DNA from: Anaerofustis stercorihominis DSM 17244
Lineage (GTDB): Bacteria > Bacillota > Clostridia > Eubacteriales > Anaerofustaceae
DNA length: 64,000 bases
Assembly (NCBI RefSeq): GCF_000154825.1
Contig: NZ_DS560019.1
Span: 434,001 to 498,000 of the forward strand
Reading direction: 5' to 3'
The notes below the pieces were generated by a model. That model saw only the letters and a program-made list of their open reading frames with translations, had not been told where the DNA came from and ran no database searches. The position numbers and the translations under genes are program-made. The number at the start of each line of letters is the position of its first letter. Position 1 is the first letter of the stretch. Of the stretch, positions 1-64,000 are shown piece by piece.

Positions 1-988
1 CTTTGATAGAGTAAATCAAATAATCGACACTGAAGAAATCATCATTGTTATCAGATAAAATCTGAGCTGTCAAATCAAGATTTTGACTGAACCCGCAGGC
101 TCCGCTTCTTCCCGCAATTTTCCTTGCAAGTCTGTCATATCTTCCACCGTTTATGATTTCTCCTCCGGCATCTATGGAATACACTTTAAACATGATACCG
201 CTGTAATAATTCATAGCATTTGTAAAGCCCAAATCAAGATAAACATATTTATCCAAATCATAAAGTTTTAAAATATTATAAACGCCCTCTATTTTATCAA
301 GTGCATCGTTCATCTTATCATTTATTGCTATGGTTCTTGCTTTATTTATGACTTCTTCAAAATCTCCGAAAAGCATACAAATATCAATTAACTTATCTTT
401 ATATTTTATATCAACATTTTTCTTGTCGAGATAACTTATTAAATCATCTCTGTTTTTTTGTTCAATAAATTTATGGACTATCTCTACCTCATCTTTTTTG
501 ATTTCGTCGATTTCCTCAATCAATGCATATACAAAATCGGCATGTGATAAATCAAGTCTTATATCTTTAATACCAAGGGCAAAAAGGCTGTTTATTGCAA
601 GCGCTATGATATCGCTGTCCACGATATCGCTTTCCTTTAAAAAACATTCTACTCCGGTTTGATTGATTTCATCTAAAGTATAATCTTTATTCATATTTCT
701 GAATACTTTTGCTTCATAAAAATATTTTTCATTTTCCTTGCTTTTAAGTGTTGAGACTGTCTTTAAAACATGGAAAGTAGCATCAGCTCTTATCACCAAA
801 ATATTTCCGTTTCCGTCTATTAATTTCAATTCCTCATTCTGATGTGAAAAATTAAATTTTTTATATAATTCATATGGCATAAACATAGGTATAGTTATCT
901 GCTCATAACCATATTTTTTATAAAACATACTTAGCGTATCTTTTAAAAATGCGTATTTTTTTTGTGTGTTATCTTCTCTATGTAACAT
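1..988 (-). CDS. hisZ: ATP phosphoribosyltransferase regulatory subunit HisZ (C-terminus beyond window)
   Basis: The reverse strand is open from an ATG at 986-988 to the window edge, 329 codons without a stop. The product looks like HisZ, the catalytically inactive histidyl-tRNA-synthetase paralogue that pairs with short-form HisG in the first step of histidine synthesis. Visible class II synthetase-like pieces are an N-terminal helix, RADATFHVLKT (motif-2 region) and GEIINGGRYDRLARKIAG near the end. No HIGH-type or anticodon-binding features appear. AGGTTTAG precedes the start and TATAAT lies at 1030-1035 on the minus strand. hisG would be expected just outside the window. The alternative, a true HisS, is disfavoured by the divergent motifs. 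Confidence 0.82.
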   Translation of the reverse strand, partial: MLHREDNTQKKYAFLKDTLSMFYKKYGYEQITIPMFMPYELYKKFNFSHQNEELKLIDGNGNILVIRADATFHVLKTVSTLKSKENEKYFYEAKVFRNMNKDYTLDEINQTGVECFLKESDIVDSDIIALAINSLFALGIKDIRLDLSHADFVYALIEEIDEIKKDEVEIVHKFIEQKNRDDLISYLDKKNVDIKYKDKLIDICMLFGDFEEVINKARTIAINDKMNDALDKIEGVYNILKLYDLDKYVYLDLGFTNAMNYYSGIMFKVYSIDAGGEIINGGRYDRLARKIAGRSGACGFSQNLDLTAQILSDNNDDFFSVDYLIYSIK

Positions 989-1322
989 ACTAAACCTCCC
1001 AGTCAAAGACTAATAAGTATAATTAATTTATTATACCATATTTACCCACTTAGGAAAATAAGAATTAAAAAAATTCTGAAAATTAAATCTATTTTTTAAT
1101 TTTAAATAATTATTCAACTATAGATATAATTATGATTGATTATTACACTTGGTTTAAAATTTTTATAAACAAAATATTATAATTATTCATTTTAATTCTA
1201 GCAAACAAAACTTTATTTTTCCTTAAAAATATAAATATTCACTTATTTTTATAAAGAATTTCACTTAATTTACTACCTTTAAAATTATTATTTAAATATA
1301 AATAATTCCATATAAAAAATAA
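989..1322. other. AT-rich intergenic region
   Basis: About 330 bases of very AT-rich DNA between the divergent-side start of hisZ and the terminator of the next minus-strand gene. Apart from the hisZ -10 box (1030-1035) I see no gene, hairpin or repeat. No T-box leader is visible in front of hisZ. Confidence 0.6.
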
Positions 1323-1345
1323 AAAAGGACTTTTTAAGTCCTTTT
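1323..1345 (-). terminator. Intrinsic terminator of the DUF975-like gene
   Basis: Ten-base-pair stem AAAAGGACTT/AAGTCCTTTT with a TTT loop, followed on the minus strand by a T-rich tail. It sits just past the stop codon at 1367. Confidence 0.85.
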
Positions 1346-1366
1346 ATTTTTATTTATTAAAATCTT

Positions 1367-2254
1367 TTATAAATTTTCATTTATATCATTCTCATAATCT
1401 GATTTAGATTCGATTAAATTATCGTTGTCATTATTATTTTTAAGGATCCTATTAAATAAAATAGCGATTGCTAAAGAAAAATATAAAGACAGACCTATAA
1501 TGCATATTACCCAAAGTATCGTAATCAAAATCACAAGTATAACACCAAAACCACTCTCACTGCCTACACCTACAAAAAGGGCAATAAAGAAAGGAATACA
1601 AGTAATAATGATCAATAACAAAAACCATAAATTCAATAAAACATAGTTTTTAATATTTTTAAACCCAATAGAAAAAGTATTACTGAATAGATTTTTCTTT
1701 AAACCTTCATCTTCTTTTGCAACAATACCCATAGACAGTGCCGGAAAAATATCACATACCAATGATACTCCAGAAACAATCAAAACGTAAAACAATATCT
1801 TCGGAAAAATAGATAAAATTATATTTGCCATCATATTACGGGAAATAAAAGGATATGAGTTATAGATGTTCACAAAATCACTTGTAAAGAATATCATTCC
1901 CAGTAAAATAGATATTGCTATTATTATAATAATAAGTAAAAGCTGAAGTAAATATACAAGCACGCATTCCTTTACATTAGGTAAAAATGAAAACAAGTCG
2001 GTTACACTAAAATCCTTTTCGTCATCTATCTTAAATAAAATCTTATAAAGTCCTATCCCAAGGGCTGTGGACACATATAAGTTAATCAAGTATATCAATA
2101 TTTGCATCAATGGAACCTCACTGAAAATATTGGTCCCTATATAAGATATAGCCATTGAAACCAAAGATACTAATAACACACAACCGAGAAGTCGCCATAA
2201 ATTCTTTTTAAGAAGTTCGGCGGCACGACTTTTTATCTCTTTTAAACTAATCAT
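1367..2254 (-). CDS. Polytopic membrane protein, DUF975-like
   Basis: A 295-residue integral membrane protein. The N-terminus MISLKEIKSRAAELLKKN is the short basic helix typical of DUF975 proteins, followed by about six hydrophobic segments and a charged, Asn/Asp-rich C-terminal tail. I chose the ATG at 2252-2254 because GGGAGG lies five bases upstream; an in-frame ATG five codons earlier has no ribosome-binding site. The gene is monocistronic with its own terminator. No catalytic motif is visible and the function of the family is unknown. The family call rests on the N-terminal pattern and topology only. Confidence 0.6.
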   Translation of the reverse strand: MISLKEIKSRAAELLKKNLWRLLGCVLLVSLVSMAISYIGTNIFSEVPLMQILIYLINLYVSTALGIGLYKILFKIDDEKDFSVTDLFSFLPNVKECVLVYLLQLLLIIIIIAISILLGMIFFTSDFVNIYNSYPFISRNMMANIILSIFPKILFYVLIVSGVSLVCDIFPALSMGIVAKEDEGLKKNLFSNTFSIGFKNIKNYVLLNLWFLLLIIITCIPFFIALFVGVGSESGFGVILVILITILWVICIIGLSLYFSLAIAILFNRILKNNNDNDNLIESKSDYENDINENL

Positions 2255-2440
2255 AATTTCCTCCCACATTAAATAAATCCTATATTGTTTTAAAACATAA
2301 ATATATATTCACATCAATTTAATCTAATATCATGTTATTATCAAATTATATATTATAAAGTATATTTTTATTATGATATTTCTTAAATACTCTTAATCTA
2401 ATATAAATTTTTATAAGTTTATATTATTAAGTTATATTAT

Positions 2441-2470
2441 AAAAAAGTAATATGCAAATCAGCATATTAC
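2441..2470 (-). terminator. Intrinsic terminator of the 26-residue peptide gene
   Basis: Stem GTAATATGC/GCATATTAC (2447-2455 with 2462-2470), six-base loop, followed by six T on the minus strand. It lies 16 bases after the stop of the small gene, which supports that gene being a real transcription unit. Confidence 0.8.
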
Positions 2471-2485
2471 CCTCTTAGTTGTATA

Positions 2486-2566
2486 TTATTTTAAGAAAAA
2501 TACCCATATTGCTAATGCTACTACCAATAATCCTTCAACAATAACCATGGCTTTTTTAGCGTTCAT
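2486..2566 (-). CDS. 26-residue single-span membrane peptide
   Basis: Short reading frame starting with MNAKKAMVIVEGLLVV and ending in WVFFLK. It has a consensus ribosome-binding site (GGAGGATAAT, six bases from the ATG) and a dedicated intrinsic terminator, so expression is likely despite the size. Two lysines precede one hydrophobic helix of about 19 residues, giving a small bitopic membrane peptide. No toxin-antitoxin antisense RNA is evident, and no homologue is recognised. Function unknown. Confidence 0.6.
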   Translation of the reverse strand: MNAKKAMVIVEGLLVVALAIWVFFLK

Positions 2567-2630
2567 ATTATCCTCCATAAGCAAATCTTATTTTTAATAA
2601 TTATAACATAATTTTACTATTTAACAATAT

Positions 2631-3473
2631 CTATATTGAATTCTTAAAGTCTTTTGCATTTATGAATTTCTCATATTTAATCATTTGGCCGTACTTAACG
2701 AATGCACCCGGCTGCGAAGCATATAAATCAAGCAAGTCCATTTTTTCATCTACTTCAGCCTGAGGAAGCTTTTTTAGTTTATCTTCTACTTTGAATAAAT
2801 CACCTTTTTTATAATATCTTGTAAAATAATATAAGTTATTTTTATTTATATATTTTTTATATACTTTTGTTGTTATATTATTGGTATAAATATGATGTAT
2901 ATGTCCATATTCACCCTCAGGATTATGAGTTACTATTTCATCCCATTTTTTATATGTAAGAACTGTTTTAATATCTTCGGTTATATAAGGAATAAATCCG
3001 GCTTTACCCCAATCGACTCTTTCTAATTTATAAGCATCGGGATAAGATAGTATAATTCCTTTATCGTGAGTTTTATTTAATACTTTGTTTATCTCATCAT
3101 ATCTTACGTTTCCTGTCGCTTTTCCGTTAGTCAGACACAATACCAAATAATTATCTTTTATGAGATGAACGCCTCCCCATAAAGTTTCGTCATCTGGATG
3201 AGCCACGATCATAAGTTTATTTACATTTTTTAAGTCTATTTTATCAAGGTCTTTTTTCGTTAAAAAAGGTTTGGTTATTCTTTCTACACTTTTTTTACCG
3301 CTATGCCCCTTAAACATTCTTTGTTCATAATCAAGTCCTGCACTGATTGATTTTAAGGAATATCTGACTGTCGGATTTTCCTTGATACTATCGCAAAAAT
3401 AAAAAGCAACACAAATAATGAGGATATAAGAAAAAATAATTATACCTATTTTTTTGATAATACTATGTTTCAT
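2631..3473 (-). CDS. PIG-L (LmbE-like) family deacetylase, membrane anchored
   Basis: A 280-residue protein with a hydrophobic N-terminal anchor (residues 5-25) and a PIG-L domain. The metal-binding motif AHPDDE is in KLMIVAHPDDETLWGG, and a second histidine cluster, HIHH, follows GEYGH. Such enzymes are Zn-dependent N-deacetylases of GlcNAc-type substrates; here the catalytic domain would face outward. I chose the ATG at 3471-3473 (MKHSIIKK) because the longer in-frame extension would start inside the adjacent tRNA gene. GAAGAGGGAAAA supplies the ribosome-binding site. The substrate is unknown. Confidence 0.85.
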   Translation of the reverse strand: MKHSIIKKIGIIIFSYILIICVAFYFCDSIKENPTVRYSLKSISAGLDYEQRMFKGHSGKKSVERITKPFLTKKDLDKIDLKNVNKLMIVAHPDDETLWGGVHLIKDNYLVLCLTNGKATGNVRYDEINKVLNKTHDKGIILSYPDAYKLERVDWGKAGFIPYITEDIKTVLTYKKWDEIVTHNPEGEYGHIHHIYTNNITTKVYKKYINKNNLYYFTRYYKKGDLFKVEDKLKKLPQAEVDEKMDLLDLYASQPGAFVKYGQMIKYEKFINAKDFKNSI

Positions 3474-3491
3474 TTTTCCCTCTTCTTTCAA

Positions 3492-3566
3492 TGGCGCACC
3501 TGAGAGGAGTCGAACCCCCACTAAACGGTCCGAAGCCGCTTGCTCTATCCATTAAGCTACAGGCAC
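3492..3566 (-). tRNA. tRNA-Arg (anticodon TCG)
   Basis: A 75-base cloverleaf on the minus strand with encoded CCA. Acceptor stem GTGCCTG/CAGGTGC, D-arm GCTTAATGGATAGAGC, anticodon loop CTTCGGA (TCG), four-base variable loop, T-arm GGGGG-TTCGACT-CCTCT. The start of the deacetylase gene lies only 18 bases past its 3' end. Confidence 0.88.
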
Positions 3567-3880
3567 ACCGATACCTTATTTATTCTAACATTTATAAGGG
3601 ATTCTATCAACTGAACATTGAATTTTTAAGAAAAATTTAAGAAAAGTATTTTTTATATTAAATTAATTATTTTATATTTTCAATATAATTTATATAACAA
3701 AAATACCATTAAAATAACAGTAAAACTTTTAAAAACATATTGAAAAAAAGTAAATATAATATTAAAATTCAAAGTGTAGGAACGAGCATAAAATTAAATA
3801 TTTACAATATTATAATGATAAATTTTATTTGTGAGCAATTGTAACATAACGAAACTTTTTTTCAAAAAATCCTAATTTTA
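3567..3880. other. AT-rich intergenic region before the PTS locus
   Basis: Long AT-rich spacer between the tRNA and the first EIIB gene. It contains GTAACATAAC at 3841-3850, which resembles half-sites of the palindromes seen at other promoters of this locus, but no full palindrome. No gene or terminator is visible. Confidence 0.5.
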
Positions 3881-3911
3881 TTGTTTCAAATAAAAGTATT
3901 TATGATATAAT
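3881..3911 (+). promoter_or_regulatory. Putative promoter of the first EIIB gene
   Basis: TATAAT at 3906-3911 with TTGTTT at 3881-3886; the 19-base spacer is longer than ideal. The start codon follows 33 bases after the -10 box. Confidence 0.5.
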
Positions 3912-3944
3912 AGTTTTGTGCAAAAGTAGTATGAAAGGATAATT

Positions 3945-4265
3945 ATGATTACTGTATTAGTTGTATGCGGAAGCGGTGTCGCAACATCGACTTTAGCATC
4001 TGAAAAATTAAAGTCGTTATGTAAAGATGAGAACATAGAAATTGATACATATCAATGCAAGACCTCTGATGCAAAAGCCAGAAAAAAAATGATTGATCCT
4101 GATATTATAGTTACTACTACAAATATGAATGAGGAGTTTGATATACCCGTCATTAACGGAAAAGCGTTGATTTCAGAGGTTGGCATTAAAGAATTTAAAC
4201 TTGAATTCTTTGAAGCTATGGTAAAATTATTGGGCTCTAAATCAAGTTCGGTACAAAACGGTTAA
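3945..4265 (+). CDS. PTS EIIB component, galactitol family
   Basis: A 106-residue cytoplasmic EIIB domain. The phosphorylation loop VVCGSGVATST puts the phospho-cysteine at residue 8, and the domain ends with a conserved (V/L)NGKALISEVGIKEF segment. EIIB accepts phosphate from EIIA and passes it to the sugar during transport by EIIC. It has an eight-residue tail beyond the usual end (KSSSVQNG) and no EIIC beside it; the next gene is a second EIIB. It may serve one of the two EIICs in the locus or act as a phosphorylation sensor for the PRD regulator. The pairing is inference. Confidence 0.85.
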   Translation: MITVLVVCGSGVATSTLASEKLKSLCKDENIEIDTYQCKTSDAKARKKMIDPDIIVTTTNMNEEFDIPVINGKALISEVGIKEFKLEFFEAMVKLLGSKSSSVQNG

Positions 4266-4367
4266 ACCGTTTGTAATAAAAGTTGCTTTAAATAAATCTT
4301 TAAAAGTACATATTTTGGGCAGGTTAGAATTATATTATTTATTTAATTAAACGGAGGATTTTATTAT

Positions 4368-4652
4368 ATGAAAACTATTTTAGTTGCATGTGGAACAGGT
4401 ATTGCTACATCTACAGTAGCTGCAAAAAAATGTGAAGGAATTTGTAAAGAAGCTGGTATTCAAGTTAAAACAGTTCAATGTAAAGCTGCTGAAACTGCTT
4501 CAAAAGTTAAAGTTATCAAACCAGACGTAATCGTTGGTACTACTGATATTCCTGGAGACATCGGTGATACTCCACTTCTTAACGGTAGATGCTTACTTAC
4601 AGGTGTTGGCCTAAAACAATTCAAAGAAGATTTAGTAAACGCTGTTAAATAA
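4368..4652 (+). CDS. PTS EIIB component, galactitol family
   Basis: A 94-residue EIIB with the loop VACGTGIATSTV (Cys8). It is strikingly similar to the EIIB encoded at 10061-10345: both start MKTILVACGT and share KTVQCKAA, suggesting a recent paralogue pair. AACGGAGGATTTT gives a strong ribosome-binding site and an intrinsic terminator follows, so this gene is either the end of a two-EIIB operon or its own unit. No permease gene adjoins it. Its codon choice (GTT, GCT, GGT, ACT) looks like that of a well-expressed gene, unlike the EIIB at 22398. Confidence 0.88.
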   Translation: MKTILVACGTGIATSTVAAKKCEGICKEAGIQVKTVQCKAAETASKVKVIKPDVIVGTTDIPGDIGDTPLLNGRCLLTGVGLKQFKEDLVNAVK

Positions 4653-4771
4653 TTTTTTATTTTATTTTTAAGTATTTATTACGAGAACAAAAAAAGATTT
4701 ATTTAAAAGAACGAAAAACAATTCTATAAACCAAAAATAAAAAAAGTAACTTTATTAAAATGTTAAGACTG

Positions 4772-4805
4772 AGAGTGGATAAGAAATTATCCACTCTTTT
4801 TCTTT
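4772..4805 (+). terminator. Intrinsic terminator after the second EIIB gene
   Basis: Perfect 11-base-pair stem AGAGTGGATAA/TTATCCACTCT with GAAA tetraloop, followed by TTTTCTTTT. Confidence 0.9.
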
Positions 4806-4908
4806 TAATCTTAGTTATGTTTTTGATCTTTAAAAATTATAAAATTCGTAAAATAATTATATAAAGGTTATTATCATTTAAAAAATTTAATAAAGGTAAT
4901 TATGTTTA

Positions 4909-4938
4909 TTGACATGTCAATATTAAGTATGATAGAAT
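4909..4938 (+). promoter_or_regulatory. Putative promoter of the two-SDR operon
   Basis: TTGACA (4909-4914), 18-base spacer, TAGAAT (4933-4938). The -35 box is inside the palindrome TGACATGTCA (4910-4919). A weaker alternative is ATGACA (4951-4956), 17-base spacer, TAATAT. The intergenic region 4653-5046 otherwise holds only the preceding terminator and the operator-like repeats described separately. Confidence 0.55.
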
Positions 4939-4951
4939 ATAAAAAAAGTCA

Positions 4952-4992
4952 TGACATATTATTACTTTTATAATAATATGTTACAAATGTAA
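4952..4992 (+). promoter_or_regulatory. Tandem operator-like palindromes
   Basis: TGACATATTATT (4952-4963) and TTACAAATGTAA (4981-4992), centres 29 bases apart. The same spacing separates two related palindromes at 11934-11974, and TGACATATGTAA recurs at 27750-27761. They probably bind a common regulator. If the 4909-4938 promoter is correct they would lie downstream of the start site; if an activator-dependent promoter lies further down they would be upstream. Confidence 0.4.
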
Positions 4993-5046
4993 GGATTTAT
5001 ATTTATTACAAATTAAAAATCTTTAAAAGACACAAAGGAGAGTAAA

Positions 5047-5799
5047 ATGTTAAAAGGAAAAGTAGCAATTGTAACAGGTGCGGGAACAGGAATAGGAAAA
5101 GCAATAGCAGAGCTTTTTGGCAAAAACCGTGCAGATGTGGTTATTAATTATCGCTCAAGTGAAAAATCAGCTAATGAAGTAAAAGAAACCATTGAAAAAA
5201 TGGGCTCAAAAGCAATTACAATAAAAGCGGATATTTCAAACTATGAAGATTGTGTTAATTTGGTTAATAAAACAATAGAAGAATTTGGACATATAGATAT
5301 TTTGGTAAATAACTCGGGTATGGGTCTTTCTAAGAACAGCATACTGGATATAACTAACGAAGAATATCATAAACTTATGCAAATAAATATGGACGGAACA
5401 TATTACATGACAACCCTGGTATTAAAACAAATGGAAGAACAAAAAACAGGCGGAAGTATTGTAAGTATTTCTTCATCTGCAGTAGAACAGCCAAGCAGCG
5501 GAAACGGCGCTTATGCAATGAGTAAAGCTGGTGTTGAATTATTAATGCGCTCAGTTGCACAAAATCATGGTATCAATAAAATAAGATGCAATATAGTTGC
5601 TCCGGGACCTACAGAAACAGATATGGTCAGAGAATTTTTCAGCGAAGAAAAGAGAAAAAGAGTTACAAACGAAATCCCTCTAAGAAAATTTTCAGAACCA
5701 GCAGAAATTGCTCAAGCAGTACTATTCTTTGCCAGTGATATGTCAAGTAATGTAACAGGTCAAAAAATCCACGTTGACGGTGGCAGAACAATAAGATAA
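5047..5799 (+). CDS. SDR-family NAD(P)-dependent oxidoreductase
   Basis: A 250-residue classical short-chain dehydrogenase. The cofactor loop TGAGTGIG is at residues 10-17, NNSG near 88, the catalytic serine in ISSSA, and Tyr156/Lys160 in YAMSK; the C-terminus DGGRTIR closes the fold. FabG-like sequence, but placed beside EIIB genes and a second SDR, so a polyol or keto-sugar substrate is more likely than acyl-ACP. AAAGGAGAG precedes the ATG. The following SDR starts 17 bases after its stop, indicating co-transcription. Confidence 0.85.
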   Translation: MLKGKVAIVTGAGTGIGKAIAELFGKNRADVVINYRSSEKSANEVKETIEKMGSKAITIKADISNYEDCVNLVNKTIEEFGHIDILVNNSGMGLSKNSILDITNEEYHKLMQINMDGTYYMTTLVLKQMEEQKTGGSIVSISSSAVEQPSSGNGAYAMSKAGVELLMRSVAQNHGINKIRCNIVAPGPTETDMVREFFSEEKRKRVTNEIPLRKFSEPAEIAQAVLFFASDMSSNVTGQKIHVDGGRTIR

Positions 5800-5816
5800 T
5801 TATAAAAGGAGAAAAA

Positions 5817-6635
5817 ATGGAAGAGAAACTTTTAGGAAAAGTTGCCTTAATAACAGGGGCAGCAAGAGGAATAGGAAGAGAATACGCTTTAAGACTTGCT
5901 AAGCTCGGAGCAGATGTAGTAATTACGGATTTAGACATAAAAGCCTCTAAATTCAAAGAAGAAGATGTATTGGCTCCTACAGTAAAAGAAGAGATTGAAG
6001 TACTGGGAAGAAAGTCAATGGCATTTGAAGGTGATGCAACAGATGATGAATTCGGAAAAATGGTAATTGAAGAAGTAATAAAAGAATTCGGACATATTGA
6101 TATTCTCATTAATAATGTAGGCGGAACGGGAGGAGCCGGTCCTGCTCTTGCAACAGAAATGGAAACAGACAAATTTGTACACGCACTACATATAAATCTT
6201 TTATCTGCTTTTATTTTCTGCAAATATGCGGGTAAGCAAATGAAAGCACAAAAGAGCGGCAAAATAATAAATATTTCATCTGTAGGAGGTTCTGTTCCAC
6301 TATTTATCACTCAGGCACATTACTCTGCAGGAAAAGCCGGAGTAGATGCTCTGACAAGAATGTTTGCTCTTGAACTTGCGCCTTACGGAGTAAATGTAAA
6401 TGCGGTTGCACCGGGCTACATACACACGGTTAAATGGGATGCACACTTTGAAGAACAATTTAAAGAATTAACTGAAAAAGTACCTATGGGAAGACTTGGA
6501 ACTACAGAAGACTGTGCGAAAGTAATCGAATTTTTAGCAACTGATTTATCTGATTATATGACAGGACAAGTGCTTTATATTGACGGAGGACTAAAAACAC
6601 TTAATCCGTCTTCATCAAAAGTCAACTTATATTAA
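5817..6635 (+). CDS. SDR-family NAD(P)-dependent oxidoreductase
   Basis: A 272-residue short-chain dehydrogenase with TGAARGIG at residues 13-20, the catalytic serine in NISSV and Tyr169/Lys173 in YSAGK. It differs from its upstream neighbour by an insertion after the second strand (IKASKFKEED region), seen in sugar- or polyol-type SDRs that bind larger substrates. The two genes form an operon; having two unlike SDRs suggests consecutive oxidation and reduction of a sugar, or two substrates. The exact substrate is not readable from sequence. Confidence 0.83.
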   Translation: MEEKLLGKVALITGAARGIGREYALRLAKLGADVVITDLDIKASKFKEEDVLAPTVKEEIEVLGRKSMAFEGDATDDEFGKMVIEEVIKEFGHIDILINNVGGTGGAGPALATEMETDKFVHALHINLLSAFIFCKYAGKQMKAQKSGKIINISSVGGSVPLFITQAHYSAGKAGVDALTRMFALELAPYGVNVNAVAPGYIHTVKWDAHFEEQFKELTEKVPMGRLGTTEDCAKVIEFLATDLSDYMTGQVLYIDGGLKTLNPSSSKVNLY

Positions 6636-6651
6636 TTTTACATCAGAACAC

Positions 6652-6680
6652 TTGAAATCAAATGAAATTTAATTTATAAT
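6652..6680 (+). promoter_or_regulatory. Promoter of the cysteine-less EIIB gene
   Basis: TTGAAA (6652-6657), exact 17-base spacer, TATAAT (6675-6680), followed 20 bases later by the ribosome-binding site AAGGAGAG. This gives the EIIB-like gene its own transcription start, separate from the SDR operon. Confidence 0.7.
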
Positions 6681-6712
6681 ATTAAAGGATAAAATCGTAA
6701 GGAGAGTAAAAT

Positions 6713-6988
6713 ATGAAAATTATAGTAGCAGCAAGCATGAAAGATGCAAAATTTGCTAAATTTGAAGATTTAATTCAAAAAAATTGCGGAAAAGACGTAG
6801 AAGTAGTAAAATGTAATGTAATTACAGACAACATCGAAGAATTAATCGCATCAGAAAATCCTGCAGCAATCGTAAAAGTAGGTGTAAAGGTTCCTGATAC
6901 AGATATTCCTGTAATAGACGGACTAGCTCTTAATTACCCACAAATGGGAGCAAAAAAACTTTTTGATGCTATTAATGCCTTAAAATAA
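6713..6988 (+). CDS. EIIB-like protein lacking the phospho-cysteine
   Basis: A 91-residue protein that aligns end to end with the EIIB proteins of this locus: MKIIVA at the start, VEVVKCN against VKTVQCK in the middle, and IPVIDGLAL...GAKKLFDAINALK against TPLLNGRCL...GLKQFKEDLVNAVK at the end. The phosphorylation loop, VACGTGIATST in its relatives, is replaced by VAASMKDAKFA, so the acceptor cysteine and the glycines are gone; Cys25 and Cys34 lie elsewhere. It therefore cannot be phosphorylated at the usual site. It has its own consensus promoter, ribosome-binding site and terminator, arguing against a decaying copy. A regulatory decoy or structural partner of an EIIA, EIIC or PRD protein is a possible role; that is inference. 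Confidence 0.72.
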   Translation: MKIIVAASMKDAKFAKFEDLIQKNCGKDVEVVKCNVITDNIEELIASENPAAIVKVGVKVPDTDIPVIDGLALNYPQMGAKKLFDAINALK

Positions 6989-7000
6989 TTAAATGAACAA

Positions 7001-7030
7001 AAAAAGACTCTGCATAAGCAGAGCTTTTTT
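7001..7030 (+). terminator. Intrinsic terminator, EIIB-like gene
   Basis: Stem CTCTGC/GCAGAG with ATAA loop, preceded by A-rich and followed by CTTTTTT. It can act in both directions and probably also ends the convergent CHAP gene. Confidence 0.85.
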
Positions 7031-7062
7031 ATATTTATTTTAATATTCAATTAAATTCACTA

Positions 7063-8253
7063 TTAATAATTAGGAACACCATATCCCATTATATTCCATG
7101 ACCCAATAGAATAAGATCTTCTTCTGCAGGCATCAGAGCTATTACCTTCTATTGTATTCACAACTCCTCCGCTAACACTCTCAACTATTCCGACATGATT
7201 TCCGACGCCATTACCGTCCCAGTCAAAGAAAATAATATCTCCTCCTCTCGGAGTATAATTCCTTCCCTGCCATCTTCCTCTGGATCTAAACCAATTTGCG
7301 CCATTATCCACATAAGAAAACTTAGGTATTGTACCCGATCTTAAATACCCCGCTTGGTTAGCACACCATGAGACAAAACAAGCACACCATGATACTCTAT
7401 AATTAAAGCCATACCAACTCCAAAACTTCTGTCCGCCGTAATTCCCTATTTGCGCTCTTGCAACATTTAATATGGCTTTTCTGCCGGTACCATAAGTACC
7501 CGGATCACCTTTAGAGTAATTACTTTGCTTCTTCATATTTTCTTCATATAGCTTATCATTAAGTTCATCAGCTTCTTTCTGCAATATATCAAGCTGTTCC
7601 TTAACGCCTCTTAGATCTTCATTCGTATCAGTTAATTGACGATCTTTAGCAGCCTTCAAAACATCCAAATCTTCTTTATTTGTTTTAAGTTTTTTAATCA
7701 AATCATCTAATTCTTTTTTATTTGCAGAAATTTTTGCAGTTTCAGCAGAAATTTTATTTTCAGCCTTTTGAAGTCTATTGATTATATTTTGGTCATAAGT
7801 TACAAGGTCTTTATAATTTGATATATTATTTAATAAATCAGAAATACCTTCAGATGAAAAAATGATATCCAAGTAGCCAGTATCTCCATACATATACATT
7901 ACTTTCATTCTCTCATCAAAGACTGTTTTATACTTTTCTTTTTCTTTCTTTGCTTTTTCTAACTCTTCTTTAGCTTTTGAAAGAGATTTTTCTACTTTGC
8001 TTCGTTTATCTTCCTGCTCTTCAATATTCTGATTTAATTTAGAAATCTTACTGTCAAAACTTTTGATTTCTTTTGAAAGCTTATCAGCTTCATTTGAAGC
8101 ACTTTTTAAATCAGAGTTTTTATTTTTAATTTGTTTTTGTGTTTCATTGAGTTTTTGCTGTGTAGACTTATTCGCACTCACTGTCGCAGGTGTCCATAAA
8201 AAAGTCATCAAACAAATTATAGTTAAAACAGTTGAAATAATTTTTTTCTTCAT
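7063..8253 (-). CDS. Secreted coiled-coil CHAP-domain peptidoglycan hydrolase
   Basis: A 396-residue PcsB-like secreted protein: signal peptide (residues 1-27, cleavage near VSA-NKS), long coiled coil rich in Lys/Glu/Leu (about 30-240), Ser/Gly linker, then a CHAP domain. The catalytic cysteine is in SWCACFVSWCANQAG and the histidine in GNHVGIVE. CHAP enzymes are amidases or endopeptidases that cut peptidoglycan, and the PcsB coiled coil usually links them to FtsEX at the septum; no ftsEX is nearby. TTTTGGAGAAAAT precedes the ATG. The gene interrupts the PTS locus and has no visible functional tie to it. Confidence 0.88.
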   Translation of the reverse strand: MKKKIISTVLTIICLMTFLWTPATVSANKSTQQKLNETQKQIKNKNSDLKSASNEADKLSKEIKSFDSKISKLNQNIEEQEDKRSKVEKSLSKAKEELEKAKKEKEKYKTVFDERMKVMYMYGDTGYLDIIFSSEGISDLLNNISNYKDLVTYDQNIINRLQKAENKISAETAKISANKKELDDLIKKLKTNKEDLDVLKAAKDRQLTDTNEDLRGVKEQLDILQKEADELNDKLYEENMKKQSNYSKGDPGTYGTGRKAILNVARAQIGNYGGQKFWSWYGFNYRVSWCACFVSWCANQAGYLRSGTIPKFSYVDNGANWFRSRGRWQGRNYTPRGGDIIFFDWDGNGVGNHVGIVESVSGGVVNTIEGNSSDACRRRSYSIGSWNIMGYGVPNY

Positions 8254-8296
8254 ATTTTCTCCAAAATATATTACTACATATAGTTTCTATTTATTT

Positions 8297-8325
8297 ATAT
8301 TATACTACTATTGGTATTTTGTCAA
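8297..8325 (-). promoter_or_regulatory. Promoter of the CHAP hydrolase gene
   Basis: On the minus strand, TTGACA (8320-8325), 17-base spacer, TAATAT (8297-8302); an overlapping TATAAT lies two bases earlier with a 15-base spacer. Confidence 0.6.
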
Positions 8326-8354
8326 ATTATGACTTAATTCTACTTAAAATCTAA

Positions 8355-8380
8355 AAATAAAAACACCCTTAAAGGTGTTA
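8355..8380 (-). terminator. Intrinsic terminator after tRNA-Arg(ACG)
   Basis: Minus-strand stem AACACC/GGTGTT with TTTAAG loop, then TTTTATTTTT, 12 bases past the tRNA 3' end. Confidence 0.8.
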
Positions 8381-8391
8381 ATTTTACAAAA

Positions 8392-8468
8392 TGGCGCGCC
8401 CTGGAAGATTCGAACCCCCGGCCTTTTGATCCGTAGTCAAACGCTCTATCCAGCTGAGCTAAGGGCGC
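8392..8468 (-). tRNA. tRNA-Arg (anticodon ACG)
   Basis: A 77-base cloverleaf with encoded CCA. Acceptor stem GCGCCCT/AGGGCGC is perfect; D-arm GCTCAGCTGGATAGAGC; anticodon stem TTTGA/TCAAA around CTACGGA (ACG, inosine-modified in vivo); T-loop TTCGAAT. It is flanked by its own promoter and terminator. Confidence 0.97.
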
Positions 8469-8485
8469 ATATTTAATACTTAAAT

Positions 8486-8514
8486 AATATACCATAAACT
8501 AATATAAATTGCAA
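8486..8514 (-). promoter_or_regulatory. Promoter of tRNA-Arg(ACG)
   Basis: Minus-strand TTGCAA (8509-8514), 17-base spacer, TATATT (8486-8491), 17 bases before the tRNA 5' end. Confidence 0.6.
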
Positions 8515-8566
8515 TATTTTAATGGTCCGTTAAAATACAAATTATATATATTTCAAATATAAAAAA

Positions 8567-8590
8567 GAACCCTTACTATTGTAAGGGTTC
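8567..8590 (-). terminator. Intrinsic terminator of the EIIB-EIIC operon
   Basis: Perfect ten-base-pair stem GAACCCTTAC/GTAAGGGTTC, four-base loop, followed by TTTTTT on the minus strand. Confidence 0.92.
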
Positions 8591-8665
8591 ATGGGTGTGA
8601 TCAGATTTTAATAAAATTTACTTTAAGTTCTTAATGTTATAAATGTAATACTATAAAATTATATT

Positions 8666-9970
8666 TTATAGACAAACCATTTTAGCTAACATGAATGGGA
8701 ACCATGTAATCCATTGAGCACCAAGAGCGATGTTTGATAATTGAGCAGCACCTTCAGGAACTGTTAAGTTAGCAGCACCTGCTAAGTTTGTCATAACTGT
8801 ACCTGCATATGTAGAGAATGTTAGATAGATAATACACATAATAATTACTTCTATTAAACCTCTGAATAAGTTACCTTTGTTAGGTAATACGGCACAAATT
8901 ACGTAGAATGGAAGTGCAGCTAAGTCAGCTAATGGTAATACTGTATTCCAAGGTAATATAACTGCTTCTACTAAGATAATAGGAATAGCTAATAGACCTA
9001 ATGAAATAACGAATGGATGACCTGTAGCTACGGCAGCATCAAGACCGATGTATAATTCTCTTCCTGGGAATCTCTTTTCAAGGAATGCTTGTGTCATTTC
9101 TGAGATTGGCATTAAACCTTCCATTAATAGAGCAACCATTCTAGGGATAAGAACTAATACAGCAGCGATATTCATACCAACGATTAGAATTTGTTGAATT
9201 GCAGTTCCTACATTTACTTCAGGAGCTGTAAATTGAGATAATGCTGATAAGAAACCACCGATGATGAAGCCCATCATGATTGGTTCACCTAGTAAACCAA
9301 GCTTTTCTACGATACCTTCACTTGTCCAGTGAATGTCTTTTACGCCAGGGATCATTCCTAATAATTTATCCAATGGATATGTTACGATACAGTTACACAT
9401 TGATTGGATATGTGGAAGTGAGATACCATCAAGACCGAATACTTCAACACAGTCAGCTTGTGTCCAGTCAGCTACGATAAAGATTATACCCATCATTAAT
9501 ACTGCTTGACCTATAGCGAATACCCATGCTAAAGCTGTTCCTTTACATACAAGAAGGATAGCTGATGCTGAGAATAATACGTGCCAGTAATTCCAGATAT
9601 CAACGTCCATTGTTTTTGTCCAACCTAAAGCGATCATAATAATATTTGTTATGATAACTGCTAGGAATACGAAAGGTACGGCTTCTGTTGACCATGCGAT
9701 AGCAGAACCTGCAGCCCAACCAACATCGATAGTTGTTAGTGGGAAGTTTAAGTTATCTACTAGTGCTTGTGCAACCGGTGTAATTGTAGAAGACATAATA
9801 CCGATAACAGCATTAAGTCCGATGAAACCAACACCGAAAGTCATACCAGCTCTTAAAGCTTCACCGAATTTAGCACCCATTACTAAGCCTAAAATTGTGA
9901 AGATGATTGGCATCATTACTGATGCGCCCATGTCTATAATATAACTAAACGCGTTTGTTACAACTTGCAT
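8666..9970 (-). CDS. PTS EIIC permease, galactitol (GatC) family
   Basis: A 434-residue polytopic permease of the galactitol PTS family, about the usual length for GatC. The start resembles other GatC proteins (MG-rich first helix, MGAKFGEALRAGMTFGVGFIGLNAV), and the signature GEPIMMGFIIGGFL lies near residue 228. It carries the polyol across the membrane while EIIB phosphorylates it. It is the second gene of an operon after the EIIB at 10061-10345, with no EIIA; the EIIA at 27063 is a likely partner because both show the same smooth, well-expressed codon style. The substrate cannot be told from the sequence. Confidence 0.9.
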   Translation of the reverse strand: MQVVTNAFSYIIDMGASVMMPIIFTILGLVMGAKFGEALRAGMTFGVGFIGLNAVIGIMSSTITPVAQALVDNLNFPLTTIDVGWAAGSAIAWSTEAVPFVFLAVIITNIIMIALGWTKTMDVDIWNYWHVLFSASAILLVCKGTALAWVFAIGQAVLMMGIIFIVADWTQADCVEVFGLDGISLPHIQSMCNCIVTYPLDKLLGMIPGVKDIHWTSEGIVEKLGLLGEPIMMGFIIGGFLSALSQFTAPEVNVGTAIQQILIVGMNIAAVLVLIPRMVALLMEGLMPISEMTQAFLEKRFPGRELYIGLDAAVATGHPFVISLGLLAIPIILVEAVILPWNTVLPLADLAALPFYVICAVLPNKGNLFRGLIEVIIMCIIYLTFSTYAGTVMTNLAGAANLTVPEGAAQLSNIALGAQWITWFPFMLAKMVCL

Positions 9971-10060
9971 TGTTTTTCTCCTTTAAAATTAAAATTGTTT
10001 GTTTTCTATGTTAAATATTTTTTTCGCTTACTTTTAAAATTCGTATAATACCTAATGAAG

Positions 10061-10345
10061 TTAATTTTTTAATACTTCTAATAATTCATCGATACATTCT
10101 TTAAGTTTAATACCTGTTAAAAATGCTCTTCCATTGAGTGTCTTGCAAGGGAAGTTGCCAGGTAAATCACATGTACCAATTACCAAATCTGGTAATATTT
10201 CATTTGCTCTTGAAGCAGCGTCTGCAGCTTTACACTGAACAGTCTTTACTTCAATATCGTTTTGTTCGCAAAGTCTCTCAACTTTTTTAGCAACTACTGT
10301 AGATGTAGCAATAGCTGTTCCACAGGCTACTAATATTGTTTTCAT
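10061..10345 (-). CDS. PTS EIIB component, galactitol family
   Basis: A 94-residue EIIB with VACGTAIATSTV; Cys8 is the phospho-acceptor, and the usual glycine after CGT is alanine. It is the first gene of the EIIB-EIIC unit and so the cognate partner of that permease. GGGGGTGATTAGAG supplies the ribosome-binding site. Very close in sequence to the EIIB at 4368-4652, which has no permease of its own. Transcription starts at a strong promoter (10504-10532) with a perfect palindrome in the untranslated leader. Confidence 0.9.
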   Translation of the reverse strand: MKTILVACGTAIATSTVVAKKVERLCEQNDIEVKTVQCKAADAASRANEILPDLVIGTCDLPGNFPCKTLNGRAFLTGIKLKECIDELLEVLKN

Positions 10346-10457
10346 CTCTAATCACCCCCGGTTGAAGTTGTAAGCATTCAAAAAATATTCTAACCGTTTT
10401 TAAGTATGAAATTGTCAATCATCACAATGGATTATTAAAATCTCATTAATTTAAATT

Positions 10458-10472
10458 ATGTAACTGTTACAT
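10458..10472. promoter_or_regulatory. Operator-like perfect palindrome ATGTAACTGTTACAT
   Basis: A 15-base perfect inverted repeat, half-site ATGTAAC, located about 25-40 bases downstream of the inferred start site of the EIIB-EIIC operon. That position suits a repressor. The same half-site in a different arrangement appears at 11963-11974 and 27750-27762, and the related GTAAACGTTAC at 27637-27647. The rest of the 10346-10643 spacer shows only the promoter. Confidence 0.5.
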
Positions 10473-10503
10473 TTACACACAAATGAAACTTTGTTACGTA
10501 TTA

Positions 10504-10532
10504 AGTATAATACTTTAACTAAAATTTGTCAA
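10504..10532 (-). promoter_or_regulatory. Promoter of the EIIB-EIIC operon
   Basis: Minus-strand TTGACA (10527-10532), exact 17-base spacer, TATACT (10504-10509). Near-consensus, in keeping with strong expression of this PTS. Confidence 0.8.
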
Positions 10533-10643
10533 CCTTTATATAGGCTTAAATTCCTTAATTAAAGCTATAGTAAATATATATTACGTTTATTATAATTTAT
10601 TACTAAAGTTAAAGTAAAGTTCTAATATAATTTTAATAAACTA

Positions 10644-10671
10644 AAAAAGAAGCTTATAATTAAGCTTCTTT
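10644..10671 (-). terminator. Intrinsic terminator of the SDR/membrane-protein operon
   Basis: Stem GAAGCTTA/TAAGCTTC with a four-base loop, followed by TTTTTTAG on the minus strand; it overlaps the stop codon region of the membrane-protein gene. Confidence 0.85.
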
Positions 10672-11098
10672 AAGCAAATTTTGTAACACTTAATAAGAAT
10701 AACAGCATCAAAAGAGAGAAAACAGCAACACCGAATGCAAGCCTTGCCATAAAAGTAGCCTGAGATACTTTTTTTTCCATATCGGCTATTCTTTTTTCCG
10801 TCAGATCATAAATATCAAGAGTTTGATTATTGGCAGCTTTTTGAGCCTCTTCCTCTTTCATCAAATCAATGGGATTAATGCCGACATTTCCGCCTATTAA
10901 AGGAGAAAACGCTCTTTTTCTTAGACTTTTTTTATAACTTGCAAGTATTTTTCTTCTATCTTCACCACTGGTAGGGTCAAGATGAAATTCCTTTTCTTCT
11001 TCTACTGTTTCTACTGTGTCTTCACTGAGAAGATTATCATTTTCTTCTTCAGTAACATTAACTTCATCATTAGTTAATGTTTTATTTTCTTCACTCAT
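10670..11098 (-). CDS. Unknown tail-anchored membrane protein in the polyol locus
   Basis: A 142-residue protein I do not recognise. Residues 1-45 are strongly acidic and probably disordered (many Glu, Asp, Asn); 45-75 hold a basic stretch (DRRKILASYKKSLRKR) and a Gly/Pro segment (PLIGGNVGINPIDLM); 80-110 look helical; the last 28 residues form one membrane span, FMARLAFGVAVFSLLMLLFLL. It thus looks like a C-terminally anchored protein with a cytoplasmic domain. Its ATG is one base after the stop of the SDR gene, so the two are tightly coupled and share a promoter. The function is unknown; a membrane adaptor for the pathway is only a guess. Confidence 0.65.
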   Translation of the reverse strand: MSEENKTLTNDEVNVTEEENDNLLSEDTVETVEEEKEFHLDPTSGEDRRKILASYKKSLRKRAFSPLIGGNVGINPIDLMKEEEAQKAANNQTLDIYDLTEKRIADMEKKVSQATFMARLAFGVAVFSLLMLLFLLSVTKFA

Positions 11099-11099
11099 A

Positions 11100-11861
11100 C
11101 TAAACGCTTAAACTCCTACCGCCGTCAGCAATAACAACTTCGCCGTGAATAAATGATGGTGTATTTAAGAAATAAACAATATCAGCTACTTCCGTAACAT
11201 CCATAAATCTTCCTAGTGGAACAGTTTTCTTTCTGTCTTCGAGTCCTTGAGGATCATCTTTAAATCTTTCTGCCATAAGCGGTGTCATGATTAAAGTCGG
11301 AGCTACGGCATTGATTCTTAAACCTGTATCACCAAAGAATCTAGCTATACTTCTTGTCATAGAAACTACAGCACCTTTACTTGCAGCGTAAGCAACACTT
11401 CCGCCGCCGCCTGAGAATGCAGCTGTTGAAGCAACATTAACTACTGATGGAACTTGATCTTTATCTTTAGCTTTTAATAATAGATCTATTAAAGAAATTA
11501 TCATATTATAAGGTCCGTTTACGTTAATATTCATAGTTCTGGCAAATACTGCAGGATCTAAACTGATTTCTTTTGGATCTCCGCCCGGTGCAATTGCAGC
11601 GTTGTTAACTAAAGTAGTTAAATAACCATATTCTTTTTCAACTAATTTAGCAACTTCTTTAACATTATCAAGATTTGAAATATCACATTTAACTGCATGA
11701 GCAACTGTTCCGTTTGATTCTAATTCTTTCTTAGTTTCAAGCATACCAGCTTCATCAAAATCTACAATTATGATATCATATCCTTCTTTAGCAAATTTTT
11801 CACAAATAGCTTTACCAATACCTTTGGCTCCGCCTGTAATAACTACATTTTTTTTAGCCAT
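11100..11861 (-). CDS. SDR-family NAD(P)-dependent oxidoreductase
   Basis: A 253-residue short-chain dehydrogenase: TGGAKGIG at residues 9-16, NNAA near 87, Ser145 in VASTA, Tyr158/Lys162 in YAASK, and a C-terminal DGGRSLSV. First gene of a two-gene operon whose second gene encodes the unknown membrane protein. The promoter is near perfect and carries two palindromes just upstream, so the gene is probably under the control of the locus regulator. By context it would oxidise or reduce a polyol or keto-sugar; the substrate is unassigned. AGGAGAGTGAAATAAAC precedes the ATG. Confidence 0.86.
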   Translation of the reverse strand: MAKKNVVITGGAKGIGKAICEKFAKEGYDIIIVDFDEAGMLETKKELESNGTVAHAVKCDISNLDNVKEVAKLVEKEYGYLTTLVNNAAIAPGGDPKEISLDPAVFARTMNINVNGPYNMIISLIDLLLKAKDKDQVPSVVNVASTAAFSGGGGSVAYAASKGAVVSMTRSIARFFGDTGLRINAVAPTLIMTPLMAERFKDDPQGLEDRKKTVPLGRFMDVTEVADIVYFLNTPSFIHGEVVIADGGRSLSV

Positions 11862-11904
11862 GTTTATTTCACTCTCCTAAATAACAAAATTTTATCTATC
11901 ACGT

Positions 11905-11933
11905 ATTATATAACATAATATTCCCGTTGTCAA
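11905..11933 (-). promoter_or_regulatory. Promoter of the SDR/membrane-protein operon
   Basis: Minus-strand TTGACA (11928-11933), exact 17-base spacer, TATAAT (11905-11910): a full consensus sigma-A promoter. Confidence 0.88.
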
Positions 11934-11974
11934 TTACTTATGTAATTTTTTTATTTTTATCATTACATATGTAA
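11934..11974 (-). promoter_or_regulatory. Tandem operator palindromes abutting the -35 box
   Basis: TTACTTATGTAA (11934-11945, centre near -41.5 relative to the inferred start) and TTACATATGTAA (11963-11974, centre near -70.5), 29 bases apart. The -41.5/-70.5 placement is typical of activators of the CRP/FNR/PrfA type. A match to the distal site recurs at 27750-27762, and a second 29-base-spaced pair is at 4952-4992. The regulator is not identified. Confidence 0.5.
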
Positions 11975-12021
11975 CACAGTAATTTTGCTTAGGCTTTTCT
12001 TGATTATTTTATTGTATTTTT

Positions 12022-12051
12022 AAAAAATAAGGTGGTTATAAACCACCTTAT
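12022..12051 (-). terminator. Intrinsic terminator of the epimerase/dehydrogenase operon
   Basis: Perfect 11-base-pair stem ATAAGGTGGTT/AACCACCTTAT with ATA loop, followed by TTTTT on the minus strand, 30 bases after the dehydrogenase stop. Confidence 0.92.
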
Positions 12052-12080
12052 CTTGAATACATTATTTAGTTTATTATAAA

Positions 12081-13133
12081 CTATTTCATTTCAGGATCGA
12101 ATAATACTTTAAATCCTGTTACGTTAGCAGCTTTATTGAAAGCTTCTTCCCAATCTTCAAGTTTCATAACATCAGATACTAATGGTTTAATATTGATTTT
12201 ACCTGCAGCAACTAAATCAACAGCTCTTCTCCAAGCAGTTGGTTTTTGAGAAAGTGTACCTTGGATTCTGATTTCTTTTTCTTGAATTCTACCTAAATCT
12301 AAGTAGTCAGGAGATGGACCGTGGAATACGCCCATTTGAGAAATTGTACCGGTTTTCTTAACGATATCAAGACATGTATTTAATGATGGATAAGCACCTG
12401 ATGCTTCAACAACAACATCAGCACCATAACCGTCTGTTAAATCCATAACAAGAGCTTTTAAATCTTCTTCTTGTTGGTTTACACAATAATCGATACCTAA
12501 TGTTTTAGCGATTTCCAATCTATGTTTATCTTGGTTGATACCTGTTAAAATAACTGTCGAGTTGTTTGCTTTAGCAGCTAAAGCAGCAAGTGTACCGATT
12601 GGACCAGGTCCGCAAACTACAACAACTTCATCAGCATGTGTAGTAGTTGTTTCTCTAACAGCATGGATACCGCAAGCAAGTACTTCGATCAACGCACCTT
12701 CTTCAAAGCTCATACTATCAGGCATTGGAATACAGCTTGTTGCAGGAACTTCTACATATTCAGCGAATACACCGTTCTTTTTAGAACCGATACCCAATCT
12801 TTCAATACATACATTTGTGTTACCTACCGCACAGTTTCTGCATTTACCACATACTTTATATGTAGTCATAACAACAACTCTGTCACCTACTTTAACACCT
12901 TCTGCATCTTCACCTAATTTATCTACGACACCACAACCTTCATGTCCGATAATAACAGGTAATTCACCTAATCTGTCAGAACCGAATTTCCAATATGCTA
13001 AATCTGTAGCACAGATACCGCCTCTTTTTACTTTAACTCTAACATATCCTCTTTTAGGTTCAGGAACAGGGAACTCTCTAAGTTCAAGTTGTCTGTCCTC
13101 ATTAAGGCATAAGCCTCTCATCATTTCACTCAT
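12081..13133 (-). CDS. Zinc-dependent polyol dehydrogenase (MDR family)
   Basis: A 350-residue medium-chain dehydrogenase. Catalytic zinc ligands are visible in GGICATDL and GHEGCG with a downstream Glu; the structural zinc site is the four-cysteine lobe CGKCRNCAVGNTNVC; the nucleotide-binding motif is VVCGPGPIGTL. The family includes sorbitol, threonine and polyol-phosphate dehydrogenases such as D-arabitol-phosphate dehydrogenase. It ends an operon of two epimerase-family genes and would supply their ketose-phosphate substrate. That pathway position is inferred from context. It is clearly different from the GatD-like enzyme at 15116. GAAAGAGGTAAATAAT precedes the ATG. Confidence 0.85.
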   Translation of the reverse strand: MSEMMRGLCLNEDRQLELREFPVPEPKRGYVRVKVKRGGICATDLAYWKFGSDRLGELPVIIGHEGCGVVDKLGEDAEGVKVGDRVVVMTTYKVCGKCRNCAVGNTNVCIERLGIGSKKNGVFAEYVEVPATSCIPMPDSMSFEEGALIEVLACGIHAVRETTTTHADEVVVVCGPGPIGTLAALAAKANNSTVILTGINQDKHRLEIAKTLGIDYCVNQQEEDLKALVMDLTDGYGADVVVEASGAYPSLNTCLDIVKKTGTISQMGVFHGPSPDYLDLGRIQEKEIRIQGTLSQKPTAWRRAVDLVAAGKINIKPLVSDVMKLEDWEEAFNKAANVTGFKVLFDPEMK

Positions 13134-13152
13134 TATTATTTACCTCTTTCTT

Positions 13153-13827
13153 TTATTTTACAGAGTCTTTCATTTTTTGAATAAGCTCTTTATAATCAGC
13201 ATCATCACCTTTAAAGATTGATGATGTTCCTGCCACCAATACATCCGCTCCGGCTTTTACACATCCCGGAATGGTTTCAGCGTTTATATTCCCGTCTACT
13301 GCTATCATTAAATCGGGATTTCTGTCATCAGCCATTTTTCTTATATTTTCTATTTTGCCAAGGGTTTGCTTAATGAACTTTTGTCCCGCAAATCCGGGAG
13401 AAACCGTCATTGCCAAAACCATGTCTATATCATCGATAAGATATTCCAAACAATCTTCGTTAGTTGCAGGATTTATGGCAACTCCCGCTTTAACTCCCAT
13501 TCTCTTTATATCTCTTAAAACTCTATGGATATGAACTGTACTTTCCGGATGAACGTGAATACAATCATTTTCATCTAAAATACTTGCAATTTTTTCAATG
13601 TGTTTTTCAGGGTGGAACATTGCCAAATGAACATCGAAAGGTATTGAAGTTCTTTTTTTCATTTGTTCGAGCATATAAATACCCATTGCAATATTTTCAA
13701 CATAATGTCCGTCCATCATGTCAAAATGGATCAAATCGGCGCCGGCTTTTTCAAGTTTGTCTAATTCCCATCCAAACTTCATAGGGTTACCGCACATAAT
13801 CGAAGCTGATACTTTTAAATCATTCAT
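13153..13827 (-). CDS. Ribulose-phosphate 3-epimerase family protein, AlsE-like
   Basis: A 224-residue TIM-barrel epimerase. Conserved residues are present: SIMC at the first strand, HFDMMDG, FDVHLAM, MTVSPGFAGQ and VDGN. The SIMC start and the VAGTSSIFKGD end resemble allulose-6-phosphate 3-epimerase (AlsE) more than housekeeping Rpe, which has SPSI and a GSAVF-type ending. It would epimerise C3 of a ketose phosphate. Two bases separate it from the upstream paralogue, so they are co-expressed. Adjacent epimerase paralogues may have different substrates; which ones is not readable here. Confidence 0.82.
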   Translation of the reverse strand: MNDLKVSASIMCGNPMKFGWELDKLEKAGADLIHFDMMDGHYVENIAMGIYMLEQMKKRTSIPFDVHLAMFHPEKHIEKIASILDENDCIHVHPESTVHIHRVLRDIKRMGVKAGVAINPATNEDCLEYLIDDIDMVLAMTVSPGFAGQKFIKQTLGKIENIRKMADDRNPDLMIAVDGNINAETIPGCVKAGADVLVAGTSSIFKGDDADYKELIQKMKDSVK

Positions 13828-13828
13828 C

Positions 13829-14512
13829 TTATTTGTCCTCCCCTACTGCTTTATGTATAATATCTTTCATCTCTTTTGTTAAAGGTTTATATAAATCTCT
13901 GTCACCTTTAAAAATGGCACTGGTTCCGCAAACATAAACGTCTGCACCGGCTTTTGCACATCCCGGAATAGTTTCAGGTCCGATATTACCGTCAACTTCT
14001 ATTAATAAATCAGGATTATATTTTTCCTTCATTTCTTTCAAATCTGCAATTTTTTTATATTGATTTTGTATGAATTTTTCTCCCGAACCGCCCGGGTTAA
14101 CAGTCATCAGGCATACCAAATCGATTTCTTTTATTACTTCTTTCAAAACATTTAAATTAGTTGAAGGATTTAAAACAACACCTGCTTTAGCTCCTGCTTT
14201 TTTTATTCTTAAAATACTTCTATGTAAATGCTTTACTGCTTCTGCGTGAATACAAATATATTCAGCACCGGCTTCTGCAATTCTTTCATAGTATACATCA
14301 GGTTCTACAACCATTAAATGAACATCGAAAATCATATCGCTATGTTTCTTCATACCTTCAAGCATATAAAGTCCCATACCGATATTATTAACAAACTCTC
14401 CGTCCATCACGTCAAAGTGGATCATATCTACTCCGGCGGCTTTTAGTGCATCTAATTCATCACCGTATTCCAATGCATTTCCACACATTATCGAAGCTGC
14501 TATTTTATCCAT
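13829..14512 (-). CDS. Ribulose-phosphate 3-epimerase family protein, AlsE-like
   Basis: A 227-residue TIM-barrel epimerase, paralogue of the next gene: ASIMCGN, HFDVMDG, FDVHLMV, MTVNPGGSGEKF, EVDGNIGPETIPGC and CGTSAIFKGD. The catalytic aspartates and metal-binding histidines are in place. It is the first gene of a three-gene operon (epimerase, epimerase, dehydrogenase) with its own promoter, immediately after a terminator that ends the upstream operon. Divergence from the canonical Rpe at 16243 in the loop after NPG, which contacts the sugar phosphate, suggests a different substrate. Confidence 0.82.
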   Translation of the reverse strand: MDKIAASIMCGNALEYGDELDALKAAGVDMIHFDVMDGEFVNNIGMGLYMLEGMKKHSDMIFDVHLMVVEPDVYYERIAEAGAEYICIHAEAVKHLHRSILRIKKAGAKAGVVLNPSTNLNVLKEVIKEIDLVCLMTVNPGGSGEKFIQNQYKKIADLKEMKEKYNPDLLIEVDGNIGPETIPGCAKAGADVYVCGTSAIFKGDRDLYKPLTKEMKDIIHKAVGEDK

Positions 14513-14548
14513 ATAAGTACGTCCTTTCTTAATTTTTTACCATGTCTT

Positions 14549-14577
14549 ATTATACAATTATTTAATATTTAGGTCAA
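14549..14577 (-). promoter_or_regulatory. Promoter of the epimerase-epimerase-dehydrogenase operon
   Basis: Minus-strand TTGACC (14572-14577), exact 17-base spacer, TATAAT (14549-14554). It follows directly on the terminator of the preceding operon. No locus palindrome is visible beside it. Confidence 0.8.
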
Positions 14578-14580
14578 TAC

Positions 14581-14624
14581 AAAAACGAAATCCCAAAGAA
14601 AAGGCTGCTTTCTGAAGGATTTCG
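14581..14624 (-). terminator. Terminator between the RpiB-like and epimerase genes
   Basis: Two-part hairpin: CGAAATCC/GGATTTCG outer stem and AGAAA/TTTCT inner stem, followed by TTTTT on the minus strand. It lies 12 bases past the RpiB-like stop and splits the minus-strand genes into separate operons. Confidence 0.8.
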
Positions 14625-14636
14625 ATTTTTTATTAA

Positions 14637-15116
14637 TTATTTAGTTCTGTATTTAGCTTCCATTTCAGCCATAACGCCAAGTCTTTCAGTAAATCTTGGT
14701 TCTTTTGAATATTCAGTTTCGATCCAAACTTTAGCTATTTCAGCCATTAGTCTAGGCGCAATAACTCTGGCACCCATTGTAAGGATGTTTAATTTTGTAT
14801 CGCTCTTAGCAAATTTTGCTGTGAATAATTCGTTACAAACAGCAGCTCTTGCACCGGGAACTTTATTGGCAGCTACAGACATACCAACACCGTTGCCGCA
14901 CATTAAGATACCGCCTGTTTCACCTTTTTCATCATTAACTACATCTAAAGCAACCGCTTCAGCGATTTGAGAAAATTGAACAGGAGGTTTTGGCGCATCA
15001 GGTCCTTTATCGATAACCTTGATTCCCCAAGATTCCAATTCTTTAATAAGTAATTTTCTTTCTTCTATTGCAGCATGATCAGAACCGATCGCAATTGTTT
15101 TAAATTGACCTTCCAT
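14637..15116 (-). CDS. RpiB/LacAB-family sugar-phosphate isomerase, altered active site
   Basis: A 159-residue RpiB-fold aldose-ketose isomerase. GSDHAA keeps the Asp/His pair near the start and CGNGVGMSVAANK keeps the catalytic cysteine, but the usual CGTG is CGNG. The region that in ribose-5-phosphate isomerase B carries the ring-opening histidine (SRxHN) reads AKSDTKLN here, and the GGRH segment reads KEPRF. RpiB relatives acting on galactose-6-, allose-6- or tetrulose phosphates also vary at these sites. So the fold is sure but the substrate is probably not ribose 5-phosphate. The stop of the GatD-like gene overlaps its start by one base. Confidence 0.85.
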   Translation of the reverse strand: MEGQFKTIAIGSDHAAIEERKLLIKELESWGIKVIDKGPDAPKPPVQFSQIAEAVALDVVNDEKGETGGILMCGNGVGMSVAANKVPGARAAVCNELFTAKFAKSDTKLNILTMGARVIAPRLMAEIAKVWIETEYSKEPRFTERLGVMAEMEAKYRTK

Positions 15117-16189
15117 TATTTTTCTACTCCTTCTGGGAAGAATAAAATCTTACCAAATAATGTTTTTCTTTCATAATTAGCCTTAAATACTTCTTCAATT
15201 TCGTCTAAAGGATATCTATGAGTGATTATTGGAGAAAAGTCTAGCATACCTTTTTCAAGGAAAGCAACTACGCTTGTCCATGGTTTTCCAGGGAAACCTT
15301 GTTGAATAGCATTCCAAGCACCGTAGATTGTAAGTTCGCTTCTTCCGATTTTTTCAAAATATTCTCTTGGAATAGTAATATCGCCGTATGGGATACCTAA
15401 GTATAATACTTTGGCACCTTTACATCCAAGACCCAATACTTGAGCGGATGTTACAGGAGTACCGCCTGATTCGATAACAACATCAACGCCTCTGCCGTTT
15501 GTTACATCAAGCACACCGTTTCTAGCTGAATCGTAATCATCGATTTTTGAAAGAACCACATCAGTTGCTCCGCAAGCTTTAGCCCATTCAAGTTTTTCTT
15601 CCATGATATCTATAGCAATTATTCTTTTAGCTCCAAATACCTTTGCAGATTGAATAGCAAGTAAACCGATAGGTCCGCAGCCCATAACCGCTACATCATC
15701 TCCGGGTTGCATGTTAAGTTTATATAAACCGTGGAAACATACACAAGTTGGTTCAATTAAAGCAGCTTGTTCAAAACTTACACTTTTAGGAAGTGGAACC
15801 AAGTTTCTTTCAGGAAGTGCGATGTACTCAGCAAAAGCACCGTCTCTAACAGCACCGATAACTTCAAGAGTCATACATCTTGCATATTCACCTTTTTTAC
15901 AGTATTCGCATTCGAAACAAGGAAGTGCAGGACATGCAGTTACATGATCTCCTGCTTTATAACTTGTTACGCCTTCACCAACTTCGGCAACTTCACCGCT
16001 AAATTCATGTCCCCATACCAATGGACCCTTTTCAGGGAATTTAGGTCCTAATTTTGTATATCTTGAAAGGTCAGATCCACAAATACCAACAGCTTTAACT
16101 TTAATTAAAACTTCGCCCGGTTTAACTTCAGGCATTGGAACTTCTTCAAGTCTTAAATCTTGTTTTCCATATAATCTTGCAGCTTTCAT
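15116..16189 (-). CDS. Galactitol-1-phosphate 5-dehydrogenase-like zinc dehydrogenase
   Basis: A 357-residue medium-chain dehydrogenase that resembles E. coli GatD along its length: GICGSDL, GHEFSG, LPCFECEYCKKGEYARC (structural zinc lobe, four Cys), RDGAFAEYI, IEPTCVCFHG, and VMGCGPIGLLAIQ for NAD binding. GatD oxidises galactitol 1-phosphate to tagatose 6-phosphate; related enzymes use other polyol phosphates. It sits between an Rpe gene and an RpiB-like isomerase in one operon, consistent with ketose-phosphate processing. No tagatose-6-phosphate kinase or tagatose-bisphosphate aldolase is in the window, so true galactitol use is not shown. Confidence 0.82.
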   Translation of the reverse strand: MKAARLYGKQDLRLEEVPMPEVKPGEVLIKVKAVGICGSDLSRYTKLGPKFPEKGPLVWGHEFSGEVAEVGEGVTSYKAGDHVTACPALPCFECEYCKKGEYARCMTLEVIGAVRDGAFAEYIALPERNLVPLPKSVSFEQAALIEPTCVCFHGLYKLNMQPGDDVAVMGCGPIGLLAIQSAKVFGAKRIIAIDIMEEKLEWAKACGATDVVLSKIDDYDSARNGVLDVTNGRGVDVVIESGGTPVTSAQVLGLGCKGAKVLYLGIPYGDITIPREYFEKIGRSELTIYGAWNAIQQGFPGKPWTSVVAFLEKGMLDFSPIITHRYPLDEIEEVFKANYERKTLFGKILFFPEGVEK

Positions 16190-16242
16190 TTTATTTCTTT
16201 TCTCCTTATATATTTAAATTAATACAACTTGACACATCAAAT

Positions 16243-16890
16243 TTATGCATCTGCAGCTTTTCTTAAATCGTCTAAGTTCTTAGCAACATCTCCTGTAAAA
16301 GCAAAAGAACCTGCTACTATTACGTTCGCACCGGCATCAACAAGTGACTTAACGTTATCAGCGTTTACGCCTCCGTCAACTTGGATATCAATATCTCTGT
16401 CGCCGATCATTTCTTTAATTTCTCTGACTTTTTCAATCATAGTCGGATTGAAAGCTCCACCGCCGCCACCTGGGTTAACTGTCATAACTAGAACCATATC
16501 TATATCGTCTAATACATATTTAAGTACATCAGGTGGAGTTGCAGGGTTAAGAACAACACCGCATTTAACGCCAAATGATTTAATAAGCATCAAACTTCTG
16601 TGTAAATGTGTAGTAGCTTCGGCATGTACAGTTATCATCTGTGCTCCTGCTTTAACAATTCTTTCAATGTATCTGTCAGGTTCTGTAACCATCATGTGTA
16701 CATCAAAGAATAAGTCTGTATGAGGTCTGAGCATAGCAATTTGGTCAGGACCAAAAGCGATGTTAGGAACGTAATTCCCATCCATTACGTCAATATGTAA
16801 CATTTCTACATTGCAGTCTTCAACTGCTTTGATTTGTTCATTAAGTCTTCCAAAATCAGCTCCGAATATTGAAGGTGATAATTTTACCAT
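16243..16890 (-). CDS. rpe: Ribulose-phosphate 3-epimerase
   Basis: A 215-residue TIM-barrel epimerase with the canonical Rpe start (SPSIFGADF), HIDVMDG, FGP, FDVHMMV, MTVNPG and VDGGV. It is closer to housekeeping Rpe than the two AlsE-like paralogues. The loop after MTVNPG is GGGGGAFN rather than FGGQSF, a change next to the substrate phosphate. It interconverts D-ribulose 5-phosphate and D-xylulose 5-phosphate in the family. First gene of the operon rpe - gatD-like - rpiB-like, transcribed from a promoter at 16931-16958. GGAGAGAAGAAAAA precedes the ATG. Confidence 0.85.
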   Translation of the reverse strand: MVKLSPSIFGADFGRLNEQIKAVEDCNVEMLHIDVMDGNYVPNIAFGPDQIAMLRPHTDLFFDVHMMVTEPDRYIERIVKAGAQMITVHAEATTHLHRSLMLIKSFGVKCGVVLNPATPPDVLKYVLDDIDMVLVMTVNPGGGGGAFNPTMIEKVREIKEMIGDRDIDIQVDGGVNADNVKSLVDAGANVIVAGSFAFTGDVAKNLDDLRKAADA

Positions 16891-16930
16891 TTTTTCTTCT
16901 CTCCTTTTGTTCTATTTGTTTCTTCTCTTT

Positions 16931-16958
16931 ATTATAAGCATTGCTGAAAATTTTTCAA
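16931..16958 (-). promoter_or_regulatory. Promoter of the rpe - gatD-like - rpiB-like operon
   Basis: Minus-strand TTGAAA (16953-16958), 16-base spacer, TATAAT (16931-16936). The -35 region overlaps the 13-base palindrome TGAAAATTTTTCA (16945-16957), a possible operator unlike the GTAAC-type palindromes elsewhere. Confidence 0.65.
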
Positions 16959-17235
16959 GCACTTTTCATTATTTTCCAAAAGAAACTAAAAAAAATAAAA
17001 CAAGCCTTTCGTTATAAATAAAAAGCCTATTTTCTATAACTTTTCTAAGCTTCTTTTACTTATTTTTTATAAAAATAAGTAAAAAATTACAATATATAAA
17101 TAAAATTTATTTTAATTTTATCTATTTTATATAATTTTTAATTGTAAACCGTTATCATTTTTAACAAATAAATAATTGTAATAAAAAATATGAAGTGATA
17201 TGATATTTTAAGACAAATCCAAGGAGGATTTTATT
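16959..17235. other. AT-rich divergent intergenic region
   Basis: Spacer between the divergent rpe operon and the radical-SAM gene. It holds the rightward promoter (17176-17204) and two direct copies of AAGCCT near 17003-17030. The direct copies do not form a hairpin. No gene is visible. Confidence 0.5.
17176..17204 (+). promoter_or_regulatory. Promoter of the YhcC-type radical-SAM gene
   Basis: TTGTAA (17176-17181), 17-base spacer, TATGAT (17199-17204), followed by AAGGAGGATTTTATT and the ATG. Confidence 0.6.
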
Positions 17236-18165
17236 ATGAAAAACTGGAACGGAAAACCTTATTATTCATTGGATTATATGTTAAAAGAACGATATAACAA
17301 AAAAATATATAAAGTAGCCTTAAACGGAGGAATGACTTGTCCGAATAGAGACGGAAAGATAGATACAAGGGGATGTATCTTTTGCAGCAAAGGAGGTTCT
17401 GGAGATTTTGCGGGAAAGGGTATTGATGATATAACGACCCAAATAAATAATCAGGCAGAAATACTAAGGGAAAAAACAAATGCGTCAAATTTCATTGCTT
17501 ATTTTCAGGCATACACGAATACATATGCTCCGACAGATTATTTAAGAAAGATTTATACCGAAGCACTTTCTCACCCCAATATAGTAGCACTCTCCATAGC
17601 AACAAGACCCGACTGTCTCGATAAAGAGGCATTAGATCTATTAGAGGAGCTTAATAATATAAAACCGATTTGGATAGAATTGGGACTTCAAACGATAAAT
17701 GAGAAAACTGCAGAGTATATAAGAAGAGGATATCCGCTATCATGCTTTGATAGTGCCGTAAAAGAACTGAGAAAACGCGGTATTGAAGTAATAGTTCATA
17801 CTATACTCGGTCTGCCGGGAGAAACCAGAAAAGATATCCTTGAAACTATACATTATTTAAACAATAAAGACATCCAGGGAATCAAACTTCAGCTCCTACA
17901 TGTTTTAAAAGATACTGATCTGGCAAAAGAGTATGAATTGAATAAATTTGAAGTCTATACAATGGAAGAATATATAGACACTGTGATAGACTGCGTTGAG
18001 CATTTATCAAACAATATCGTTATCCATAGGATTACGGGAGACGGTCCAAAAAAGATCTTGATTGCTCCTTTATGGAGCGGAAACAAGAAATCAGTATTAA
18101 ACTCTCTTCACCATGAATTTAAAGTAAGACAAGCTTATCAAGGGAAGAAATGCAAACAAAAATAA
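17236..18165 (+). CDS. YhcC-type radical-SAM protein (TIGR01212 family)
   Basis: A 309-residue radical-SAM protein. The cluster motif is CPNRDGKIDTRGCIFC, the longer-spaced form typical of YhcC/TIGR01212, which resembles Elp3-type radical-SAM domains. Other family marks are FQAYTNTYAP, ATRPDC, ELGLQTIN and HTILGLPGE. The biochemical role of the family is unsettled; tRNA modification has been suggested by its Elp3 likeness. It is a monocistronic gene inside the sugar locus and probably unrelated to it. Confidence 0.85.
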   Translation: MKNWNGKPYYSLDYMLKERYNKKIYKVALNGGMTCPNRDGKIDTRGCIFCSKGGSGDFAGKGIDDITTQINNQAEILREKTNASNFIAYFQAYTNTYAPTDYLRKIYTEALSHPNIVALSIATRPDCLDKEALDLLEELNNIKPIWIELGLQTINEKTAEYIRRGYPLSCFDSAVKELRKRGIEVIVHTILGLPGETRKDILETIHYLNNKDIQGIKLQLLHVLKDTDLAKEYELNKFEVYTMEEYIDTVIDCVEHLSNNIVIHRITGDGPKKILIAPLWSGNKKSVLNSLHHEFKVRQAYQGKKCKQK

Positions 18166-18179
18166 ACTATTCTTAATAA

Positions 18180-18211
18180 AAAAGCTGCTCACAAATTTGT
18201 GAACAGCTTTT
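18180..18211 (+). terminator. Bidirectional intrinsic terminator
   Basis: Long stem AAAAGCTG-c-TCACAAA/TTTGTGA-a-CAGCTTTT with one mismatch, A-rich before and TTTTAAAA after. It separates the convergent radical-SAM and SIS genes. Confidence 0.85.
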
Positions 18212-18235
18212 AAAATACTGATTATACATTTGTAT

Positions 18236-18847
18236 CTATTTTTCAAACTCGTCTTTTAATTTTTCTCCCCAAGCTCCGCCTTGATGATAGAAAAGTACTT
18301 GTTCTCTTGTAACACCTCTTATTTCTTCACTAACCATAGCAAGAGCGTCACCCATAGCAAGAGTGTTCGTTGTTGAAGTCGTAGCATTTACTCCTGTAGG
18401 ACAAGCTTCTTTTTCTACTCCTATGTATAACGCCACATCACATAATTTAGCAAGTGTGGATTCCGTATTACCCGTTAAACAGATAGCCTTTGCACCTATA
18501 GTCTTAGCCGAAGGGATTACCAATTCTTTTAAAATAGTTGTTTCCCCGCTGTTAGATATTGCAATAATCAAATCATTGGGCTGTATAGCACCGATATCCC
18601 CGTTCTCACAGTTATATGCACTTAGGAAAAAAGCAGGCTTTCCTGTACAGCAAAGAGTAGCCGCTATCTTTCGGCTTATAAGTCCCGATTTTCCTGTACC
18701 CGTCAATATTATTTTGCCCTTGCACTCGGTTATCATATCCACAGCTTTGACGAAATTATCGTCTAAACTGTCCATTAGTCTTCCAAGTTCATATCTTTCC
18801 ATTTCAATAACTTTTTTACCTTTTTGTAAAATCTCGTTTTTTTCCAT
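18236..18847 (-). CDS. SIS-domain sugar-phosphate isomerase, KpsF/GutQ-like, without CBS domains
   Basis: A 203-residue single SIS domain. The pattern TGTGKSGLISRKIAATLCCTGKPA and ISNSGETTIL is that of D-arabinose-5-phosphate isomerases (KpsF, KdsD, GutQ), which interconvert D-ribulose 5-phosphate and D-arabinose 5-phosphate. The C-terminal CBS pair of KpsF is absent, and the HPxEAxHGD loop reads SAYNCENGD, so the loop histidines are missing. GutQ lies in the E. coli sorbitol operon, a parallel to its place here next to a polyol PTS. A 6-phospho-3-hexuloisomerase role is less likely but not excluded. Confidence 0.78.
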   Translation of the reverse strand: MEKNEILQKGKKVIEMERYELGRLMDSLDDNFVKAVDMITECKGKIILTGTGKSGLISRKIAATLCCTGKPAFFLSAYNCENGDIGAIQPNDLIIAISNSGETTILKELVIPSAKTIGAKAICLTGNTESTLAKLCDVALYIGVEKEACPTGVNATTSTTNTLAMGDALAMVSEEIRGVTREQVLFYHQGGAWGEKLKDEFEK

Positions 18848-18885
18848 GATTATATATCCTTTGTTTAATTTATTTATACATCTTT

Positions 18886-18914
18886 ATTATATTCATGATT
18901 ACACCTTTTTTCAA
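18886..18914 (-). promoter_or_regulatory. Promoter of the SIS isomerase gene
   Basis: Minus-strand TTGAAA (18909-18914), exact 17-base spacer, TATAAT (18886-18891). Confidence 0.75.
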
Positions 18915-19145
18915 TAACTTTCGTTTCGATACTAAAAATAACCGATAATATTTATTACTTGTATATTTATCCTCATTAAAATACATTTTACAAACATAAA
19001 TCTTATTTTATCCTACTTAACTTCAATAAATATTTTATTCTTTATATAACTTCATTTTTGTAAATCACAATTGACAATAATACATGCAGCACTTGATTGA
19101 ACAGAAAAGACGTGTTTGATAATTTAAAGATAAGAGGTGGGAAAC

Positions 19146-21296
19146 ATGGAACTAAATAACAGATGTTTCAAAATTTTAAGAACACTTTTTGAGAAAGACG
19201 ATTATGTCTCCGTAAAGAGTCTAAGCAAAGAACTTGACTGCTCCGAAAGAATAATCAGATACAACGTAAATAAAATCGAAGAATATTTGAGAAATAAAAA
19301 ATATTCATTTCTTTACAGAGATTATAAAAAAGGATTATTAGTCATAAAAAACAAACAATCTCAAGATTTTTATAATAACTATTTGAATATATCACACCCT
19401 TACGAATATAAGTATTCGGCGGAAGAAAGGTGTTCGTTCATAATCGGATATTTATTAAAGAGAAACGGATATATATCTATAGAAAAATTATCAAACGAAT
19501 TATCGACTTCAATAAGTACGATAACGAAAGATTTGGAAAATGCAGAAAAATGGCTTGAAGATAAAAATACAAAACTTATAAAAAAAGCGGGAAAAGGAAT
19601 TTCAATACAAATCGATGAAATAAAAAGACGTGCTTTATACAGAGAACTGACAGATGAAGTATTAACACCTTCATACGTAATCAATTACATAAGCAATATA
19701 TCTTTAAAGGAAAGAGCAAACACGATACTGCTTGATGATTTATTCAAAGATCTTGACAGAGAATTCCTAATCGGACAAATACAACACCTTGAAAAAGAGC
19801 TGGGAGAAATATTTTCAGATGAAACATTTTCTTCACTCCTAATACATTTATCAATAATCGTGTACAGAGTATCAAGGAACTGTTCATTAAAAGAAATCAC
19901 AGGAGAAACAACTTTAAATAACAGCATTGAATACACACTTACTTCTCAAATCATAGAGAATATAAATACTCGTTTTACTATAACCATACCAAGCGAAGAA
20001 ATCTATTACTTTACAGTACATCTGCTTGGAGCAAAAGTAATCACAAAAAACACAAAATACAAATTCAATGAGACAGAAGCGATAATAATCAGAAATATTG
20101 CTACAAAAATGGTCGAAGAAATAGGCAATTTATACGCAGTGGATTTTAAAGAAAAGAAAGAGGACGTAATAGACGGTCTAATAACGCATTTAATACCTAC
20201 AGTGTACAGAATCAAATATAAAAAAAGGATATTAAATCCCATTTATCCCGAAATGGAGCAGAAATATTCCGACCTTCTGGGAAATACAAAAATCGTATGC
20301 AGACATTTAAGTGAGTACTGCAAGGAAGAAATCAACGAGCAGGAAGTTTCGTATATAGCAATGCACTTTTTAGCCGCACTTCACAGTAAGCTAAACGAAA
20401 AAACGGATATGCCAAAGGCAATCGTAGTATGCGGATCCGGATACGGAACAGCACAAGTAGTGGCAATGCAGCTTTCTTCATTGTTTAGCGTTGAAATAAA
20501 AGCAATCGTTTCTCAAAGAGAAATAATAAATTTGGATAAAAACAACCAAAATTTTGACTACATAATAAGTACCGTTGAAATTGCTAATTTAAGCAAAGAC
20601 GAATATATAAAAATAAGTCCTATGTTTAACCACAATGACTTTTTAGAAATCAATAAACATTTAAGGGCAAAATTTATCAAAAGTAAAATCGATTATAGCC
20701 AATTGGAGCTTGCCGGAAAAATTGCAGAAATATCAATGAAGTACAGACCCAAAGTAAATAAACTTCAGCTCCAGTATGAAATATTATTGGAACTTATAAA
20801 TCAAAACAGAAATAATGCACCGGAATATACGAACGAAAGTGAAATAAATTTAAAAGATTTGATCACACCGTCATTTATAAGACTTAATGAACTCTGCGGT
20901 ACCTGGCAGGAAGCAATAATCAAAGGAACTAAAATACTTGAAGAAAAAAACTTTATAACAGATGCGTATAAAGTCGCAATAATCAAAAGCATAGAGGAAA
21001 TGGGTCCTCAAATGGTAATAGTACCGGGAATAGTCCTCGCTCATTTAGCACCGGGGAAATACTGTAAAAAGCTGGGGTTTTCCATTACGACGCTGAAGAA
21101 ACCCGTTATATTCGGATTTCCCAGACACGACCCCGTAAAAGTTGTGATAACACTGTCTCTGGTAAATGAGAATACCTATAAGAAGGCTCTTATGCAGTTA
21201 TTCAATATATTACAAAACAAAAACACAAGAAGCGTGCTAATAAATGCAACGAACAAAAATGAAATACTGGACTTAATAAAACAATATTCATCATAG
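19146..21296 (+). CDS. PRD-domain transcriptional activator with EIIB and EIIA domains (LicR/MtlR type)
   Basis: A 716-residue regulator. Domains in order: HTH (about 5-60), second HTH (85-150), PRD1 (185-285) with His in LLIHLS and FTVHLLG, PRD2 (300-405) with His in LITHLIP and IAMHFLAAL, a galactitol-type EIIB (about 420-505; VVCGSGYGTAQ with the cysteine kept) and a type-2 EIIA (about 570-716; VLAHLAPG with the histidine). Such proteins sense PTS phosphorylation state and activate the adjacent operon. I chose ATG 19146, behind GAGGTGG; a GTG three codons earlier is part of that site. It heads the operon that encodes dehydrogenase, EIIB, EIIC, aldolase and EIIA. Confidence 0.9.
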   Translation: MELNNRCFKILRTLFEKDDYVSVKSLSKELDCSERIIRYNVNKIEEYLRNKKYSFLYRDYKKGLLVIKNKQSQDFYNNYLNISHPYEYKYSAEERCSFIIGYLLKRNGYISIEKLSNELSTSISTITKDLENAEKWLEDKNTKLIKKAGKGISIQIDEIKRRALYRELTDEVLTPSYVINYISNISLKERANTILLDDLFKDLDREFLIGQIQHLEKELGEIFSDETFSSLLIHLSIIVYRVSRNCSLKEITGETTLNNSIEYTLTSQIIENINTRFTITIPSEEIYYFTVHLLGAKVITKNTKYKFNETEAIIIRNIATKMVEEIGNLYAVDFKEKKEDVIDGLITHLIPTVYRIKYKKRILNPIYPEMEQKYSDLLGNTKIVCRHLSEYCKEEINEQEVSYIAMHFLAALHSKLNEKTDMPKAIVVCGSGYGTAQVVAMQLSSLFSVEIKAIVSQREIINLDKNNQNFDYIISTVEIANLSKDEYIKISPMFNHNDFLEINKHLRAKFIKSKIDYSQLELAGKIAEISMKYRPKVNKLQLQYEILLELINQNRNNAPEYTNESEINLKDLITPSFIRLNELCGTWQEAIIKGTKILEEKNFITDAYKVAIIKSIEEMGPQMVIVPGIVLAHLAPGKYCKKLGFSITTLKKPVIFGFPRHDPVKVVITLSLVNENTYKKALMQLFNILQNKNTRSVLINATNKNEILDLIKQYSS

Positions 21297-21331
21297 CCAA
21301 TAAAAATATAAAAAATAAAGGAGGAATTATT

Positions 21332-22378
21332 TTGAAAGCGGCAATATTTTACGGACTAAATGACATCAGGATCGAAGAGAGAGAAATGCCAAAATGCCCT
21401 AAAGGCGGACTTATCATGAAAGTTTGCTACGTTACTACCTGCGGTACGGACGTAAAGAGGTATAAGCGACCTTATGCAATAGACAGAGGTCAAGGAGAGT
21501 ATCCGATATTCGGCCATGAAGCAAGCGGACTTGTTTACAAAGTAGATGAAGAATGTAAAGATTTTAAAGTTGGAGACAGAATAGTAGCCCATGACGCAAC
21601 AGCCTGCGGGAATTGTTACTGGTGCAAAAAAGGTTTAAGCAATATATGTCCGAACATGACAAGGCTTGGAGGGACATGGACTGAATACATAGCTGTGGAT
21701 AAAAAGATATTAGAAAAAAATACTTTTAAAGTTCCAAACAATGTTCCGTTGGAACTTGCGCCGGCAGTGGAACCTATGGCATGTGCCATGCACTGCGCAG
21801 AAGCGGCTAATGTAAGACTCGGTGACTATGTAGTCGTAAACGGAGCGGGACCGTTGGGGCTTGGGATAATAAGATATGTATCAGCAATGGGTGCACAGGT
21901 AATAGCCTGTGACATGAGCGAATTCAGATTAGAAATGGCAAAAAAAATGGGAGCTAAATGGACTGTCCATGTTACGGAAGAACTGGATCAAATCAAGGCA
22001 GTAAGAGCATTAACACCGAACGAAAGAGGCTGTGATGTTGCGATTGAAGCGGTAGGGCTCCCAAAGACATGGGAACTAACAATACCTATGGCACGAAAAG
22101 GAGGATTGGTACTTGAATTTGCGGGATGTGCTCCGGGAACGAGTATAACAGTAGACACCGCCCTACTTCATTACTCCGAACTTACAATCAAGGGTCTGTT
22201 CCATACGACACTACAACAAATACAAATGGCATTTGATTCTATCGTGAACGGACTTATCCCAAGAGATGTGATGATAACTGGGAATTATACACTGGATAAT
22301 TGTATACAATCTCTCGAAGACCATTCAAATCAAATAGGTATCAAAAATTTAATCAAAATAGCAGACGAAACTCTATAA
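21332..22378 (+). CDS. Zinc-dependent polyol (phosphate) dehydrogenase
   Basis: A 348-residue medium-chain dehydrogenase that starts with TTG behind GGAGGAATTATT. Catalytic zinc ligands lie in TTCGTDV and GHEASG, the structural zinc lobe is CGNCYWCKKGLSNIC, and NAD binds at VNGAGPLGLG. It follows the PRD regulator by 35 bases and precedes the EIIB and EIIC genes, so it most likely oxidises the polyol phosphate made by this PTS. The sequence MACAMHCAEAANV replaces the usual substrate-pocket segment of sorbitol dehydrogenase. The substrate is undetermined. Confidence 0.84.
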   Translation: MKAAIFYGLNDIRIEEREMPKCPKGGLIMKVCYVTTCGTDVKRYKRPYAIDRGQGEYPIFGHEASGLVYKVDEECKDFKVGDRIVAHDATACGNCYWCKKGLSNICPNMTRLGGTWTEYIAVDKKILEKNTFKVPNNVPLELAPAVEPMACAMHCAEAANVRLGDYVVVNGAGPLGLGIIRYVSAMGAQVIACDMSEFRLEMAKKMGAKWTVHVTEELDQIKAVRALTPNERGCDVAIEAVGLPKTWELTIPMARKGGLVLEFAGCAPGTSITVDTALLHYSELTIKGLFHTTLQQIQMAFDSIVNGLIPRDVMITGNYTLDNCIQSLEDHSNQIGIKNLIKIADETL

Positions 22379-22397
22379 AAGAAAGGAGGAATATAAA

Positions 22398-22715
22398 ATG
22401 AAAAAAGTAAAAATATTGGTAGCCTGCGGAAGCGGAATAGCTACATCATCTTATGCAGAAGCAGCAGTTAAAGATATTGCTAAGAATGCGGGAGTATCAA
22501 TAGACATTTCAAAAAGCACGATACAAGAAGCGGAAACAAAATCAAATGCCTTTGATATAGTACTGTTCACATCAAGCAACTGGAATAATTTTATCCATGA
22601 AGAAAATATAAGCTGTCCGGCATTATCCGTAGCTTCATTGATAACAGGATTTGAAGAAGAAGAAACAAAGGAAAAATTAACAGAAATATTAAAAAAAATC
22701 AGTAGTGAAGATTAA
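22398..22715 (+). CDS. PTS EIIB component, galactitol family
   Basis: A 105-residue EIIB with LVACGSGIATSS; Cys10 is the acceptor. It is more divergent than the other EIIBs in the window: the C-terminal half reads FTSSNWNNFIHEENISCPAL where the others have GTTDIPGD...LNG. Its EIIC follows 33 bases later and the dehydrogenase ends 19 bases before, so this is the dedicated EIIB of the regulated operon. GAAAGGAGGAATATAAA is the ribosome-binding site. Confidence 0.87.
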   Translation: MKKVKILVACGSGIATSSYAEAAVKDIAKNAGVSIDISKSTIQEAETKSNAFDIVLFTSSNWNNFIHEENISCPALSVASLITGFEEEETKEKLTEILKKISSED

Positions 22716-22748
22716 TAACATCTTAAAAATTCAATAAGGAGGAAAACA

Positions 22749-24041
22749 ATGGATATTATATTAAACGCGGTTCAATTCTTACTCGATATGGGCGGTTCAA
22801 TCATTCTGCCATTCTTTGTAACGATTTTAGGAATAATATTTGGATTGAAGTTTGTTGATTCATTTAAGAATGGATTGATGATAGGTGTTGGATTTGCAGG
22901 TATCAACTTAATGGTAAACTTGCTTGTTACGACGGTACAACCTTCGACGGATTATTATACAAAACTGGGTACCGGATTTACCACCGTCAACTTAGGATGG
23001 GACAGCATAGCATCCATGGTGTGGTCTACAAGCTTTGCATTATGGCTTATACCATTAGGCTTTATACTAAACTTTATATTAGTCAGATTTAAGGTAGTAA
23101 AAACTCTAAATGTAGATATATGGAATTTTTATAATGCGATATTGACTTCTGCCGTTACATACTACGTTGCATTATCACTCGGAGCTTCAATTCTTGTTGC
23201 AAATATTTTAGGCATAGTCATAGGATTGTTCTTAACTGTCGTAGCCTGCAAAATCGGAGACAAGCTCGCAACTTCATGGCAGGGATACTTCAATATGCCT
23301 AAAGGTATCACCTGCTCCACACTGGATACTCAGCTCACCCACTACCCTATTTCATGGCTCGGTGCTAAATTATATGACCTCATACCCGGTCTAAATAAAC
23401 TATATTTTGATATAAACAATGTAAATGAAAAATATACTGCGTGGACAGCCCCATCAATAGTCGGCTTCTTCGTAGGAGGACTGCTTGGACTGATCACAAA
23501 ACAAAGTTTTGGAACGATACTTACAATGGCAATAGGTGTAGCAAGCGTAATCGTATTAATGCCTAAAATGGTTTCATTATTAATGGACGGATTGGTTCCT
23601 TTATCGAATGCAGCAAGGTCATTTATGAAAAAGAAACTAGGCGAAGACGCTGATATTCTTATCGGTATGGATGTATCAATCGGTCTTGGAGATAAATGCG
23701 GAATGATAGTAACTATGTTTCTAATGCCTATAACTATTTTACTGGCATTCATACTTCCTAACATAACCTTTTTCCCTATAGGTTTATTTGGGGGAATGAT
23801 ATGGTCCGGACATGCAGCTGCATTCGTATCAAAAGGGAACTTACCTAAAGCTATATTTGCGGGAACATTCCTTTTGGCATGGACTATCTTATGTCTGAAC
23901 TTCATGGCTCCTATAGCAACTCGATTAGCACATGATGTAGGCGTAATCGACTCGATGACTCCTCTAATAACAGGCGGAGGATTCCAACAGACACAAGTAG
24001 TACTGGTTGGATTGATAGGTAAATTATTCGGCGGATTTTAA
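22749..24041 (+). CDS. PTS EIIC permease, galactitol (GatC) family
   Basis: A 430-residue polytopic permease related to the one at 8666 (DMGGSIILPFFVTILGIIFGLK start; LMPKMVSLLMDGLVPLS matches LIPRMVALLMEGLMPIS). The GEPIMMGFIIGG signature of the other permease reads TAPSIVGFFVGG here, so the glutamate is missing at a position expected near the substrate path. That predicts a different sugar. It is flanked by its EIIB and by a class II aldolase, in one operon with the PRD regulator and an EIIA, which makes this the complete and inducible PTS of the window. Confidence 0.88.
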   Translation: MDIILNAVQFLLDMGGSIILPFFVTILGIIFGLKFVDSFKNGLMIGVGFAGINLMVNLLVTTVQPSTDYYTKLGTGFTTVNLGWDSIASMVWSTSFALWLIPLGFILNFILVRFKVVKTLNVDIWNFYNAILTSAVTYYVALSLGASILVANILGIVIGLFLTVVACKIGDKLATSWQGYFNMPKGITCSTLDTQLTHYPISWLGAKLYDLIPGLNKLYFDINNVNEKYTAWTAPSIVGFFVGGLLGLITKQSFGTILTMAIGVASVIVLMPKMVSLLMDGLVPLSNAARSFMKKKLGEDADILIGMDVSIGLGDKCGMIVTMFLMPITILLAFILPNITFFPIGLFGGMIWSGHAAAFVSKGNLPKAIFAGTFLLAWTILCLNFMAPIATRLAHDVGVIDSMTPLITGGGFQQTQVVLVGLIGKLFGGF

Positions 24042-24076
24042 TTTGAATTATAATATTAAATAAAGAGGTATAGAAA

Positions 24077-24712
24077 ATGAATACTAAACAGGAATTAATC
24101 AGGATTTCAAAATTATTGGAACAAAAAGGATTTACAAATGCATTTCAAGGAAACATTTCAATTATTGACAGAAATTTGGGAAAATTATTTATTACTCCTT
24201 CAGGAACAAGAAAACTTACACTGACGGAAGAAGAAGTCGCTGTTTTGGATATGGACGGAAAGCAGTTGGAAGGAACGGTAAAGAAATCGTCAGAATATAA
24301 AATGCACTTGGCTGCACTGCAATATCGCCCTGACTGCACCGCTGTTATCCACTGCCACAGCGTATATTTAACCGCATTTTCAATGCTCGGAGAAACAGTC
24401 GACCCCAAATGTCACGAAGAGTTCCTTCTAACGAGAGGTATTCCTTGCCTGCCTTGGGGAAAAGGCGGGACATCTGATATTTACAAAGGTCTTGAAGAGC
24501 AGATAAAATACCATGATATAGTTTTACTTGGCAATCATGGTGCCCTTTGCGTCGGTTCTGATCTTGAAAAAGCCTTTAAAGTATTGGAAGCAGTTGATAA
24601 TACTCTCAGAGCCTGGGTACTTGCTATGCAAATCGGTAACGGAAAAGTCGTTGATATCCCTATTTGGGATGAACTGATAAAACAAAAAGAAAAAGCGATC
24701 CACAATCTATAA
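24077..24712 (+). CDS. Class II aldolase/epimerase (FucA/AraD family)
   Basis: A 211-residue class II aldolase of the L-fuculose-1-phosphate aldolase / L-ribulose-5-phosphate 4-epimerase family. Conserved pieces: GNIS (25-28), TPSG (40-43), Glu73 in SSEYKMH, the zinc pair His92/His94 in IHCH, and His154 in GNHGA. It would cleave a ketose 1-phosphate to dihydroxyacetone phosphate and an aldehyde, or epimerise a pentulose phosphate. It lies between EIIC and EIIA, so its substrate should derive from this PTS. Cleavage versus epimerisation cannot be decided from these motifs. Confidence 0.86.
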   Translation: MNTKQELIRISKLLEQKGFTNAFQGNISIIDRNLGKLFITPSGTRKLTLTEEEVAVLDMDGKQLEGTVKKSSEYKMHLAALQYRPDCTAVIHCHSVYLTAFSMLGETVDPKCHEEFLLTRGIPCLPWGKGGTSDIYKGLEEQIKYHDIVLLGNHGALCVGSDLEKAFKVLEAVDNTLRAWVLAMQIGNGKVVDIPIWDELIKQKEKAIHNL

Positions 24713-24741
24713 TATATTACTTTAAAGGAAAGGTGGTTATT

Positions 24742-25194
24742 ATGCTTAATGACGTTATAGTGATAGATGGAGAAGCAAAAAACTGGAAAGATGCAATAAA
24801 TTTAACTTTTAATGAATTATACAAAAAGGGTTATGTAAAACCATCTTTTTATGAGGCTTGTATAGAAAGGGAAATAAAATTTCCCACAGGGCTTAATAGC
24901 CATATCCCGGTTGCGATACCGCATACCGATGCGATCCATGTAAACAAACAAGCTATTTGTGTTCTCAGGCTCAAAGAGCCGGTATCGTTTTACAGTATTG
25001 AAGATGCAACAAAAAAAGTAGATGCCCAGTTTATTTTTAATATGGCACTGAAAAGAAATGAAGACCAGTTGACTTTATTAAAGGCTGTTATAAATATCGT
25101 TCAGGATAAAACATTCCTTGAAAAAGCTAAAAAACTAAACTTAAATGAAGTCAAAAATTTATTTTATAAAAAATGGATAACAGAAGTTGAATAA
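24742..25194 (+). CDS. PTS EIIA component (fructose/mannitol/galactitol type)
   Basis: A 150-residue type-2 EIIA. The phospho-histidine is His61 in VAIPHTDAIHVNKQAIC, with the usual GL..HIPVAIPHT lead-in. It accepts phosphate from HPr and passes it to EIIB. I chose ATG 24742 behind AAAGGAAAGGTGG; a GTG three codons upstream overlaps that site. It completes the operon's own PTS set (EIIB 22398, EIIC 22749). A paralogue with the same PHTDxxHVNKQxIC core is encoded at 27063-27542. A 10-base-pair hairpin follows the gene. Confidence 0.9.
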   Translation: MLNDVIVIDGEAKNWKDAINLTFNELYKKGYVKPSFYEACIEREIKFPTGLNSHIPVAIPHTDAIHVNKQAICVLRLKEPVSFYSIEDATKKVDAQFIFNMALKRNEDQLTLLKAVINIVQDKTFLEKAKKLNLNEVKNLFYKKWITEVE

Positions 25195-25235
25195 GATATT
25201 TATCTACTAAATATTTTATATTTACAGCTTGCATC

Positions 25236-25266
25236 AAGCCCTGAGTTTGTTTGTTGCTTGGGGCTT
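25236..25266 (+). terminator. Hairpin between EIIA and cupin genes
   Basis: Ten-base-pair stem AAGCCCTGAG/CTTGGGGCTT (two G-T pairs) with an 11-base loop, followed by a weak T tract (ATATTTT). It may be a partial terminator that lowers expression of the two downstream genes. Confidence 0.55.
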
Positions 25267-25289
25267 ATATTTTAAAAAGGAGATTACTT

Positions 25290-25574
25290 ATGAAAGTATT
25301 GATAAGAAGACCCAATGATAAAGAAAAAAAGATAATGAAAAAGTGCGAAATATGGGAACATAAAAAAGGCGTATTCGATTGGGAATATAAAGACAAACAA
25401 GAAACATGTCTCATAATTAAAGGCAGTGCTTCGGTAAAAGGGAAAAACGAATCTGCAGAATATTTTTTTAAAGAAGGTGACCTGGTTACATTCCCTACGA
25501 ATTGGGACTGTCAGTGGAAAATCACTGAAGATATGAAAAAGTATTATATATTCGACTATGACTTCAATTCATAA
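25290..25574 (+). CDS. Small cupin-fold protein (DUF861-like)
   Basis: A 94-residue single-domain protein resembling the (S)-ureidoglycine aminohydrolase-type cupin (DUF861): EHKKGVFDWEYKDKQETC, then GSASVKG and FKEGDLVTFPTNWDCQWKI. Only some metal-binding histidines of classical cupins are present. ATG 25290 was chosen behind AAAGGAGA; the longer frame from 25251 overlaps the hairpin. Role in the sugar operon unknown; small cupins near sugar loci can be sugar isomerases or sensors, but nothing here proves that. Confidence 0.7.
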   Translation: MKVLIRRPNDKEKKIMKKCEIWEHKKGVFDWEYKDKQETCLIIKGSASVKGKNESAEYFFKEGDLVTFPTNWDCQWKITEDMKKYYIFDYDFNS

Positions 25575-25616
25575 TATTATTTTAAATATTTTTATTTATC
25601 AAATTGGGGCAATATC

Positions 25617-26414
25617 ATGTATGAATTGATTGCGATTGATTTAGATGGAACTTTATTGGATGATGATAAGAATATAACAAAAGAAAATCTAAAAGCATTA
25701 AATTGGTGCAAAAAACAAAATATCATCACTGTATTAGCAAGCGGAAGAGGACTGAGTGCAACAAGGAGTATAGCGAAAAAGATCAGTTCTTTCAATGATT
25801 ATCATATATGCTGTAACGGAGGATTGATTTTCAATACTTATAAAGAAGATCATAAAATAATAAAAACATTAAATCAAAATGATTTTAATAATATTATTGA
25901 TGACCTTAGGTATATAAATGCTTCTGTAGGGGTACAAAGTCCTGATGGCTTTTACTATGAAATAAATACTAATGCAGATATGCTGAAGGAAAAAGTTTTT
26001 TATTCTGACAAAGATTTAATAAAAATAAACTTAAAAAATGTAAAGGAACCTATTTTAATTACATGCTATATAAACAATAAAAAACAATATGATGAAATTT
26101 TTGATATAATTAAAAAATATGATATAAACATTACACAATCAGAAAAGAACTGGATAGAAATTTTCCCCAAAGGCGTAAATAAATATAATGCATTAAAAAT
26201 AATTGCGGATAGTTACAATATAGACAAAAAGAATATTATTGCAATAGGAGATCAAACAAACGATATTGAAATGGTGAAAAATGCGGGACTTGGTATATGT
26301 GTAAAGAATGCATGCAAAGATTTAAAAGACGTATCTGATATGATAAGTCCATATTCGAATAACCAAAATGCTGTTTATCATATAATAAAAGAAATACTTA
26401 AATGCTCCATTTAA
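25617..26414 (+). CDS. HAD-superfamily phosphatase, Cof type
   Basis: A 265-residue HAD hydrolase of the Cof (class IIB) group. Motif I DLDGTLLDDD (8-17), motif II Ser in LASGRG, motif III Lys in the NKYNALK region, motif IV GDQTNDIEM. Such enzymes dephosphorylate sugar phosphates and other small metabolites. Last gene before a strong terminator, downstream of the PTS operon and a weak hairpin, so a detoxifying phosphatase for accumulating sugar phosphate is plausible but inferred. Confidence 0.85.
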   Translation: MYELIAIDLDGTLLDDDKNITKENLKALNWCKKQNIITVLASGRGLSATRSIAKKISSFNDYHICCNGGLIFNTYKEDHKIIKTLNQNDFNNIIDDLRYINASVGVQSPDGFYYEINTNADMLKEKVFYSDKDLIKINLKNVKEPILITCYINNKKQYDEIFDIIKKYDINITQSEKNWIEIFPKGVNKYNALKIIADSYNIDKKNIIAIGDQTNDIEMVKNAGLGICVKNACKDLKDVSDMISPYSNNQNAVYHIIKEILKCSI

Positions 26415-26431
26415 TTAAATATATTTACACA

Positions 26432-26465
26432 AAAAGAGAAAAATAAAATTTTATTTTTCTCTTTT
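26432..26465 (+). terminator. Intrinsic terminator of the PRD/PTS operon
   Basis: Perfect 34-base inverted repeat centred at 26448/26449 (AAAAGAGAAAAATAAAA and its complement). Confidence 0.8.
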
Positions 26466-26566
26466 AAATTAAATACTTATTAACTAATAATAAAAAAGCA
26501 ATCAAAACATATTAAGTATTCGTAGTTGATATTAAATTAAAAATTTTAAAGTATAAATATAAATAC

Positions 26567-27007
26567 TTATTTACTTTCAGCTACTTCGCCTTCTTTTTTA
26601 TTGGATTTAAACATCGTAACAATTGCTTGTCTGTTAATATTCAAATCTTCTTCCAAAGTCTTTACCGTAGGTGTTTCAATCCAAAAACCCTTTTTGGTCG
26701 GAACTTTATATTTCTTAGGTAAATTTGGAACATGTTCAACCCACTTAGTGTAAATTTGTTTTGAAAGATCATCTATACTTATTGATGAATCAAGTTTTAA
26801 TATTTTTGCACTTTCACTAAATACAAAATCATTAAAATCTTTAGGTATGTATTTTTTCGCACAAACGGTACCGTAAAACAGTACACACCCATATAAAAAT
26901 CCTACAAATCCTACTAAATATAAATGTTCAATCAGCCATTCATATATAAAATATAAATGTTTACCGAATGACATGTGCATCATAAAATCAACTATTATTA
27001 AATACAT
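26567..27007 (-). CDS. Unknown membrane-anchored protein coupled to EIIA
   Basis: A 146-residue protein I do not recognise. The N-terminal third is hydrophobic and aromatic, with one clear membrane span (about 29-50, HLYLVGFVGFLYGCVLFYGTV) and a possible second, amphipathic segment before it. The soluble part (60-140) has a helical region with SISIDDLSKQIYTKW, a KKYKVPTKKGFWIETPT segment and a helix-turn-helix-like end (LEEDLNINRQAIVTMF). It follows an EIIA gene by 55 bases in one operon. AAGGAG lies 11 bases from the ATG. A phosphorylation-linked membrane partner for the EIIA is a guess. Confidence 0.6.
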   Translation of the reverse strand: MYLIIVDFMMHMSFGKHLYFIYEWLIEHLYLVGFVGFLYGCVLFYGTVCAKKYIPKDFNDFVFSESAKILKLDSSISIDDLSKQIYTKWVEHVPNLPKKYKVPTKKGFWIETPTVKTLEEDLNINRQAIVTMFKSNKKEGEVAESK

Positions 27008-27062
27008 TATACGTCTAACTCCTTTTTTCTAGAGAAAATCTCTAATTAACTATATTAATTTC

Positions 27063-27542
27063 TTACGCTTCTTCTGCTTGTTTAGCTAATTCTTCTTCAA
27101 CAATTTTTAAAATCAAATCTTTATCTTTTGATTCGTAAATCGCTTTTAGTTTATCTTCTTGTTGGATAAGAGAAATAACTGTTTGTAGCATAGCTAATTG
27201 TTGATGTGGTTCTTTTAATGCTAACATGAATAAAATCGAAACTTCACATTTTTCTCCTGCACCTGCCATAACTTCAAATGTTACAGGTTTTTTAAGAGTA
27301 GCAACACAAATACTTTGTTTGTTAACATGTTCAACATCTGTATGAGGAACAGCTACTGCAAAGTTTTCTACAGGAAGTCCTGTTGCAAATACTTTTTCTC
27401 TTTCTTTTACCGCTTCTACATAACTTTCTTTTACATAACCAAGATCTAATAATTTGTGTGCAACGTTATCAAGTGCATCTAAATTACTGTCAGCCTCCAC
27501 ATCAAAAAATATAAGGTCTTTGTTAAATTCTAAATCTGCCAT
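27063..27542 (-). CDS. PTS EIIA component (fructose/mannitol/galactitol type)
   Basis: A 159-residue type-2 EIIA with the phospho-histidine at residue 67 in VAVPHTDVEHVNKQSIC. It lies in an operon with an unknown membrane protein and no EIIB or EIIC. The likely partners are the EIIB/EIIC pair at 8666-10345, which lacks an EIIA; the three genes share the same codon style and GTAAC-type palindromes near their promoters. AAGGAGGAGATACC precedes the ATG. The C-terminal Lys/Glu-rich helix extends beyond that of the paralogue at 24742. Confidence 0.9.
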   Translation of the reverse strand: MADLEFNKDLIFFDVEADSNLDALDNVAHKLLDLGYVKESYVEAVKEREKVFATGLPVENFAVAVPHTDVEHVNKQSICVATLKKPVTFEVMAGAGEKCEVSILFMLALKEPHQQLAMLQTVISLIQQEDKLKAIYESKDKDLILKIVEEELAKQAEEA

Positions 27543-27604
27543 TGGTATCTCCTCCTTAAACTATCTATCTTACCCATAAATAGCTCTAATAATTATTTTA
27601 ACTA

Positions 27605-27633
27605 ATTATAATTAAAAAAAATTTAAATGTCAA
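27605..27633 (-). promoter_or_regulatory. Promoter of the EIIA/membrane-protein operon
   Basis: Minus-strand TTGACA (27628-27633), exact 17-base spacer, TATAAT (27605-27610): full consensus. Confidence 0.85.
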
Positions 27634-27636
27634 TAA

Positions 27637-27647
27637 GTAAACGTTAC
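27637..27647. promoter_or_regulatory. Operator-like repeat GTAAACGTTAC
   Basis: Imperfect inverted repeat three bases upstream of the -35 box, matching the GTAAC-N-GTTAC core of the perfect palindrome at 10458-10472 with one mismatch. It may link expression of this EIIA to the EIIB-EIIC operon. Confidence 0.4.
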
Positions 27648-27749
27648 TACCATTTTGTCATAACCTTTCTATTCCTTATTATATAAGCGTTTAAAGCACT
27701 TTATATGAAAAATTTAACAAAATAATTTTTGTTAAAACTTAACAGCAGG

Positions 27750-27762
27750 TGACATATGTAAC
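27750..27762 (+). promoter_or_regulatory. Operator-like palindrome TGACATATGTAAC
   Basis: Near-copy of the distal palindrome at 11963-11974 (TTACATATGTAA), centred about 70 bases before the inferred start site of the aldolase gene, the same distance as at the SDR promoter. A poor second copy, TGAC-N5-GTAC, lies at 27777-27789 near -42. Confidence 0.45.
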
Positions 27763-27789
27763 ATTAATAAAAAAAGTGACCAAAAGTAC

Positions 27790-27818
27790 TTTACAATTAA
27801 TTTTAAATAGTATATAAT
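27790..27818 (+). promoter_or_regulatory. Promoter of the second class II aldolase gene
   Basis: TTTACA (27790-27795), exact 17-base spacer, TATAAT (27813-27818). Confidence 0.8.
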
Positions 27819-27857
27819 ACGATTAAATAAAGATTTATATGTCTCAAGGAGGAAAAA

Positions 27858-28556
27858 ATGAGTCAAAATATTCAAGAGTTAAGAGAAGCGATTTGTGACG
27901 TAGGACGTAAAATGTACGACAGACAACTTTGTTCTACAAATGATGGTAACATTTCAATAAGATTAGATGATGGTAACTTCCTAATCACACCAACAGGAGT
28001 AAGCAAAGGTTTCATGACACCTGACATGATGTGTATAGTAGATAAAGACGGTAATTTAGTTGAAGAAAACGGTCCATGGAAAGGTACAAGTGAATTTAAA
28101 CTTCATTATAAAATATATCAGTTAAGACCAGACGTAAATGCGGTAGTTCATGCTCATCCACTATACGGAACAGTATTTGCAGCAGCTAATATGCCTTTAG
28201 ATAAACCAATCTGTACAGAAGCAGCACTTAACTTAGGTGAAATCCCTGTAATCAAATACGGTTTACCTGGAACATTCGAAATCTGCGGAGATATCGAAGA
28301 TTATGTAGAATACCATGACGCAGTATTAATGAGATATCACGGTGCCGTAACATTCGGTCCTGATGTACTAACAGCTTACTATAGAATGGAAAGCTTAGAA
28401 TTCATCGCACAACAAGAATTTGCAGCAAGAGCAATGGGTATCGTAGAAAAAGCTACAATCCCACAAAATGTTATTGATGAATTATATGAACTAAGAAGAG
28501 AAAAATATTCTGCTCCTGATTCTATGGGTCCTCATCATATTGCAAACAAAAAATAA
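27858..28556 (+). CDS. Class II aldolase/epimerase (FucA/AraD family)
   Basis: A 232-residue class II aldolase. NDGNIS (28-33), TPTG (44-47), Glu79 in GTSEFKLH, zinc ligands His98/His100 in VVHAH and His161 in RYHGAV. It is about 20 residues longer than the aldolase at 24077, with a C-terminal tail ending PHHIANKK. Monocistronic, strong promoter and terminator, and a codon style like the EIIB-EIIC operon at 8666-10345. That, with the shared upstream palindrome, suggests it belongs to the same catabolic route. Substrate unknown. AAGGAGGAAAAA precedes the ATG. Confidence 0.87.
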   Translation: MSQNIQELREAICDVGRKMYDRQLCSTNDGNISIRLDDGNFLITPTGVSKGFMTPDMMCIVDKDGNLVEENGPWKGTSEFKLHYKIYQLRPDVNAVVHAHPLYGTVFAAANMPLDKPICTEAALNLGEIPVIKYGLPGTFEICGDIEDYVEYHDAVLMRYHGAVTFGPDVLTAYYRMESLEFIAQQEFAARAMGIVEKATIPQNVIDELYELRREKYSAPDSMGPHHIANKK

Positions 28557-28570
28557 ATTAATTACATAAA

Positions 28571-28597
28571 AAAGAAAGGCAAATGCCTTTCTTTTTT
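28571..28597 (+). terminator. Intrinsic terminator of the aldolase gene
   Basis: Perfect ten-base-pair stem AAAGAAAGGC/GCCTTTCTTT with AAAT loop and seven T in the tail. It closes the PTS super-locus. Confidence 0.93.
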
Positions 28598-28653
28598 TGT
28601 CTTTTTATACTTTTATGTTAGAATAGCTTAAGAATATTTTTGAGGTATGATAT

Positions 28654-29535
28654 ATGTACGAATTAATTCAAGTAGGTAATAATACTTTTTATATGGACTC
28701 ACCCAATAAAATAGGTTTTTACAGATACGATAATAATAAAATATATTTGATTGATTCCGGAAACGGAAAAGACTATGCAAAAAAAGTTTTAAAAATTTTA
28801 GATGAAAAAGGATGGGAGCTTGAAGGTATAATCAATACACATTCTCATGCAGACCACATCGGCGGAAACGATACTTTAGAAAAAAGAACGGGATGTAAAA
28901 TAAGCACAAATGAAATAGAGCACGCTTTTACCAAATATACGATATTGGAACCGGCATTTATTTACGGAGCATACCCTCCCAAAAGGCTTCAAAAAAAGTT
29001 TTTAATGGCAAAATCAAGCAATGCTTCGGTTGATCTTAATAATATACCGAAAGGACTTGAAATAATAAACCTTCCGGGACACAGCTATGATATGATAGGT
29101 GTAAGGACAGACGATAATGTATATTTCGTTGGAGACAGCTTGTTCCCAAAGGAAGTATTAAATAAATATCATATAGCTACAATTTATGATATAAAAAACT
29201 TTTTAAGAACACTCGATTATCTAGAAACACTAAAAGGAGATTTTTTTATCCCTACTCATGCAGAAGCTTCAAGCAACTTAAAAAATCTAATCGAATTAAA
29301 TAGAAATAAGGTATTTGAAATAATAAATTTACTTCTGGATATTTTAAAAAGACCATTAAGTTTAAATGTCATTACAAAAAAAGTATTTGATTACTATCAA
29401 ATAGAAATAAATTATGTACAATACCATTTGGTAGAAGGAACTTTAAAAGCATTCATTTCATATTTAATAGATGAAAAAAAAGTCGACGTAATATTTGATA
29501 ACAATTTTTTATTATACTGTTTAAGGGAAAATTAA
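28654..29535 (+). CDS. MBL-fold metallo-hydrolase
   Basis: A 293-residue metallo-beta-lactamase-fold protein: [10 protein letters not shown] is the HxHxDH metal site, LPGHSYD carries the third histidine, VGDSLFP the bridging aspartate, and PTHAE the last histidine. The C-terminal 80 residues form a helical add-on that looks like a winged-helix cap ([14 protein letters not shown]...[18 protein letters not shown]), as in several glyoxalase II-like hydrolases. The YgiQ gene starts two bases after its stop, so they are co-transcribed. Substrate not predictable. Confidence 0.85.
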
Positions 29536-29536
29536 T

Positions 29537-31465
29537 ATGAAAATAAATAATGAATTTTTAATAACAACAAAATATGAAATGGAAAGAAAAAATATTTCCC
29601 AACTGGATTTTATAATAGTTACGGGAGACGCGTATATAGACCATCCTTCTTTTGGTACCGCAATCATAGGTAGACACCTCGAAAGCCTGGGATTTAATAT
29701 CGGTGTTATCCCCCAGCCCAACTGGAAAGATAAAGAAGCCTTTAAAGTACTCGGAAGACCTAAATATGCTTTTTTGGTAAACAGCGGAAATATAGACAGC
29801 ATGGTCAATCACTATACAGCTTCAAAGAAAAAGAGAAATGACGATGTCTATACCGAAGGAGGAGAAGCAAACAAAAGACCGGACAGAGCAGTTATTGTAT
29901 ATTCAAATATGATAAGAATGGCGTATAAAAAAGTAAACATAATAATCGGAGGAATTGAAGCAAGTCTTAGAAGATTTGCTCATTACGATTACTGGGATAA
30001 TAAAGTAAGGCGCTCCATATTAACGGACTCGACAGCCAATATGCTTACCTACGGAAGCGGAGAAAAGGTATTGGGAGAAATAGCAAACAGACTAAGAAAC
30101 GGTGAGCAGCTTGAAGAAATAAAAGACGTCAGAGGGACTTGTTATATAACAGCTAAAATAGAAAATATAGAAAATTCTTTAATCATTCCATCTTTCAAAG
30201 AAGTTAATGAAGACAAAGAAAATTATAATAAAGCATTTAAAGCTCAGTATCAAAACCAAGATCCTATAACGGGCAAGACGTTGATACAATTCATGGATAA
30301 AAATTATCTCGTTCAAAATCCGCCAATGATGCCTTTAAACAGAGAAGAACTGGATAAGGTATACGGACTTAAATATACAAGAAAGTCTCATCCGATGTAT
30401 AAAAAAGAAATACCGGCAATAAAGGAAATCGAATTCTCCGTAACATCAAACAGAGGATGCTTCGGCAACTGTTCATTCTGTGCCCTTACATTTCATCAGG
30501 GACGTATGGTTCAGTCCAGAAGCAAAAAGAGTATAATTGAGGAAGTCAAGCTGTTGACTACCTTAGATGGGTTTAAAGGTTATATACACGATATAGGAGG
30601 CCCTACCGCAAACTTTAAACACCCATCATGTAATAAGCAAATGGAACATGGAACATGTATAGGATTTAATAAGACATGTTTATCCCCTACCCCATGTAAA
30701 AATATAAATGCGGACCACAGCGAGTTTATCGATGTTTTAAGAGAAGCAAGAAAAGTAAAGAATGTAAAAAAAGTATTTGTAAGGAGCGGTATAAGATACG
30801 ATTATTTGCTTTTGGAAAAGGATCCCAAAGTATTGGAAGAATTAGTAAAATATCATATAAGCGGACAGCTTAAAATCGCACCCGAACATATAAACAATAA
30901 AACACTCAAACAAATGGGAAAACCGGGCAGAGAAGTATATGAAGAGTTTGTAGATAAATATAAAAAAGCAAATAAAAAAATGGGACTTAATCAATTTTTG
31001 GTTCCTTACTTTATTTCTTCTCATCCCGGATGTACGCTTGAAGGAGCTGTAGAACTCGCAGTCTATTTAAAGCAAAATAATTTAAGACCGAGACAAGTTC
31101 AGGATTTCTATCCGACACCGGGAACGCTGTCAACGTGCATGTTCTACACCGGGAAAAATCCGCTGACGAATGAAAAGGTCTTTATTCCAAAGACCTACGA
31201 AGAGAAACAAACGCAAAGAGCTTTAATGCAGTATTATAAACCGGAGAACAAAGAAAGAGTAAAAAAAGCTTTATTAAAAATAGGAAGAACTGACCTGATC
31301 GGAACATCTCCGGACTGTTTGGTATTTGAGAAAAGAGAATTCAATAAGAACACCAAACCAAATAAAAAAACAAAAGTCCATAAAAAGAAACTTACAAATA
31401 AAAGCGGTAAAAGCAAACCAAACAGTAAAAAAATAAAAAACAACAGAAATAAAAAAAGAGCTTAA
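29537..31465 (+). CDS. YgiQ-family radical-SAM protein
   Basis: A 642-residue UPF0313/YgiQ protein. An N-terminal B12-binding-like domain ([24 protein letters not shown]) is followed by the radical-SAM motif [16 protein letters not shown] near residue 315. The C-terminus is a Lys/Asn-rich disordered tail of about 45 residues, probably RNA-binding. The biochemical role of the family is not established. The gene's stop codon lies within its terminator hairpin. Confidence 0.9.
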
Positions 31466-31475
31466 AGCTCTTTTT
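31453..31475. terminator. Bidirectional terminator between ygiQ and rsmA
   Basis: Stem AAAAAGAG/CTCTTTTT around CTTAAAG, T-rich on both strands; it overlaps the last codons of both convergent genes. Confidence 0.8.
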
Positions 31476-32337
31476 ATTTTTTTATATTATTTATCTCGTT
31501 GGATAATTTAGCAAATTGCTCTATGGTTATATTTTCGGCTCTTACCTTTTCATCGAGCCCTGAATTTAAAAGTGCATTTTTAAGTAAATCTTTATTTACG
31601 GCAAGTCCATTTGCAAGGGAATTAAATACCATTTTTCGTCTGTTCATAAAAGCAGCCTTAACCACTTTAAAAAACATATCTTGATTATCTACATCAACTT
31701 TACTTTCTTTTCTTGGTACCACTCTTAAAACAGTGGAATCTACTTTTGGCATAGGCACAAAAACAGTCTTCGGTACATTAAAAAGCCTTTCTACTTCGGC
31801 ATAATAATCAACCGCAATGGTAAATGATGAATAATCTTTTGTATTCACTTTAGCATTAAGCCTGGTAGCGACTTCTTTTTGAAGCATTACCACTATATTT
31901 TCAAACATAACTTTATCTTCCAAGACTTTCATTAAAATAGGTGAAGTAATATAGTACGGAAGATTGGAAATAAACTTGATTTTTCTATTTTCTTTAATAG
32001 CATCTTCAAGTATTTCTCTTAAATCGGTCTTTAATATATCCTTATTGATTATTTCAATATTATTGTACTCACTTAAGGTTTCTTCAAGCATATTTACGGC
32101 TCTGGTATCTATTTCAACAGCATATACCTTATAAGCTCTTTCAGCGAGCTTTTGAGTCAAGCTGCCCATTCCCGGACCGACTTCAAGAACGACTTCATCA
32201 TCTGTAAGTTCAAGTGAGTCCACTATCTTTAAAACTATATTTTCATCTGTAAGAAAATTCTGCCCCAAATCCTTTTTAAATCTGAAATCGTATTTATTGG
32301 TTATTTCGCTTATTGTATTTTTATTTGTAGCTTTCAT
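31474..32337 (-). CDS. rsmA: 16S rRNA (adenine1518/1519-N6) dimethyltransferase
   Basis: A 287-residue KsgA/RsmA methyltransferase that dimethylates two adjacent adenines near the 3' end of 16S rRNA. LGQNFLTD (N-terminal), the SAM-binding EVGPGMGSLT, EIDTRAV, and the catalytic NLPYYITSPI are all present; the C-terminal helical domain is complete (FMNRRKMVFNSL). Length is normal. The flippase stop and the rsmA start are separated by only two bases in the same direction, giving a transcription unit with the flippase upstream. Confidence 0.96.
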   Translation of the reverse strand: MKATNKNTISEITNKYDFRFKKDLGQNFLTDENIVLKIVDSLELTDDEVVLEVGPGMGSLTQKLAERAYKVYAVEIDTRAVNMLEETLSEYNNIEIINKDILKTDLREILEDAIKENRKIKFISNLPYYITSPILMKVLEDKVMFENIVVMLQKEVATRLNAKVNTKDYSSFTIAVDYYAEVERLFNVPKTVFVPMPKVDSTVLRVVPRKESKVDVDNQDMFFKVVKAAFMNRRKMVFNSLANGLAVNKDLLKNALLNSGLDEKVRAENITIEQFAKLSNEINNIKK

Positions 32338-32339
32338 TA

Positions 32340-33905
32340 TTATTTTCCTATAACACTTCTTACTTCTTCTATATTGAGAACTCTTGTTATATAAATAAGT
32401 GCAAGATATACTACCATGGCAACCAATATAACGACTACGGTCAATATACTGTTACTAAGAATTCCGCCAAGGAACGTTTTAACAAAGAAACAAACTATAC
32501 CCATAACAGCCGCACAAAACAGGTTTTTGATAAATGCCATACCAAGACCGCCGTAAGTGGAACCGAGGAATTTTTTTATTGCTCTGTAGTCAAGACTTGC
32601 AACGACCAAGTCCGCACCGAGAGTCCCGAGTATAGCTCCGTAGATATTAAGCCACGGTATTTGTATCAGTACTACATTCAAAATAAGTTTTATAACACAG
32701 CCTACAGCTAAGTTTTTAACGGGAGTATTAAGAAGTCCGACACCTTGCAAAATCCCCTGCATGGTTGTCGAAATCATTGTAAATACGATTCCTATAGCGA
32801 GTATCCTAAGCATATTAGCACCGTTTGCATCACCAAACAATAAAGTGGTCACTTCACTTGACATAACTACAAGGCCTGCAATACAAGGAAGAGCAATCAT
32901 TAAAACAACTTTAAACGTTAAGAAAGTCTTTTGCCTTATTTGTTTTAAATCTTTCTTTACAAAGGATTCACTTATTGTCGGAACAAGACTTGCCGCAAGA
33001 GAAGAAGACAAAATAAGAGGAATACTTATGATGGTCTGAGCTCTTTGTGATAGCTGTCCCCAAAGTACCGTGGCTTCATTTACACTGAATCCTGCCTTTT
33101 GAAGAAAAGCTGAAACCGTAAAAGAGTTTATTAAATTCATTGAAGATGTAACTAAAGATGCAAGAGTAATCGGTATTGCAATAGAAGCAAGTATTCTTAA
33201 AATTGTTCTTGCATCTTCAGTTGATTTACTGGTTTGTCTGCTTATCTGTCTTTTAAGTCTAGGTCTTACTTTCAAGAAGCATAAGAATAAAAAGAAGCTG
33301 GCAACAAATGCACCTGCGGTAGCACCGAAAGTAGCACCTGCGGCACCGAAAGCAACTCCTAATTTGTTATATAAAAATACTGCAAGTCCAAGACCTACAA
33401 CAACTCTTGTTATAGACTCTACTATCTGAGATATACTCGGAGGAGTCATGTTCTGCATACCTTGGAAGAAACCTTTAAACGATGAAAGTATACATACGCA
33501 AAGAGGAGCAAAAGATAATCCCAGTATGGAATAGTAAGTGTCGGGATGCCATTTAAATACGGAAATAAAGAAATGAGCCCCAAATAACATTACACTGGAG
33601 CATATCGCTCCGATAACGGCTAAAGTTACGATAGCAACCTTAAATACTCTGTAAGCTCCGTCATATTTCCCAAGACTTATCCTCTCGGAAACCATTTTTG
33701 ATATGGCAACGGGAAGTCCTATTACAGATATCGCAAGAAGGAATGTATATACCGGATATGCATTTCCGTATAACCCCATTCCGAAGTCGCCCAATATTCT
33801 TACTAAAGGCAGTTTTAAAAACATACCTAAAAATTTCGCTATTATTCCGCCAAAGGCAAGCACGGCGGCTCCCTTTAAATAATTCTTCTTTTTAGCAGCA
33901 CTCAA
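32340..33905 (-). CDS. SpoVB/MurJ-like polysaccharide lipid flippase
   Basis: A 521-residue MOP-superfamily transporter with about 14 hydrophobic segments; KGAAVLAFGGIIAKFLGMF at the N-terminus and GLPVAISKMVSE are typical of the SpoVB/YtgP group, which translocates lipid-linked precursors for peptidoglycan or spore cortex. The start is taken as TTG at 33903-33905, nine bases behind GGGAGG; a longer frame from 33953 has no site. Its presence fits a spore-forming lineage but does not prove sporulation, because YtgP homologues occur in non-sporulating relatives. Confidence 0.85.
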   Translation of the reverse strand: MSAAKKKNYLKGAAVLAFGGIIAKFLGMFLKLPLVRILGDFGMGLYGNAYPVYTFLLAISVIGLPVAISKMVSERISLGKYDGAYRVFKVAIVTLAVIGAICSSVMLFGAHFFISVFKWHPDTYYSILGLSFAPLCVCILSSFKGFFQGMQNMTPPSISQIVESITRVVVGLGLAVFLYNKLGVAFGAAGATFGATAGAFVASFFLFLCFLKVRPRLKRQISRQTSKSTEDARTILRILASIAIPITLASLVTSSMNLINSFTVSAFLQKAGFSVNEATVLWGQLSQRAQTIISIPLILSSSLAASLVPTISESFVKKDLKQIRQKTFLTFKVVLMIALPCIAGLVVMSSEVTTLLFGDANGANMLRILAIGIVFTMISTTMQGILQGVGLLNTPVKNLAVGCVIKLILNVVLIQIPWLNIYGAILGTLGADLVVASLDYRAIKKFLGSTYGGLGMAFIKNLFCAAVMGIVCFFVKTFLGGILSNSILTVVVILVAMVVYLALIYITRVLNIEEVRSVIGK

Positions 33906-33972
33906 ATCACATTTCCTCCCGAAAATTAATACTTTTACTATTATATACCTCAAATATTAAATTTCAACGTTT

Positions 33973-34890
33973 TTAACTCTTTTTTAATATTTCCAAAACA
34001 TCCTTAAAATCATCAAAAAGCTCGGCTTCAAAGGTCATAGGCTTGTTTCCTCTCGGATGAACAAAAGAAATGCTCTTTGCATGCAAAGCCTGATGAGATA
34101 TAAGTTCACTTTTATTTTCGTTATATAAACTGTCTCCAAGGATAGGATGTCCAACATAAGAAAAATGAACTCTAAGCTGATGAGTCCTGCCGGTAATAAG
34201 CTTTGCTTCCACTAAAGAATGATTTTTAAATTCCTCTATAACTTTATATTTCGTTATACATTCTTTACCGTCCTCAGCTACGATACGCCTCAGAGGATGT
34301 CCCTCGGCCCTTTTTATGGGAGCATTTATATATCCTTCTTTTTGGTCCATTATCCCATCTACAATCAAAACATATTTTTTATCAATTTGATTATTTATAC
34401 TTTGATTTTGAATGAAATGATGAACATATTTGTTTTTGGCTATTACAACTATACCCGAAGTATCCATATCAAGTCTGTTTACAAATCTTGTTTTAAAATG
34501 TTTTTTTTCGATTTCCCATTTATGATATATTGCATTTTGAAGTGTGTCCAAAGGATGTGACTTCGTTACATGGACTACCATTCCGGGCTTTTTATTTATT
34601 ACAGCTATATCATCATCTTCATATATAATGTCAATTTTCATATCGGTAGAAGGAGCATCAGCTTCCTCTACGGGAAAAGATACTTTGATTATATCCTCTT
34701 CTTTTAATATATCGACGAACATAGCGTCTTTATCATTAATCAAAAGCCTGCCTTCTCGTATGATATATCTAAAAGTACGAGAAGAATAGTCGTACTCATT
34801 TTCTAAAAAATAGTATACATTCTCTCCCTCGTACTTTTTGTCTGTTTTATAAATATAAGTTGTACTGAATTCTTTTTTATTTTTCTTCAA
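33973..34890 (-). CDS. RluA-family pseudouridine synthase
   Basis: A 305-residue pseudouridine synthase with an S4-like N-terminal part (SSRTFRYIIREGRLLIN) and the RluA catalytic motif NRLDMDTSG, which carries the nucleophilic aspartate; ITGRTHQLRVHFSYVGHPILGD is also typical. It converts uridines in rRNA or tRNA to pseudouridine. The first 14 bases overlap the end of the carboxypeptidase gene, so translation is probably coupled. The exact RNA target (RluC or RluD-like) is not determinable. Confidence 0.9.
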   Translation of the reverse strand: MKKNKKEFSTTYIYKTDKKYEGENVYYFLENEYDYSSRTFRYIIREGRLLINDKDAMFVDILKEEDIIKVSFPVEEADAPSTDMKIDIIYEDDDIAVINKKPGMVVHVTKSHPLDTLQNAIYHKWEIEKKHFKTRFVNRLDMDTSGIVVIAKNKYVHHFIQNQSINNQIDKKYVLIVDGIMDQKEGYINAPIKRAEGHPLRRIVAEDGKECITKYKVIEEFKNHSLVEAKLITGRTHQLRVHFSYVGHPILGDSLYNENKSELISHQALHAKSISFVHPRGNKPMTFEAELFDDFKDVLEILKKS

Positions 34891-36097
34891 AATATTCCTC
34901 TAATGTTAACTTGTTATCATGAAGCACTTTAGCCAAAGTCTTTCCTACATATCTTACATGCCAAGGTTCATAACTGTATCCTGTGATTTTTTCTTTACCT
35001 TTAGGAAATCTTATTATAAATCCGTTTTTATAACAGTTATCCTCCAGCCATTTACCGGCATCGGTATTACCAAGGCTTTCTGTCAATTTAAAATCAACTT
35101 CCTTTGTAGTTACGTCCATAGACAGACCGAGCTGATGCTCACTTTCTCCCGCTTTTGCCGAATAAAAGTTAGCTTTTTCTTCGCTTCCGTACTGGGCAAT
35201 ATTGTCTTTATAAACATCAACCTGCATTTTGTAAGACCTAAACCCGCTTAATGCATAAAAGTCATATCCTGCTTGTTTTGCGTCTGCAAAAAGGGCTTCC
35301 AATGCTTTTGCGGCCTCTTTTCTAAGAGGTCTTACAGCCAAGTTGGACTGAGCATAATCCACATTTGCCTCTACCAAATCTTTAGGTTTATAATTACTTG
35401 GCAAATGCCTGTTTTTGTTTACGACAGCATCATATTCATTAGGGTTAGTTATAATCATATTTTTACCAATTTCCTCACTTAAGTTATCTTTTATACTATA
35501 ACTATATGATTTATTCAAATTATTATAACTTACAATTACGTCTACTCTTGAACCGCTTAATATACTGTCGCTTACTTTTATGGTATTGTTCTTTATATCT
35601 ACATAGTCCCTAACTCCGTTTGTGGTAACTTTTACTTTTATTGATTTAGCGTCTATATCTTCGGTTACCTTTGTATTAAAGATATCTTTTACCATATCCT
35701 TGACTTTAAATCTATATGTTTTCCCTGTTTGTATATACTCACTATCCGGTCCCTCAAAAACTATCTGTTCTTTTAAAACTCCTCGAAGTTTTACATTATT
35801 TATAGTAGTGGTATTAAAAGGCTTGTAGTGAACTACAACGAAAACTCCCCATGCAAGAAGTAAAGCGATAACAATAATAATAACTTCCTTGACTCTTCTT
35901 CTGAACTTTCTCTTTTTTACTCTTCTAACTCTATAGGGACGACCATATTCATCATATCTGACAGAAGTCGTCGCAGCTCCTCTTTTGGTATCAGCATTTT
36001 TCCCTGAAGCTTTTACGGTCTTTCTCCGTCGTACAGTCTTTTTAGTGCCGACCCTCCGTTGAGAGCCGTCTCTGTTTTTTATTTGATTATTCATCAC
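34877..36097 (-). CDS. Membrane-anchored D-Ala-D-Ala carboxypeptidase (VanY/M15B)
   Basis: A 406-residue protein: a very basic cytoplasmic tail (1-68, many Arg/Lys), one membrane span (about 70-90, EVIIIVIALLLAWGVFVVV), a beta-rich extracellular spacer, and a C-terminal M15B peptidase domain. Zinc ligands lie in SEHQLGLSMD and EPWHVRYVG. It trims peptidoglycan stem peptides. The start overlaps the aminotransferase stop (GTG or the next ATG), and the end overlaps the RluA gene: a tightly packed operon. The long poly-basic tail is unusual for VanY relatives. Confidence 0.88.
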   Translation of the reverse strand: MMNNQIKNRDGSQRRVGTKKTVRRRKTVKASGKNADTKRGAATTSVRYDEYGRPYRVRRVKKRKFRRRVKEVIIIVIALLLAWGVFVVVHYKPFNTTTINNVKLRGVLKEQIVFEGPDSEYIQTGKTYRFKVKDMVKDIFNTKVTEDIDAKSIKVKVTTNGVRDYVDIKNNTIKVSDSILSGSRVDVIVSYNNLNKSYSYSIKDNLSEEIGKNMIITNPNEYDAVVNKNRHLPSNYKPKDLVEANVDYAQSNLAVRPLRKEAAKALEALFADAKQAGYDFYALSGFRSYKMQVDVYKDNIAQYGSEEKANFYSAKAGESEHQLGLSMDVTTKEVDFKLTESLGNTDAGKWLEDNCYKNGFIIRFPKGKEKITGYSYEPWHVRYVGKTLAKVLHDNKLTLEEYFEEK

Positions 36098-37334
36098 ATT
36101 CCGCTAAAACTTCTTTTATTTTCTTAGGAGCAACCATACATTTATCTTCACTTACCGCACAAACCGCAAATCTAAGCCCCGTTTGAAGAGGAATGGCAAA
36201 TACATTGTTCTTCATCAATTTCTCGCAAGCTTCCAAAGGATTTTTACATGGTATACAAACAAAAAATCCATCTTTATAAGGATAAAGTTCCAAACCTACT
36301 TCGCTACTTTTTTCCAAGAAAACATCTGCCCTTTTTCTCAAGAGTTTTACATAATGCTCCCTATCTTCATAAAAAGGCTTGCCGACGTTTTCATCGTTTA
36401 TTATATCAGTAAGAACTTTCATAGCACCTTTCGTTCCGTTAGACCAAGTACCTCTGTTTGAATGAAGATTTGTATAGAAAAATTCTTTTGCTATTTCCTC
36501 TTTACTCGTTACACAAAGAAGTGCTCCGTTTCTAAGTCCGTACATCGTATATCCCTTTGAAGCGGAAAAGGCAAATAAAATCAAGATATTTTCTTCAAGC
36601 CCCGCAAACTTTTCCATGAATGCACGCCTGTCAAATTTTTCATCGCAGAAATCTATATATGCCACATCGACTAGAACTATGATTTTATTTTCTTTATTTG
36701 AAGCCCCTTGTTTAAGAATATCTATAATTTTATCCCATTCTTCATCAGATATTGAATACCCCGTAGGATTATGAGCAGGAGTATTGAATATCGTAAGAAG
36801 CCTTTTTTGTTTATTCAAATGATAATCGAACTTTTCTTTAAACGCGTCTATATCCAGTCCGCCATTACCATTAAACATATTATAAGTATCTAATTTCCTG
36901 CTGTTTTCCACACACATCGTGTTATATGGATCCCAATATAAACTAGAAGTAAGGATACTGTCTCCTATATTCGTATAGTTAAAGATCGCATGATGAATAG
37001 CTCCGGAACCGCCGGGAGTTGCAACAGCTTCTATATATGCATTGGGCATATGGTTTTTAAAACATGCTTTTTTTACCGCTTGTAAAAAATCACTGTCCCC
37101 TTCTATGCTCGCATAAGCAGCAATTTTAGGATTATCCAAATCTTTTAAATAACTATATACACTTTCAAATGCAACAAAATCTCCGTTATCCTCAAGCAAC
37201 ACACCCATAGAAGAATTTATAACATTTTCCGCACCGTATTTCAAAACAGCTTCGCTTGCCTTGGCTGATATTGTAAAGATAGTATCATTTTCCACAGGCC
37301 TTATTGCATGATCTGCTACCATATTATTTGACAT
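36087..37334 (-). CDS. PLP-dependent aminotransferase, class I/II
   Basis: A 415-residue fold-type I aminotransferase. TPAHNPTGYS contains the conserved Asn, VDVAYIDF the Asp/Tyr pair, and FSASKGYTMYGLRNG the PLP-binding lysine; a C-terminal arginine is in GLRFAVCA. It resembles aspartate/aromatic aminotransferases. First gene of the operon with the carboxypeptidase and RluA genes. The amino-acid substrate is undetermined. Confidence 0.87.
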   Translation of the reverse strand: MSNNMVADHAIRPVENDTIFTISAKASEAVLKYGAENVINSSMGVLLEDNGDFVAFESVYSYLKDLDNPKIAAYASIEGDSDFLQAVKKACFKNHMPNAYIEAVATPGGSGAIHHAIFNYTNIGDSILTSSLYWDPYNTMCVENSRKLDTYNMFNGNGGLDIDAFKEKFDYHLNKQKRLLTIFNTPAHNPTGYSISDEEWDKIIDILKQGASNKENKIIVLVDVAYIDFCDEKFDRRAFMEKFAGLEENILILFAFSASKGYTMYGLRNGALLCVTSKEEIAKEFFYTNLHSNRGTWSNGTKGAMKVLTDIINDENVGKPFYEDREHYVKLLRKRADVFLEKSSEVGLELYPYKDGFFVCIPCKNPLEACEKLMKNNVFAIPLQTGLRFAVCAVSEDKCMVAPKKIKEVLAECDE

Positions 37335-37440
37335 TTTTAGCCTCCCATTATCTTTAATATTTTGATTATATCAAATTTTTTTTATAATAGTAGTAATTTA
37401 TGAAAATTAAAGTATAATATAGGAAAAGGAGTGATTTAAT

Positions 37441-37776
37441 ATGAAGATAAATGCAGATAATAGTTATAAGCTAATCAAAGAAGAAGTAAACAATACTTAC
37501 GAAGTTTTAAAAGACGGACTATCTATGGAAGAAATTACAGATATCCTCCTTCATGACCCAAAACACCCTGTAATGGGCATGCATAAATTATTCATGACAA
37601 TAGCAATCGCAAACTTGGAAGCAAGAAAAGATATAATGGAAGATAGGGTTCTTACAAAAGCCGCAATATATATGGATTACTTCGACCATGGGGGGAAAAT
37701 GGACGAATTTTTCATGACTAAACAAGATCTTCTTTACGATGATTTGGAATTTATAAAAAATAAATATTTAAAATAA
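37441..37776 (+). CDS. Small helical protein of unknown function
   Basis: A 111-residue soluble, mostly helical protein I do not recognise; features are DNSYKLIKEEVNN, DPKHPVMGMHKLFM and YMDYFDHGGKMDEFF. AAAGGAGTG precedes the ATG. It starts just after the divergent aminotransferase and has no obvious partner. Acidic composition and small size recall immunity-type proteins, but no toxin gene is adjacent, so I make no such call. Confidence 0.6.
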   Translation: MKINADNSYKLIKEEVNNTYEVLKDGLSMEEITDILLHDPKHPVMGMHKLFMTIAIANLEARKDIMEDRVLTKAAIYMDYFDHGGKMDEFFMTKQDLLYDDLEFIKNKYLK

Positions 37777-37855
37777 TTTTATAAAAAATTTTAAATTTAT
37801 AAATAAATATTAATTACATAGAATTAAATTAAATAAAAGAATAGAGGGTATCAAT

Positions 37856-38296
37856 ATGAAAGATGAAACAAAAGGTAAGATAGTAGATATATTTGAAACA
37901 TCAAAAGAAAAAACTTCCGAACTTATAGATAAAGGAGCAGAATATTTTGATGACGCAAAAGACAAGGTTCAGGAATATAAAGAAAAAGTAAAAGAAAGTG
38001 ATTTCTATGATAAAGCAGAAGATAAAACAAAAGAATTTATCAATAAATCTAAAGATTTTACTAAAGATAAAAAGGAAAAACTTGAAGCAATCATAAAAAA
38101 AGCTAAGGAAGATGAAAATTTTAAAGAAAATTTAAAGAAACAACCTACAAAAACAATCGAAGATTTATTTGGTGTAGATCTTCCGGACGAAGAAGTTAAA
38201 GAACTGGCTTTAACAGTAAAATCTAAAATCGATTTAGACAAAATAGAAGATTTCTTTGATGATACAAAAAATAAAATAAAAAATTTATTTAAATAA
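37856..38296 (+). CDS. Charged coiled-coil protein with leader-like C-terminal domain
   Basis: A 146-residue, highly charged protein. Residues 1-88 are LEA/YtxH-like helical repeats (KEKTSELIDKGAEYFDDAKDK and similar, period about 11). Residues 95-130, FKENLKKQPTKTIEDLFGV followed by DLPDEEVKEL, resemble the helix-plus-loop domain of NHLP/Nif11-type peptides, also found alone in clostridial proteins. No modification enzymes are adjacent, so a RiPP precursor is unlikely. A strong terminator follows. Function unknown; stress-related or envelope-associated roles are possible. Confidence 0.62.
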   Translation: MKDETKGKIVDIFETSKEKTSELIDKGAEYFDDAKDKVQEYKEKVKESDFYDKAEDKTKEFINKSKDFTKDKKEKLEAIIKKAKEDENFKENLKKQPTKTIEDLFGVDLPDEEVKELALTVKSKIDLDKIEDFFDDTKNKIKNLFK

Positions 38297-38297
38297 T

Positions 38298-38328
38298 TTT
38301 AAAGCACAGATTGATATCTGTGCTTTAA
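38298..38328 (+). terminator. Intrinsic terminator
   Basis: Stem AAAGCACAGAT/ATCTGTGCTTT with TGAT loop, followed by an AT-rich tail. Confidence 0.8.
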
Positions 38329-38376
38329 TTATATAATATTAAATAAATATAACAATAAAGGCTGATAAAACAACTT

Positions 38377-39264
38377 ATGAAAAAATTACCCGCAAAAACA
38401 ATACTTTCCGGTTATATGGAACATGGCTGGTTCAATGCAAATTATAACATGAATTTATATAAAGGCTGCGTACATGGATGTATATACTGCGACAGCAGGA
38501 GTAATTGTTATAACATTGAAAATTTTGACGAAGTTAAAGTAAAAGAAAATGCGTTAGAGATACTTGAAAAAGAGCTTAGAGTAAAAAAGAAAAAAGGAAT
38601 TATAATGACAGGTGCAATGAGTGACCCCTATAATTCTTTTGAAAAAGAAGAAAAATTAACGAGAGAAGCTTTAAAACTTATCGATAAATTTATGTACGGA
38701 GTAAGTATAATAACAAAATCCGATTTAGTAACGAGAGATATAGACGTATTATCGAAGATAGCTTCACATTCGAGTACTACGGTAAATATCACAATTACCA
38801 CTGCAGATGACGAACTCACTAAGAAAATAGAACCTAATGCACCTTCCAGTAAAAGAAGGTTTGAGGCTATACGAAAATTATCCGGAAGGGGTATAAACGT
38901 TGGAGTTCTTTTAACACCAACGCTGCCTTTTATAAACGATACAAAAGAAAATATTACTTCTATCGTTAAAAAAGCTAAAGAAAACGGAGCAGACTGGGTT
39001 TACACTTTCCCAAATTTTGCGGTATCTTTAAGAGAAAATCAAAGAGAATATTTTTATGAAAAGCTGGATGAATCTTTCCCGGGAATCAAAAACAGGTATA
39101 TAAAAGAATTCGGCAATACTTATTGGTGTTCTTCTCCTAATCAGGAACTTCTTTGGGAAGAATTCAAAAATGAATGTATTAAAAATAATATTATGTACGA
39201 CCACGACCAAATAGATGAATCTATCATAAAAAAATATAAAAAAGAACAATTAAGTTTATTTTAA
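38377..39264 (+). CDS. SPL-like radical-SAM protein
   Basis: A 295-residue radical-SAM protein with the motif CVHGCIYCDSR (CxxxCxxC), followed by TGAMSDPYN, TKSDLVTRD and the TPTLPF segment. This resembles the SPL-related group (SplB-like, also called Rv2578c-like) rather than authentic spore photoproduct lyase, since the downstream cysteine and DNA-binding helix of SplB are not evident. The substrate is unknown. A pentapeptide-repeat gene, a GNAT and an EFR1 ferredoxin follow in the same direction. Confidence 0.8.
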   Translation: MKKLPAKTILSGYMEHGWFNANYNMNLYKGCVHGCIYCDSRSNCYNIENFDEVKVKENALEILEKELRVKKKKGIIMTGAMSDPYNSFEKEEKLTREALKLIDKFMYGVSIITKSDLVTRDIDVLSKIASHSSTTVNITITTADDELTKKIEPNAPSSKRRFEAIRKLSGRGINVGVLLTPTLPFINDTKENITSIVKKAKENGADWVYTFPNFAVSLRENQREYFYEKLDESFPGIKNRYIKEFGNTYWCSSPNQELLWEEFKNECIKNNIMYDHDQIDESIIKKYKKEQLSLF

Positions 39265-39337
39265 AGTTCACTTTAACAAAGTAAACTTTTTATTAATAAT
39301 ATTTGTATTAAAAACTTAAACATAGTATCATATATCT

Positions 39338-39991
39338 ATGAAAACAAAAGAATTGGACTTAAACATAGAGGAATTGGAAGAAACGGAAGATTTCTATAAT
39401 TTAACGGAAGAAGCAAAAGATGAAGACCTGGATATAGAAAATAAATATATCAAAGACCAAGTATTCAGTAATGAAGATTTTTCAGAACTCAACTTTTCCG
39501 ATATGATTTTTGAAAACTGCAGATTTTTGGAATGTTCATTTAAGAAATCGGGATTTGTAGACGTCTTATTTAAAAATTGTGACTTTTCCAACAGTGATTT
39601 TAATGAAGGATATTTTTCCAGAGTGCATTTTATATTATCAAAAGGAGTGGGTGCGGATTTCTTTAAATCAATAATCAAAGATACTTTGATAAAAGACTGT
39701 AATTTAAAATATTCCAACTTCGACTTAACAAGTTTTGATTATGTAAGTATGCATGAAAGTGATTTTACAAATGCAAATTTCAGCGAATGTAAAATAAGAA
39801 GACTGGATATACATTCTTGCAAATTTATTATGTCAAACTTTTTTAAAACAAGTTTAAAAGGACTTGATTTTTCAGACAGTTTTATAGACGGTATCATACT
39901 ATCGGACAACTTTTTAGAAATAAAGGGTGCTAAAGTAAGCGAAATGCAGGCTATGGAGCTTGCAAAACTGCTGGGGATAATAGTAGTATAA
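39338..39991 (+). CDS. Pentapeptide-repeat protein
   Basis: A 217-residue protein. After an acidic N-terminus (1-50), residues 50-195 form imperfect pentapeptide repeats of the A(D/N)LxX type: FSDMIFENCRFLECSFKKSG, then DFSNSDFNEGYF, ANFSECKI and KGLDFSDSF. These fold into a right-handed quadrilateral helix. Some such proteins mimic DNA and protect gyrase; most have unknown roles. It precedes a GNAT gene by 23 bases. Confidence 0.82.
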   Translation: MKTKELDLNIEELEETEDFYNLTEEAKDEDLDIENKYIKDQVFSNEDFSELNFSDMIFENCRFLECSFKKSGFVDVLFKNCDFSNSDFNEGYFSRVHFILSKGVGADFFKSIIKDTLIKDCNLKYSNFDLTSFDYVSMHESDFTNANFSECKIRRLDIHSCKFIMSNFFKTSLKGLDFSDSFIDGIILSDNFLEIKGAKVSEMQAMELAKLLGIIVV

Positions 39992-40014
39992 TATTTAGTT
40001 TTGGAGATATCGAA

Positions 40015-40461
40015 ATGAGGATAAAGCAGGTAAAATCAGAGAAAGAACGATTTATGGATCTATTGTATTTAGGTGACGAAGACGAAAATATGATAAGTAA
40101 GTACCTAAAAAAATCAAATATGTTCCTTTGCTATGAAGGAAACGAATTAGTCGGTCAAATAACAGTTTTAAGGTTAGCCAATAAAATTTATGAAATAAAA
40201 AATTTATCAATATATGAGAGCTATCAAGGAAAAGGATATGGAAGCAAGCTGGTTAAATTTATTTTTGAACACTATAAGAATAAAGCATCAGTGATAATCT
40301 TAGGAACCGGAGAGTGCGATAAAACAATATCTTTTTATAAAAACCTTGGATTTACATATTTTATGAGAAAGAAAAATTTCTTTATTGATAATTATGATCA
40401 TGAAATGTATGAAGAGGGTAAAAAACTTATTGATATGTTATATTTTAAAAGGGTTATATAG
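40015..40461 (+). CDS. GNAT-family acetyltransferase
   Basis: A 148-residue GNAT domain. The acetyl-CoA-binding A motif reads YQGKGYGSKLVKF (Q/RxxGxG/A type), preceded by the beta-4 strand IKNLSIYESY and followed by FYKNLGFTYFMRKKNFF. It acetylates an amine of unknown identity. Co-directional and close to both neighbours; TTTTGGAGATATC gives the ribosome-binding site. Confidence 0.85.
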   Translation: MRIKQVKSEKERFMDLLYLGDEDENMISKYLKKSNMFLCYEGNELVGQITVLRLANKIYEIKNLSIYESYQGKGYGSKLVKFIFEHYKNKASVIILGTGECDKTISFYKNLGFTYFMRKKNFFIDNYDHEMYEEGKKLIDMLYFKRVI

Positions 40462-40470
40462 GTAATTAAA

Positions 40471-41292
40471 ATGAAAATTAAGAAAGTATATGCAGTTTAT
40501 TTCAGTGCAACAGGTACTACTAAAAAAATAGCAGAATATATCGCAGATAATATTTCTAAAAAATTAAATATTGATTTAAATATTATAGATTTTACCCCTA
40601 AAGAAAAAAGAGAAGAAACATTTGATTTTAAAGAAGATGAGCTGGCGATTTTTGCTGTCCCGGTTTATGCTGGAAGAGTACCGAATGTACTTCTTCCGTT
40701 CTTAAAAAATAATATCAAAGGAAATAACGCTTTATGCGTTCCTGTAGTTTTATTCGGAAACAGAAATTACGATGACGCTCTTATTGAGCTTAGAGATATA
40801 ATGGAAGAAAATAATTTTCACTCCATTGCGGCGGGAGCCTTTGTCGGTGAACATTCTTTTTCAAATATCCTGGCAAAGAACAGACCGGGCAGTGAAGATT
40901 TAAAAGTCGCAGATGAGCTTATAGATTTAACCATTGATAGAATAGGTATTTTAGATACATATACAAAAGAGCCAATAAATGTAAAAGGTCAAACTCCCAT
41001 AAGACCTTACTATACTCCGAGAGACAGAAACGGTAATAAGATCGATATAAGAAAAGTATTGCCTAAGGTCAATCACCGCTGTAATGACTGTAAATTATGT
41101 GCTGAAGTCTGCCCTATGGGTTCTATCGATAAAGATGATATCAGAAAATATAATGGGATATGTATCAAATGCGGTGCATGCATAAAGAAATGTCCGATGA
41201 ATGCAAGGTATTATGATGATGAAGGGTATCTATATCATAAAAAAGAACTTGAAGAAATGTATGCCAGAAGAGCTGAAGACGAAATCTTTTAA
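40471..41292 (+). CDS. EFR1-family flavodoxin-ferredoxin fusion
   Basis: A 273-residue fusion of a flavodoxin-like domain (YFSATGTTKKIAEYIAD near residue 10; FMN phosphate loop SATGTT) and a C-terminal 2[4Fe-4S] ferredoxin with CNDCKLCAEVCP and CIKCGACIKKCP. EFR1 proteins are soluble electron carriers or reductases of anaerobes. It ends this group of genes before a strong terminator and is next, across 400 bases, to the PFOR operon, though under a different promoter. Confidence 0.88.
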   Translation: MKIKKVYAVYFSATGTTKKIAEYIADNISKKLNIDLNIIDFTPKEKREETFDFKEDELAIFAVPVYAGRVPNVLLPFLKNNIKGNNALCVPVVLFGNRNYDDALIELRDIMEENNFHSIAAGAFVGEHSFSNILAKNRPGSEDLKVADELIDLTIDRIGILDTYTKEPINVKGQTPIRPYYTPRDRNGNKIDIRKVLPKVNHRCNDCKLCAEVCPMGSIDKDDIRKYNGICIKCGACIKKCPMNARYYDDEGYLYHKKELEEMYARRAEDEIF

Positions 41293-41310
41293 TAAATTAG
41301 AATAGATAAT

Positions 41311-41345
41311 AAAAAAGAGAATAGTGATTATTCTCTTTTTTATTA
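41311..41345 (+). terminator. Intrinsic terminator of the EFR1 gene
   Basis: Stem AAAAAAGAGAATA/TATTCTCTTTTTT around a short GTGAT loop. Confidence 0.88.
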
Positions 41346-41592
41346 TCTATAATGATACGATTTTATAAAATATTTTATTATTTAAAAACATTTATTGTTT
41401 ATTAATTTGATTTTATCACTTTATATTTTACTTTAATAAGTCAAATATTTATGTTATCTAATTTTATAAAGTCTATTAATGACTTTTAAATTTACAAATA
41501 AACAAACAAAAACAAACATAAAAAAGGGTTTCATAATTATCTTAAAGCACAATTACAAAATATCCCTAAGCTTAGGAAAATCGGTTTTTTAA
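41346..41592. other. AT-rich upstream region of the PFOR operon
   Basis: About 250 bases of AT-rich sequence between the EFR1 terminator and the PFOR operon promoter. I see poly-A runs and CAAACAAAAACAAAC-type repeats (41500-41520) but no gene or clear operator. Confidence 0.5.
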
Positions 41593-41621
41593 TTGACTTT
41601 TACCCCCCTTGATAGTAAGAT
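41593..41621 (+). promoter_or_regulatory. Promoter of the polyferredoxin-PFOR-Nfn operon
   Basis: TTGACT (41593-41598), exact 17-base spacer, TAAGAT (41616-41621). An unusual C run (41602-41608 region) lies in the spacer. Confidence 0.65.
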
Positions 41622-41700
41622 TAAATTAGACTTTTATTAAAAATAATCCTTGTAATTTTTAAGTAAGTTTTAGTAGGTAAAGGTAAAGGAGGAATTCATT

Positions 41701-42996
41701 ATGAGTACCAATCATAATGCGGCTGGAGAAGCAGCTAAAATAGTAGAGCTTCTACCGGGCGTTAATTGCGGTGGTTACGGCGGATGTGGTAAAGAGACAT
41801 GTCAGGAATGTGCCGAAGCTATTGCAAACGGAGCAAGCGTCGCACTTTGTCCTGCGTGCACACAAGATAAGGTCGATGAAATTGCTAAAATCATGGGCAC
41901 TGAGTCAGTTGAAGTTAAAGATGAAGTAGCCTTTATTCTCTGTAACGGGGATTCTGCCGGTAAAGAAAGATTTAAGGACTTGAAATCTTGCGCTGAAGCA
42001 GCAAACCTTGGATTTAAAAGAGGAGAATGCAAAGACGGATGTATCGGGATTGGTTCATGTATCGATTTTTGTAAATTCGATGCTATGACACTTTCTAACG
42101 GAAGAGTAATAATCGATAAAGAAAAATGCAGCGGATGCGGAGCCTGTGCAAATGCAGAAAGCTGTGTTCAAAATATCATTACTATGATACCTAGAGACGC
42201 AACAAACTTCATTCCATGCTCTTCAAAAGAAGAAGACGATGAAAAGACAAGAGAGATTTGCGGATTTGGCTGTATCGCATGTTCGGACTGCGTTAGAGCA
42301 TGTCCCGAAGGAGCTATAGAAATCATAGATAATCATGCTGTTATCGACTATGATAAATGTGTTGGATGTGTAGCATGTACAGTAAAATGCAAGAAAAAAA
42401 TCATCATAGATACAATGCATGATTTAACTAAATTAAAAGATAAGGTTGCATTCGTAAAATGTAACGGAGGCAAAAAAGCAAGTGAAGTTTATGAAAATTT
42501 AGGAATTACAGACTGTTCGGAAGCAGTGGCTAAAATCAATCCTAAAGATTATAATATCTGCACAACGGGATGTACTGGACAGGGGAATTGTACAAAAGTC
42601 TGCAGATATGATGCGATAAGCATTGTAGACGGAACCGCTAAAGTAGACCCTGATAAATGCGTAGGATGCAAAGATTGTACATATGCTTGTCCTAAGGATT
42701 TAATAGTTATGGTACCATATAAAGGAATAAAATTAGTTCCTTGCTCTTCCACAGAAGATTATGAAGATAAAGCAAAGGTTTGCGACTCGGCATGTATCGG
42801 ATGTGAAGACTGTAAAGTAAACTGTCCTAACGAAGCAATATATATGGAAGACGCACATGCGGTTATAGACAGTGATCTATGCGAAAACTGCGAAGTATGT
42901 CAGTATATGTGTCCGAGAAGCGTAATCGTTGAGCAAGAAGTTCCCGAATATAACTACTTGCAAAGAGATGCTCTTGGCATCAGGGAAGGAGAGTAA
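41701..42996 (+). CDS. Soluble duplicated RnfB-like polyferredoxin
   Basis: A 431-residue Fe-S protein with no membrane helix. An RnfB-type FeS domain (18-55; Cys at 23, 29, 34, 37, 50, 53) is followed by two tandem RnfB-like polyferredoxin modules, 76-235 and 249-410. Each has the order VAF(I/V)xCNG, CxxxCxGxGxCxxxCxxDAx, a CxxCxxC cluster, VPCSS/IPCSS, CIxCxDCxxxCPxxAI, then VIDxDxCxxCxxC. Up to about nine [4Fe-4S] clusters are possible. RnfB itself has an N-terminal anchor and a single module. PFOR begins two bases after its stop, so it probably takes electrons from PFOR or links PFOR to NfnAB. The pairing is inference. Confidence 0.85.
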   Translation: MSTNHNAAGEAAKIVELLPGVNCGGYGGCGKETCQECAEAIANGASVALCPACTQDKVDEIAKIMGTESVEVKDEVAFILCNGDSAGKERFKDLKSCAEAANLGFKRGECKDGCIGIGSCIDFCKFDAMTLSNGRVIIDKEKCSGCGACANAESCVQNIITMIPRDATNFIPCSSKEEDDEKTREICGFGCIACSDCVRACPEGAIEIIDNHAVIDYDKCVGCVACTVKCKKKIIIDTMHDLTKLKDKVAFVKCNGGKKASEVYENLGITDCSEAVAKINPKDYNICTTGCTGQGNCTKVCRYDAISIVDGTAKVDPDKCVGCKDCTYACPKDLIVMVPYKGIKLVPCSSTEDYEDKAKVCDSACIGCEDCKVNCPNEAIYMEDAHAVIDSDLCENCEVCQYMCPRSVIVEQEVPEYNYLQRDALGIREGE

Positions 42997-42998
42997 TC

Positions 42999-45900
42999 AT
43001 GGTGAGAAAATTAAAAACAATGGACGGAAACACAGCAGCCGCTCATGTAGCATATGCTTTTTCTGAAGTTGCGGCTATTTATCCTATTACTCCGTCATCT
43101 CCTATGGCAGAGAGCATGGATGAATGGGTAGCGGACGGAAGAAAGAATATATTTGATGAAAAAGTTAAAATCGTAGAAATGCAGTCGGAAGGAGGAGCAG
43201 CGGGAGCGGTTCACGGTGCAATAGCAGCGGGAGCTTATACTTCAACATTCACAGCTTCTCAGGGACTTCTTTTAATGATACCTAACATGTATAAACTGGC
43301 AGGAGAACAAGCTCCTACAGTATTCCATGTTGCAGCAAGAGCACTTGCAAGCCATGCACTGTCTATCTTCGGAGACCATTCGGACGTTATGTCATGCCGT
43401 CAAACAGGTTTTGCAATGCTTGCATCAAACAGTGTACAGCAATCAATGGATTTAGCTGCGGTAGCTCATCTTGCCACAATAGCAGGTAAACTTCCAATGG
43501 TTCATTTCTTTGACGGTTTCAGAACATCTCATGAAAATCAAAAAATCGAAGTTTGGGATTATGAAGACTTAAAAGATTTGGTTGACTGGAATGCAGTTAA
43601 AGCTTACAGAGAAAAATCACTTCATCCGGCTCATCCTCATGCTATGGGTTCTGCAGAACAGCCGGAAACATTCTTCCAGCATAGAGAAGCATGTAACACG
43701 GCTTACGATATAACAGCTGATATCGTTGCGGAATACATGGATAAGGTAAACGAAAAAATCGGAACAGACTACAAACCATTTAATTACTACGGTGCTGAAG
43801 ACGCAACGGAAATAATTGTTGCAATGGGCTCTGTTTGCGAAGCAGCGGAAGAAATAGTGGATTATCTTAATGCAAAAGGTAAAAAAGTAGGTATAATCGA
43901 AGTTCATTTATATAGACCTTTCTCGGCTAAATATCTTTTAAATGTAATACCTAAGACAGTTAAGAAAATAGCTGTATTGGACAGAACAAAAGAACCGGGC
44001 GGAGTCGGTGAACCTTTATACTTAGACGTTATCTCAGCTCTAAGAGGTACAAATTTTGAAAATGCAAAAATAGTCGGCGGACGTTACGGTCTTGGTTCTA
44101 AAGACACACAGCCGGGAGATATTTTGGCAGTATACCAAAATCTATGGATCGAAAATCCAAAGAACAACTTTACGATATCCATTACTGATGATGTAACTGA
44201 ATTATCGCTTCCGACAAAAGAATATCCAAACGTTGCACCAAAAGGAACAGTAGCATGTAAATTCTGGGGACTCGGTGCCGACGGTACTGTAGGAGCTAAC
44301 AAAAACAGTGTAAAAATCATCGGTGACTATACAGATAAAAAGGTTCAGGCTTACTTCCAATATGATTCAAAAAAATCAGGCGGGGTAACGATTTCTCACT
44401 TGAGATTTGGAGATAAACCTATCAAATCAACTTACTACGTTAAACAAGCGGATTTTGTAGCTTGTCACAACTCAGCTTATCTAAACCAATATGATATGGT
44501 TGAAGATGTAAAACCGGGCGGATACTTCTTACTAAACTGCGTGTGGAGTGATGAAGAACTTGAAACATTCCTTCCTGCTAAAGTCAAAAGATATATAGCA
44601 GAAAACGATATTCAATTCTATACTTGTGACGCCGTATCTATAGCTAAGAAAATCGGTCTCGGTGCAAGGAGAACAAACTCCGTGCTTCAAGCGGCATTCT
44701 TTAAGCTCGCTAACATAATACCTATCGAAGATGCAGCTAAATATATGAAAGATGCCATCAACAAGACCTACGGTAAAAAAGGTCAGAAAATCGTTGATAT
44801 GAACGTTGCGGCAGTAGATGAAGGTATAAAAAATGTTCATAAAGTAGAAGTTCCGGCTTCCTGGAAAGATGTACCTGACGATGAACCTCAAGCTAAAATG
44901 GTGGGCAGAGACAAAGTACATACAGATTACTTAAATAACATTTTAAGACCTACAAACACTCTAAACGGAGATAAAGAACCTGTTTCTACTTTCTTATCGA
45001 CCGCTGACGGAATGATCCCTGCGGGAACCGCTGCATATGAAAAGAGAGGTATAGCTACGGATGTACCGGTTTGGTTACATGAAAATTGTATGCAGTGTAA
45101 CTGGTGCTCTTATGTATGTCCTCACGGCGTAATCAGACCTTTCGTTTTAGACAGCGAAGAAGCAGAAGGATTTGAAGGAACTACAGTTAAGATGAAAGGC
45201 GTAAAAAATAATTTATTTACAATGGGTATTTCAGCCCTTGACTGCAGCGGATGCGGACTATGTGTAGAAGTTTGTCCTGCTAGAAACAAAGCCCTTCAAA
45301 TGGTTCCTGCGGACGCAGACGTAGTTGAAGAAGAACAAAAAGATTATAATTATCTATTTAATAATATTGAGGAAAAAGAACTTCCGTTCAAGGAAGATAC
45401 AGTAAAGGGTTCTCAGTTCAAACAACCGCTTCTTGAATTCTCCGGAGCATGTCCTGGATGCGGAGAATCTCCTTATGCTAAACTCATTACTCAGTTATTC
45501 GGAGACAGAATGTTCATTGCAAATGCAACGGGATGTTCATCTATTTGGGGATGCAGTGCTCCAAGTACTCCTTATACTGTAAACAAAGAAGGAAGAGGTC
45601 CTGCATGGGCTAACTCTTTATTTGAAGATAATGCAGAATTCGGTTTCGGTATGGCTATGTCAATGCAAGCTCGTAGAAATGAAATGAAAAGTGCAGTTGA
45701 AAAATTAACTGATACTATCGGCGTACCGGCAAAAGCATGGATAGCATCAATGAACGATGCAAAAGCAGCTGAAACAACAGGTAAAATTTTACTTGAAGAA
45801 TGTGAAAAGATAGCTGATTCCAACGAATATGCAAAATACGTTATAGATAATAAAGATATGCTTATAAAACCGTCTGTATGGATTTTCGGCGGCGACGGCT

Positions 45901-46541
45901 GGGCTTATGATATCGGATACGGCGGACTTGACCATGTATTGGCTTCAGGGGAAAATATCAATGTAATGGTATTTGATACCGAAGTTTACTCCAATACAGG
46001 AGGACAGTCTTCAAAATCAACGCCTATAGGTGCTGTAGCTAAATTCGCGGCTTCAGGTAAAGCAGTTAAAAAGAAAGACCTTGCACAAATCGCTATGGCT
46101 TACGGATATGTTTACGTAGCACAAATCGCTATGGGCGCTAATCCTGAACAAACACTAAAAGCTTTAAGAGAAGCGGAAAACTATGACGGACCTTCACTTA
46201 TCATAGCTTACGCTCCTTGTATAAACCATGGTGTTAAAGCAGGAATGAACAGATCTATGTTAGAAATGAAAAATGCGGTTCGTTCGGGATATTGGAATTT
46301 GATTAGATATAATCCGGATCTTGAAGCAGAAGGCAAAAATCCTCTTTCTATTGACAGTCAAGCTCCAACTCAAAGCTACAGAGACTTTATCATGGGTGAA
46401 GTTCGTTATAACTCACTTAAACTTAAATTCCCTGACAGAGCGGAAGAGTTGTTTACAAAAGCTGAAGAAGCTGCAATGGATAGGTATGATAACCTAGTTA
46501 TGCAAAAGAAAAGCATGGATAAAAAGGCAGGAGGATGCTAA
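42999..46541 (+). CDS. nifJ: Pyruvate:ferredoxin (flavodoxin) oxidoreductase
   Basis: A complete 1180-residue PFOR that oxidises pyruvate with CoA to acetyl-CoA, CO2 and reduced ferredoxin. Domain I starts with GNTAAAHVAYAFSEVAAIYP; the two-cluster ferredoxin domain near 690-760 has CMQCNWCSYVCP and CSGCGLCVEVCP; the TPP domain has CPGCGESPYAK, ATGCSSIWG and GGDGWAYDIGYGGLDH, and a C-terminal TGGQ-S segment. A missing domain or frameshift is not seen. It is translated behind GGAGAGTAATC and lies between the duplicated polyferredoxin and NfnA. Confidence 0.97.
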   Translation: MVRKLKTMDGNTAAAHVAYAFSEVAAIYPITPSSPMAESMDEWVADGRKNIFDEKVKIVEMQSEGGAAGAVHGAIAAGAYTSTFTASQGLLLMIPNMYKLAGEQAPTVFHVAARALASHALSIFGDHSDVMSCRQTGFAMLASNSVQQSMDLAAVAHLATIAGKLPMVHFFDGFRTSHENQKIEVWDYEDLKDLVDWNAVKAYREKSLHPAHPHAMGSAEQPETFFQHREACNTAYDITADIVAEYMDKVNEKIGTDYKPFNYYGAEDATEIIVAMGSVCEAAEEIVDYLNAKGKKVGIIEVHLYRPFSAKYLLNVIPKTVKKIAVLDRTKEPGGVGEPLYLDVISALRGTNFENAKIVGGRYGLGSKDTQPGDILAVYQNLWIENPKNNFTISITDDVTELSLPTKEYPNVAPKGTVACKFWGLGADGTVGANKNSVKIIGDYTDKKVQAYFQYDSKKSGGVTISHLRFGDKPIKSTYYVKQADFVACHNSAYLNQYDMVEDVKPGGYFLLNCVWSDEELETFLPAKVKRYIAENDIQFYTCDAVSIAKKIGLGARRTNSVLQAAFFKLANIIPIEDAAKYMKDAINKTYGKKGQKIVDMNVAAVDEGIKNVHKVEVPASWKDVPDDEPQAKMVGRDKVHTDYLNNILRPTNTLNGDKEPVSTFLSTADGMIPAGTAAYEKRGIATDVPVWLHENCMQCNWCSYVCPHGVIRPFVLDSEEAEGFEGTTVKMKGVKNNLFTMGISALDCSGCGLCVEVCPARNKALQMVPADADVVEEEQKDYNYLFNNIEEKELPFKEDTVKGSQFKQPLLEFSGACPGCGESPYAKLITQLFGDRMFIANATGCSSIWGCSAPSTPYTVNKEGRGPAWANSLFEDNAEFGFGMAMSMQARRNEMKSAVEKLTDTIGVPAKAWIASMNDAKAAETTGKILLEECEKIADSNEYAKYVIDNKDMLIKPSVWIFGGDGWAYDIGYGGLDHVLASGENINVMVFDTEVYSNTGGQSSKSTPIGAVAKFAASGKAVKKKDLAQIAMAYGYVYVAQIAMGANPEQTLKALREAENYDGPSLIIAYAPCINHGVKAGMNRSMLEMKNAVRSGYWNLIRYNPDLEAEGKNPLSIDSQAPTQSYRDFIMGEVRYNSLKLKFPDRAEELFTKAEEAAMDRYDNLVMQKKSMDKKAGGC

Positions 46542-46543
46542 AA

Positions 46544-47398
46544 ATGAAGATGTTTGAAATCACCGAAAAAAGAAAATTAAATGAAAATATGACATGGCTG
46601 GTAATATATGCACCTCTTGTTGCAAGAAAAGCCAGACCGGGACAATTTATCATCCTTCGTACCGATGAATACGGCGAAAGGATCCCTCTTACAATGGCCG
46701 GACATAATGAAGAAGACGGAACAATAGATTTAATCTATGCAACAGTCGGAAGAACAACAATGTTAATGGACCAGCTTGAAGAAGGTGACTGTTTTGCTGA
46801 TATAGTAGGTCCTCTTGGAAAACCTACACACATGGAAGGACTTAAAAAAGTATGCGTAGTTGGCGGTGGTTCGGGTAATGCCCTTGCTTATCCCCTTGCT
46901 ACGGGAATGCACAAACATGGTATAGAAGTAGATATGATTACAGGATTTAAAAATAAAGACTTGGTAATCCTGGAAGACGAATTCCGTGCGGGAACAGATA
47001 ACCTATATATGGTTACGGATGACGGTTCTTACGGAGAAAAAGCTTTTACCACTGATAAACTTAAACAATTAATTGAACAAGGAAATAAATATGATGAGGT
47101 TGTAGCCGTAGGTCCTCCTATCATGATGAAATTGGTATGTAAACTTGCCGAAGAACATGGTATTCCTTCTGTTGCATCTCTAACAGCTTATATGATAGAC
47201 GGCTCGGGTATGTGCGGAGGCTGCAGATGTATTATCGGAGGAGAAAATAAATTCGTTTGTGTCGACGGACCGGAATTTGACGGTTCTTTGGTAGACTGGG
47301 ATGAACTTATTCAAAGAAGTACATATTATGCAGATCAAGAAGCTGAAGACAGAGCACATGTTTGCCGTTTGACTGGAGGTGTTCGTTACCATGATTAA
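46544..47398 (+). CDS. NfnA-type ferredoxin:NADP oxidoreductase small subunit
   Basis: A 284-residue FAD- and NAD-binding protein of the dihydroorotate-dehydrogenase electron-transfer (PyrK/SudB) group. FAD site: GERIPLTMAG; nucleotide loop VGGGSGNALAYPLATG; the C-terminal [2Fe-2S] ligands CGGCRC...FVCVDGPEFDG. Paired with NfnB it forms the bifurcating NADH-dependent reduced ferredoxin:NADP+ oxidoreductase. I start it at ATG 46544 behind AGGAGG; an ATG three codons earlier overlaps the PFOR stop. The next gene overlaps its stop by eight bases. Confidence 0.88.
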   Translation: MKMFEITEKRKLNENMTWLVIYAPLVARKARPGQFIILRTDEYGERIPLTMAGHNEEDGTIDLIYATVGRTTMLMDQLEEGDCFADIVGPLGKPTHMEGLKKVCVVGGGSGNALAYPLATGMHKHGIEVDMITGFKNKDLVILEDEFRAGTDNLYMVTDDGSYGEKAFTTDKLKQLIEQGNKYDEVVAVGPPIMMKLVCKLAEEHGIPSVASLTAYMIDGSGMCGGCRCIIGGENKFVCVDGPEFDGSLVDWDELIQRSTYYADQEAEDRAHVCRLTGGVRYHD

Positions 47399-48788
47399 TC
47401 TAATTAAAGAAAAGAACCCTATGCCGGAACAAAAACCCGACATACGTAATAAAAATTTTGAAGAAGTTGCTAACGGATATACAGAAGAAATGGCAATAAA
47501 CGAAGCCATGAGATGTCTTAAATGCCGTAAGAAACCATGTATGTCAGGTTGTCCTGTAATGGTTAAAATCCCTGATTTTATAGCTAAAATTGCAGAGGGA
47601 GAATTTGAAGAAGCATATCAAATAATAAAAGAAACAAATTCACTTCCGGCTATCTGCGGAAGAGTTTGTCCTCAGGAAACTCAATGCGAGGGAAAATGTG
47701 TTCACGCGAAAAAAGGTGAACCTGTTGCTATAGGTCGTCTTGAAAGATTTGCTGCCGATTGGCATGCTGCAAACTTCAAAGATGAAAAAGTAGAACCTGT
47801 TAAAGGTAACGGTCATAAAGTTGCCGTTGTAGGAGCAGGTCCTGCAGGACTTGCCTGTGCGGGAGATTTGATAAATAAAGGCTACGACGTTACAGTATAC
47901 GAAAGCTTACATAAGACAGGCGGCGTTTTGGTTTACGGTATCCCTGAATTCCGTCTTCCAAAAGAAATAGTAGCTGCAGAAGTAAAACAACTTGAAGATA
48001 AAGGCGTTAAATTCGTAACTAACGCTATTATAGGTAAATCCATAACAGTTGATGAATTAATGAAAGAAGAAGGTTTCGAATCCGTATTTATCGGTACGGG
48101 AGCGGGTCTTCCATCATTCATGAACATACCCGGAGAAAACTTAATCGGAGTATGTTCCGCAAATGAATACTTAACAAGAATCAACTTAATGAAAGCATAC
48201 CTTCCTGAATACGATACACCGATCTTAAAAGCAAATAAGATTGCCGTTGTCGGAGGAGGGAACGTTGCGATGGATGCCGCAAGATGTGCAAAACGTATGG
48301 GTGCAGAAGAAGTATATCTGATTTATCGTCGTTCTGCAGCAGAAATACCTGCAAGAGCGGAAGAAATCCATCATGCAGTGGAAGAAGAAATCGACTTCCG
48401 TTATCTAACAAATCCCGTTAAGGTATTGGGAGATGAAAAAGGTCAAGTATGCGGAATAGAATGCGTTAAAATGGAACTTGGAGAACCTGATGCTTCGGGA
48501 AGAAGAAGACCGGTTGTAATAGAAGGTTCAAACTACGTTATAGATGTAGACTGCGTAATCATGGCAATAGGAACAAAATTAAATAAATTAATTTTGGAAA
48601 CTACCGATAATCTTGAAGAAAACAAAAGAGGCGGTATTTACACAGACGACGATGCTGCAACGAACCGTCCGGAAATATTTGCAGGTGGTGATGCCGTTAC
48701 AGGTGCAGCCACTGTTATCAAAGCAATGGGAGCAGGGAAAACTGCCGCTGCCGGTATTGATAAATATTTTGAAAGTAAAAATAAATAA
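47391..48788 (+). CDS. NfnB-type (GltA-like) NADPH-dependent oxidoreductase large subunit
   Basis: A 465-residue flavoprotein of the glutamate-synthase small-subunit fold. N-terminal Fe-S ligands lie in CLKCRKKPCMSGCPV and CGRVCPQETQCEGKC; FAD binds at GAGPAGLACAGDL and NADPH at GGGNVAMDAARCAKRMGA; a late GGDAVTGAATV closes the FAD site. With NfnA it would couple NADH and reduced ferredoxin to NADPH formation. ATG 47391 (MINLIKEKNP) is preceded by GGAGGTG; the longer frame from 47379 is less likely. Absence of a glutamate synthase large subunit supports Nfn over GltB/GltD. Confidence 0.9.
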   Translation: MINLIKEKNPMPEQKPDIRNKNFEEVANGYTEEMAINEAMRCLKCRKKPCMSGCPVMVKIPDFIAKIAEGEFEEAYQIIKETNSLPAICGRVCPQETQCEGKCVHAKKGEPVAIGRLERFAADWHAANFKDEKVEPVKGNGHKVAVVGAGPAGLACAGDLINKGYDVTVYESLHKTGGVLVYGIPEFRLPKEIVAAEVKQLEDKGVKFVTNAIIGKSITVDELMKEEGFESVFIGTGAGLPSFMNIPGENLIGVCSANEYLTRINLMKAYLPEYDTPILKANKIAVVGGGNVAMDAARCAKRMGAEEVYLIYRRSAAEIPARAEEIHHAVEEEIDFRYLTNPVKVLGDEKGQVCGIECVKMELGEPDASGRRRPVVIEGSNYVIDVDCVIMAIGTKLNKLILETTDNLEENKRGGIYTDDDAATNRPEIFAGGDAVTGAATVIKAMGAGKTAAAGIDKYFESKNK

Positions 48789-48806
48789 TATATTAGTACT
48801 AAATAA

Positions 48807-48836
48807 AAAGAAACCTTATTAATAAGGTTTCTTTTT
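48807..48836 (+). terminator. Intrinsic terminator of the PFOR/Nfn operon
   Basis: Perfect 15-base-pair stem AAAAGAAACCTTATT and its complement, followed by TTATT. Confidence 0.92.
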
Positions 48837-48848
48837 TATTACATAACG

Positions 48849-48882
48849 GGGCACTTCACCTGCAAGCAGACTCCGCGCCCCT
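48849..48882. other. GC-rich structured element of unknown nature
   Basis: A 34-base stretch, GGGGC at one end and GCCCC at the other, enclosing CTGC-AA-GCAG as an inner hairpin, in a genome where intergenic DNA is strongly AT-rich. It lies between the convergent nfnB terminator and the trmD stop. It is not followed by a T run on either strand, so it is not a standard terminator. No known RNA family is recognised. Confidence 0.5.
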
Positions 48883-48905
48883 ATACAATTCAAAATACTC
48901 TACTA

Positions 48906-49574
48906 CTAAAGCAAATCTTCTCTTCTTATCTTAGTCTCTTTTAGTGCTTCCTCTTTATAGTACTCTTCTATTTTTTTATGATGTCCCGACATAAGCACCT
49001 CGGGAACTTTCATTCCCATAAACTCTTCGGGTCTCGTATACTGGTTTGCTTCGAGCAGTCCGTCTTCAAAGCTCTCATTCTGATAGCTTTCGCTGTTACC
49101 CAAAACCCCGTCTACGTACCTGCTTACAGTATCCATAAATACCATAGAAGCGATATGTCCGCCTGTTAAAATATAATCCCCTATGCTTATCTCTTCATCT
49201 ACACAAAGGTCTACAGCTCTCTGGTCTATCCCTTCGTAATGTCCGCATAAAAGAATTACTTCATCAAGGTTTGCATATTCTTTGGCGATCTCGCTGTTAA
49301 AAGTCCTGCCTCTCGGAGAAAAATAAATTACAGGGACATCTCTGTCTTTTTTTATATCTTTCACACAGTCATACACAGGTTCAGCTTTCATCAGCATTCC
49401 CGCTCCCCCGCCGTAGATTTCATCATCGACTCTTTTATGCTTGTCCTTTGAATAATCTCTGATATTTATAGCATTGATTTGCAGCCTATCGCTTTTTACA
49501 CCTCTGCCTATAATCCCTACTTCTTTGTAGGCTTCTATCATTTCCGGATATAAAGTGAGTACATTATAAATCAT
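48906..49574 (-). CDS. trmD: tRNA (guanine37-N1)-methyltransferase
   Basis: A 222-residue SPOUT methyltransferase, the usual TrmD length. YGGGAGMLMKAEP, LLCGHYEGIDQR and the trefoil-knot SAM motif IGDYILTGGHIASMV are present, as is the C-terminal MKVPEVLMSGHH. It methylates G37 of tRNAs. rimM lies nine bases upstream on the same strand. rpsP and rplS, frequent partners of this pair, are not adjacent here; rplS is 8.5 kb away on the other strand. Confidence 0.96.
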   Translation of the reverse strand: MIYNVLTLYPEMIEAYKEVGIIGRGVKSDRLQINAINIRDYSKDKHKRVDDEIYGGGAGMLMKAEPVYDCVKDIKKDRDVPVIYFSPRGRTFNSEIAKEYANLDEVILLCGHYEGIDQRAVDLCVDEEISIGDYILTGGHIASMVFMDTVSRYVDGVLGNSESYQNESFEDGLLEANQYTRPEEFMGMKVPEVLMSGHHKKIEEYYKEEALKETKIRREDLL

Positions 49575-49582
49575 AGTATCCC

Positions 49583-50071
49583 CTAATAAACCAAATTCTT
49601 GGAATTTATTTTTATATATTCATCAATGTTGATTTCCAAGATATTTTCTTTCAATGCAGGAAGCATTTGTTCCTTACCTTCAATTTTAAATACATAAATA
49701 TCAATGGCAGCGTTGGTAAGGACATCCGACATGATACCTATTTCATTATCGTCTTCATCTAATACTTTTAACCCTTTTAAATCTTCTATAAAGTATTCTC
49801 CTTCCTCCAATCCTACGCTGTCTTCTCTAAGTACTTCCACATATTCATTTTTTAATATTTCAGCTTCATTCCTATCATCAAGACCTTTAAGCTTTAAAAT
49901 TATTTGGTCTTTGTTTATTCTTGCAGCCGATACTTCATACTCTTTATTCTTTATAAAACATCTTTTTAAAATCTTAAATCTATTGATATCATCAGTCAAA
50001 GGACGAACCTTTAATTCTCCTTTTATCCCATGAACATTGAATATTTTACCTATTACTACATTATTTTTCAT
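49583..50071 (-). CDS. rimM: Ribosome maturation factor RimM
   Basis: A 162-residue RimM: N-terminal domain VIGKIFNVHGIKGELKVRPLTDD, the linker EGEYFIEDLKGLKVLDED, and the PRC barrel with VYVFKIEG-type ending (IYVFKIEGKEQMLPALKENILEI). It assists 16S processing by binding S19. It is directly upstream of trmD, the conserved pair. Confidence 0.93.
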   Translation of the reverse strand: MKNNVVIGKIFNVHGIKGELKVRPLTDDINRFKILKRCFIKNKEYEVSAARINKDQIILKLKGLDDRNEAEILKNEYVEVLREDSVGLEEGEYFIEDLKGLKVLDEDDNEIGIMSDVLTNAAIDIYVFKIEGKEQMLPALKENILEINIDEYIKINSKNLVY

Positions 50072-50200
50072 ATTACCACTCTCTGCGTTTTTTAATATTC
50101 TATCAAAAAAAATATTTCTTTTCCATATCTATAATAAATATTAATAAAATATGGTAAAATAATATATAACAAATTAGTATATATGGAGGCATAATTTATT

Positions 50201-51313
50201 ATGGACAAAAGAATAGAACAACTGGCACATAATCTCGTTACTTTTTCGACTAACGTTCAAAAAGGCGAAAAAGTACTTATAAATGCCGGAGGAATAGAAG
50301 ATACAAGAGACTTGGTAAAGGCACTTGTAAGAGAAGTTTATAAAGCGGGAGGTTTTCCTTATTTAAAACTTACCGACTCAAGTATAAATAGAGAAATTTT
50401 AATGGGCGTAAGCAAAGAACAGCTTGAATTTCAAAATGACTATGAATTATATCAAATGAAAGGAATGGATGCATATATCGGTATCGGATGTTCAGACAAT
50501 GCAAGTGAATTAAGCGACGTTCCAAGCGATAATATATCATTACAATCCTCGGTTTTAAGACCGGTATTAAGAGAAAGAGTAGATAATTCAAAATGGGTAA
50601 TCTTAAGATATCCTAACGGCTCGATGGCTCAGAGTGCAAAAATGAGCAAAGACGCTTTTAAAGATTATTTCTTCGATGTATGCTGTCTTGATTATTCTAA
50701 AATGGCTAAGGCGGTAGAACCATTAAAAGAATTAATGGAAAAAACCGACAAAGTAAGGATTAAAGGTCCGGGTACGGATTTAACATTCTCTATAAAAGGA
50801 ATGAATGCAATACCATGCTGCGGCAATATGAATATACCCGACGGAGAAATCTATACCGCACCTATTAAAGACAGTGTAAACGGAACTATTTCTTATAATA
50901 CAAAGAGCGACCACCTTGGATTTATTTATGAAAATATAAAATTGACATTTAAAGACGGTAAAATCGTGGAAGCAACATCAAACAATAATGAAAGAATAAA
51001 TAAAGTATTTGATATGGATGAAGGTGCAAGATACGTAGGAGAGTTTGCTATAGGTATCAATCCATTCATTAACGAACCTATGCTTGATACTTTATTCGAT
51101 GAAAAAATCGCAGGCAGTATTCACTTTACTCCGGGCTGTTGTTATGAAGATGCGGATAACGGAAACAAATCTTCTCTTCACTGGGATCTTGTATTGATAC
51201 AAACAGAAGAAAAAGGCGGCGGAGAAATTTATTTCAACGATGTACTGATCAGAAAAAACGGAGTATTTGTATTAGACGAACTAAAAGGACTAAACCCTGA
51301 AAACTTAAAATAA
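50201..51313 (+). CDS. M29-family aminopeptidase
   Basis: A 370-residue aminopeptidase T/AmpS-family protein. Metal ligands can be seen in DGEIYTAP (Glu), VGEFAIGINP (Glu), GSIHFTPG (His) and SLHWDLV (His, Asp), with a double-metal centre typical of M29. It is intracellular and releases N-terminal residues from peptides. TATGGAGGCATAATTTATT precedes the ATG. A lipoprotein gene follows in 26 bases and shares the terminator. Confidence 0.9.
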   Translation: MDKRIEQLAHNLVTFSTNVQKGEKVLINAGGIEDTRDLVKALVREVYKAGGFPYLKLTDSSINREILMGVSKEQLEFQNDYELYQMKGMDAYIGIGCSDNASELSDVPSDNISLQSSVLRPVLRERVDNSKWVILRYPNGSMAQSAKMSKDAFKDYFFDVCCLDYSKMAKAVEPLKELMEKTDKVRIKGPGTDLTFSIKGMNAIPCCGNMNIPDGEIYTAPIKDSVNGTISYNTKSDHLGFIYENIKLTFKDGKIVEATSNNNERINKVFDMDEGARYVGEFAIGINPFINEPMLDTLFDEKIAGSIHFTPGCCYEDADNGNKSSLHWDLVLIQTEEKGGGEIYFNDVLIRKNGVFVLDELKGLNPENLK

Positions 51314-51338
51314 AACATCTATTAAAGAGGGAAAGAAA

Positions 51339-51782
51339 ATGAAGAAAATATTTGTGATACTATTATCAGTATTGTTACTAACAGGATTTGCAGGATGCGG
51401 ATTTAACGTAAACGATGGTTTTAATATAGATGATTACAATGATACTATAAATAACAGCGATAGGATCGATGTTATCATAGACGATAAAAGAGTTGATATG
51501 ATTTCTGGTCATAACAATATCGAAGACTTCGTCAATGCACTTAAACTTGATGAATGGAAAATAAAAGAACTTCCCGAGGATGCAAAGAAAGACGCAGAAT
51601 TCGTTATGTACAAAAACAAAACTAAAAAAGAAGGAAGCAAAGATAACTCTACAAAATTCATTCAGGTAGCAAAGATAATAACTTATAAAGATATCAATTA
51701 CGTAACACTAAGTATTGCAAAAATGGAATTTGATTTTAAAATACCTGAAGATGTATCAGATTATTTAAATACATTTATATAA
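51339..51782 (+). CDS. Putative lipoprotein
   Basis: A 147-residue secreted protein with a type II signal peptide (KKIFVILLSVLLLTGFAGC; lipobox FAGC, lipidated Cys at 21). The mature part is polar and rich in Asp, Asn and Lys, without a known domain. AAGAGGGAAAGAAA precedes the ATG. Its stop lies in a strong terminator hairpin. Function unknown. Confidence 0.8.
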   Translation: MKKIFVILLSVLLLTGFAGCGFNVNDGFNIDDYNDTINNSDRIDVIIDDKRVDMISGHNNIEDFVNALKLDEWKIKELPEDAKKDAEFVMYKNKTKKEGSKDNSTKFIQVAKIITYKDINYVTLSIAKMEFDFKIPEDVSDYLNTFI

Positions 51783-51811
51783 AAAACGAGGGATTATCCC
51801 TCGTTTTTTTA
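51781..51811 (+). terminator. Intrinsic terminator after the lipoprotein gene
   Basis: Perfect stem AAAAAACGAGGGAT/ATCCCTCGTTTTTT, followed by T. It may also serve the convergent Cys-rich gene. Confidence 0.93.
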
Positions 51812-51841
51812 ATACATAATATGTTTTAATAATAATAGATA

Positions 51842-52528
51842 TTAGTCATCGCATCCGCATGTGTCACATGAGCTGTTAGATGGGAAAAAATCCCTAAATG
51901 CTGAAATATCTTCACTAAGAAATGTTTCACAGAAGTTTGGTGCACATTCTTCTTCTCTGCATTCTTCAGGTATTGGACAATATCCGAATGTAGGAACCTT
52001 TAAGCTTACTTTAGATACTGCACTTACAACGATCATGAAACCAAGTGTCATAGATATTTGACAACCGCCTGATCTGTTTACGCAGTTAGCTTCAGTAAAG
52101 CATTCAGCTACAGGTGCAAATCTGCCTTGTCTTACGAATTTTCTGTTTAAGTCCATAACCGTACTTACAGGAATTCTGATTTTATTGTCTGATTGTACAG
52201 TGCTGCCGCATACAGGTTTAGCTTCAACTGCTACTATTGAACAGTCGCATTTTCTTCTAAGTACCGCATAAATCGGAATAGCTACAACACATTTAAGTCT
52301 TGCATGACATTCATCCATTTCTGTGAAGAATGGTTCATCTTCATATTGTTCAACTTCAGAATCTCCGAATTGTGCATAAAGGAAAGTATATTCTGAGATA
52401 TCTCCATTCAACGCTAAGTCAAATGTCATATTTTGAATACATTCTCTTTTTGAGCAGGCATCATAAACCTTATCAACAATTAGACATTCCACACCTCTTG
52501 TATTAGTATTACATGTTCTTTCTTCCAC
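51842..52528 (-). CDS. Cys-rich protein with VDKVYDxC motif, spore-coat-like
   Basis: A 228-residue protein with 20-odd cysteines spread throughout, ending SSCDTCGCDD. The N-terminal CLIVDKVYDACSKREC motif is of the type seen in SPOCS (DUF3794-like) and related clostridial coat-associated proteins. It is a cytoplasmic-type protein without signal peptide. Start GTG 52526-52528 is nine bases behind AGGAGG. It is monocistronic, divergent from the helicase gene. The coat role is a suggestion from sequence style; no other coat gene is nearby. Confidence 0.6.
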   Translation of the reverse strand: MEERTCNTNTRGVECLIVDKVYDACSKRECIQNMTFDLALNGDISEYTFLYAQFGDSEVEQYEDEPFFTEMDECHARLKCVVAIPIYAVLRRKCDCSIVAVEAKPVCGSTVQSDNKIRIPVSTVMDLNRKFVRQGRFAPVAECFTEANCVNRSGGCQISMTLGFMIVVSAVSKVSLKVPTFGYCPIPEECREEECAPNFCETFLSEDISAFRDFFPSNSSCDTCGCDD

Positions 52529-52628
52529 TTTTTAAATCCTCCTAAGTTTATGTTCTTATTTGTTATACACTTATATAATATGAGAAATAATATTTTGTGT
52601 TACTGATAAAAGTGATATAATAAAATTT

Positions 52629-54620
52629 ATGAATGAACAAAAAGATTTAATTACAAACATAGAAGAAAAAGAACTTGATAAAACTCAAACGGAATGTGTA
52701 AACAGCGAAGAAAGAAATATACTTGCAATAGCAGGTGCGGGCTGCGGAAAAACTACGACTCTTCTCGCAAGAGTTAAATATTTGATTGAAAAAAGGAAAG
52801 CAAATAAAGAGGATATACTCATATTAAGCTTTACGAATTCCTCAACAAACGAGCTCAAAGAAAGAATAAGAAGAGTAACCCATGAAGATATAGATGTATT
52901 TACCTTTCATAAGCTGGGTAAAAGTATAATAAACAGTGTGGACGGATACGACGTTACCCTTTATAAAAACGGAGTAAGTAAATTTGTCAGCCAATATTTG
53001 GATATCAGACTAAAAAAGGGAAAGTATTATGAATTCTACGACTTTCTTATAAACCACTATCATGAGTATGTACCATTTAAAAGCTTCGATAAGAAAGAAC
53101 ATGAATACAAATATCTTAAAGAAAAAGCTATTATAAGCCTTGATAATGAATATAAAATGACATTTGAAGAAAATGTGATATCCAACTATTTATTTCTTCA
53201 TAAGATAAATTATGAATACTTTATGACAAATCCCTTAGGAGATGAGTTCAGAAAGCTATGCTCAGGATTTTATCTTCCTGATTACGATTTATATATATTT
53301 AACCTTTACATCGATAAAGAGGGGAATAAACCTTTATGGGGATATCCTAAAAATAAAAGAGTGGCACAAAAAAATTATGATGCATATATAAATTTTTTAA
53401 ATACATATCCGGGCTTTAAAGATAAATGTATATTCACTTATTCTTATGACTTTGAAAACAATCAATTCGCGGATAAGTTGAATGAAGAATTAGATAAATA
53501 TAATATAAAAAGAGATTTTTCATACGATGATATAGATGAAGAAATATCCAGAGTCTTTGCATATAATATTTCTTTTATAAAAAAATTGATAGCCAACTTT
53601 ATTACCCTGATGAAGACTACAGCGAGAAAAAGTGAAAATGTATTAAAAATAGATAACTATTACAATAAAGCCGAAGAAATAAGATCCAAATCATTTTACA
53701 AGTTGGTGCTTCCTATTTATGAAGCATATGAAAAAATCTTGTATCATAATAATCAAATCGACTTTAACGATATGATATTAAAAGCTACGGATTATGTAAA
53801 TAAAGGATTATATTTAAAGGACTATAAATACATCCTCATAGATGAATTTCAGGATATATCATCTTCCAGAATGAGACTTGTGGATAGCATATACAGAAAA
53901 TCAGAAAGTGAAATTTTTGCTGTGGGAGACGATTATCAAAGTATATTTCGTTTCACGGGAAGTGATATAAATATATTTTATGATTTTGAAAAAGAATATA
54001 ATGCTAAAAAGTATTTAATAGAAAATAATTATAGATTTGACAGCAATATTGCAAATTTATCAAATAAATTTATTCTTCAAAATCCTCACCAAATAAAAAA
54101 AGAACTTAAAAGTAAAAGAGCCGGGGTTTCTTCGGTGGAATTCGTAACTTCACCCAATAAAAATAATCTAACAAAACTATTTTTGGATAAACTATATTCT
54201 CTTCCGATTGGAAGTGAAGTAATGCTCCTCGGAAGGTATAAAAAAGATATCCTAAGATATGCAAAAACCGAAGAGACTGAAATTACAGTCAATGAAGAAA
54301 AAGAGGTAAATATAAAGGTAATCAGAAGACCGGATTTAGATATAAACTTTATGACCGTACACAAAGCAAAGGGACTGGAATGTGACTATGTCTTCATATT
54401 AAATACATTCAATAACTTAATGGGTTTTCCCTGTAATATAACAGATGATAATCTTATAAAATTACTTCTAAAAAATAAAGAAAATTTTTTATATGCGGAA
54501 GAAAGAAGACTGTTCTACGTAGCAATGACCAGAGCAAAGGAAAAACTCTTTATAATGGTTGACCGTAATAGTTTATCTCCATTCGTAGAAGAACTAATGG
54601 AATATAAAATAAATAAATAA
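52629..54620 (+). CDS. UvrD/HelD-like superfamily 1 helicase with inserted degenerate nuclease-like domain
   Basis: A 663-residue SF1A helicase. Motif I AGAGCGKTTT (35-44), Ia LSFTNSST, II IDEFQD near 405, III GDDYQSIFRFTGSD near 437, V TVHKAKGLE near 578, VI FYVAMTRAKEKL near 635. Residues 175-300 are an insertion resembling the PD-(D/E)XK-like domain of helicase IV (FYLPDYDLYIF). In active members the pattern is YLPxxDIYIE, and the catalytic Glu is Phe224 here, so the insert is probably a DNA-binding remnant. The protein lacks motif IV-rich 2B length of UvrD. DNA repair or plasmid/phage response is possible. Confidence 0.82.
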   Translation: MNEQKDLITNIEEKELDKTQTECVNSEERNILAIAGAGCGKTTTLLARVKYLIEKRKANKEDILILSFTNSSTNELKERIRRVTHEDIDVFTFHKLGKSIINSVDGYDVTLYKNGVSKFVSQYLDIRLKKGKYYEFYDFLINHYHEYVPFKSFDKKEHEYKYLKEKAIISLDNEYKMTFEENVISNYLFLHKINYEYFMTNPLGDEFRKLCSGFYLPDYDLYIFNLYIDKEGNKPLWGYPKNKRVAQKNYDAYINFLNTYPGFKDKCIFTYSYDFENNQFADKLNEELDKYNIKRDFSYDDIDEEISRVFAYNISFIKKLIANFITLMKTTARKSENVLKIDNYYNKAEEIRSKSFYKLVLPIYEAYEKILYHNNQIDFNDMILKATDYVNKGLYLKDYKYILIDEFQDISSSRMRLVDSIYRKSESEIFAVGDDYQSIFRFTGSDINIFYDFEKEYNAKKYLIENNYRFDSNIANLSNKFILQNPHQIKKELKSKRAGVSSVEFVTSPNKNNLTKLFLDKLYSLPIGSEVMLLGRYKKDILRYAKTEETEITVNEEKEVNIKVIRRPDLDINFMTVHKAKGLECDYVFILNTFNNLMGFPCNITDDNLIKLLLKNKENFLYAEERRLFYVAMTRAKEKLFIMVDRNSLSPFVEELMEYKINK

Positions 54621-54650
54621 AAAGACTCTTAGTTTACTAAGAGCCTTTTA
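54621..54650 (+). terminator. Intrinsic terminator of the helicase gene
   Basis: Stem CTCTTAG/CTAAGAG with TTTA loop, A-rich before and TTTTATTTTA after. Confidence 0.8.
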
Positions 54651-54652
54651 TT

Positions 54653-54935
54653 TTAAGTCAAGTATGCACAAACAGGAAGAAAAATGAAACCAATTACACA
54701 AATCACTGTTGAAATATTAAATACTATACTTCCGTATTTATTCGCAAATTCTTCCTCACCAAAATCATTCCTAATGTGATTTATATTTATAATTGATATT
54801 ATCGTAGCAAGCGTATATGTTCTTACATAATTTAAATTGTTTAATTTTATAATCTAATTTATTATTGATCTCTACTATATATAAAATAGATAAGCACTAA
54901 TGATATACATTGCAATGCCATAAAAAATGAAGTAT
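54653..54935 (-). pseudogene. Decayed small membrane-protein gene
   Basis: The minus strand holds two hydrophobic reading fragments in different frames, without a usable start. The longer encodes FGEEEFANKYGSIVF and a membrane span ending in VCAYLT (54653 to about 54840). A shorter upstream piece reads YGIAMYIISAYLF (near 54880-54935), interrupted by stops. Together they look like a two-span DUF3784/SdpI-like protein broken by a frameshift and stops. I see no promoter for it. The rest of the 400-base spacer up to 55032 has nothing else. Confidence 0.4.
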
Positions 54936-55032
54936 AAAAACTAAACTTCGACTTTTTTCTTCTATGTTATAATAATGAAGAGTGATATAATAAATATGTA
55001 ATATTTAAATATAGTTACAAGGAGAAATTAAA

Positions 55033-55533
55033 ATGGAAACAAAAGAAGCTTTTGATTTACTTAATAAACAGCTGCCAAAGGGAGTTTTTCTTAATGTAAA
55101 GAATGACAATAAAGTCAACACTATGGTAATAGGCTGGGCAACGGTCGGAAGAGTATGGGGTAAAGAAATTATGACTGTTATGGTTAGATTTTCAAGGAAT
55201 ACATATGACCTTATTAAAAATGCAGACTCATTTACCGTAAGTGTACCGGAATATGATACAATTAAAAAAGAAATTGCATTTATGGGAACAAAGTCGGGAA
55301 GAGATTTTGATAAATATAAAGAAACAGGTCTCACATTATGCGACGCCAAAAGTGTAGAAAGTCCTATAATAAATGAAGCAAAAGTACATTATGAATGTAA
55401 AATCGTATATAAACAATCTATGGACCCGACAGGGATAATTGACTATGAAAACATTGAAAAAAGATTTTATGAAGGAAATAATGATTATCATATGATATTC
55501 TATGGAGAAATCTTAAACGTATATGATAAATAA
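55033..55533 (+). CDS. Flavin reductase-like domain protein
   Basis: A 166-residue FMN-binding split-barrel protein of the flavin-reductase (DIM6/NTAB) family: GVFLNVKNDNKVNTMVIGWATVGRVWGKEIMTVMV, then RNTYDLIKNADSFTVSVP, where FMN-contacting Asn, Thr and Ser lie. It may pass electrons from NAD(P)H or act as a flavin chaperone. Monocistronic, behind AAGGAGAAATTAAA, with a shared terminator. Substrate not identified. Confidence 0.83.
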   Translation: METKEAFDLLNKQLPKGVFLNVKNDNKVNTMVIGWATVGRVWGKEIMTVMVRFSRNTYDLIKNADSFTVSVPEYDTIKKEIAFMGTKSGRDFDKYKETGLTLCDAKSVESPIINEAKVHYECKIVYKQSMDPTGIIDYENIEKRFYEGNNDYHMIFYGEILNVYDK

Positions 55534-55534
55534 T

Positions 55535-55563
55535 AAAAAAGAGCCTAAGTAATGGCTCTTTTT
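55535..55563. terminator. Bidirectional intrinsic terminator
   Basis: Stem AAAAGAGCC/GGCTCTTTT with an eight-base loop and T runs on both strands; separates the convergent flavin-reductase and M6-protease genes. Confidence 0.85.
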
Positions 55564-55568
55564 ATTAT

Positions 55569-57812
55569 TTACGCATTACGTCTGAGCTTAAACCCTATAC
55601 CTATAACTCCCAATACAGAAATTGATAGAATGATAAACCAAACATTCATATTTTCTTCATCCGAAGTCTTTGCGGAATTTGGTGATTTAGAATTTTTGTT
55701 GATTGAAATATTACTTTTATCGCTGTTACTGTTTTCTTGTTTTTTATATGAAGTCTTAACCGTTAAATTCGAAGCAACTTTATCATAAGTTTTTCCGTTA
55801 TTGAAAGAAGCTTTGACAAAATAATTTTTATTTACTTTTGTAGCATTTTCAGGAAAGTTGATTGCTGCATTCCTTGTCGTTATATTATATACATCTTCAT
55901 TTTTAATTACCTTATTAGCCCAATCTTCATTTATTTTATTTCCGTTTTTATCGAACACACTGAGTGTCATATCTCCGTAGAAGTTTTTACCTTTTACGGA
56001 AAAAGAAACCTTCCCGCCTTTGTTGTTCAGATCGGGATTTTTAGCTTTTATGGAGCTTACTTTTGCATTTGGAAGCTCAACTTTAATTGTCATTTCATCT
56101 GAAGATGAAATATTTGTATCAATCTTTATACCTGTATCAGTCCTATAACCGGGTTCTCTTCCCAACATTCCCATATACGGAACTTTTTCAAAATTCTCAG
56201 GATCATTTAAATTATAGATAAAATCGCTCCACATAGGTGAAGGGAATGAATGAGTTGTGCCAAATGGTTTTATAACGCTTAATCCCGGTGAATGATAACT
56301 GCTGTTAACCGTATTCGTATTATAATTTTCATAAATTATTTTAGAATCAACTCTATAAATAACTATACCGGGATCACACCTATCCAAACCATATGTTGCC
56401 TTATATGATGGACCTAAAACTCTGTCAAAATTTTTAAATTGCCTGTTTTCAATAATAAAATATTTATTTGCATCATTTGTTGGTATTATATAAAAATTAT
56501 ATTTATCCTTATCAGATGCAGTATGCAGCGTATACTCTCCGCTTTTATTTATATATGATTCATCATAATAACCCAACATCCATTTTGAAAGTGCATCTAA
56601 ATGAGAAGGAATATACTTAGTTTTTACATAACCTTCATGCTTTTCAAAAGCCCAGTTCCCACCATCCATCAAACTTAGATATTCAACATTTGCAAAATCG
56701 GACCATACACCTGCATCATAATCAACATCATATAAATCAGGCAGTCCAATATAATGTCCGAGTTCATGACAAAGCGTAGAGATACCGTTCATAGCTTCAT
56801 CAGGAGAAGTAGTTTGTTTAAGCTTTTCCGCAAATCCGACAAAGTTCATTATATATGTATCATTAGCATTTAAATAAGGTTCCCAATATGTTGTCTGACT
56901 TGCCCAAAAATTAGGTTCAGCGGGATCCGGAACAGCAGCTTCATATCCTGCGAAAATAATGACTACCGCAAGTTCGTTATTATATATTTTTCCGTTTTTA
57001 TTTATATCATAATCTTTAAAATTTATTGTAGAGCCGGCTTTTGTTAGAGATTCCTGAATTGCTTTATCGAAATCATCACTGACAAAATCTGCACCCCGAT
57101 TACCATGATTTCTGTCGAGTTTTACTTTTATAGTTCCCGGATGAGTCGTATTGGTTTCTTTGACAGGAGCCACCGTAAACTTATCATTGGAGACTTCTTT
57201 ATAATACGCTATTATCCCATTAGGATCATTATAAATAGTGTCATACCATTTCTCGGTGTTCTCTGTCTCTATGTCTTGAAAACTTACATCTATGATTACC
57301 ATAGGAAGTTCCCTTGTTGTAGAGTTTTTATCCTTAAGTCCTTTATATGTTTTGCTGCTTTTAGAAATAGGTACCTTCGATAAATCTATAGGATCGGGAG
57401 TTTCTCTCTTCCTTAAAGTACTGTTTTTCTCCTGTAGTTTTAAGTATTCTTTCTTTTTTGTATCATTTTTAAAAACACTTGCTTTAATATTTTTATCCTT
57501 TGAAGATTTGATGTTTTTTGCATTTACAGCTACATTAGAACCAAGGGCAAGTTTGTCATTTTCATTTATTACATATTTCCAAGTGTTATCTTCATCGTCT
57601 TTTACAATAACATTATTATTTTCATCGATATAATAACTAAAGTATTCATCCCCTTTAAAATAAGCATTAAAATTTGTTCCGTCAGGCTGAGATATAATAC
57701 TTTTATATGGATATGCCGTTACGGCAAACACACTGTTAAAAGTTATAAACAAAGATAATACTGCAAATAAAAAGGTAAAAAATATTTTTTTATTTGTTAA
57801 TATATTTTTCAT
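55569..57812 (-). CDS. Secreted M6-family (immune inhibitor A-like) metalloprotease
   Basis: A 747-residue secreted protease. Signal peptide MKNILTNKKIFFTFLFAVLS (start 57810-57812 behind AAAGGGGAAATTTT; a longer frame from 57866 lacks a site). A propeptide-like region, then the M6 domain with the zinc motif HELGHYIGLPDLYD near residue 349, and a beta-rich C-terminal region. It ends with SAKTSDEE, a hydrophobic span and LRRNA: the layout of a sortase signal but with a non-canonical SAKTS in place of LPxTG, so wall attachment is uncertain. InhA relatives degrade host proteins. No virulence context is seen. Confidence 0.87.
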   Translation of the reverse strand: MKNILTNKKIFFTFLFAVLSLFITFNSVFAVTAYPYKSIISQPDGTNFNAYFKGDEYFSYYIDENNNVIVKDDEDNTWKYVINENDKLALGSNVAVNAKNIKSSKDKNIKASVFKNDTKKKEYLKLQEKNSTLRKRETPDPIDLSKVPISKSSKTYKGLKDKNSTTRELPMVIIDVSFQDIETENTEKWYDTIYNDPNGIIAYYKEVSNDKFTVAPVKETNTTHPGTIKVKLDRNHGNRGADFVSDDFDKAIQESLTKAGSTINFKDYDINKNGKIYNNELAVVIIFAGYEAAVPDPAEPNFWASQTTYWEPYLNANDTYIMNFVGFAEKLKQTTSPDEAMNGISTLCHELGHYIGLPDLYDVDYDAGVWSDFANVEYLSLMDGGNWAFEKHEGYVKTKYIPSHLDALSKWMLGYYDESYINKSGEYTLHTASDKDKYNFYIIPTNDANKYFIIENRQFKNFDRVLGPSYKATYGLDRCDPGIVIYRVDSKIIYENYNTNTVNSSYHSPGLSVIKPFGTTHSFPSPMWSDFIYNLNDPENFEKVPYMGMLGREPGYRTDTGIKIDTNISSSDEMTIKVELPNAKVSSIKAKNPDLNNKGGKVSFSVKGKNFYGDMTLSVFDKNGNKINEDWANKVIKNEDVYNITTRNAAINFPENATKVNKNYFVKASFNNGKTYDKVASNLTVKTSYKKQENSNSDKSNISINKNSKSPNSAKTSDEENMNVWFIILSISVLGVIGIGFKLRRNA

Positions 57813-57947
57813 AAAATTTCCCCTTTTTGTGATAACGTTTCTTTGATATTCTTTTACCATAAACACAATAATATTTTTTAATATTTTATTAAAATAGGAT
57901 AAAATATAAGTAAATAGAAGATTTATTCAAATAAAATTAAAAATCGG

Positions 57948-57976
57948 TTGAATAAATCTTACGGTTATGATATACT
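57948..57976 (+). promoter_or_regulatory. Promoter of rplS
   Basis: TTGAAT (57948-57953), exact 17-base spacer, TATACT (57971-57976). Confidence 0.75.
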
Positions 57977-57981
57977 TTTTA

Positions 57982-58068
57982 GGCTATAAGTCTGATTACT
58001 ATAGCTATTAGGGGTGTTCCTCTGCTTAAGAAGTAAGTAAGAATGCTTGAAGATGAAGGGAGGCACAA
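57982..58068 (+). ncRNA. Putative autoregulatory leader of rplS (L19 leader-like)
   Basis: The untranslated leader begins with a hairpin GGCTATA/TATAGCT (57982-58006), then AGGGG-TGTT-CCTCT, and ends in the ribosome-binding region GGGAGGCAC. GTGTTCCTC (near 58013-58021) can pair imperfectly with GGGAGGCAC, which would hide the ribosome-binding site. L19 leaders with this function are known in Firmicutes; I have not matched it to a covariance model. Confidence 0.45.
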
Positions 58069-58071
58069 ACG

Positions 58072-58416
58072 ATGGATTTATTAAAACTAGTTGAAAACGA
58101 AAACCTTAAAGCTAATGTAACTAAATTTAACGTAGGTGATACTGTAAAAGTTCACGTTAAAGTTGTTGAAGGAAAAAGAGAAAGAATTCAGGTTTTTGAA
58201 GGTATTGTGCTTAAGAAACAACATGGCGGAGTTCAAGAAACATTCACAGTAAGAAAAATTTCTTATGGTGTTGGAGTAGAAAGAACTTTCCCGGTACACT
58301 CACCAAGAATCGATAAAATCGAAGTAACAAGACAAGGTAAAGTTAGAAGAGCAAAACTTAACTACCTTAGAGACAGAGTGGGTAAAGCTGCTAAAGTTAA
58401 AGAAAAAAGAAACTAA
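58072..58416 (+). CDS. rplS: 50S ribosomal protein L19
   Basis: A 114-residue L19: [54 protein letters not shown] and [10 protein letters not shown] are family-defining. It lies at the 30S-50S interface. It is monocistronic here, with a leader, promoter and terminator of its own, not in the rpsP-rimM-trmD-rplS cluster common in other bacteria. Confidence 0.98.
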
Positions 58417-58441
58417 AAAAAGTCCGATAAGGACTTTTTTT
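58414..58441 (+). terminator. Intrinsic terminator of rplS
   Basis: Perfect stem AAAAAAAGTCC/GGACTTTTTTT with GATAA loop. Confidence 0.94.
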
Positions 58442-58507
58442 GTTGCTATTTATGTATTTTATGATCTTCCAAAATCAAATTTTTATATTATATATTATTT
58501 ATAATCT

Positions 58508-58615
58508 CTAGGCAAATATCCCAAATGCAGTACCGAAACATAAACCAAGACCTAAAGTAATTGCAAGTCTATTATTCTCTTTATCTTTATTATCATTTCT
58601 ATTTTTATCAGCCAT
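58508..58615 (-). CDS. 35-residue small membrane protein
   Basis: Short frame MADKNRNDNKDKENNRLA followed by a glycine-rich hydrophobic helix ITLGLGLCFGTAFGIFA, ending in TAG. CAAGGGAAATAAT provides a weak ribosome-binding site. A charged N-terminal half with a short Gly-zipper span is a type of small protein common in Firmicutes. It is next to degV, which lies upstream on the same strand with a 15-base gap, so it probably shares that transcript. Function unknown. Confidence 0.55.
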   Translation of the reverse strand: MADKNRNDNKDKENNRLAITLGLGLCFGTAFGIFA

Positions 58616-58630
58616 ATTATTTCCCTTGAT

Positions 58631-59491
58631 TTATTTTTTAAAGAAAGCTATTCCTACACAGTGAGGACCGGCATGAGTTCCGACAACCGCTCCGATATTT
58701 TTTACCGGAGATATATCGATATTTTCCAATTCATCAAAATTATTTAACATATATTCTTCAAAATGCTTAAAAGCTTCTTCATCATCAATATGCCCCATGA
58801 AAAAAGCTTTGGAGGTGTCTATACCATACGCTCTTGCTTTTTCTATTATAAATTGATAACCTTTCTTCCTTCCTCTTACTTTTTTTATAGGAACTACTTC
58901 ACCTCCGGTGATTTCAATCACAGGCATGATATTTAAAGTATTTCCTATAAATGCAGTTGCTTTTGAAAGCCTGCCTCCCATTACAAGATATTTATAATCT
59001 TCGATTAAAGCCAAAAGAGTACTTTTAGATTTAATCCTATTTATTTCTTCTTCTATATCTTTGCCTTTTAAACCTTTATCTCTAAGTTTGCATGCTTCTA
59101 GAACTATATTACACAGTCCTAAGGTCACGCTCATTGAATCGATAAGATGAACCCTGCTTTTCCTGTCCATATCCAAAGAATCTCTGACAAGTAAAGCAGA
59201 ATTATAAGAACCACTGAGCTTACTCGACAACGTTATTACAACTACTTCTTCCCCATTCTCGGTAAATTTCAAAAATAAATCCCTGAGCTGTCCTACAGGA
59301 ATTTGACTGGTCGTAGGAAGTTCCGTACAGGTAGATAACTTATCAAAAAATTCTCTATGATTGATAGTCACTCCATCTATATATTCTTCTTCCCCAAAAT
59401 AAATATTTAGAGGATACACATTGATATCATGTTCACTCATTTGTTCTTTAGTTAAATCTGCTGTAGAATCGGTTAATATGTTTACTTTCAT
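58631..59491 (-). CDS. DegV-family fatty-acid-binding protein (FakB-like)
   Basis: A 286-residue DegV protein: VNILTDSTADLT, TSQIPVGQL, SSKLSGSYNSA, and GAVVGTHAGPHCVGIAF at the end are the signature. DegV/FakB proteins bind a fatty acid for phosphorylation by FakA. I begin at ATG 59489-59491 (MKVNIL), behind AGGTG at a good distance; a GTG four codons upstream is less likely. No fakA is in the window. Confidence 0.88.
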   Translation of the reverse strand: MKVNILTDSTADLTKEQMSEHDINVYPLNIYFGEEEYIDGVTINHREFFDKLSTCTELPTTSQIPVGQLRDLFLKFTENGEEVVVITLSSKLSGSYNSALLVRDSLDMDRKSRVHLIDSMSVTLGLCNIVLEACKLRDKGLKGKDIEEEINRIKSKSTLLALIEDYKYLVMGGRLSKATAFIGNTLNIMPVIEITGGEVVPIKKVRGRKKGYQFIIEKARAYGIDTSKAFFMGHIDDEEAFKHFEEYMLNNFDELENIDISPVKNIGAVVGTHAGPHCVGIAFFKK

Positions 59492-59563
59492 TCTTTTTTT
59501 CACCTAACACATTTTTGATATTACAATAAAATATACACTTTATAATGACCATTGTCAAATTGA

Positions 59564-60301
59564 TTATAATATAAATCCGCCGTCCACACTTATAACTTGT
59601 CCAGTTATAAAAGACGCTTTATCACTTGCTAAAAATACTGCCATATTTGCAACATCTTCCGGTTTTCCAAGTCTACCGATCGGAGTCTCTTTAGATAATA
59701 TTTTTAAATCCTCATCGGAAAGATTATTATTCATTTTTGTATCAATTACTCCGGGTGCTATCACATTGACATTTATATTGCTCGGCCCGACTTCTTTGGA
59801 AAGAGCCTTGCTCATACCAATCAAAGCAGCTTTTGAAGCGGAGTAAGCAACTTCCATACTGGCTCCGCTTATCCCCCACATTGAAGAAATATTTATTATA
59901 TTTCCTTTTTTCCTATTTATCATATTTGGAATAAATGCTTTTGATAACATAAATGCACTTTTTACATTTATATTGAAAACATTATCCCATTCCTCTAAAC
60001 TCGTTTCGTCAAAAAATCTAATTAAACTGATTCCCGCATTGTTTATTAAAACATCTATATTTTCAATATTACTTTTTATCTCATTAATAACATTATTTAT
60101 CTCTTTTATATCCGTAAAATCGGCTTTTAAAGGTAATATCTTTATATCCTTACTATTATGAACTTTAATAAAATCATCTATGGATTTTTGATTTCTATTA
60201 TATAACAGTACTAAATCATAATTTTCATTATAAAAAGCATGAGCAAGGGAAATACCTATATCACCGCTTGCTCCGCTTATTACTGCAGTTTTATTTGACA
60301 T
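59564..60301 (-). CDS. SDR-family reductase, possibly EF-P 5-aminopentanone reductase-like
   Basis: A 245-residue short-chain dehydrogenase. ISGASGDIGIS binds the cofactor, NNAG follows, and SSMWGISGASMEVAYSASK holds the catalytic Ser, Tyr and Lys. The SSMWG...GAS.EVAYSASK pattern is that of the YmfI-type reductases that finish the EF-P 5-aminopentanol modification in Firmicutes. FabG is the alternative. It lies one base from glmM, downstream in the same operon. Confidence 0.72.
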   Translation of the reverse strand: MSNKTAVISGASGDIGISLAHAFYNENYDLVLLYNRNQKSIDDFIKVHNSKDIKILPLKADFTDIKEINNVINEIKSNIENIDVLINNAGISLIRFFDETSLEEWDNVFNINVKSAFMLSKAFIPNMINRKKGNIINISSMWGISGASMEVAYSASKAALIGMSKALSKEVGPSNINVNVIAPGVIDTKMNNNLSDEDLKILSKETPIGRLGKPEDVANMAVFLASDKASFITGQVISVDGGFIL

Positions 60302-60302
60302 A

Positions 60303-61652
60303 TCAAACTAATCTTTCTTCAATCAATTTAGCAAGTACAGTCGCATCCTTCTTGATTTCATCCTGATTTTCACCTTCAATCATAACTCTGACCAAAGGTT
60401 CTGTTCCGCTTGTTCTGATAAGGACCCTGCCGTTTCCCGCATATTTCTCTTCTATCTTTTTAATAGCAGACACTATAACATCATCTTTATCATAATCATT
60501 CTTTTTGTCGTTATTTACAGTTGCATTTACCAGTACCTGAGGATAAATAACCAAATCTTTTGTAAGCTCCGTTACATTCTTACCATATTCTTTCGCCGCT
60601 TTACAAACAAGCAAAGCTGTAGCTATTCCGTCGCCGGTAGAATTTATATCAGAGATAATGACATGACCAGATTGCTCTCCGCCGATATTATATCCTTCTT
60701 CCAACATTCTTTCCACAACGTATCTGTCACCGACCCCGGTTTCACTGATATTTATGCCTTTAGCCTTCAAAGCTTTTTTTACGCCAAGATTACTCATTAC
60801 CGTAAGAACTAAAGTATCCTTATTCAATTTGCCTTTATCCTTTAAATAACAGCTTAAGAGGTACATTATCTTATCTCCGTCAAATTCCTTACCTTTGTCG
60901 TCTACAAAAATGACTCTATCACCGTCGCCGTCAAAAGCTATCCCAAAATCAGCATTGGTCTCCAAAACTTTACTTGATAAGTTCTTAACACTTGTGGAAC
61001 CGCATTTATTATTGATATTTACTCCATTAGGATCGTTTGCGATCAAGACAGCATTGGCACCTAGTTTTTTAAAGATTTCCGGTCCGACTTTATATGTAGC
61101 ACCGTTTGCTAAATCCAATACGATATTAAGACCTTCCAAAGAATCTATATTTAATTTAGATAATAAATATTTTATATAAATATCTCCCGGATAAGCAATT
61201 TTAGTTTCTCTTCCTACTTTATCTCCGACAATATTCCTGTCTCTTACTTTGTCGAATATATATCGTTCTATCTCATCTTCCACTTCATCCGGAAGTTTAT
61301 GCCCCGTCTTACTGAAGAACTTTATTCCGTTATATTCATATGGATTATGAGAAGCGGAAATAACTATACCGCTGTCGGCATTGAACTCTTTAACTAAAAC
61401 GGAAACAGCAGGTGTTGGTATGATACCTGCATTTAAAACATTTCCTCCTGCAGACATTATCCCGCTTACTAATCCGGCATAAATCATGTCTCCTGAAATC
61501 CTTGTATCCATACCTACCACAAAAGTAGGTGCTTTATCATTATCCTTTGTTAATTTTATTGTAGCCGCATATCCTATTTTGTGCGCCAATTTGGATGTCA
61601 ACTGCGTATTTGCTACCCCTCTTACTCCGTCTGTTCCAAATAATCTTCCCAT
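60303..61652 (-). CDS. glmM: Phosphoglucosamine mutase
   Basis: A 449-residue GlmM, usual length. GTDGVRGVAN at the start, the phospho-serine loop SASHNPYEYNGIKFF, the metal loop DGDGDRVIFVD, the sugar-binding GEQSGHVI, and RTSGTEPLVRVMIEG for the phosphate. It converts glucosamine 6-phosphate to glucosamine 1-phosphate for peptidoglycan. Close to ybbR and a COG2509 flavoprotein in the same direction, as in many clostridia. Confidence 0.96.
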   Translation of the reverse strand: MGRLFGTDGVRGVANTQLTSKLAHKIGYAATIKLTKDNDKAPTFVVGMDTRISGDMIYAGLVSGIMSAGGNVLNAGIIPTPAVSVLVKEFNADSGIVISASHNPYEYNGIKFFSKTGHKLPDEVEDEIERYIFDKVRDRNIVGDKVGRETKIAYPGDIYIKYLLSKLNIDSLEGLNIVLDLANGATYKVGPEIFKKLGANAVLIANDPNGVNINNKCGSTSVKNLSSKVLETNADFGIAFDGDGDRVIFVDDKGKEFDGDKIMYLLSCYLKDKGKLNKDTLVLTVMSNLGVKKALKAKGINISETGVGDRYVVERMLEEGYNIGGEQSGHVIISDINSTGDGIATALLVCKAAKEYGKNVTELTKDLVIYPQVLVNATVNNDKKNDYDKDDVIVSAIKKIEEKYAGNGRVLIRTSGTEPLVRVMIEGENQDEIKKDATVLAKLIEERLV

Positions 61653-61673
61653 ATAATTTCCTCCTATGTAATA

Positions 61674-63245
61674 TTAATTTTCGTTTATGGCAAGTGCGGC
61701 TTTTATCCCATCCACTGCGCTTGATAATATACCTCCGGCATATCCTGCGCCTTCACCAATAGGATAAAGCCCCTTTATATTTTCACTTTCTAATGTATTT
61801 TTATCTCTTAAAATCCTTACGGGAGAAGAGGTCCTCGTTTCTACTCCGGTAATTATCCCGTTATAAAATGTTTCAAAAAAATTATTAAATGAAATCAAAG
61901 AATTTTTTATTGCATTATTTAAATTTTCGGGTAGAAGCTGATTCAAATCGCTTTCTTTTACTCCCGGTAAATAGCTCGGTTTGACATTTGTCTTTCCTTT
62001 TAAGCCTAAAAAATCATATATACTCATATATGGTGCTTTATAGTCGCTTCCGCCCATTTCATAAGCTTTTCTTTCTAAATCTTCCTGAAATTTTATTCCT
62101 GAAAATAGGTCGTTTCCATAGTCATTTTCATTCACATTTACAACGATAGCGGAATTGGTGTTTATCATATTCCTGCTTCTGAAGCTCATACCGTTTGTAA
62201 CTACCTGTCCCTTTGAGCTTGCTCCCGCAACAACTACACCTCCCGGACAGTTACAAAAAGAATAAACACCCTTTTTGGTTTCTTCATCATGATATGTAAG
62301 ATTATAGTCAGCAGCCCCCAAAACTTTATGTCCGGCATAATCACTGTAGCAACATCTGTCTATATCCTCTCTTAAATGTTCTACCCTAAATCCCAAAGCA
62401 AAAGATTTACTTACCATACTTACATTATGTTTATGTAACATCTTAAATGTATCTCTTGCACCGTTACCGATTCCCATGATAACTACATCGGAAAGAAACT
62501 CATCTTTATCATTAACTACGACACCTTTAACTTTATCATTATCTACAATAATATCGGTTACAGTTGATGAAAATTTAAACTCTCCTCCATAGTATTCTAT
62601 CAAAGCTTTTAAATCATCGACTATTGTTCTGAGTTTATCCGTTCCGAGATGAGGTTTATTTAAATATTTTATTTCTCTTGGAGCTCCGCAGCTTATAAAA
62701 GTATCTAAAACTTCATTTTTAAGCGGACTTTTGATCCTTGAATTAATTTTTCCGTCAGAGAATGTCCCTGCCCCGCCTAAACCGAATTGAACATTTGAAT
62801 TTTCATCAAGAACCGCATTATCGAAGAAATCCTTTACTGTTCCGACTCTGTCTTTTATTTCTTCGCCTCTTTCAAAAATAATAGGTTTATACCCCATCTT
62901 AGCAAGATAAAGTGCGGCAAATAATCCGCTTGGACCGCTTCCCACTATAATAGGTTTTATTTCTTTATTCTTATTATAATTGATTAAATTCTCTTTTTTA
63001 TTTTCATATACGCTTACCTTAAAACTTCTTGCTTTTGGTTTTGTCGGATACGAAAGTACAACGGAATAAACATAGAAAATCCCGTCAGTATTCCTTTTTC
63101 TTGCGTCTAGCGATTTCCTTATGATTTTTAAATCCTTAACCTTTTGTTCGGTAAGTTTAAGTTTATTGATTATTACTTCTCTCTCTCCGCTATGAGTTAG
63201 ACTTTCTATATTTATTTTTATATTTTCAATTAAATATTTTCTCAC
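61674..63245 (-). CDS. NAD(P)/FAD-dependent oxidoreductase (COG2509)
   Basis: A 523-residue flavoprotein of the COG2509 family. An N-terminal alpha/beta region (ferredoxin-like, residues 1-85) precedes the FAD site VGSGPSGLFAALYLAKMGY; further marks are FSDGKINSRI, CNCPGGVVVAG and a C-terminal GEGAGYAGGILSSAVDG. The family has no assigned reaction. Located between ybbR and glmM, two bases after ybbR, a frequent arrangement in clostridia. Confidence 0.85.
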   Translation of the reverse strand: MRKYLIENIKINIESLTHSGEREVIINKLKLTEQKVKDLKIIRKSLDARKRNTDGIFYVYSVVLSYPTKPKARSFKVSVYENKKENLINYNKNKEIKPIIVGSGPSGLFAALYLAKMGYKPIIFERGEEIKDRVGTVKDFFDNAVLDENSNVQFGLGGAGTFSDGKINSRIKSPLKNEVLDTFISCGAPREIKYLNKPHLGTDKLRTIVDDLKALIEYYGGEFKFSSTVTDIIVDNDKVKGVVVNDKDEFLSDVVIMGIGNGARDTFKMLHKHNVSMVSKSFALGFRVEHLREDIDRCCYSDYAGHKVLGAADYNLTYHDEETKKGVYSFCNCPGGVVVAGASSKGQVVTNGMSFRSRNMINTNSAIVVNVNENDYGNDLFSGIKFQEDLERKAYEMGGSDYKAPYMSIYDFLGLKGKTNVKPSYLPGVKESDLNQLLPENLNNAIKNSLISFNNFFETFYNGIITGVETRTSSPVRILRDKNTLESENIKGLYPIGEGAGYAGGILSSAVDGIKAALAINEN

Positions 63246-63247
63246 TA

Positions 63248-64000
63248 TTATATTTGTCCTTTTGTTATTTTTACGCTTACTGTATTTTTACTTACACTTT
63301 GAATTTTTACGCCGTCAGGTAATCCCTGGGTACTGATTTTTATTGCAACAGAATGAGTTCCTTCCGTCAATCCCGATAAATCAAGTGAGCCAACAAGGTT
63401 TTTTTCGCTTATTTCATTCAATAAAGCATTGTCCCCCGAAAGTAAAACACCGACTTTGTCATCGATCACTTCTGCACTGAGTCCGTCAGGTAGATTATCA
63501 AAAGTAAACGATGTTATATATATTGTTTTTTGTTTATCTCTGTCAACAGCAACACTGACATCCACGGTATCCTTCGAATCCACTACATGAACTCCTTCAG
63601 GCAAAACTAAATTCAGCTTCTTATCAATTGAAGAAGTTATATCTGATAAATCCAAAACTTCGGTATTTACTGTTTCGATTGAGTTCAATACATCTTCAGG
63701 ACCTGAAATTGTTACTTTAGTTTTATTAGGAGTTATACTTGTAATTTTATAGCCGTCTTTAGACTTCCCTTTCGTTTTTACCTTTATATCAACGTCTTTG
63801 GTCCTCCCTATATTTACATTAACGCTCGTAGTTTTAGGAGATAAATCGACATCTTTTATTTTTTTACCATTCTCATCGACAGCATATAAATTAACATTTG
63901 AAGTAAAATCTTCGCTTCTGTTATAAACATCTACCGTACCGACAATGGCTTTTACTTTGTCTACACTGTTTGAAGGTCCCGATATATGCACACTGTCTAC
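63248..64000 (-). CDS. YbbR/CdaR-domain protein (5' end beyond window)
   Basis: A partial frame of 250 codons open to the window edge; the first residues (VDSVHISGPSNSV) are inside a domain, so the start is missing. It holds about three YbbR repeats of roughly 80 residues, each with VxV(S/K)GP...V..V..VVDV-type strands (VTISGPEDVLNSIETVN; GVLLSGDNALLNEI). CdaR regulates the diadenylate cyclase CdaA, whose gene is probably just outside. Followed after two bases by the COG2509 gene and then glmM. Confidence 0.85.
   Translation of the reverse strand, partial: VDSVHISGPSNSVDKVKAIVGTVDVYNRSEDFTSNVNLYAVDENGKKIKDVDLSPKTTSVNVNIGRTKDVDIKVKTKGKSKDGYKITSITPNKTKVTISGPEDVLNSIETVNTEVLDLSDITSSIDKKLNLVLPEGVHVVDSKDTVDVSVAVDRDKQKTIYITSFTFDNLPDGLSAEVIDDKVGVLLSGDNALLNEISEKNLVGSLDLSGLTEGTHSVAIKISTQGLPDGVKIQSVSKNTVSVKITKGQI

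Follow-up and report, generated by a model that had tools for sequence, protein, structure and literature searches.

PTS control is normally read through the phosphorylation of EIIA, EIIB and PRD proteins. The closest described systems are EIIB-Gat itself (GatB; PF02302, NF007643), which has its phospho-acceptor cysteine in the loop after strand 1, and the EIIB-Gat-like domains of several regulators. In PRD-containing virulence regulators of the AtxA/Mga type, such a domain is fused to HTH and PRD parts, and its reported role in AtxA, RivR and Mga is multimerisation (PMC8560693). The cysteine of the Mga domain is disputed, in that earlier work had a glutamine at this position while a realignment argues for a cysteine (PMC11537053). 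MtlR of B. subtilis also uses an EIIB-Gat-like module in regulation (PMC8560693), which is fused to PRDs and keeps the phosphorylated Cys419.

Here we describe a small gene in a 64,000-nucleotide stretch of the Anaerofustis stercorihominis DSM 17244 genome (hereafter the window; Table 1), the product of which, the KDAK protein, is a free-standing relative of these domains. It resembles GatB in predicted fold, length and whole-length profile homology, and in having EIIC-Gat and EIIA as neighbours. Unlike GatB, the KDAK family lacks the phospho-acceptor cysteine, carries two other active-site motifs, forms a separate clade and misses the Pfam and NCBIfam cut-offs for EIIB. With the AtxA/Mga type it shares the EIIB-Gat fold, as judged from a predicted model (VIA Z 9.9 to AtxA 392-475). 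However, those domains are fused, whereas the KDAK protein is free, 91 residues long and has no DNA-binding part, and we therefore do not file it as a member of that type. It is not fused to a PRD or HTH part; the reading frame has its own start, promoter and terminator and sits with a polyol PTS. A conserved EIIB relative not open to the usual phosphorylation, retained beside working EIIBs, would act on a sugar transporter independently of phosphorylation, and the KDAK protein would offer a small, soluble test case for EIIB-like modules that are not phosphoryl carriers.

Table 1. Features of the window discussed in the text, with positions counted from its first nucleotide.
Feature	Position	Strand	Basis
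Canonical EIIB-Gat (CGSGVATS)	3945..4265	+	this genome's EIIB matched by the KDAK family profile
Canonical EIIB-Gat (CGTGIATS)	4368..4652	+	curated family match
SDR-family dehydrogenase ending VDGGRTIR	5047..5799	+	similar SDR near the homologue in G015, G017 and G018
Second SDR-family dehydrogenase, directly upstream of the KDAK gene	5817..6635	+	family match
Own sigma-70-type promoter, TTGAAA-N17-TATAAT	6652..6680	+	promoter scan; same N17 layout 5' of orthologues in L007, L008 and L009
Ribosome-binding site, AAGGAGAG	6699..6706	+	sequence
Cys-less EIIB-Gat-like protein ('KDAK' protein), 91 aa	6713..6988	+	ORF; AlphaFold pLDDT 91.8; profile-profile family homology
Rewritten phospho-Cys loop, residues 6-16 (AASMKDAKFAK)	6728..6760	+	family alignment; profile comparison
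Rewritten second active-site loop, residues 69-82 (DGLALNYPQMGAKK)	6917..6958	+	family alignment; EIIBs have NGxxxLTGxG
Bidirectional terminator-like hairpin	7007..7024	.	terminator scan; T-tract hairpins also after orthologues in L007 and L008
EIIC-Gat permease of the clade co-occurring with the KDAK gene	8666..9970	-	family match; EIIC tree
Canonical EIIB-Gat adjoining the EIIC-Gat permease	10061..10345	-	family match
Rest of the polyol cluster	10670..16890	-	similar gene content in G017 and G018
Regulator with PRD-type and EIIA-like regions	19137..21296		
EIIA	27063..27542		

Two SDR dehydrogenase genes precede the KDAK gene, which sits between EIIB genes and a polyol cluster on the reverse strand that includes EIIC and EIIB. 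The rest of this cluster encodes a small membrane protein, an SDR, two zinc alcohol dehydrogenases, three ribulose-phosphate-epimerase-like proteins and an RpiB-like isomerase, an enzyme set that looks like a pathway for pentitol or tetritol use. An Rfam scan of the window from 3 to 12 kb returned two tRNAs and no riboswitch. The reading frame opens with ATG, with AAGGAGAG just 5' of it. The preliminary description had credited the gene with a dedicated promoter and terminator, and both are borne out. The promoter matches the consensus at 11 of 12 positions, but chance alone should yield 3.8 promoter-like sites over the 800 bp scanned, such that the scan taken alone is weak evidence; the N17 spacing, with TATAAT at approximately the same distance, recurs 5' of the three orthologues listed in Table 1. 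The terminator scan returned two sites against 0.3 expected, and hairpins with a T-tract likewise lie 3' of two of these orthologues. Evidence for high, stoichiometric expression is ambiguous, as the two codon measures disagree: by CAI the gene ranks third among 58 genes, while log-odds give no separation from background.

Comparison with individual EIIBs says little about ancestry. Pairwise identity of the KDAK protein to the window EIIBs is 19-24%, and BLASTP against the three gave E-values of 0.004 and 0.19 and, in one case, no hit, so that pairwise similarity alone is insufficient to establish homology. An EIIB profile scored the KDAK protein by itself at 10.2 bits, with the best of 20,000 shuffled decoys at 13.8 bits, and scored three of the ten family members, all distant ones, at 31-33 bits. 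In a profile-profile comparison with hhalign (ten KDAK family sequences versus 18 EIIB rows), family and EIIB aligned over 87 columns with P 96.5 and E 9.3e-10, with no gap through the loop and with the EIIB cysteine opposite Ser8, as had been drawn originally. Run on other genomes, the KDAK family profile also matches canonical EIIBs over its positions 2-89, the lowest per-genome E-value being 2.2e-6. Alignment with EIIBs is thus demonstrable only at the family level, where the profile evidence is solid. The original claim of a whole-length match to the EIIBs at 4368 and 10061 stands for the family and not for the pairwise comparisons; the nearest window EIIB is the one at 3945-4265, which had not been cited.

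Curated resources do not capture this relationship. All three window EIIBs match Pfam or NCBIfam models while the KDAK protein does not, and none of the ten family members matches PTS_IIB (PF02302) or NF007643. Scans with Pfam, NCBIfam and PHROGs gave no credible family for any member scanned, and no curated Pfam or NCBIfam family holds any of the ten. The family profile found nothing significant among PDB sequences and no match in a plasmid collection; in a class-wide sample of 391 genomes and a phylum-wide sample of 398, it recovered, beyond the family members, just EIIBs and weak matches. NF007643, used to gather EIIBs from further genomes, matched this genome alone. In the open-licence literature we found no paper on a free-standing, Cys-less EIIB.

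Structure prediction, which had been proposed as a check against EIIB-Gat, returned an EIIB-like fold rather than a different one. The AlphaFold model of the KDAK protein (pLDDT 91.8, pTM 0.82) has as its best solved matches S. aureus GatB (5gqs) and the EIIB-like domain of AtxA, each at VIA Z 9.9, with receiver domains close behind at VIA Z 8-9.5. By itself, this model shows an EIIB-like Rossmann arrangement and, with receiver domains so near, is no proof of an EIIB. A second model, of a distant family member and built from the same family alignment (pLDDT 88.4), ranked GatB first at VIA Z 10.9, and its top four Foldseek matches were all EIIBs (lac, Gat, Gat and cellobiose; E 4e-4 to 1.4e-3). 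An EIIB fold is thereby predicted by two models, the best solved matches of which are EIIB-Gat and other EIIBs.

The loops that form the active site in EIIBs have been rewritten. Where an EIIB reads ACGTGIATST, the KDAK protein reads AASMKDAKFA, with Ser8 at the position of the cysteine and with D11, K13 and K16 conserved; across the family this loop follows the pattern [AG][SG]xx[DN]xKxxK. The second loop has changed from NGxxxLTGxG to [DN]GLxLxYPxMG. The phospho-acceptor cysteine is absent from all ten members, being replaced by serine in the branch of Anaerofustis and L008 and by glycine elsewhere, which upholds the original proposal of an EIIB relative without its phosphorylation cysteine. 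No substitute conserved cysteine or histidine occurs at the former active-site face in the family alignment; the near-invariant C25 sits at the far end of helix 1 and is valine in L008. Eighteen columns are invariant over the ten sequences, which come from two bacterial classes, among them K13, K16, N35, P66, G70, L71, L73, Y75, P76, M78, G79 and K82, with D11 nearly invariant and D/N69 conserved. That both loops have turned into new invariant motifs suggests that the former active-site face has acquired a different binding role.

The ten sequences comprise the window protein and nine homologues: one each from another A. stercorihominis genome (92% identity), a Lachnospiraceae MAG of rumen origin (79%) and a Eubacteriaceae MAG (53%), three from separate genera of another family within the order (37-42%), and three from genomes that belong to a different class in the phylum (35-37%). 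Between the window gene and its A. stercorihominis orthologue (L007), dN is 0.04 and dS 0.49 (dN/dS approximately 0.08), and relative to L008 dN is 0.14 with synonymous sites saturated. In a joint tree of the family and EIIBs, which is rough given short sequences and long branches, the KDAK family stands apart from all EIIBs with a 100/99 split. This split marks the family as an old separate clade, present in several lineages, and not as a fresh duplicate of the neighbouring EIIBs. The gene had been described as an EIIB paralogue that lost its cysteine; the Cys-less EIIB relative remains, and the recent paralogy to its neighbours does not. The selected function that had been postulated is supported by the low dN/dS, the conservation in two classes and the recurrent promoter. 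A search for homologues, likewise proposed at the outset, found that they are not all degenerate, and that the loop motif and locus context are conserved.

A remote second Cys-less EIIB-like protein is encoded in G906 (L104 1483-1779), with the loop VATGTSQHKLE and threonine at the cysteine position. It is an orphan, with no PTS gene within approximately 8 kb, and joins the KDAK family's side of the tree; a copy in G907 (L105) appears out of frame near its start. Searching the family of G387 yielded just these remote G906/G907 relatives and an EIIB-level match.

Gene context ties the family to polyol transport, with the reservation that contig ends cut it short in G004 (L009), G015 and G806. 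In G017 and G018 a similar polyol cluster has the KDAK gene at its end, and in L008 an EIIB, the KDAK gene and an EIIC lie together. In another class (G768 and G827), EIIA, EIIC, EIIB and the KDAK gene belong to one co-directed run, which also encodes an FGGY kinase, a glycerol-3-phosphate-dehydrogenase-like protein, an RpiB-like isomerase, an alcohol dehydrogenase and an SDR. Six of 67 genomes of the order have an EIIC with at least 54% identity to that of the window (in G015 this level is reached only as fragments). All six have a KDAK gene, compared with one of the 61 others (G004, where the matching EIIC clade is missing), a co-occurrence with a hypergeometric probability of 7e-8, uncorrected for kinship. 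The clade of the window EIIC in the EIIC tree (100/100) has members only from genomes with a KDAK gene, and the EIICs linked to the gene in G768 and G827 belong to a different branch. The KDAK gene is thus co-inherited with polyol Gat-type PTS clusters.

Conservation along with the PTS in distant bacteria argues that the KDAK gene is not broken and that its product probably serves a sugar-alcohol uptake system as a dedicated partner or regulator. The reading we favour, at a probability of roughly 45%, is that of a stand-alone, catalytically dead EIIB-Gat relative that acts as a non-phosphorylatable partner of its cognate polyol-type PTS. Such a protein would not accept phosphate from EIIA in the usual way; the face that carries the phospho-cysteine in EIIBs would bind a partner from the same PTS (EIIC, EIIA, a genuine EIIB or the protein itself), and this non-covalent binding would set the active fraction of the transporter. 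A precedent exists in AtxA and Mga, whose EIIB-Gat-like domains mediate contacts between subunits. The EIIB fold in both models, the profile homology of a family uniformly without the cysteine, the purifying selection, the co-occurrence with one EIIC clade and the co-directed run in another class are all consistent with this reading. On the other hand, the loops that a mimic of EIIB should keep for docking are rewritten, which a new ligand would fit equally well, the expression evidence is ambiguous, the G906 relative is an orphan and G004 lacks the matching EIIC clade. More broadly, and somewhat more tentatively, the family may be a free-standing EIIB lineage that traded its phospho-cysteine for a new conserved site and serves a subset of polyol PTS in clostridia and relatives as a phosphorylation-independent regulator or ligand sensor.

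The main rival, which is possible though we consider it rather unlikely, is that the EIIB pocket was remodelled to hold a sugar phosphate or polyol phosphate non-covalently, in which case the protein would sense a metabolite or act as a minor polyol-pathway enzyme. The new invariant motifs, with the invariant K13, K16, N35 and Y75 and the conserved acidic or amide positions 11 and 69, would suit such a ligand. Two loci point the same way: in G768 the KDAK gene does not adjoin EIIB but sits between transketolase, present as two halves directly upstream, and the FGGY sugar kinase, and in L009 it follows a PfkB-like kinase (named from its sequence). However, mean conservation is only modestly higher in the loops at the active-site edge than elsewhere (0.70 versus 0.63), so that it is the new motifs, rather than any general concentration of conservation, that carry the argument, and no known ligand-binding family scored above cut-off for the KDAK family.

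Less probable still are two of the roles proposed initially, in which a dead EIIB titrates EIIA or binds the PRD regulator; titration of EIIA is nonetheless plausible, as is the third proposal, that the protein locks EIIC. An EIIB fold without the cysteine would be suited to either, and a regulator with PRD-type and EIIA-like regions does lie approximately 12 kb from the gene. However, the loops around the former phospho-cysteine, where EIIA would dock, are rewritten, which speaks against a plain EIIA decoy. The KDAK homologues in G015, G017 and G018 adjoin a SorC-type sugar-binding regulator, and the stretches examined around them showed no PRD gene; binding of a PRD regulator is accordingly not supported as a general role.

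That the KDAK protein is unrelated to EIIB and merely resembles it through a Rossmann-like fold, such as that of a receiver-like domain, is very improbable: the close receiver-domain scores of the window model and weak, sub-threshold B12-binding matches would fit this view, but we reject it on the sequence-profile homology, the four EIIBs heading the Foldseek list of the second model and the PTS neighbourhood. A decaying, functionless EIIB copy, to which the lost cysteine and the lack of a curated family match for the window protein might point, is refuted by the conservation found, namely the low dN/dS, persistence in two classes, the recurrent promoter and the invariant new motifs.

Several further observations concern the polyol clusters. 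The small protein at 10670-11098 (-) has a C-terminal hydrophobic stretch and a YKxSxKRAxFxPL-like motif and is found beside EIIB in polyol clusters; homologues occur in L016 (4166-4453) and L017 (4488-4775), and neither the window nor the L017 protein has a Pfam match. The A. stercorihominis locus L007 has two EIIC copies in tandem (9933-11237 and 11572-12876), compared with one in the window. The EIIB at 4368-4652 differs from its L007 counterpart (5665-5949) by a dS of 0.045, against 0.23-1.0 for neighbouring genes, which may reflect strong codon constraint or recent gene exchange. Outside the window, an EIIB-Gat gene that immediately precedes an EIIC gene (G000:C5:334974-335240; L052 1501-1767) has an in-frame TGA at the phospho-cysteine position (ILVC-TGA-GGGIATSS). 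The best tRNA-Sec match in that genome is a tRNA-Ser; selenocysteine therefore looks unlikely, and a nonsense change or a sequence error is the more likely origin of the TGA.
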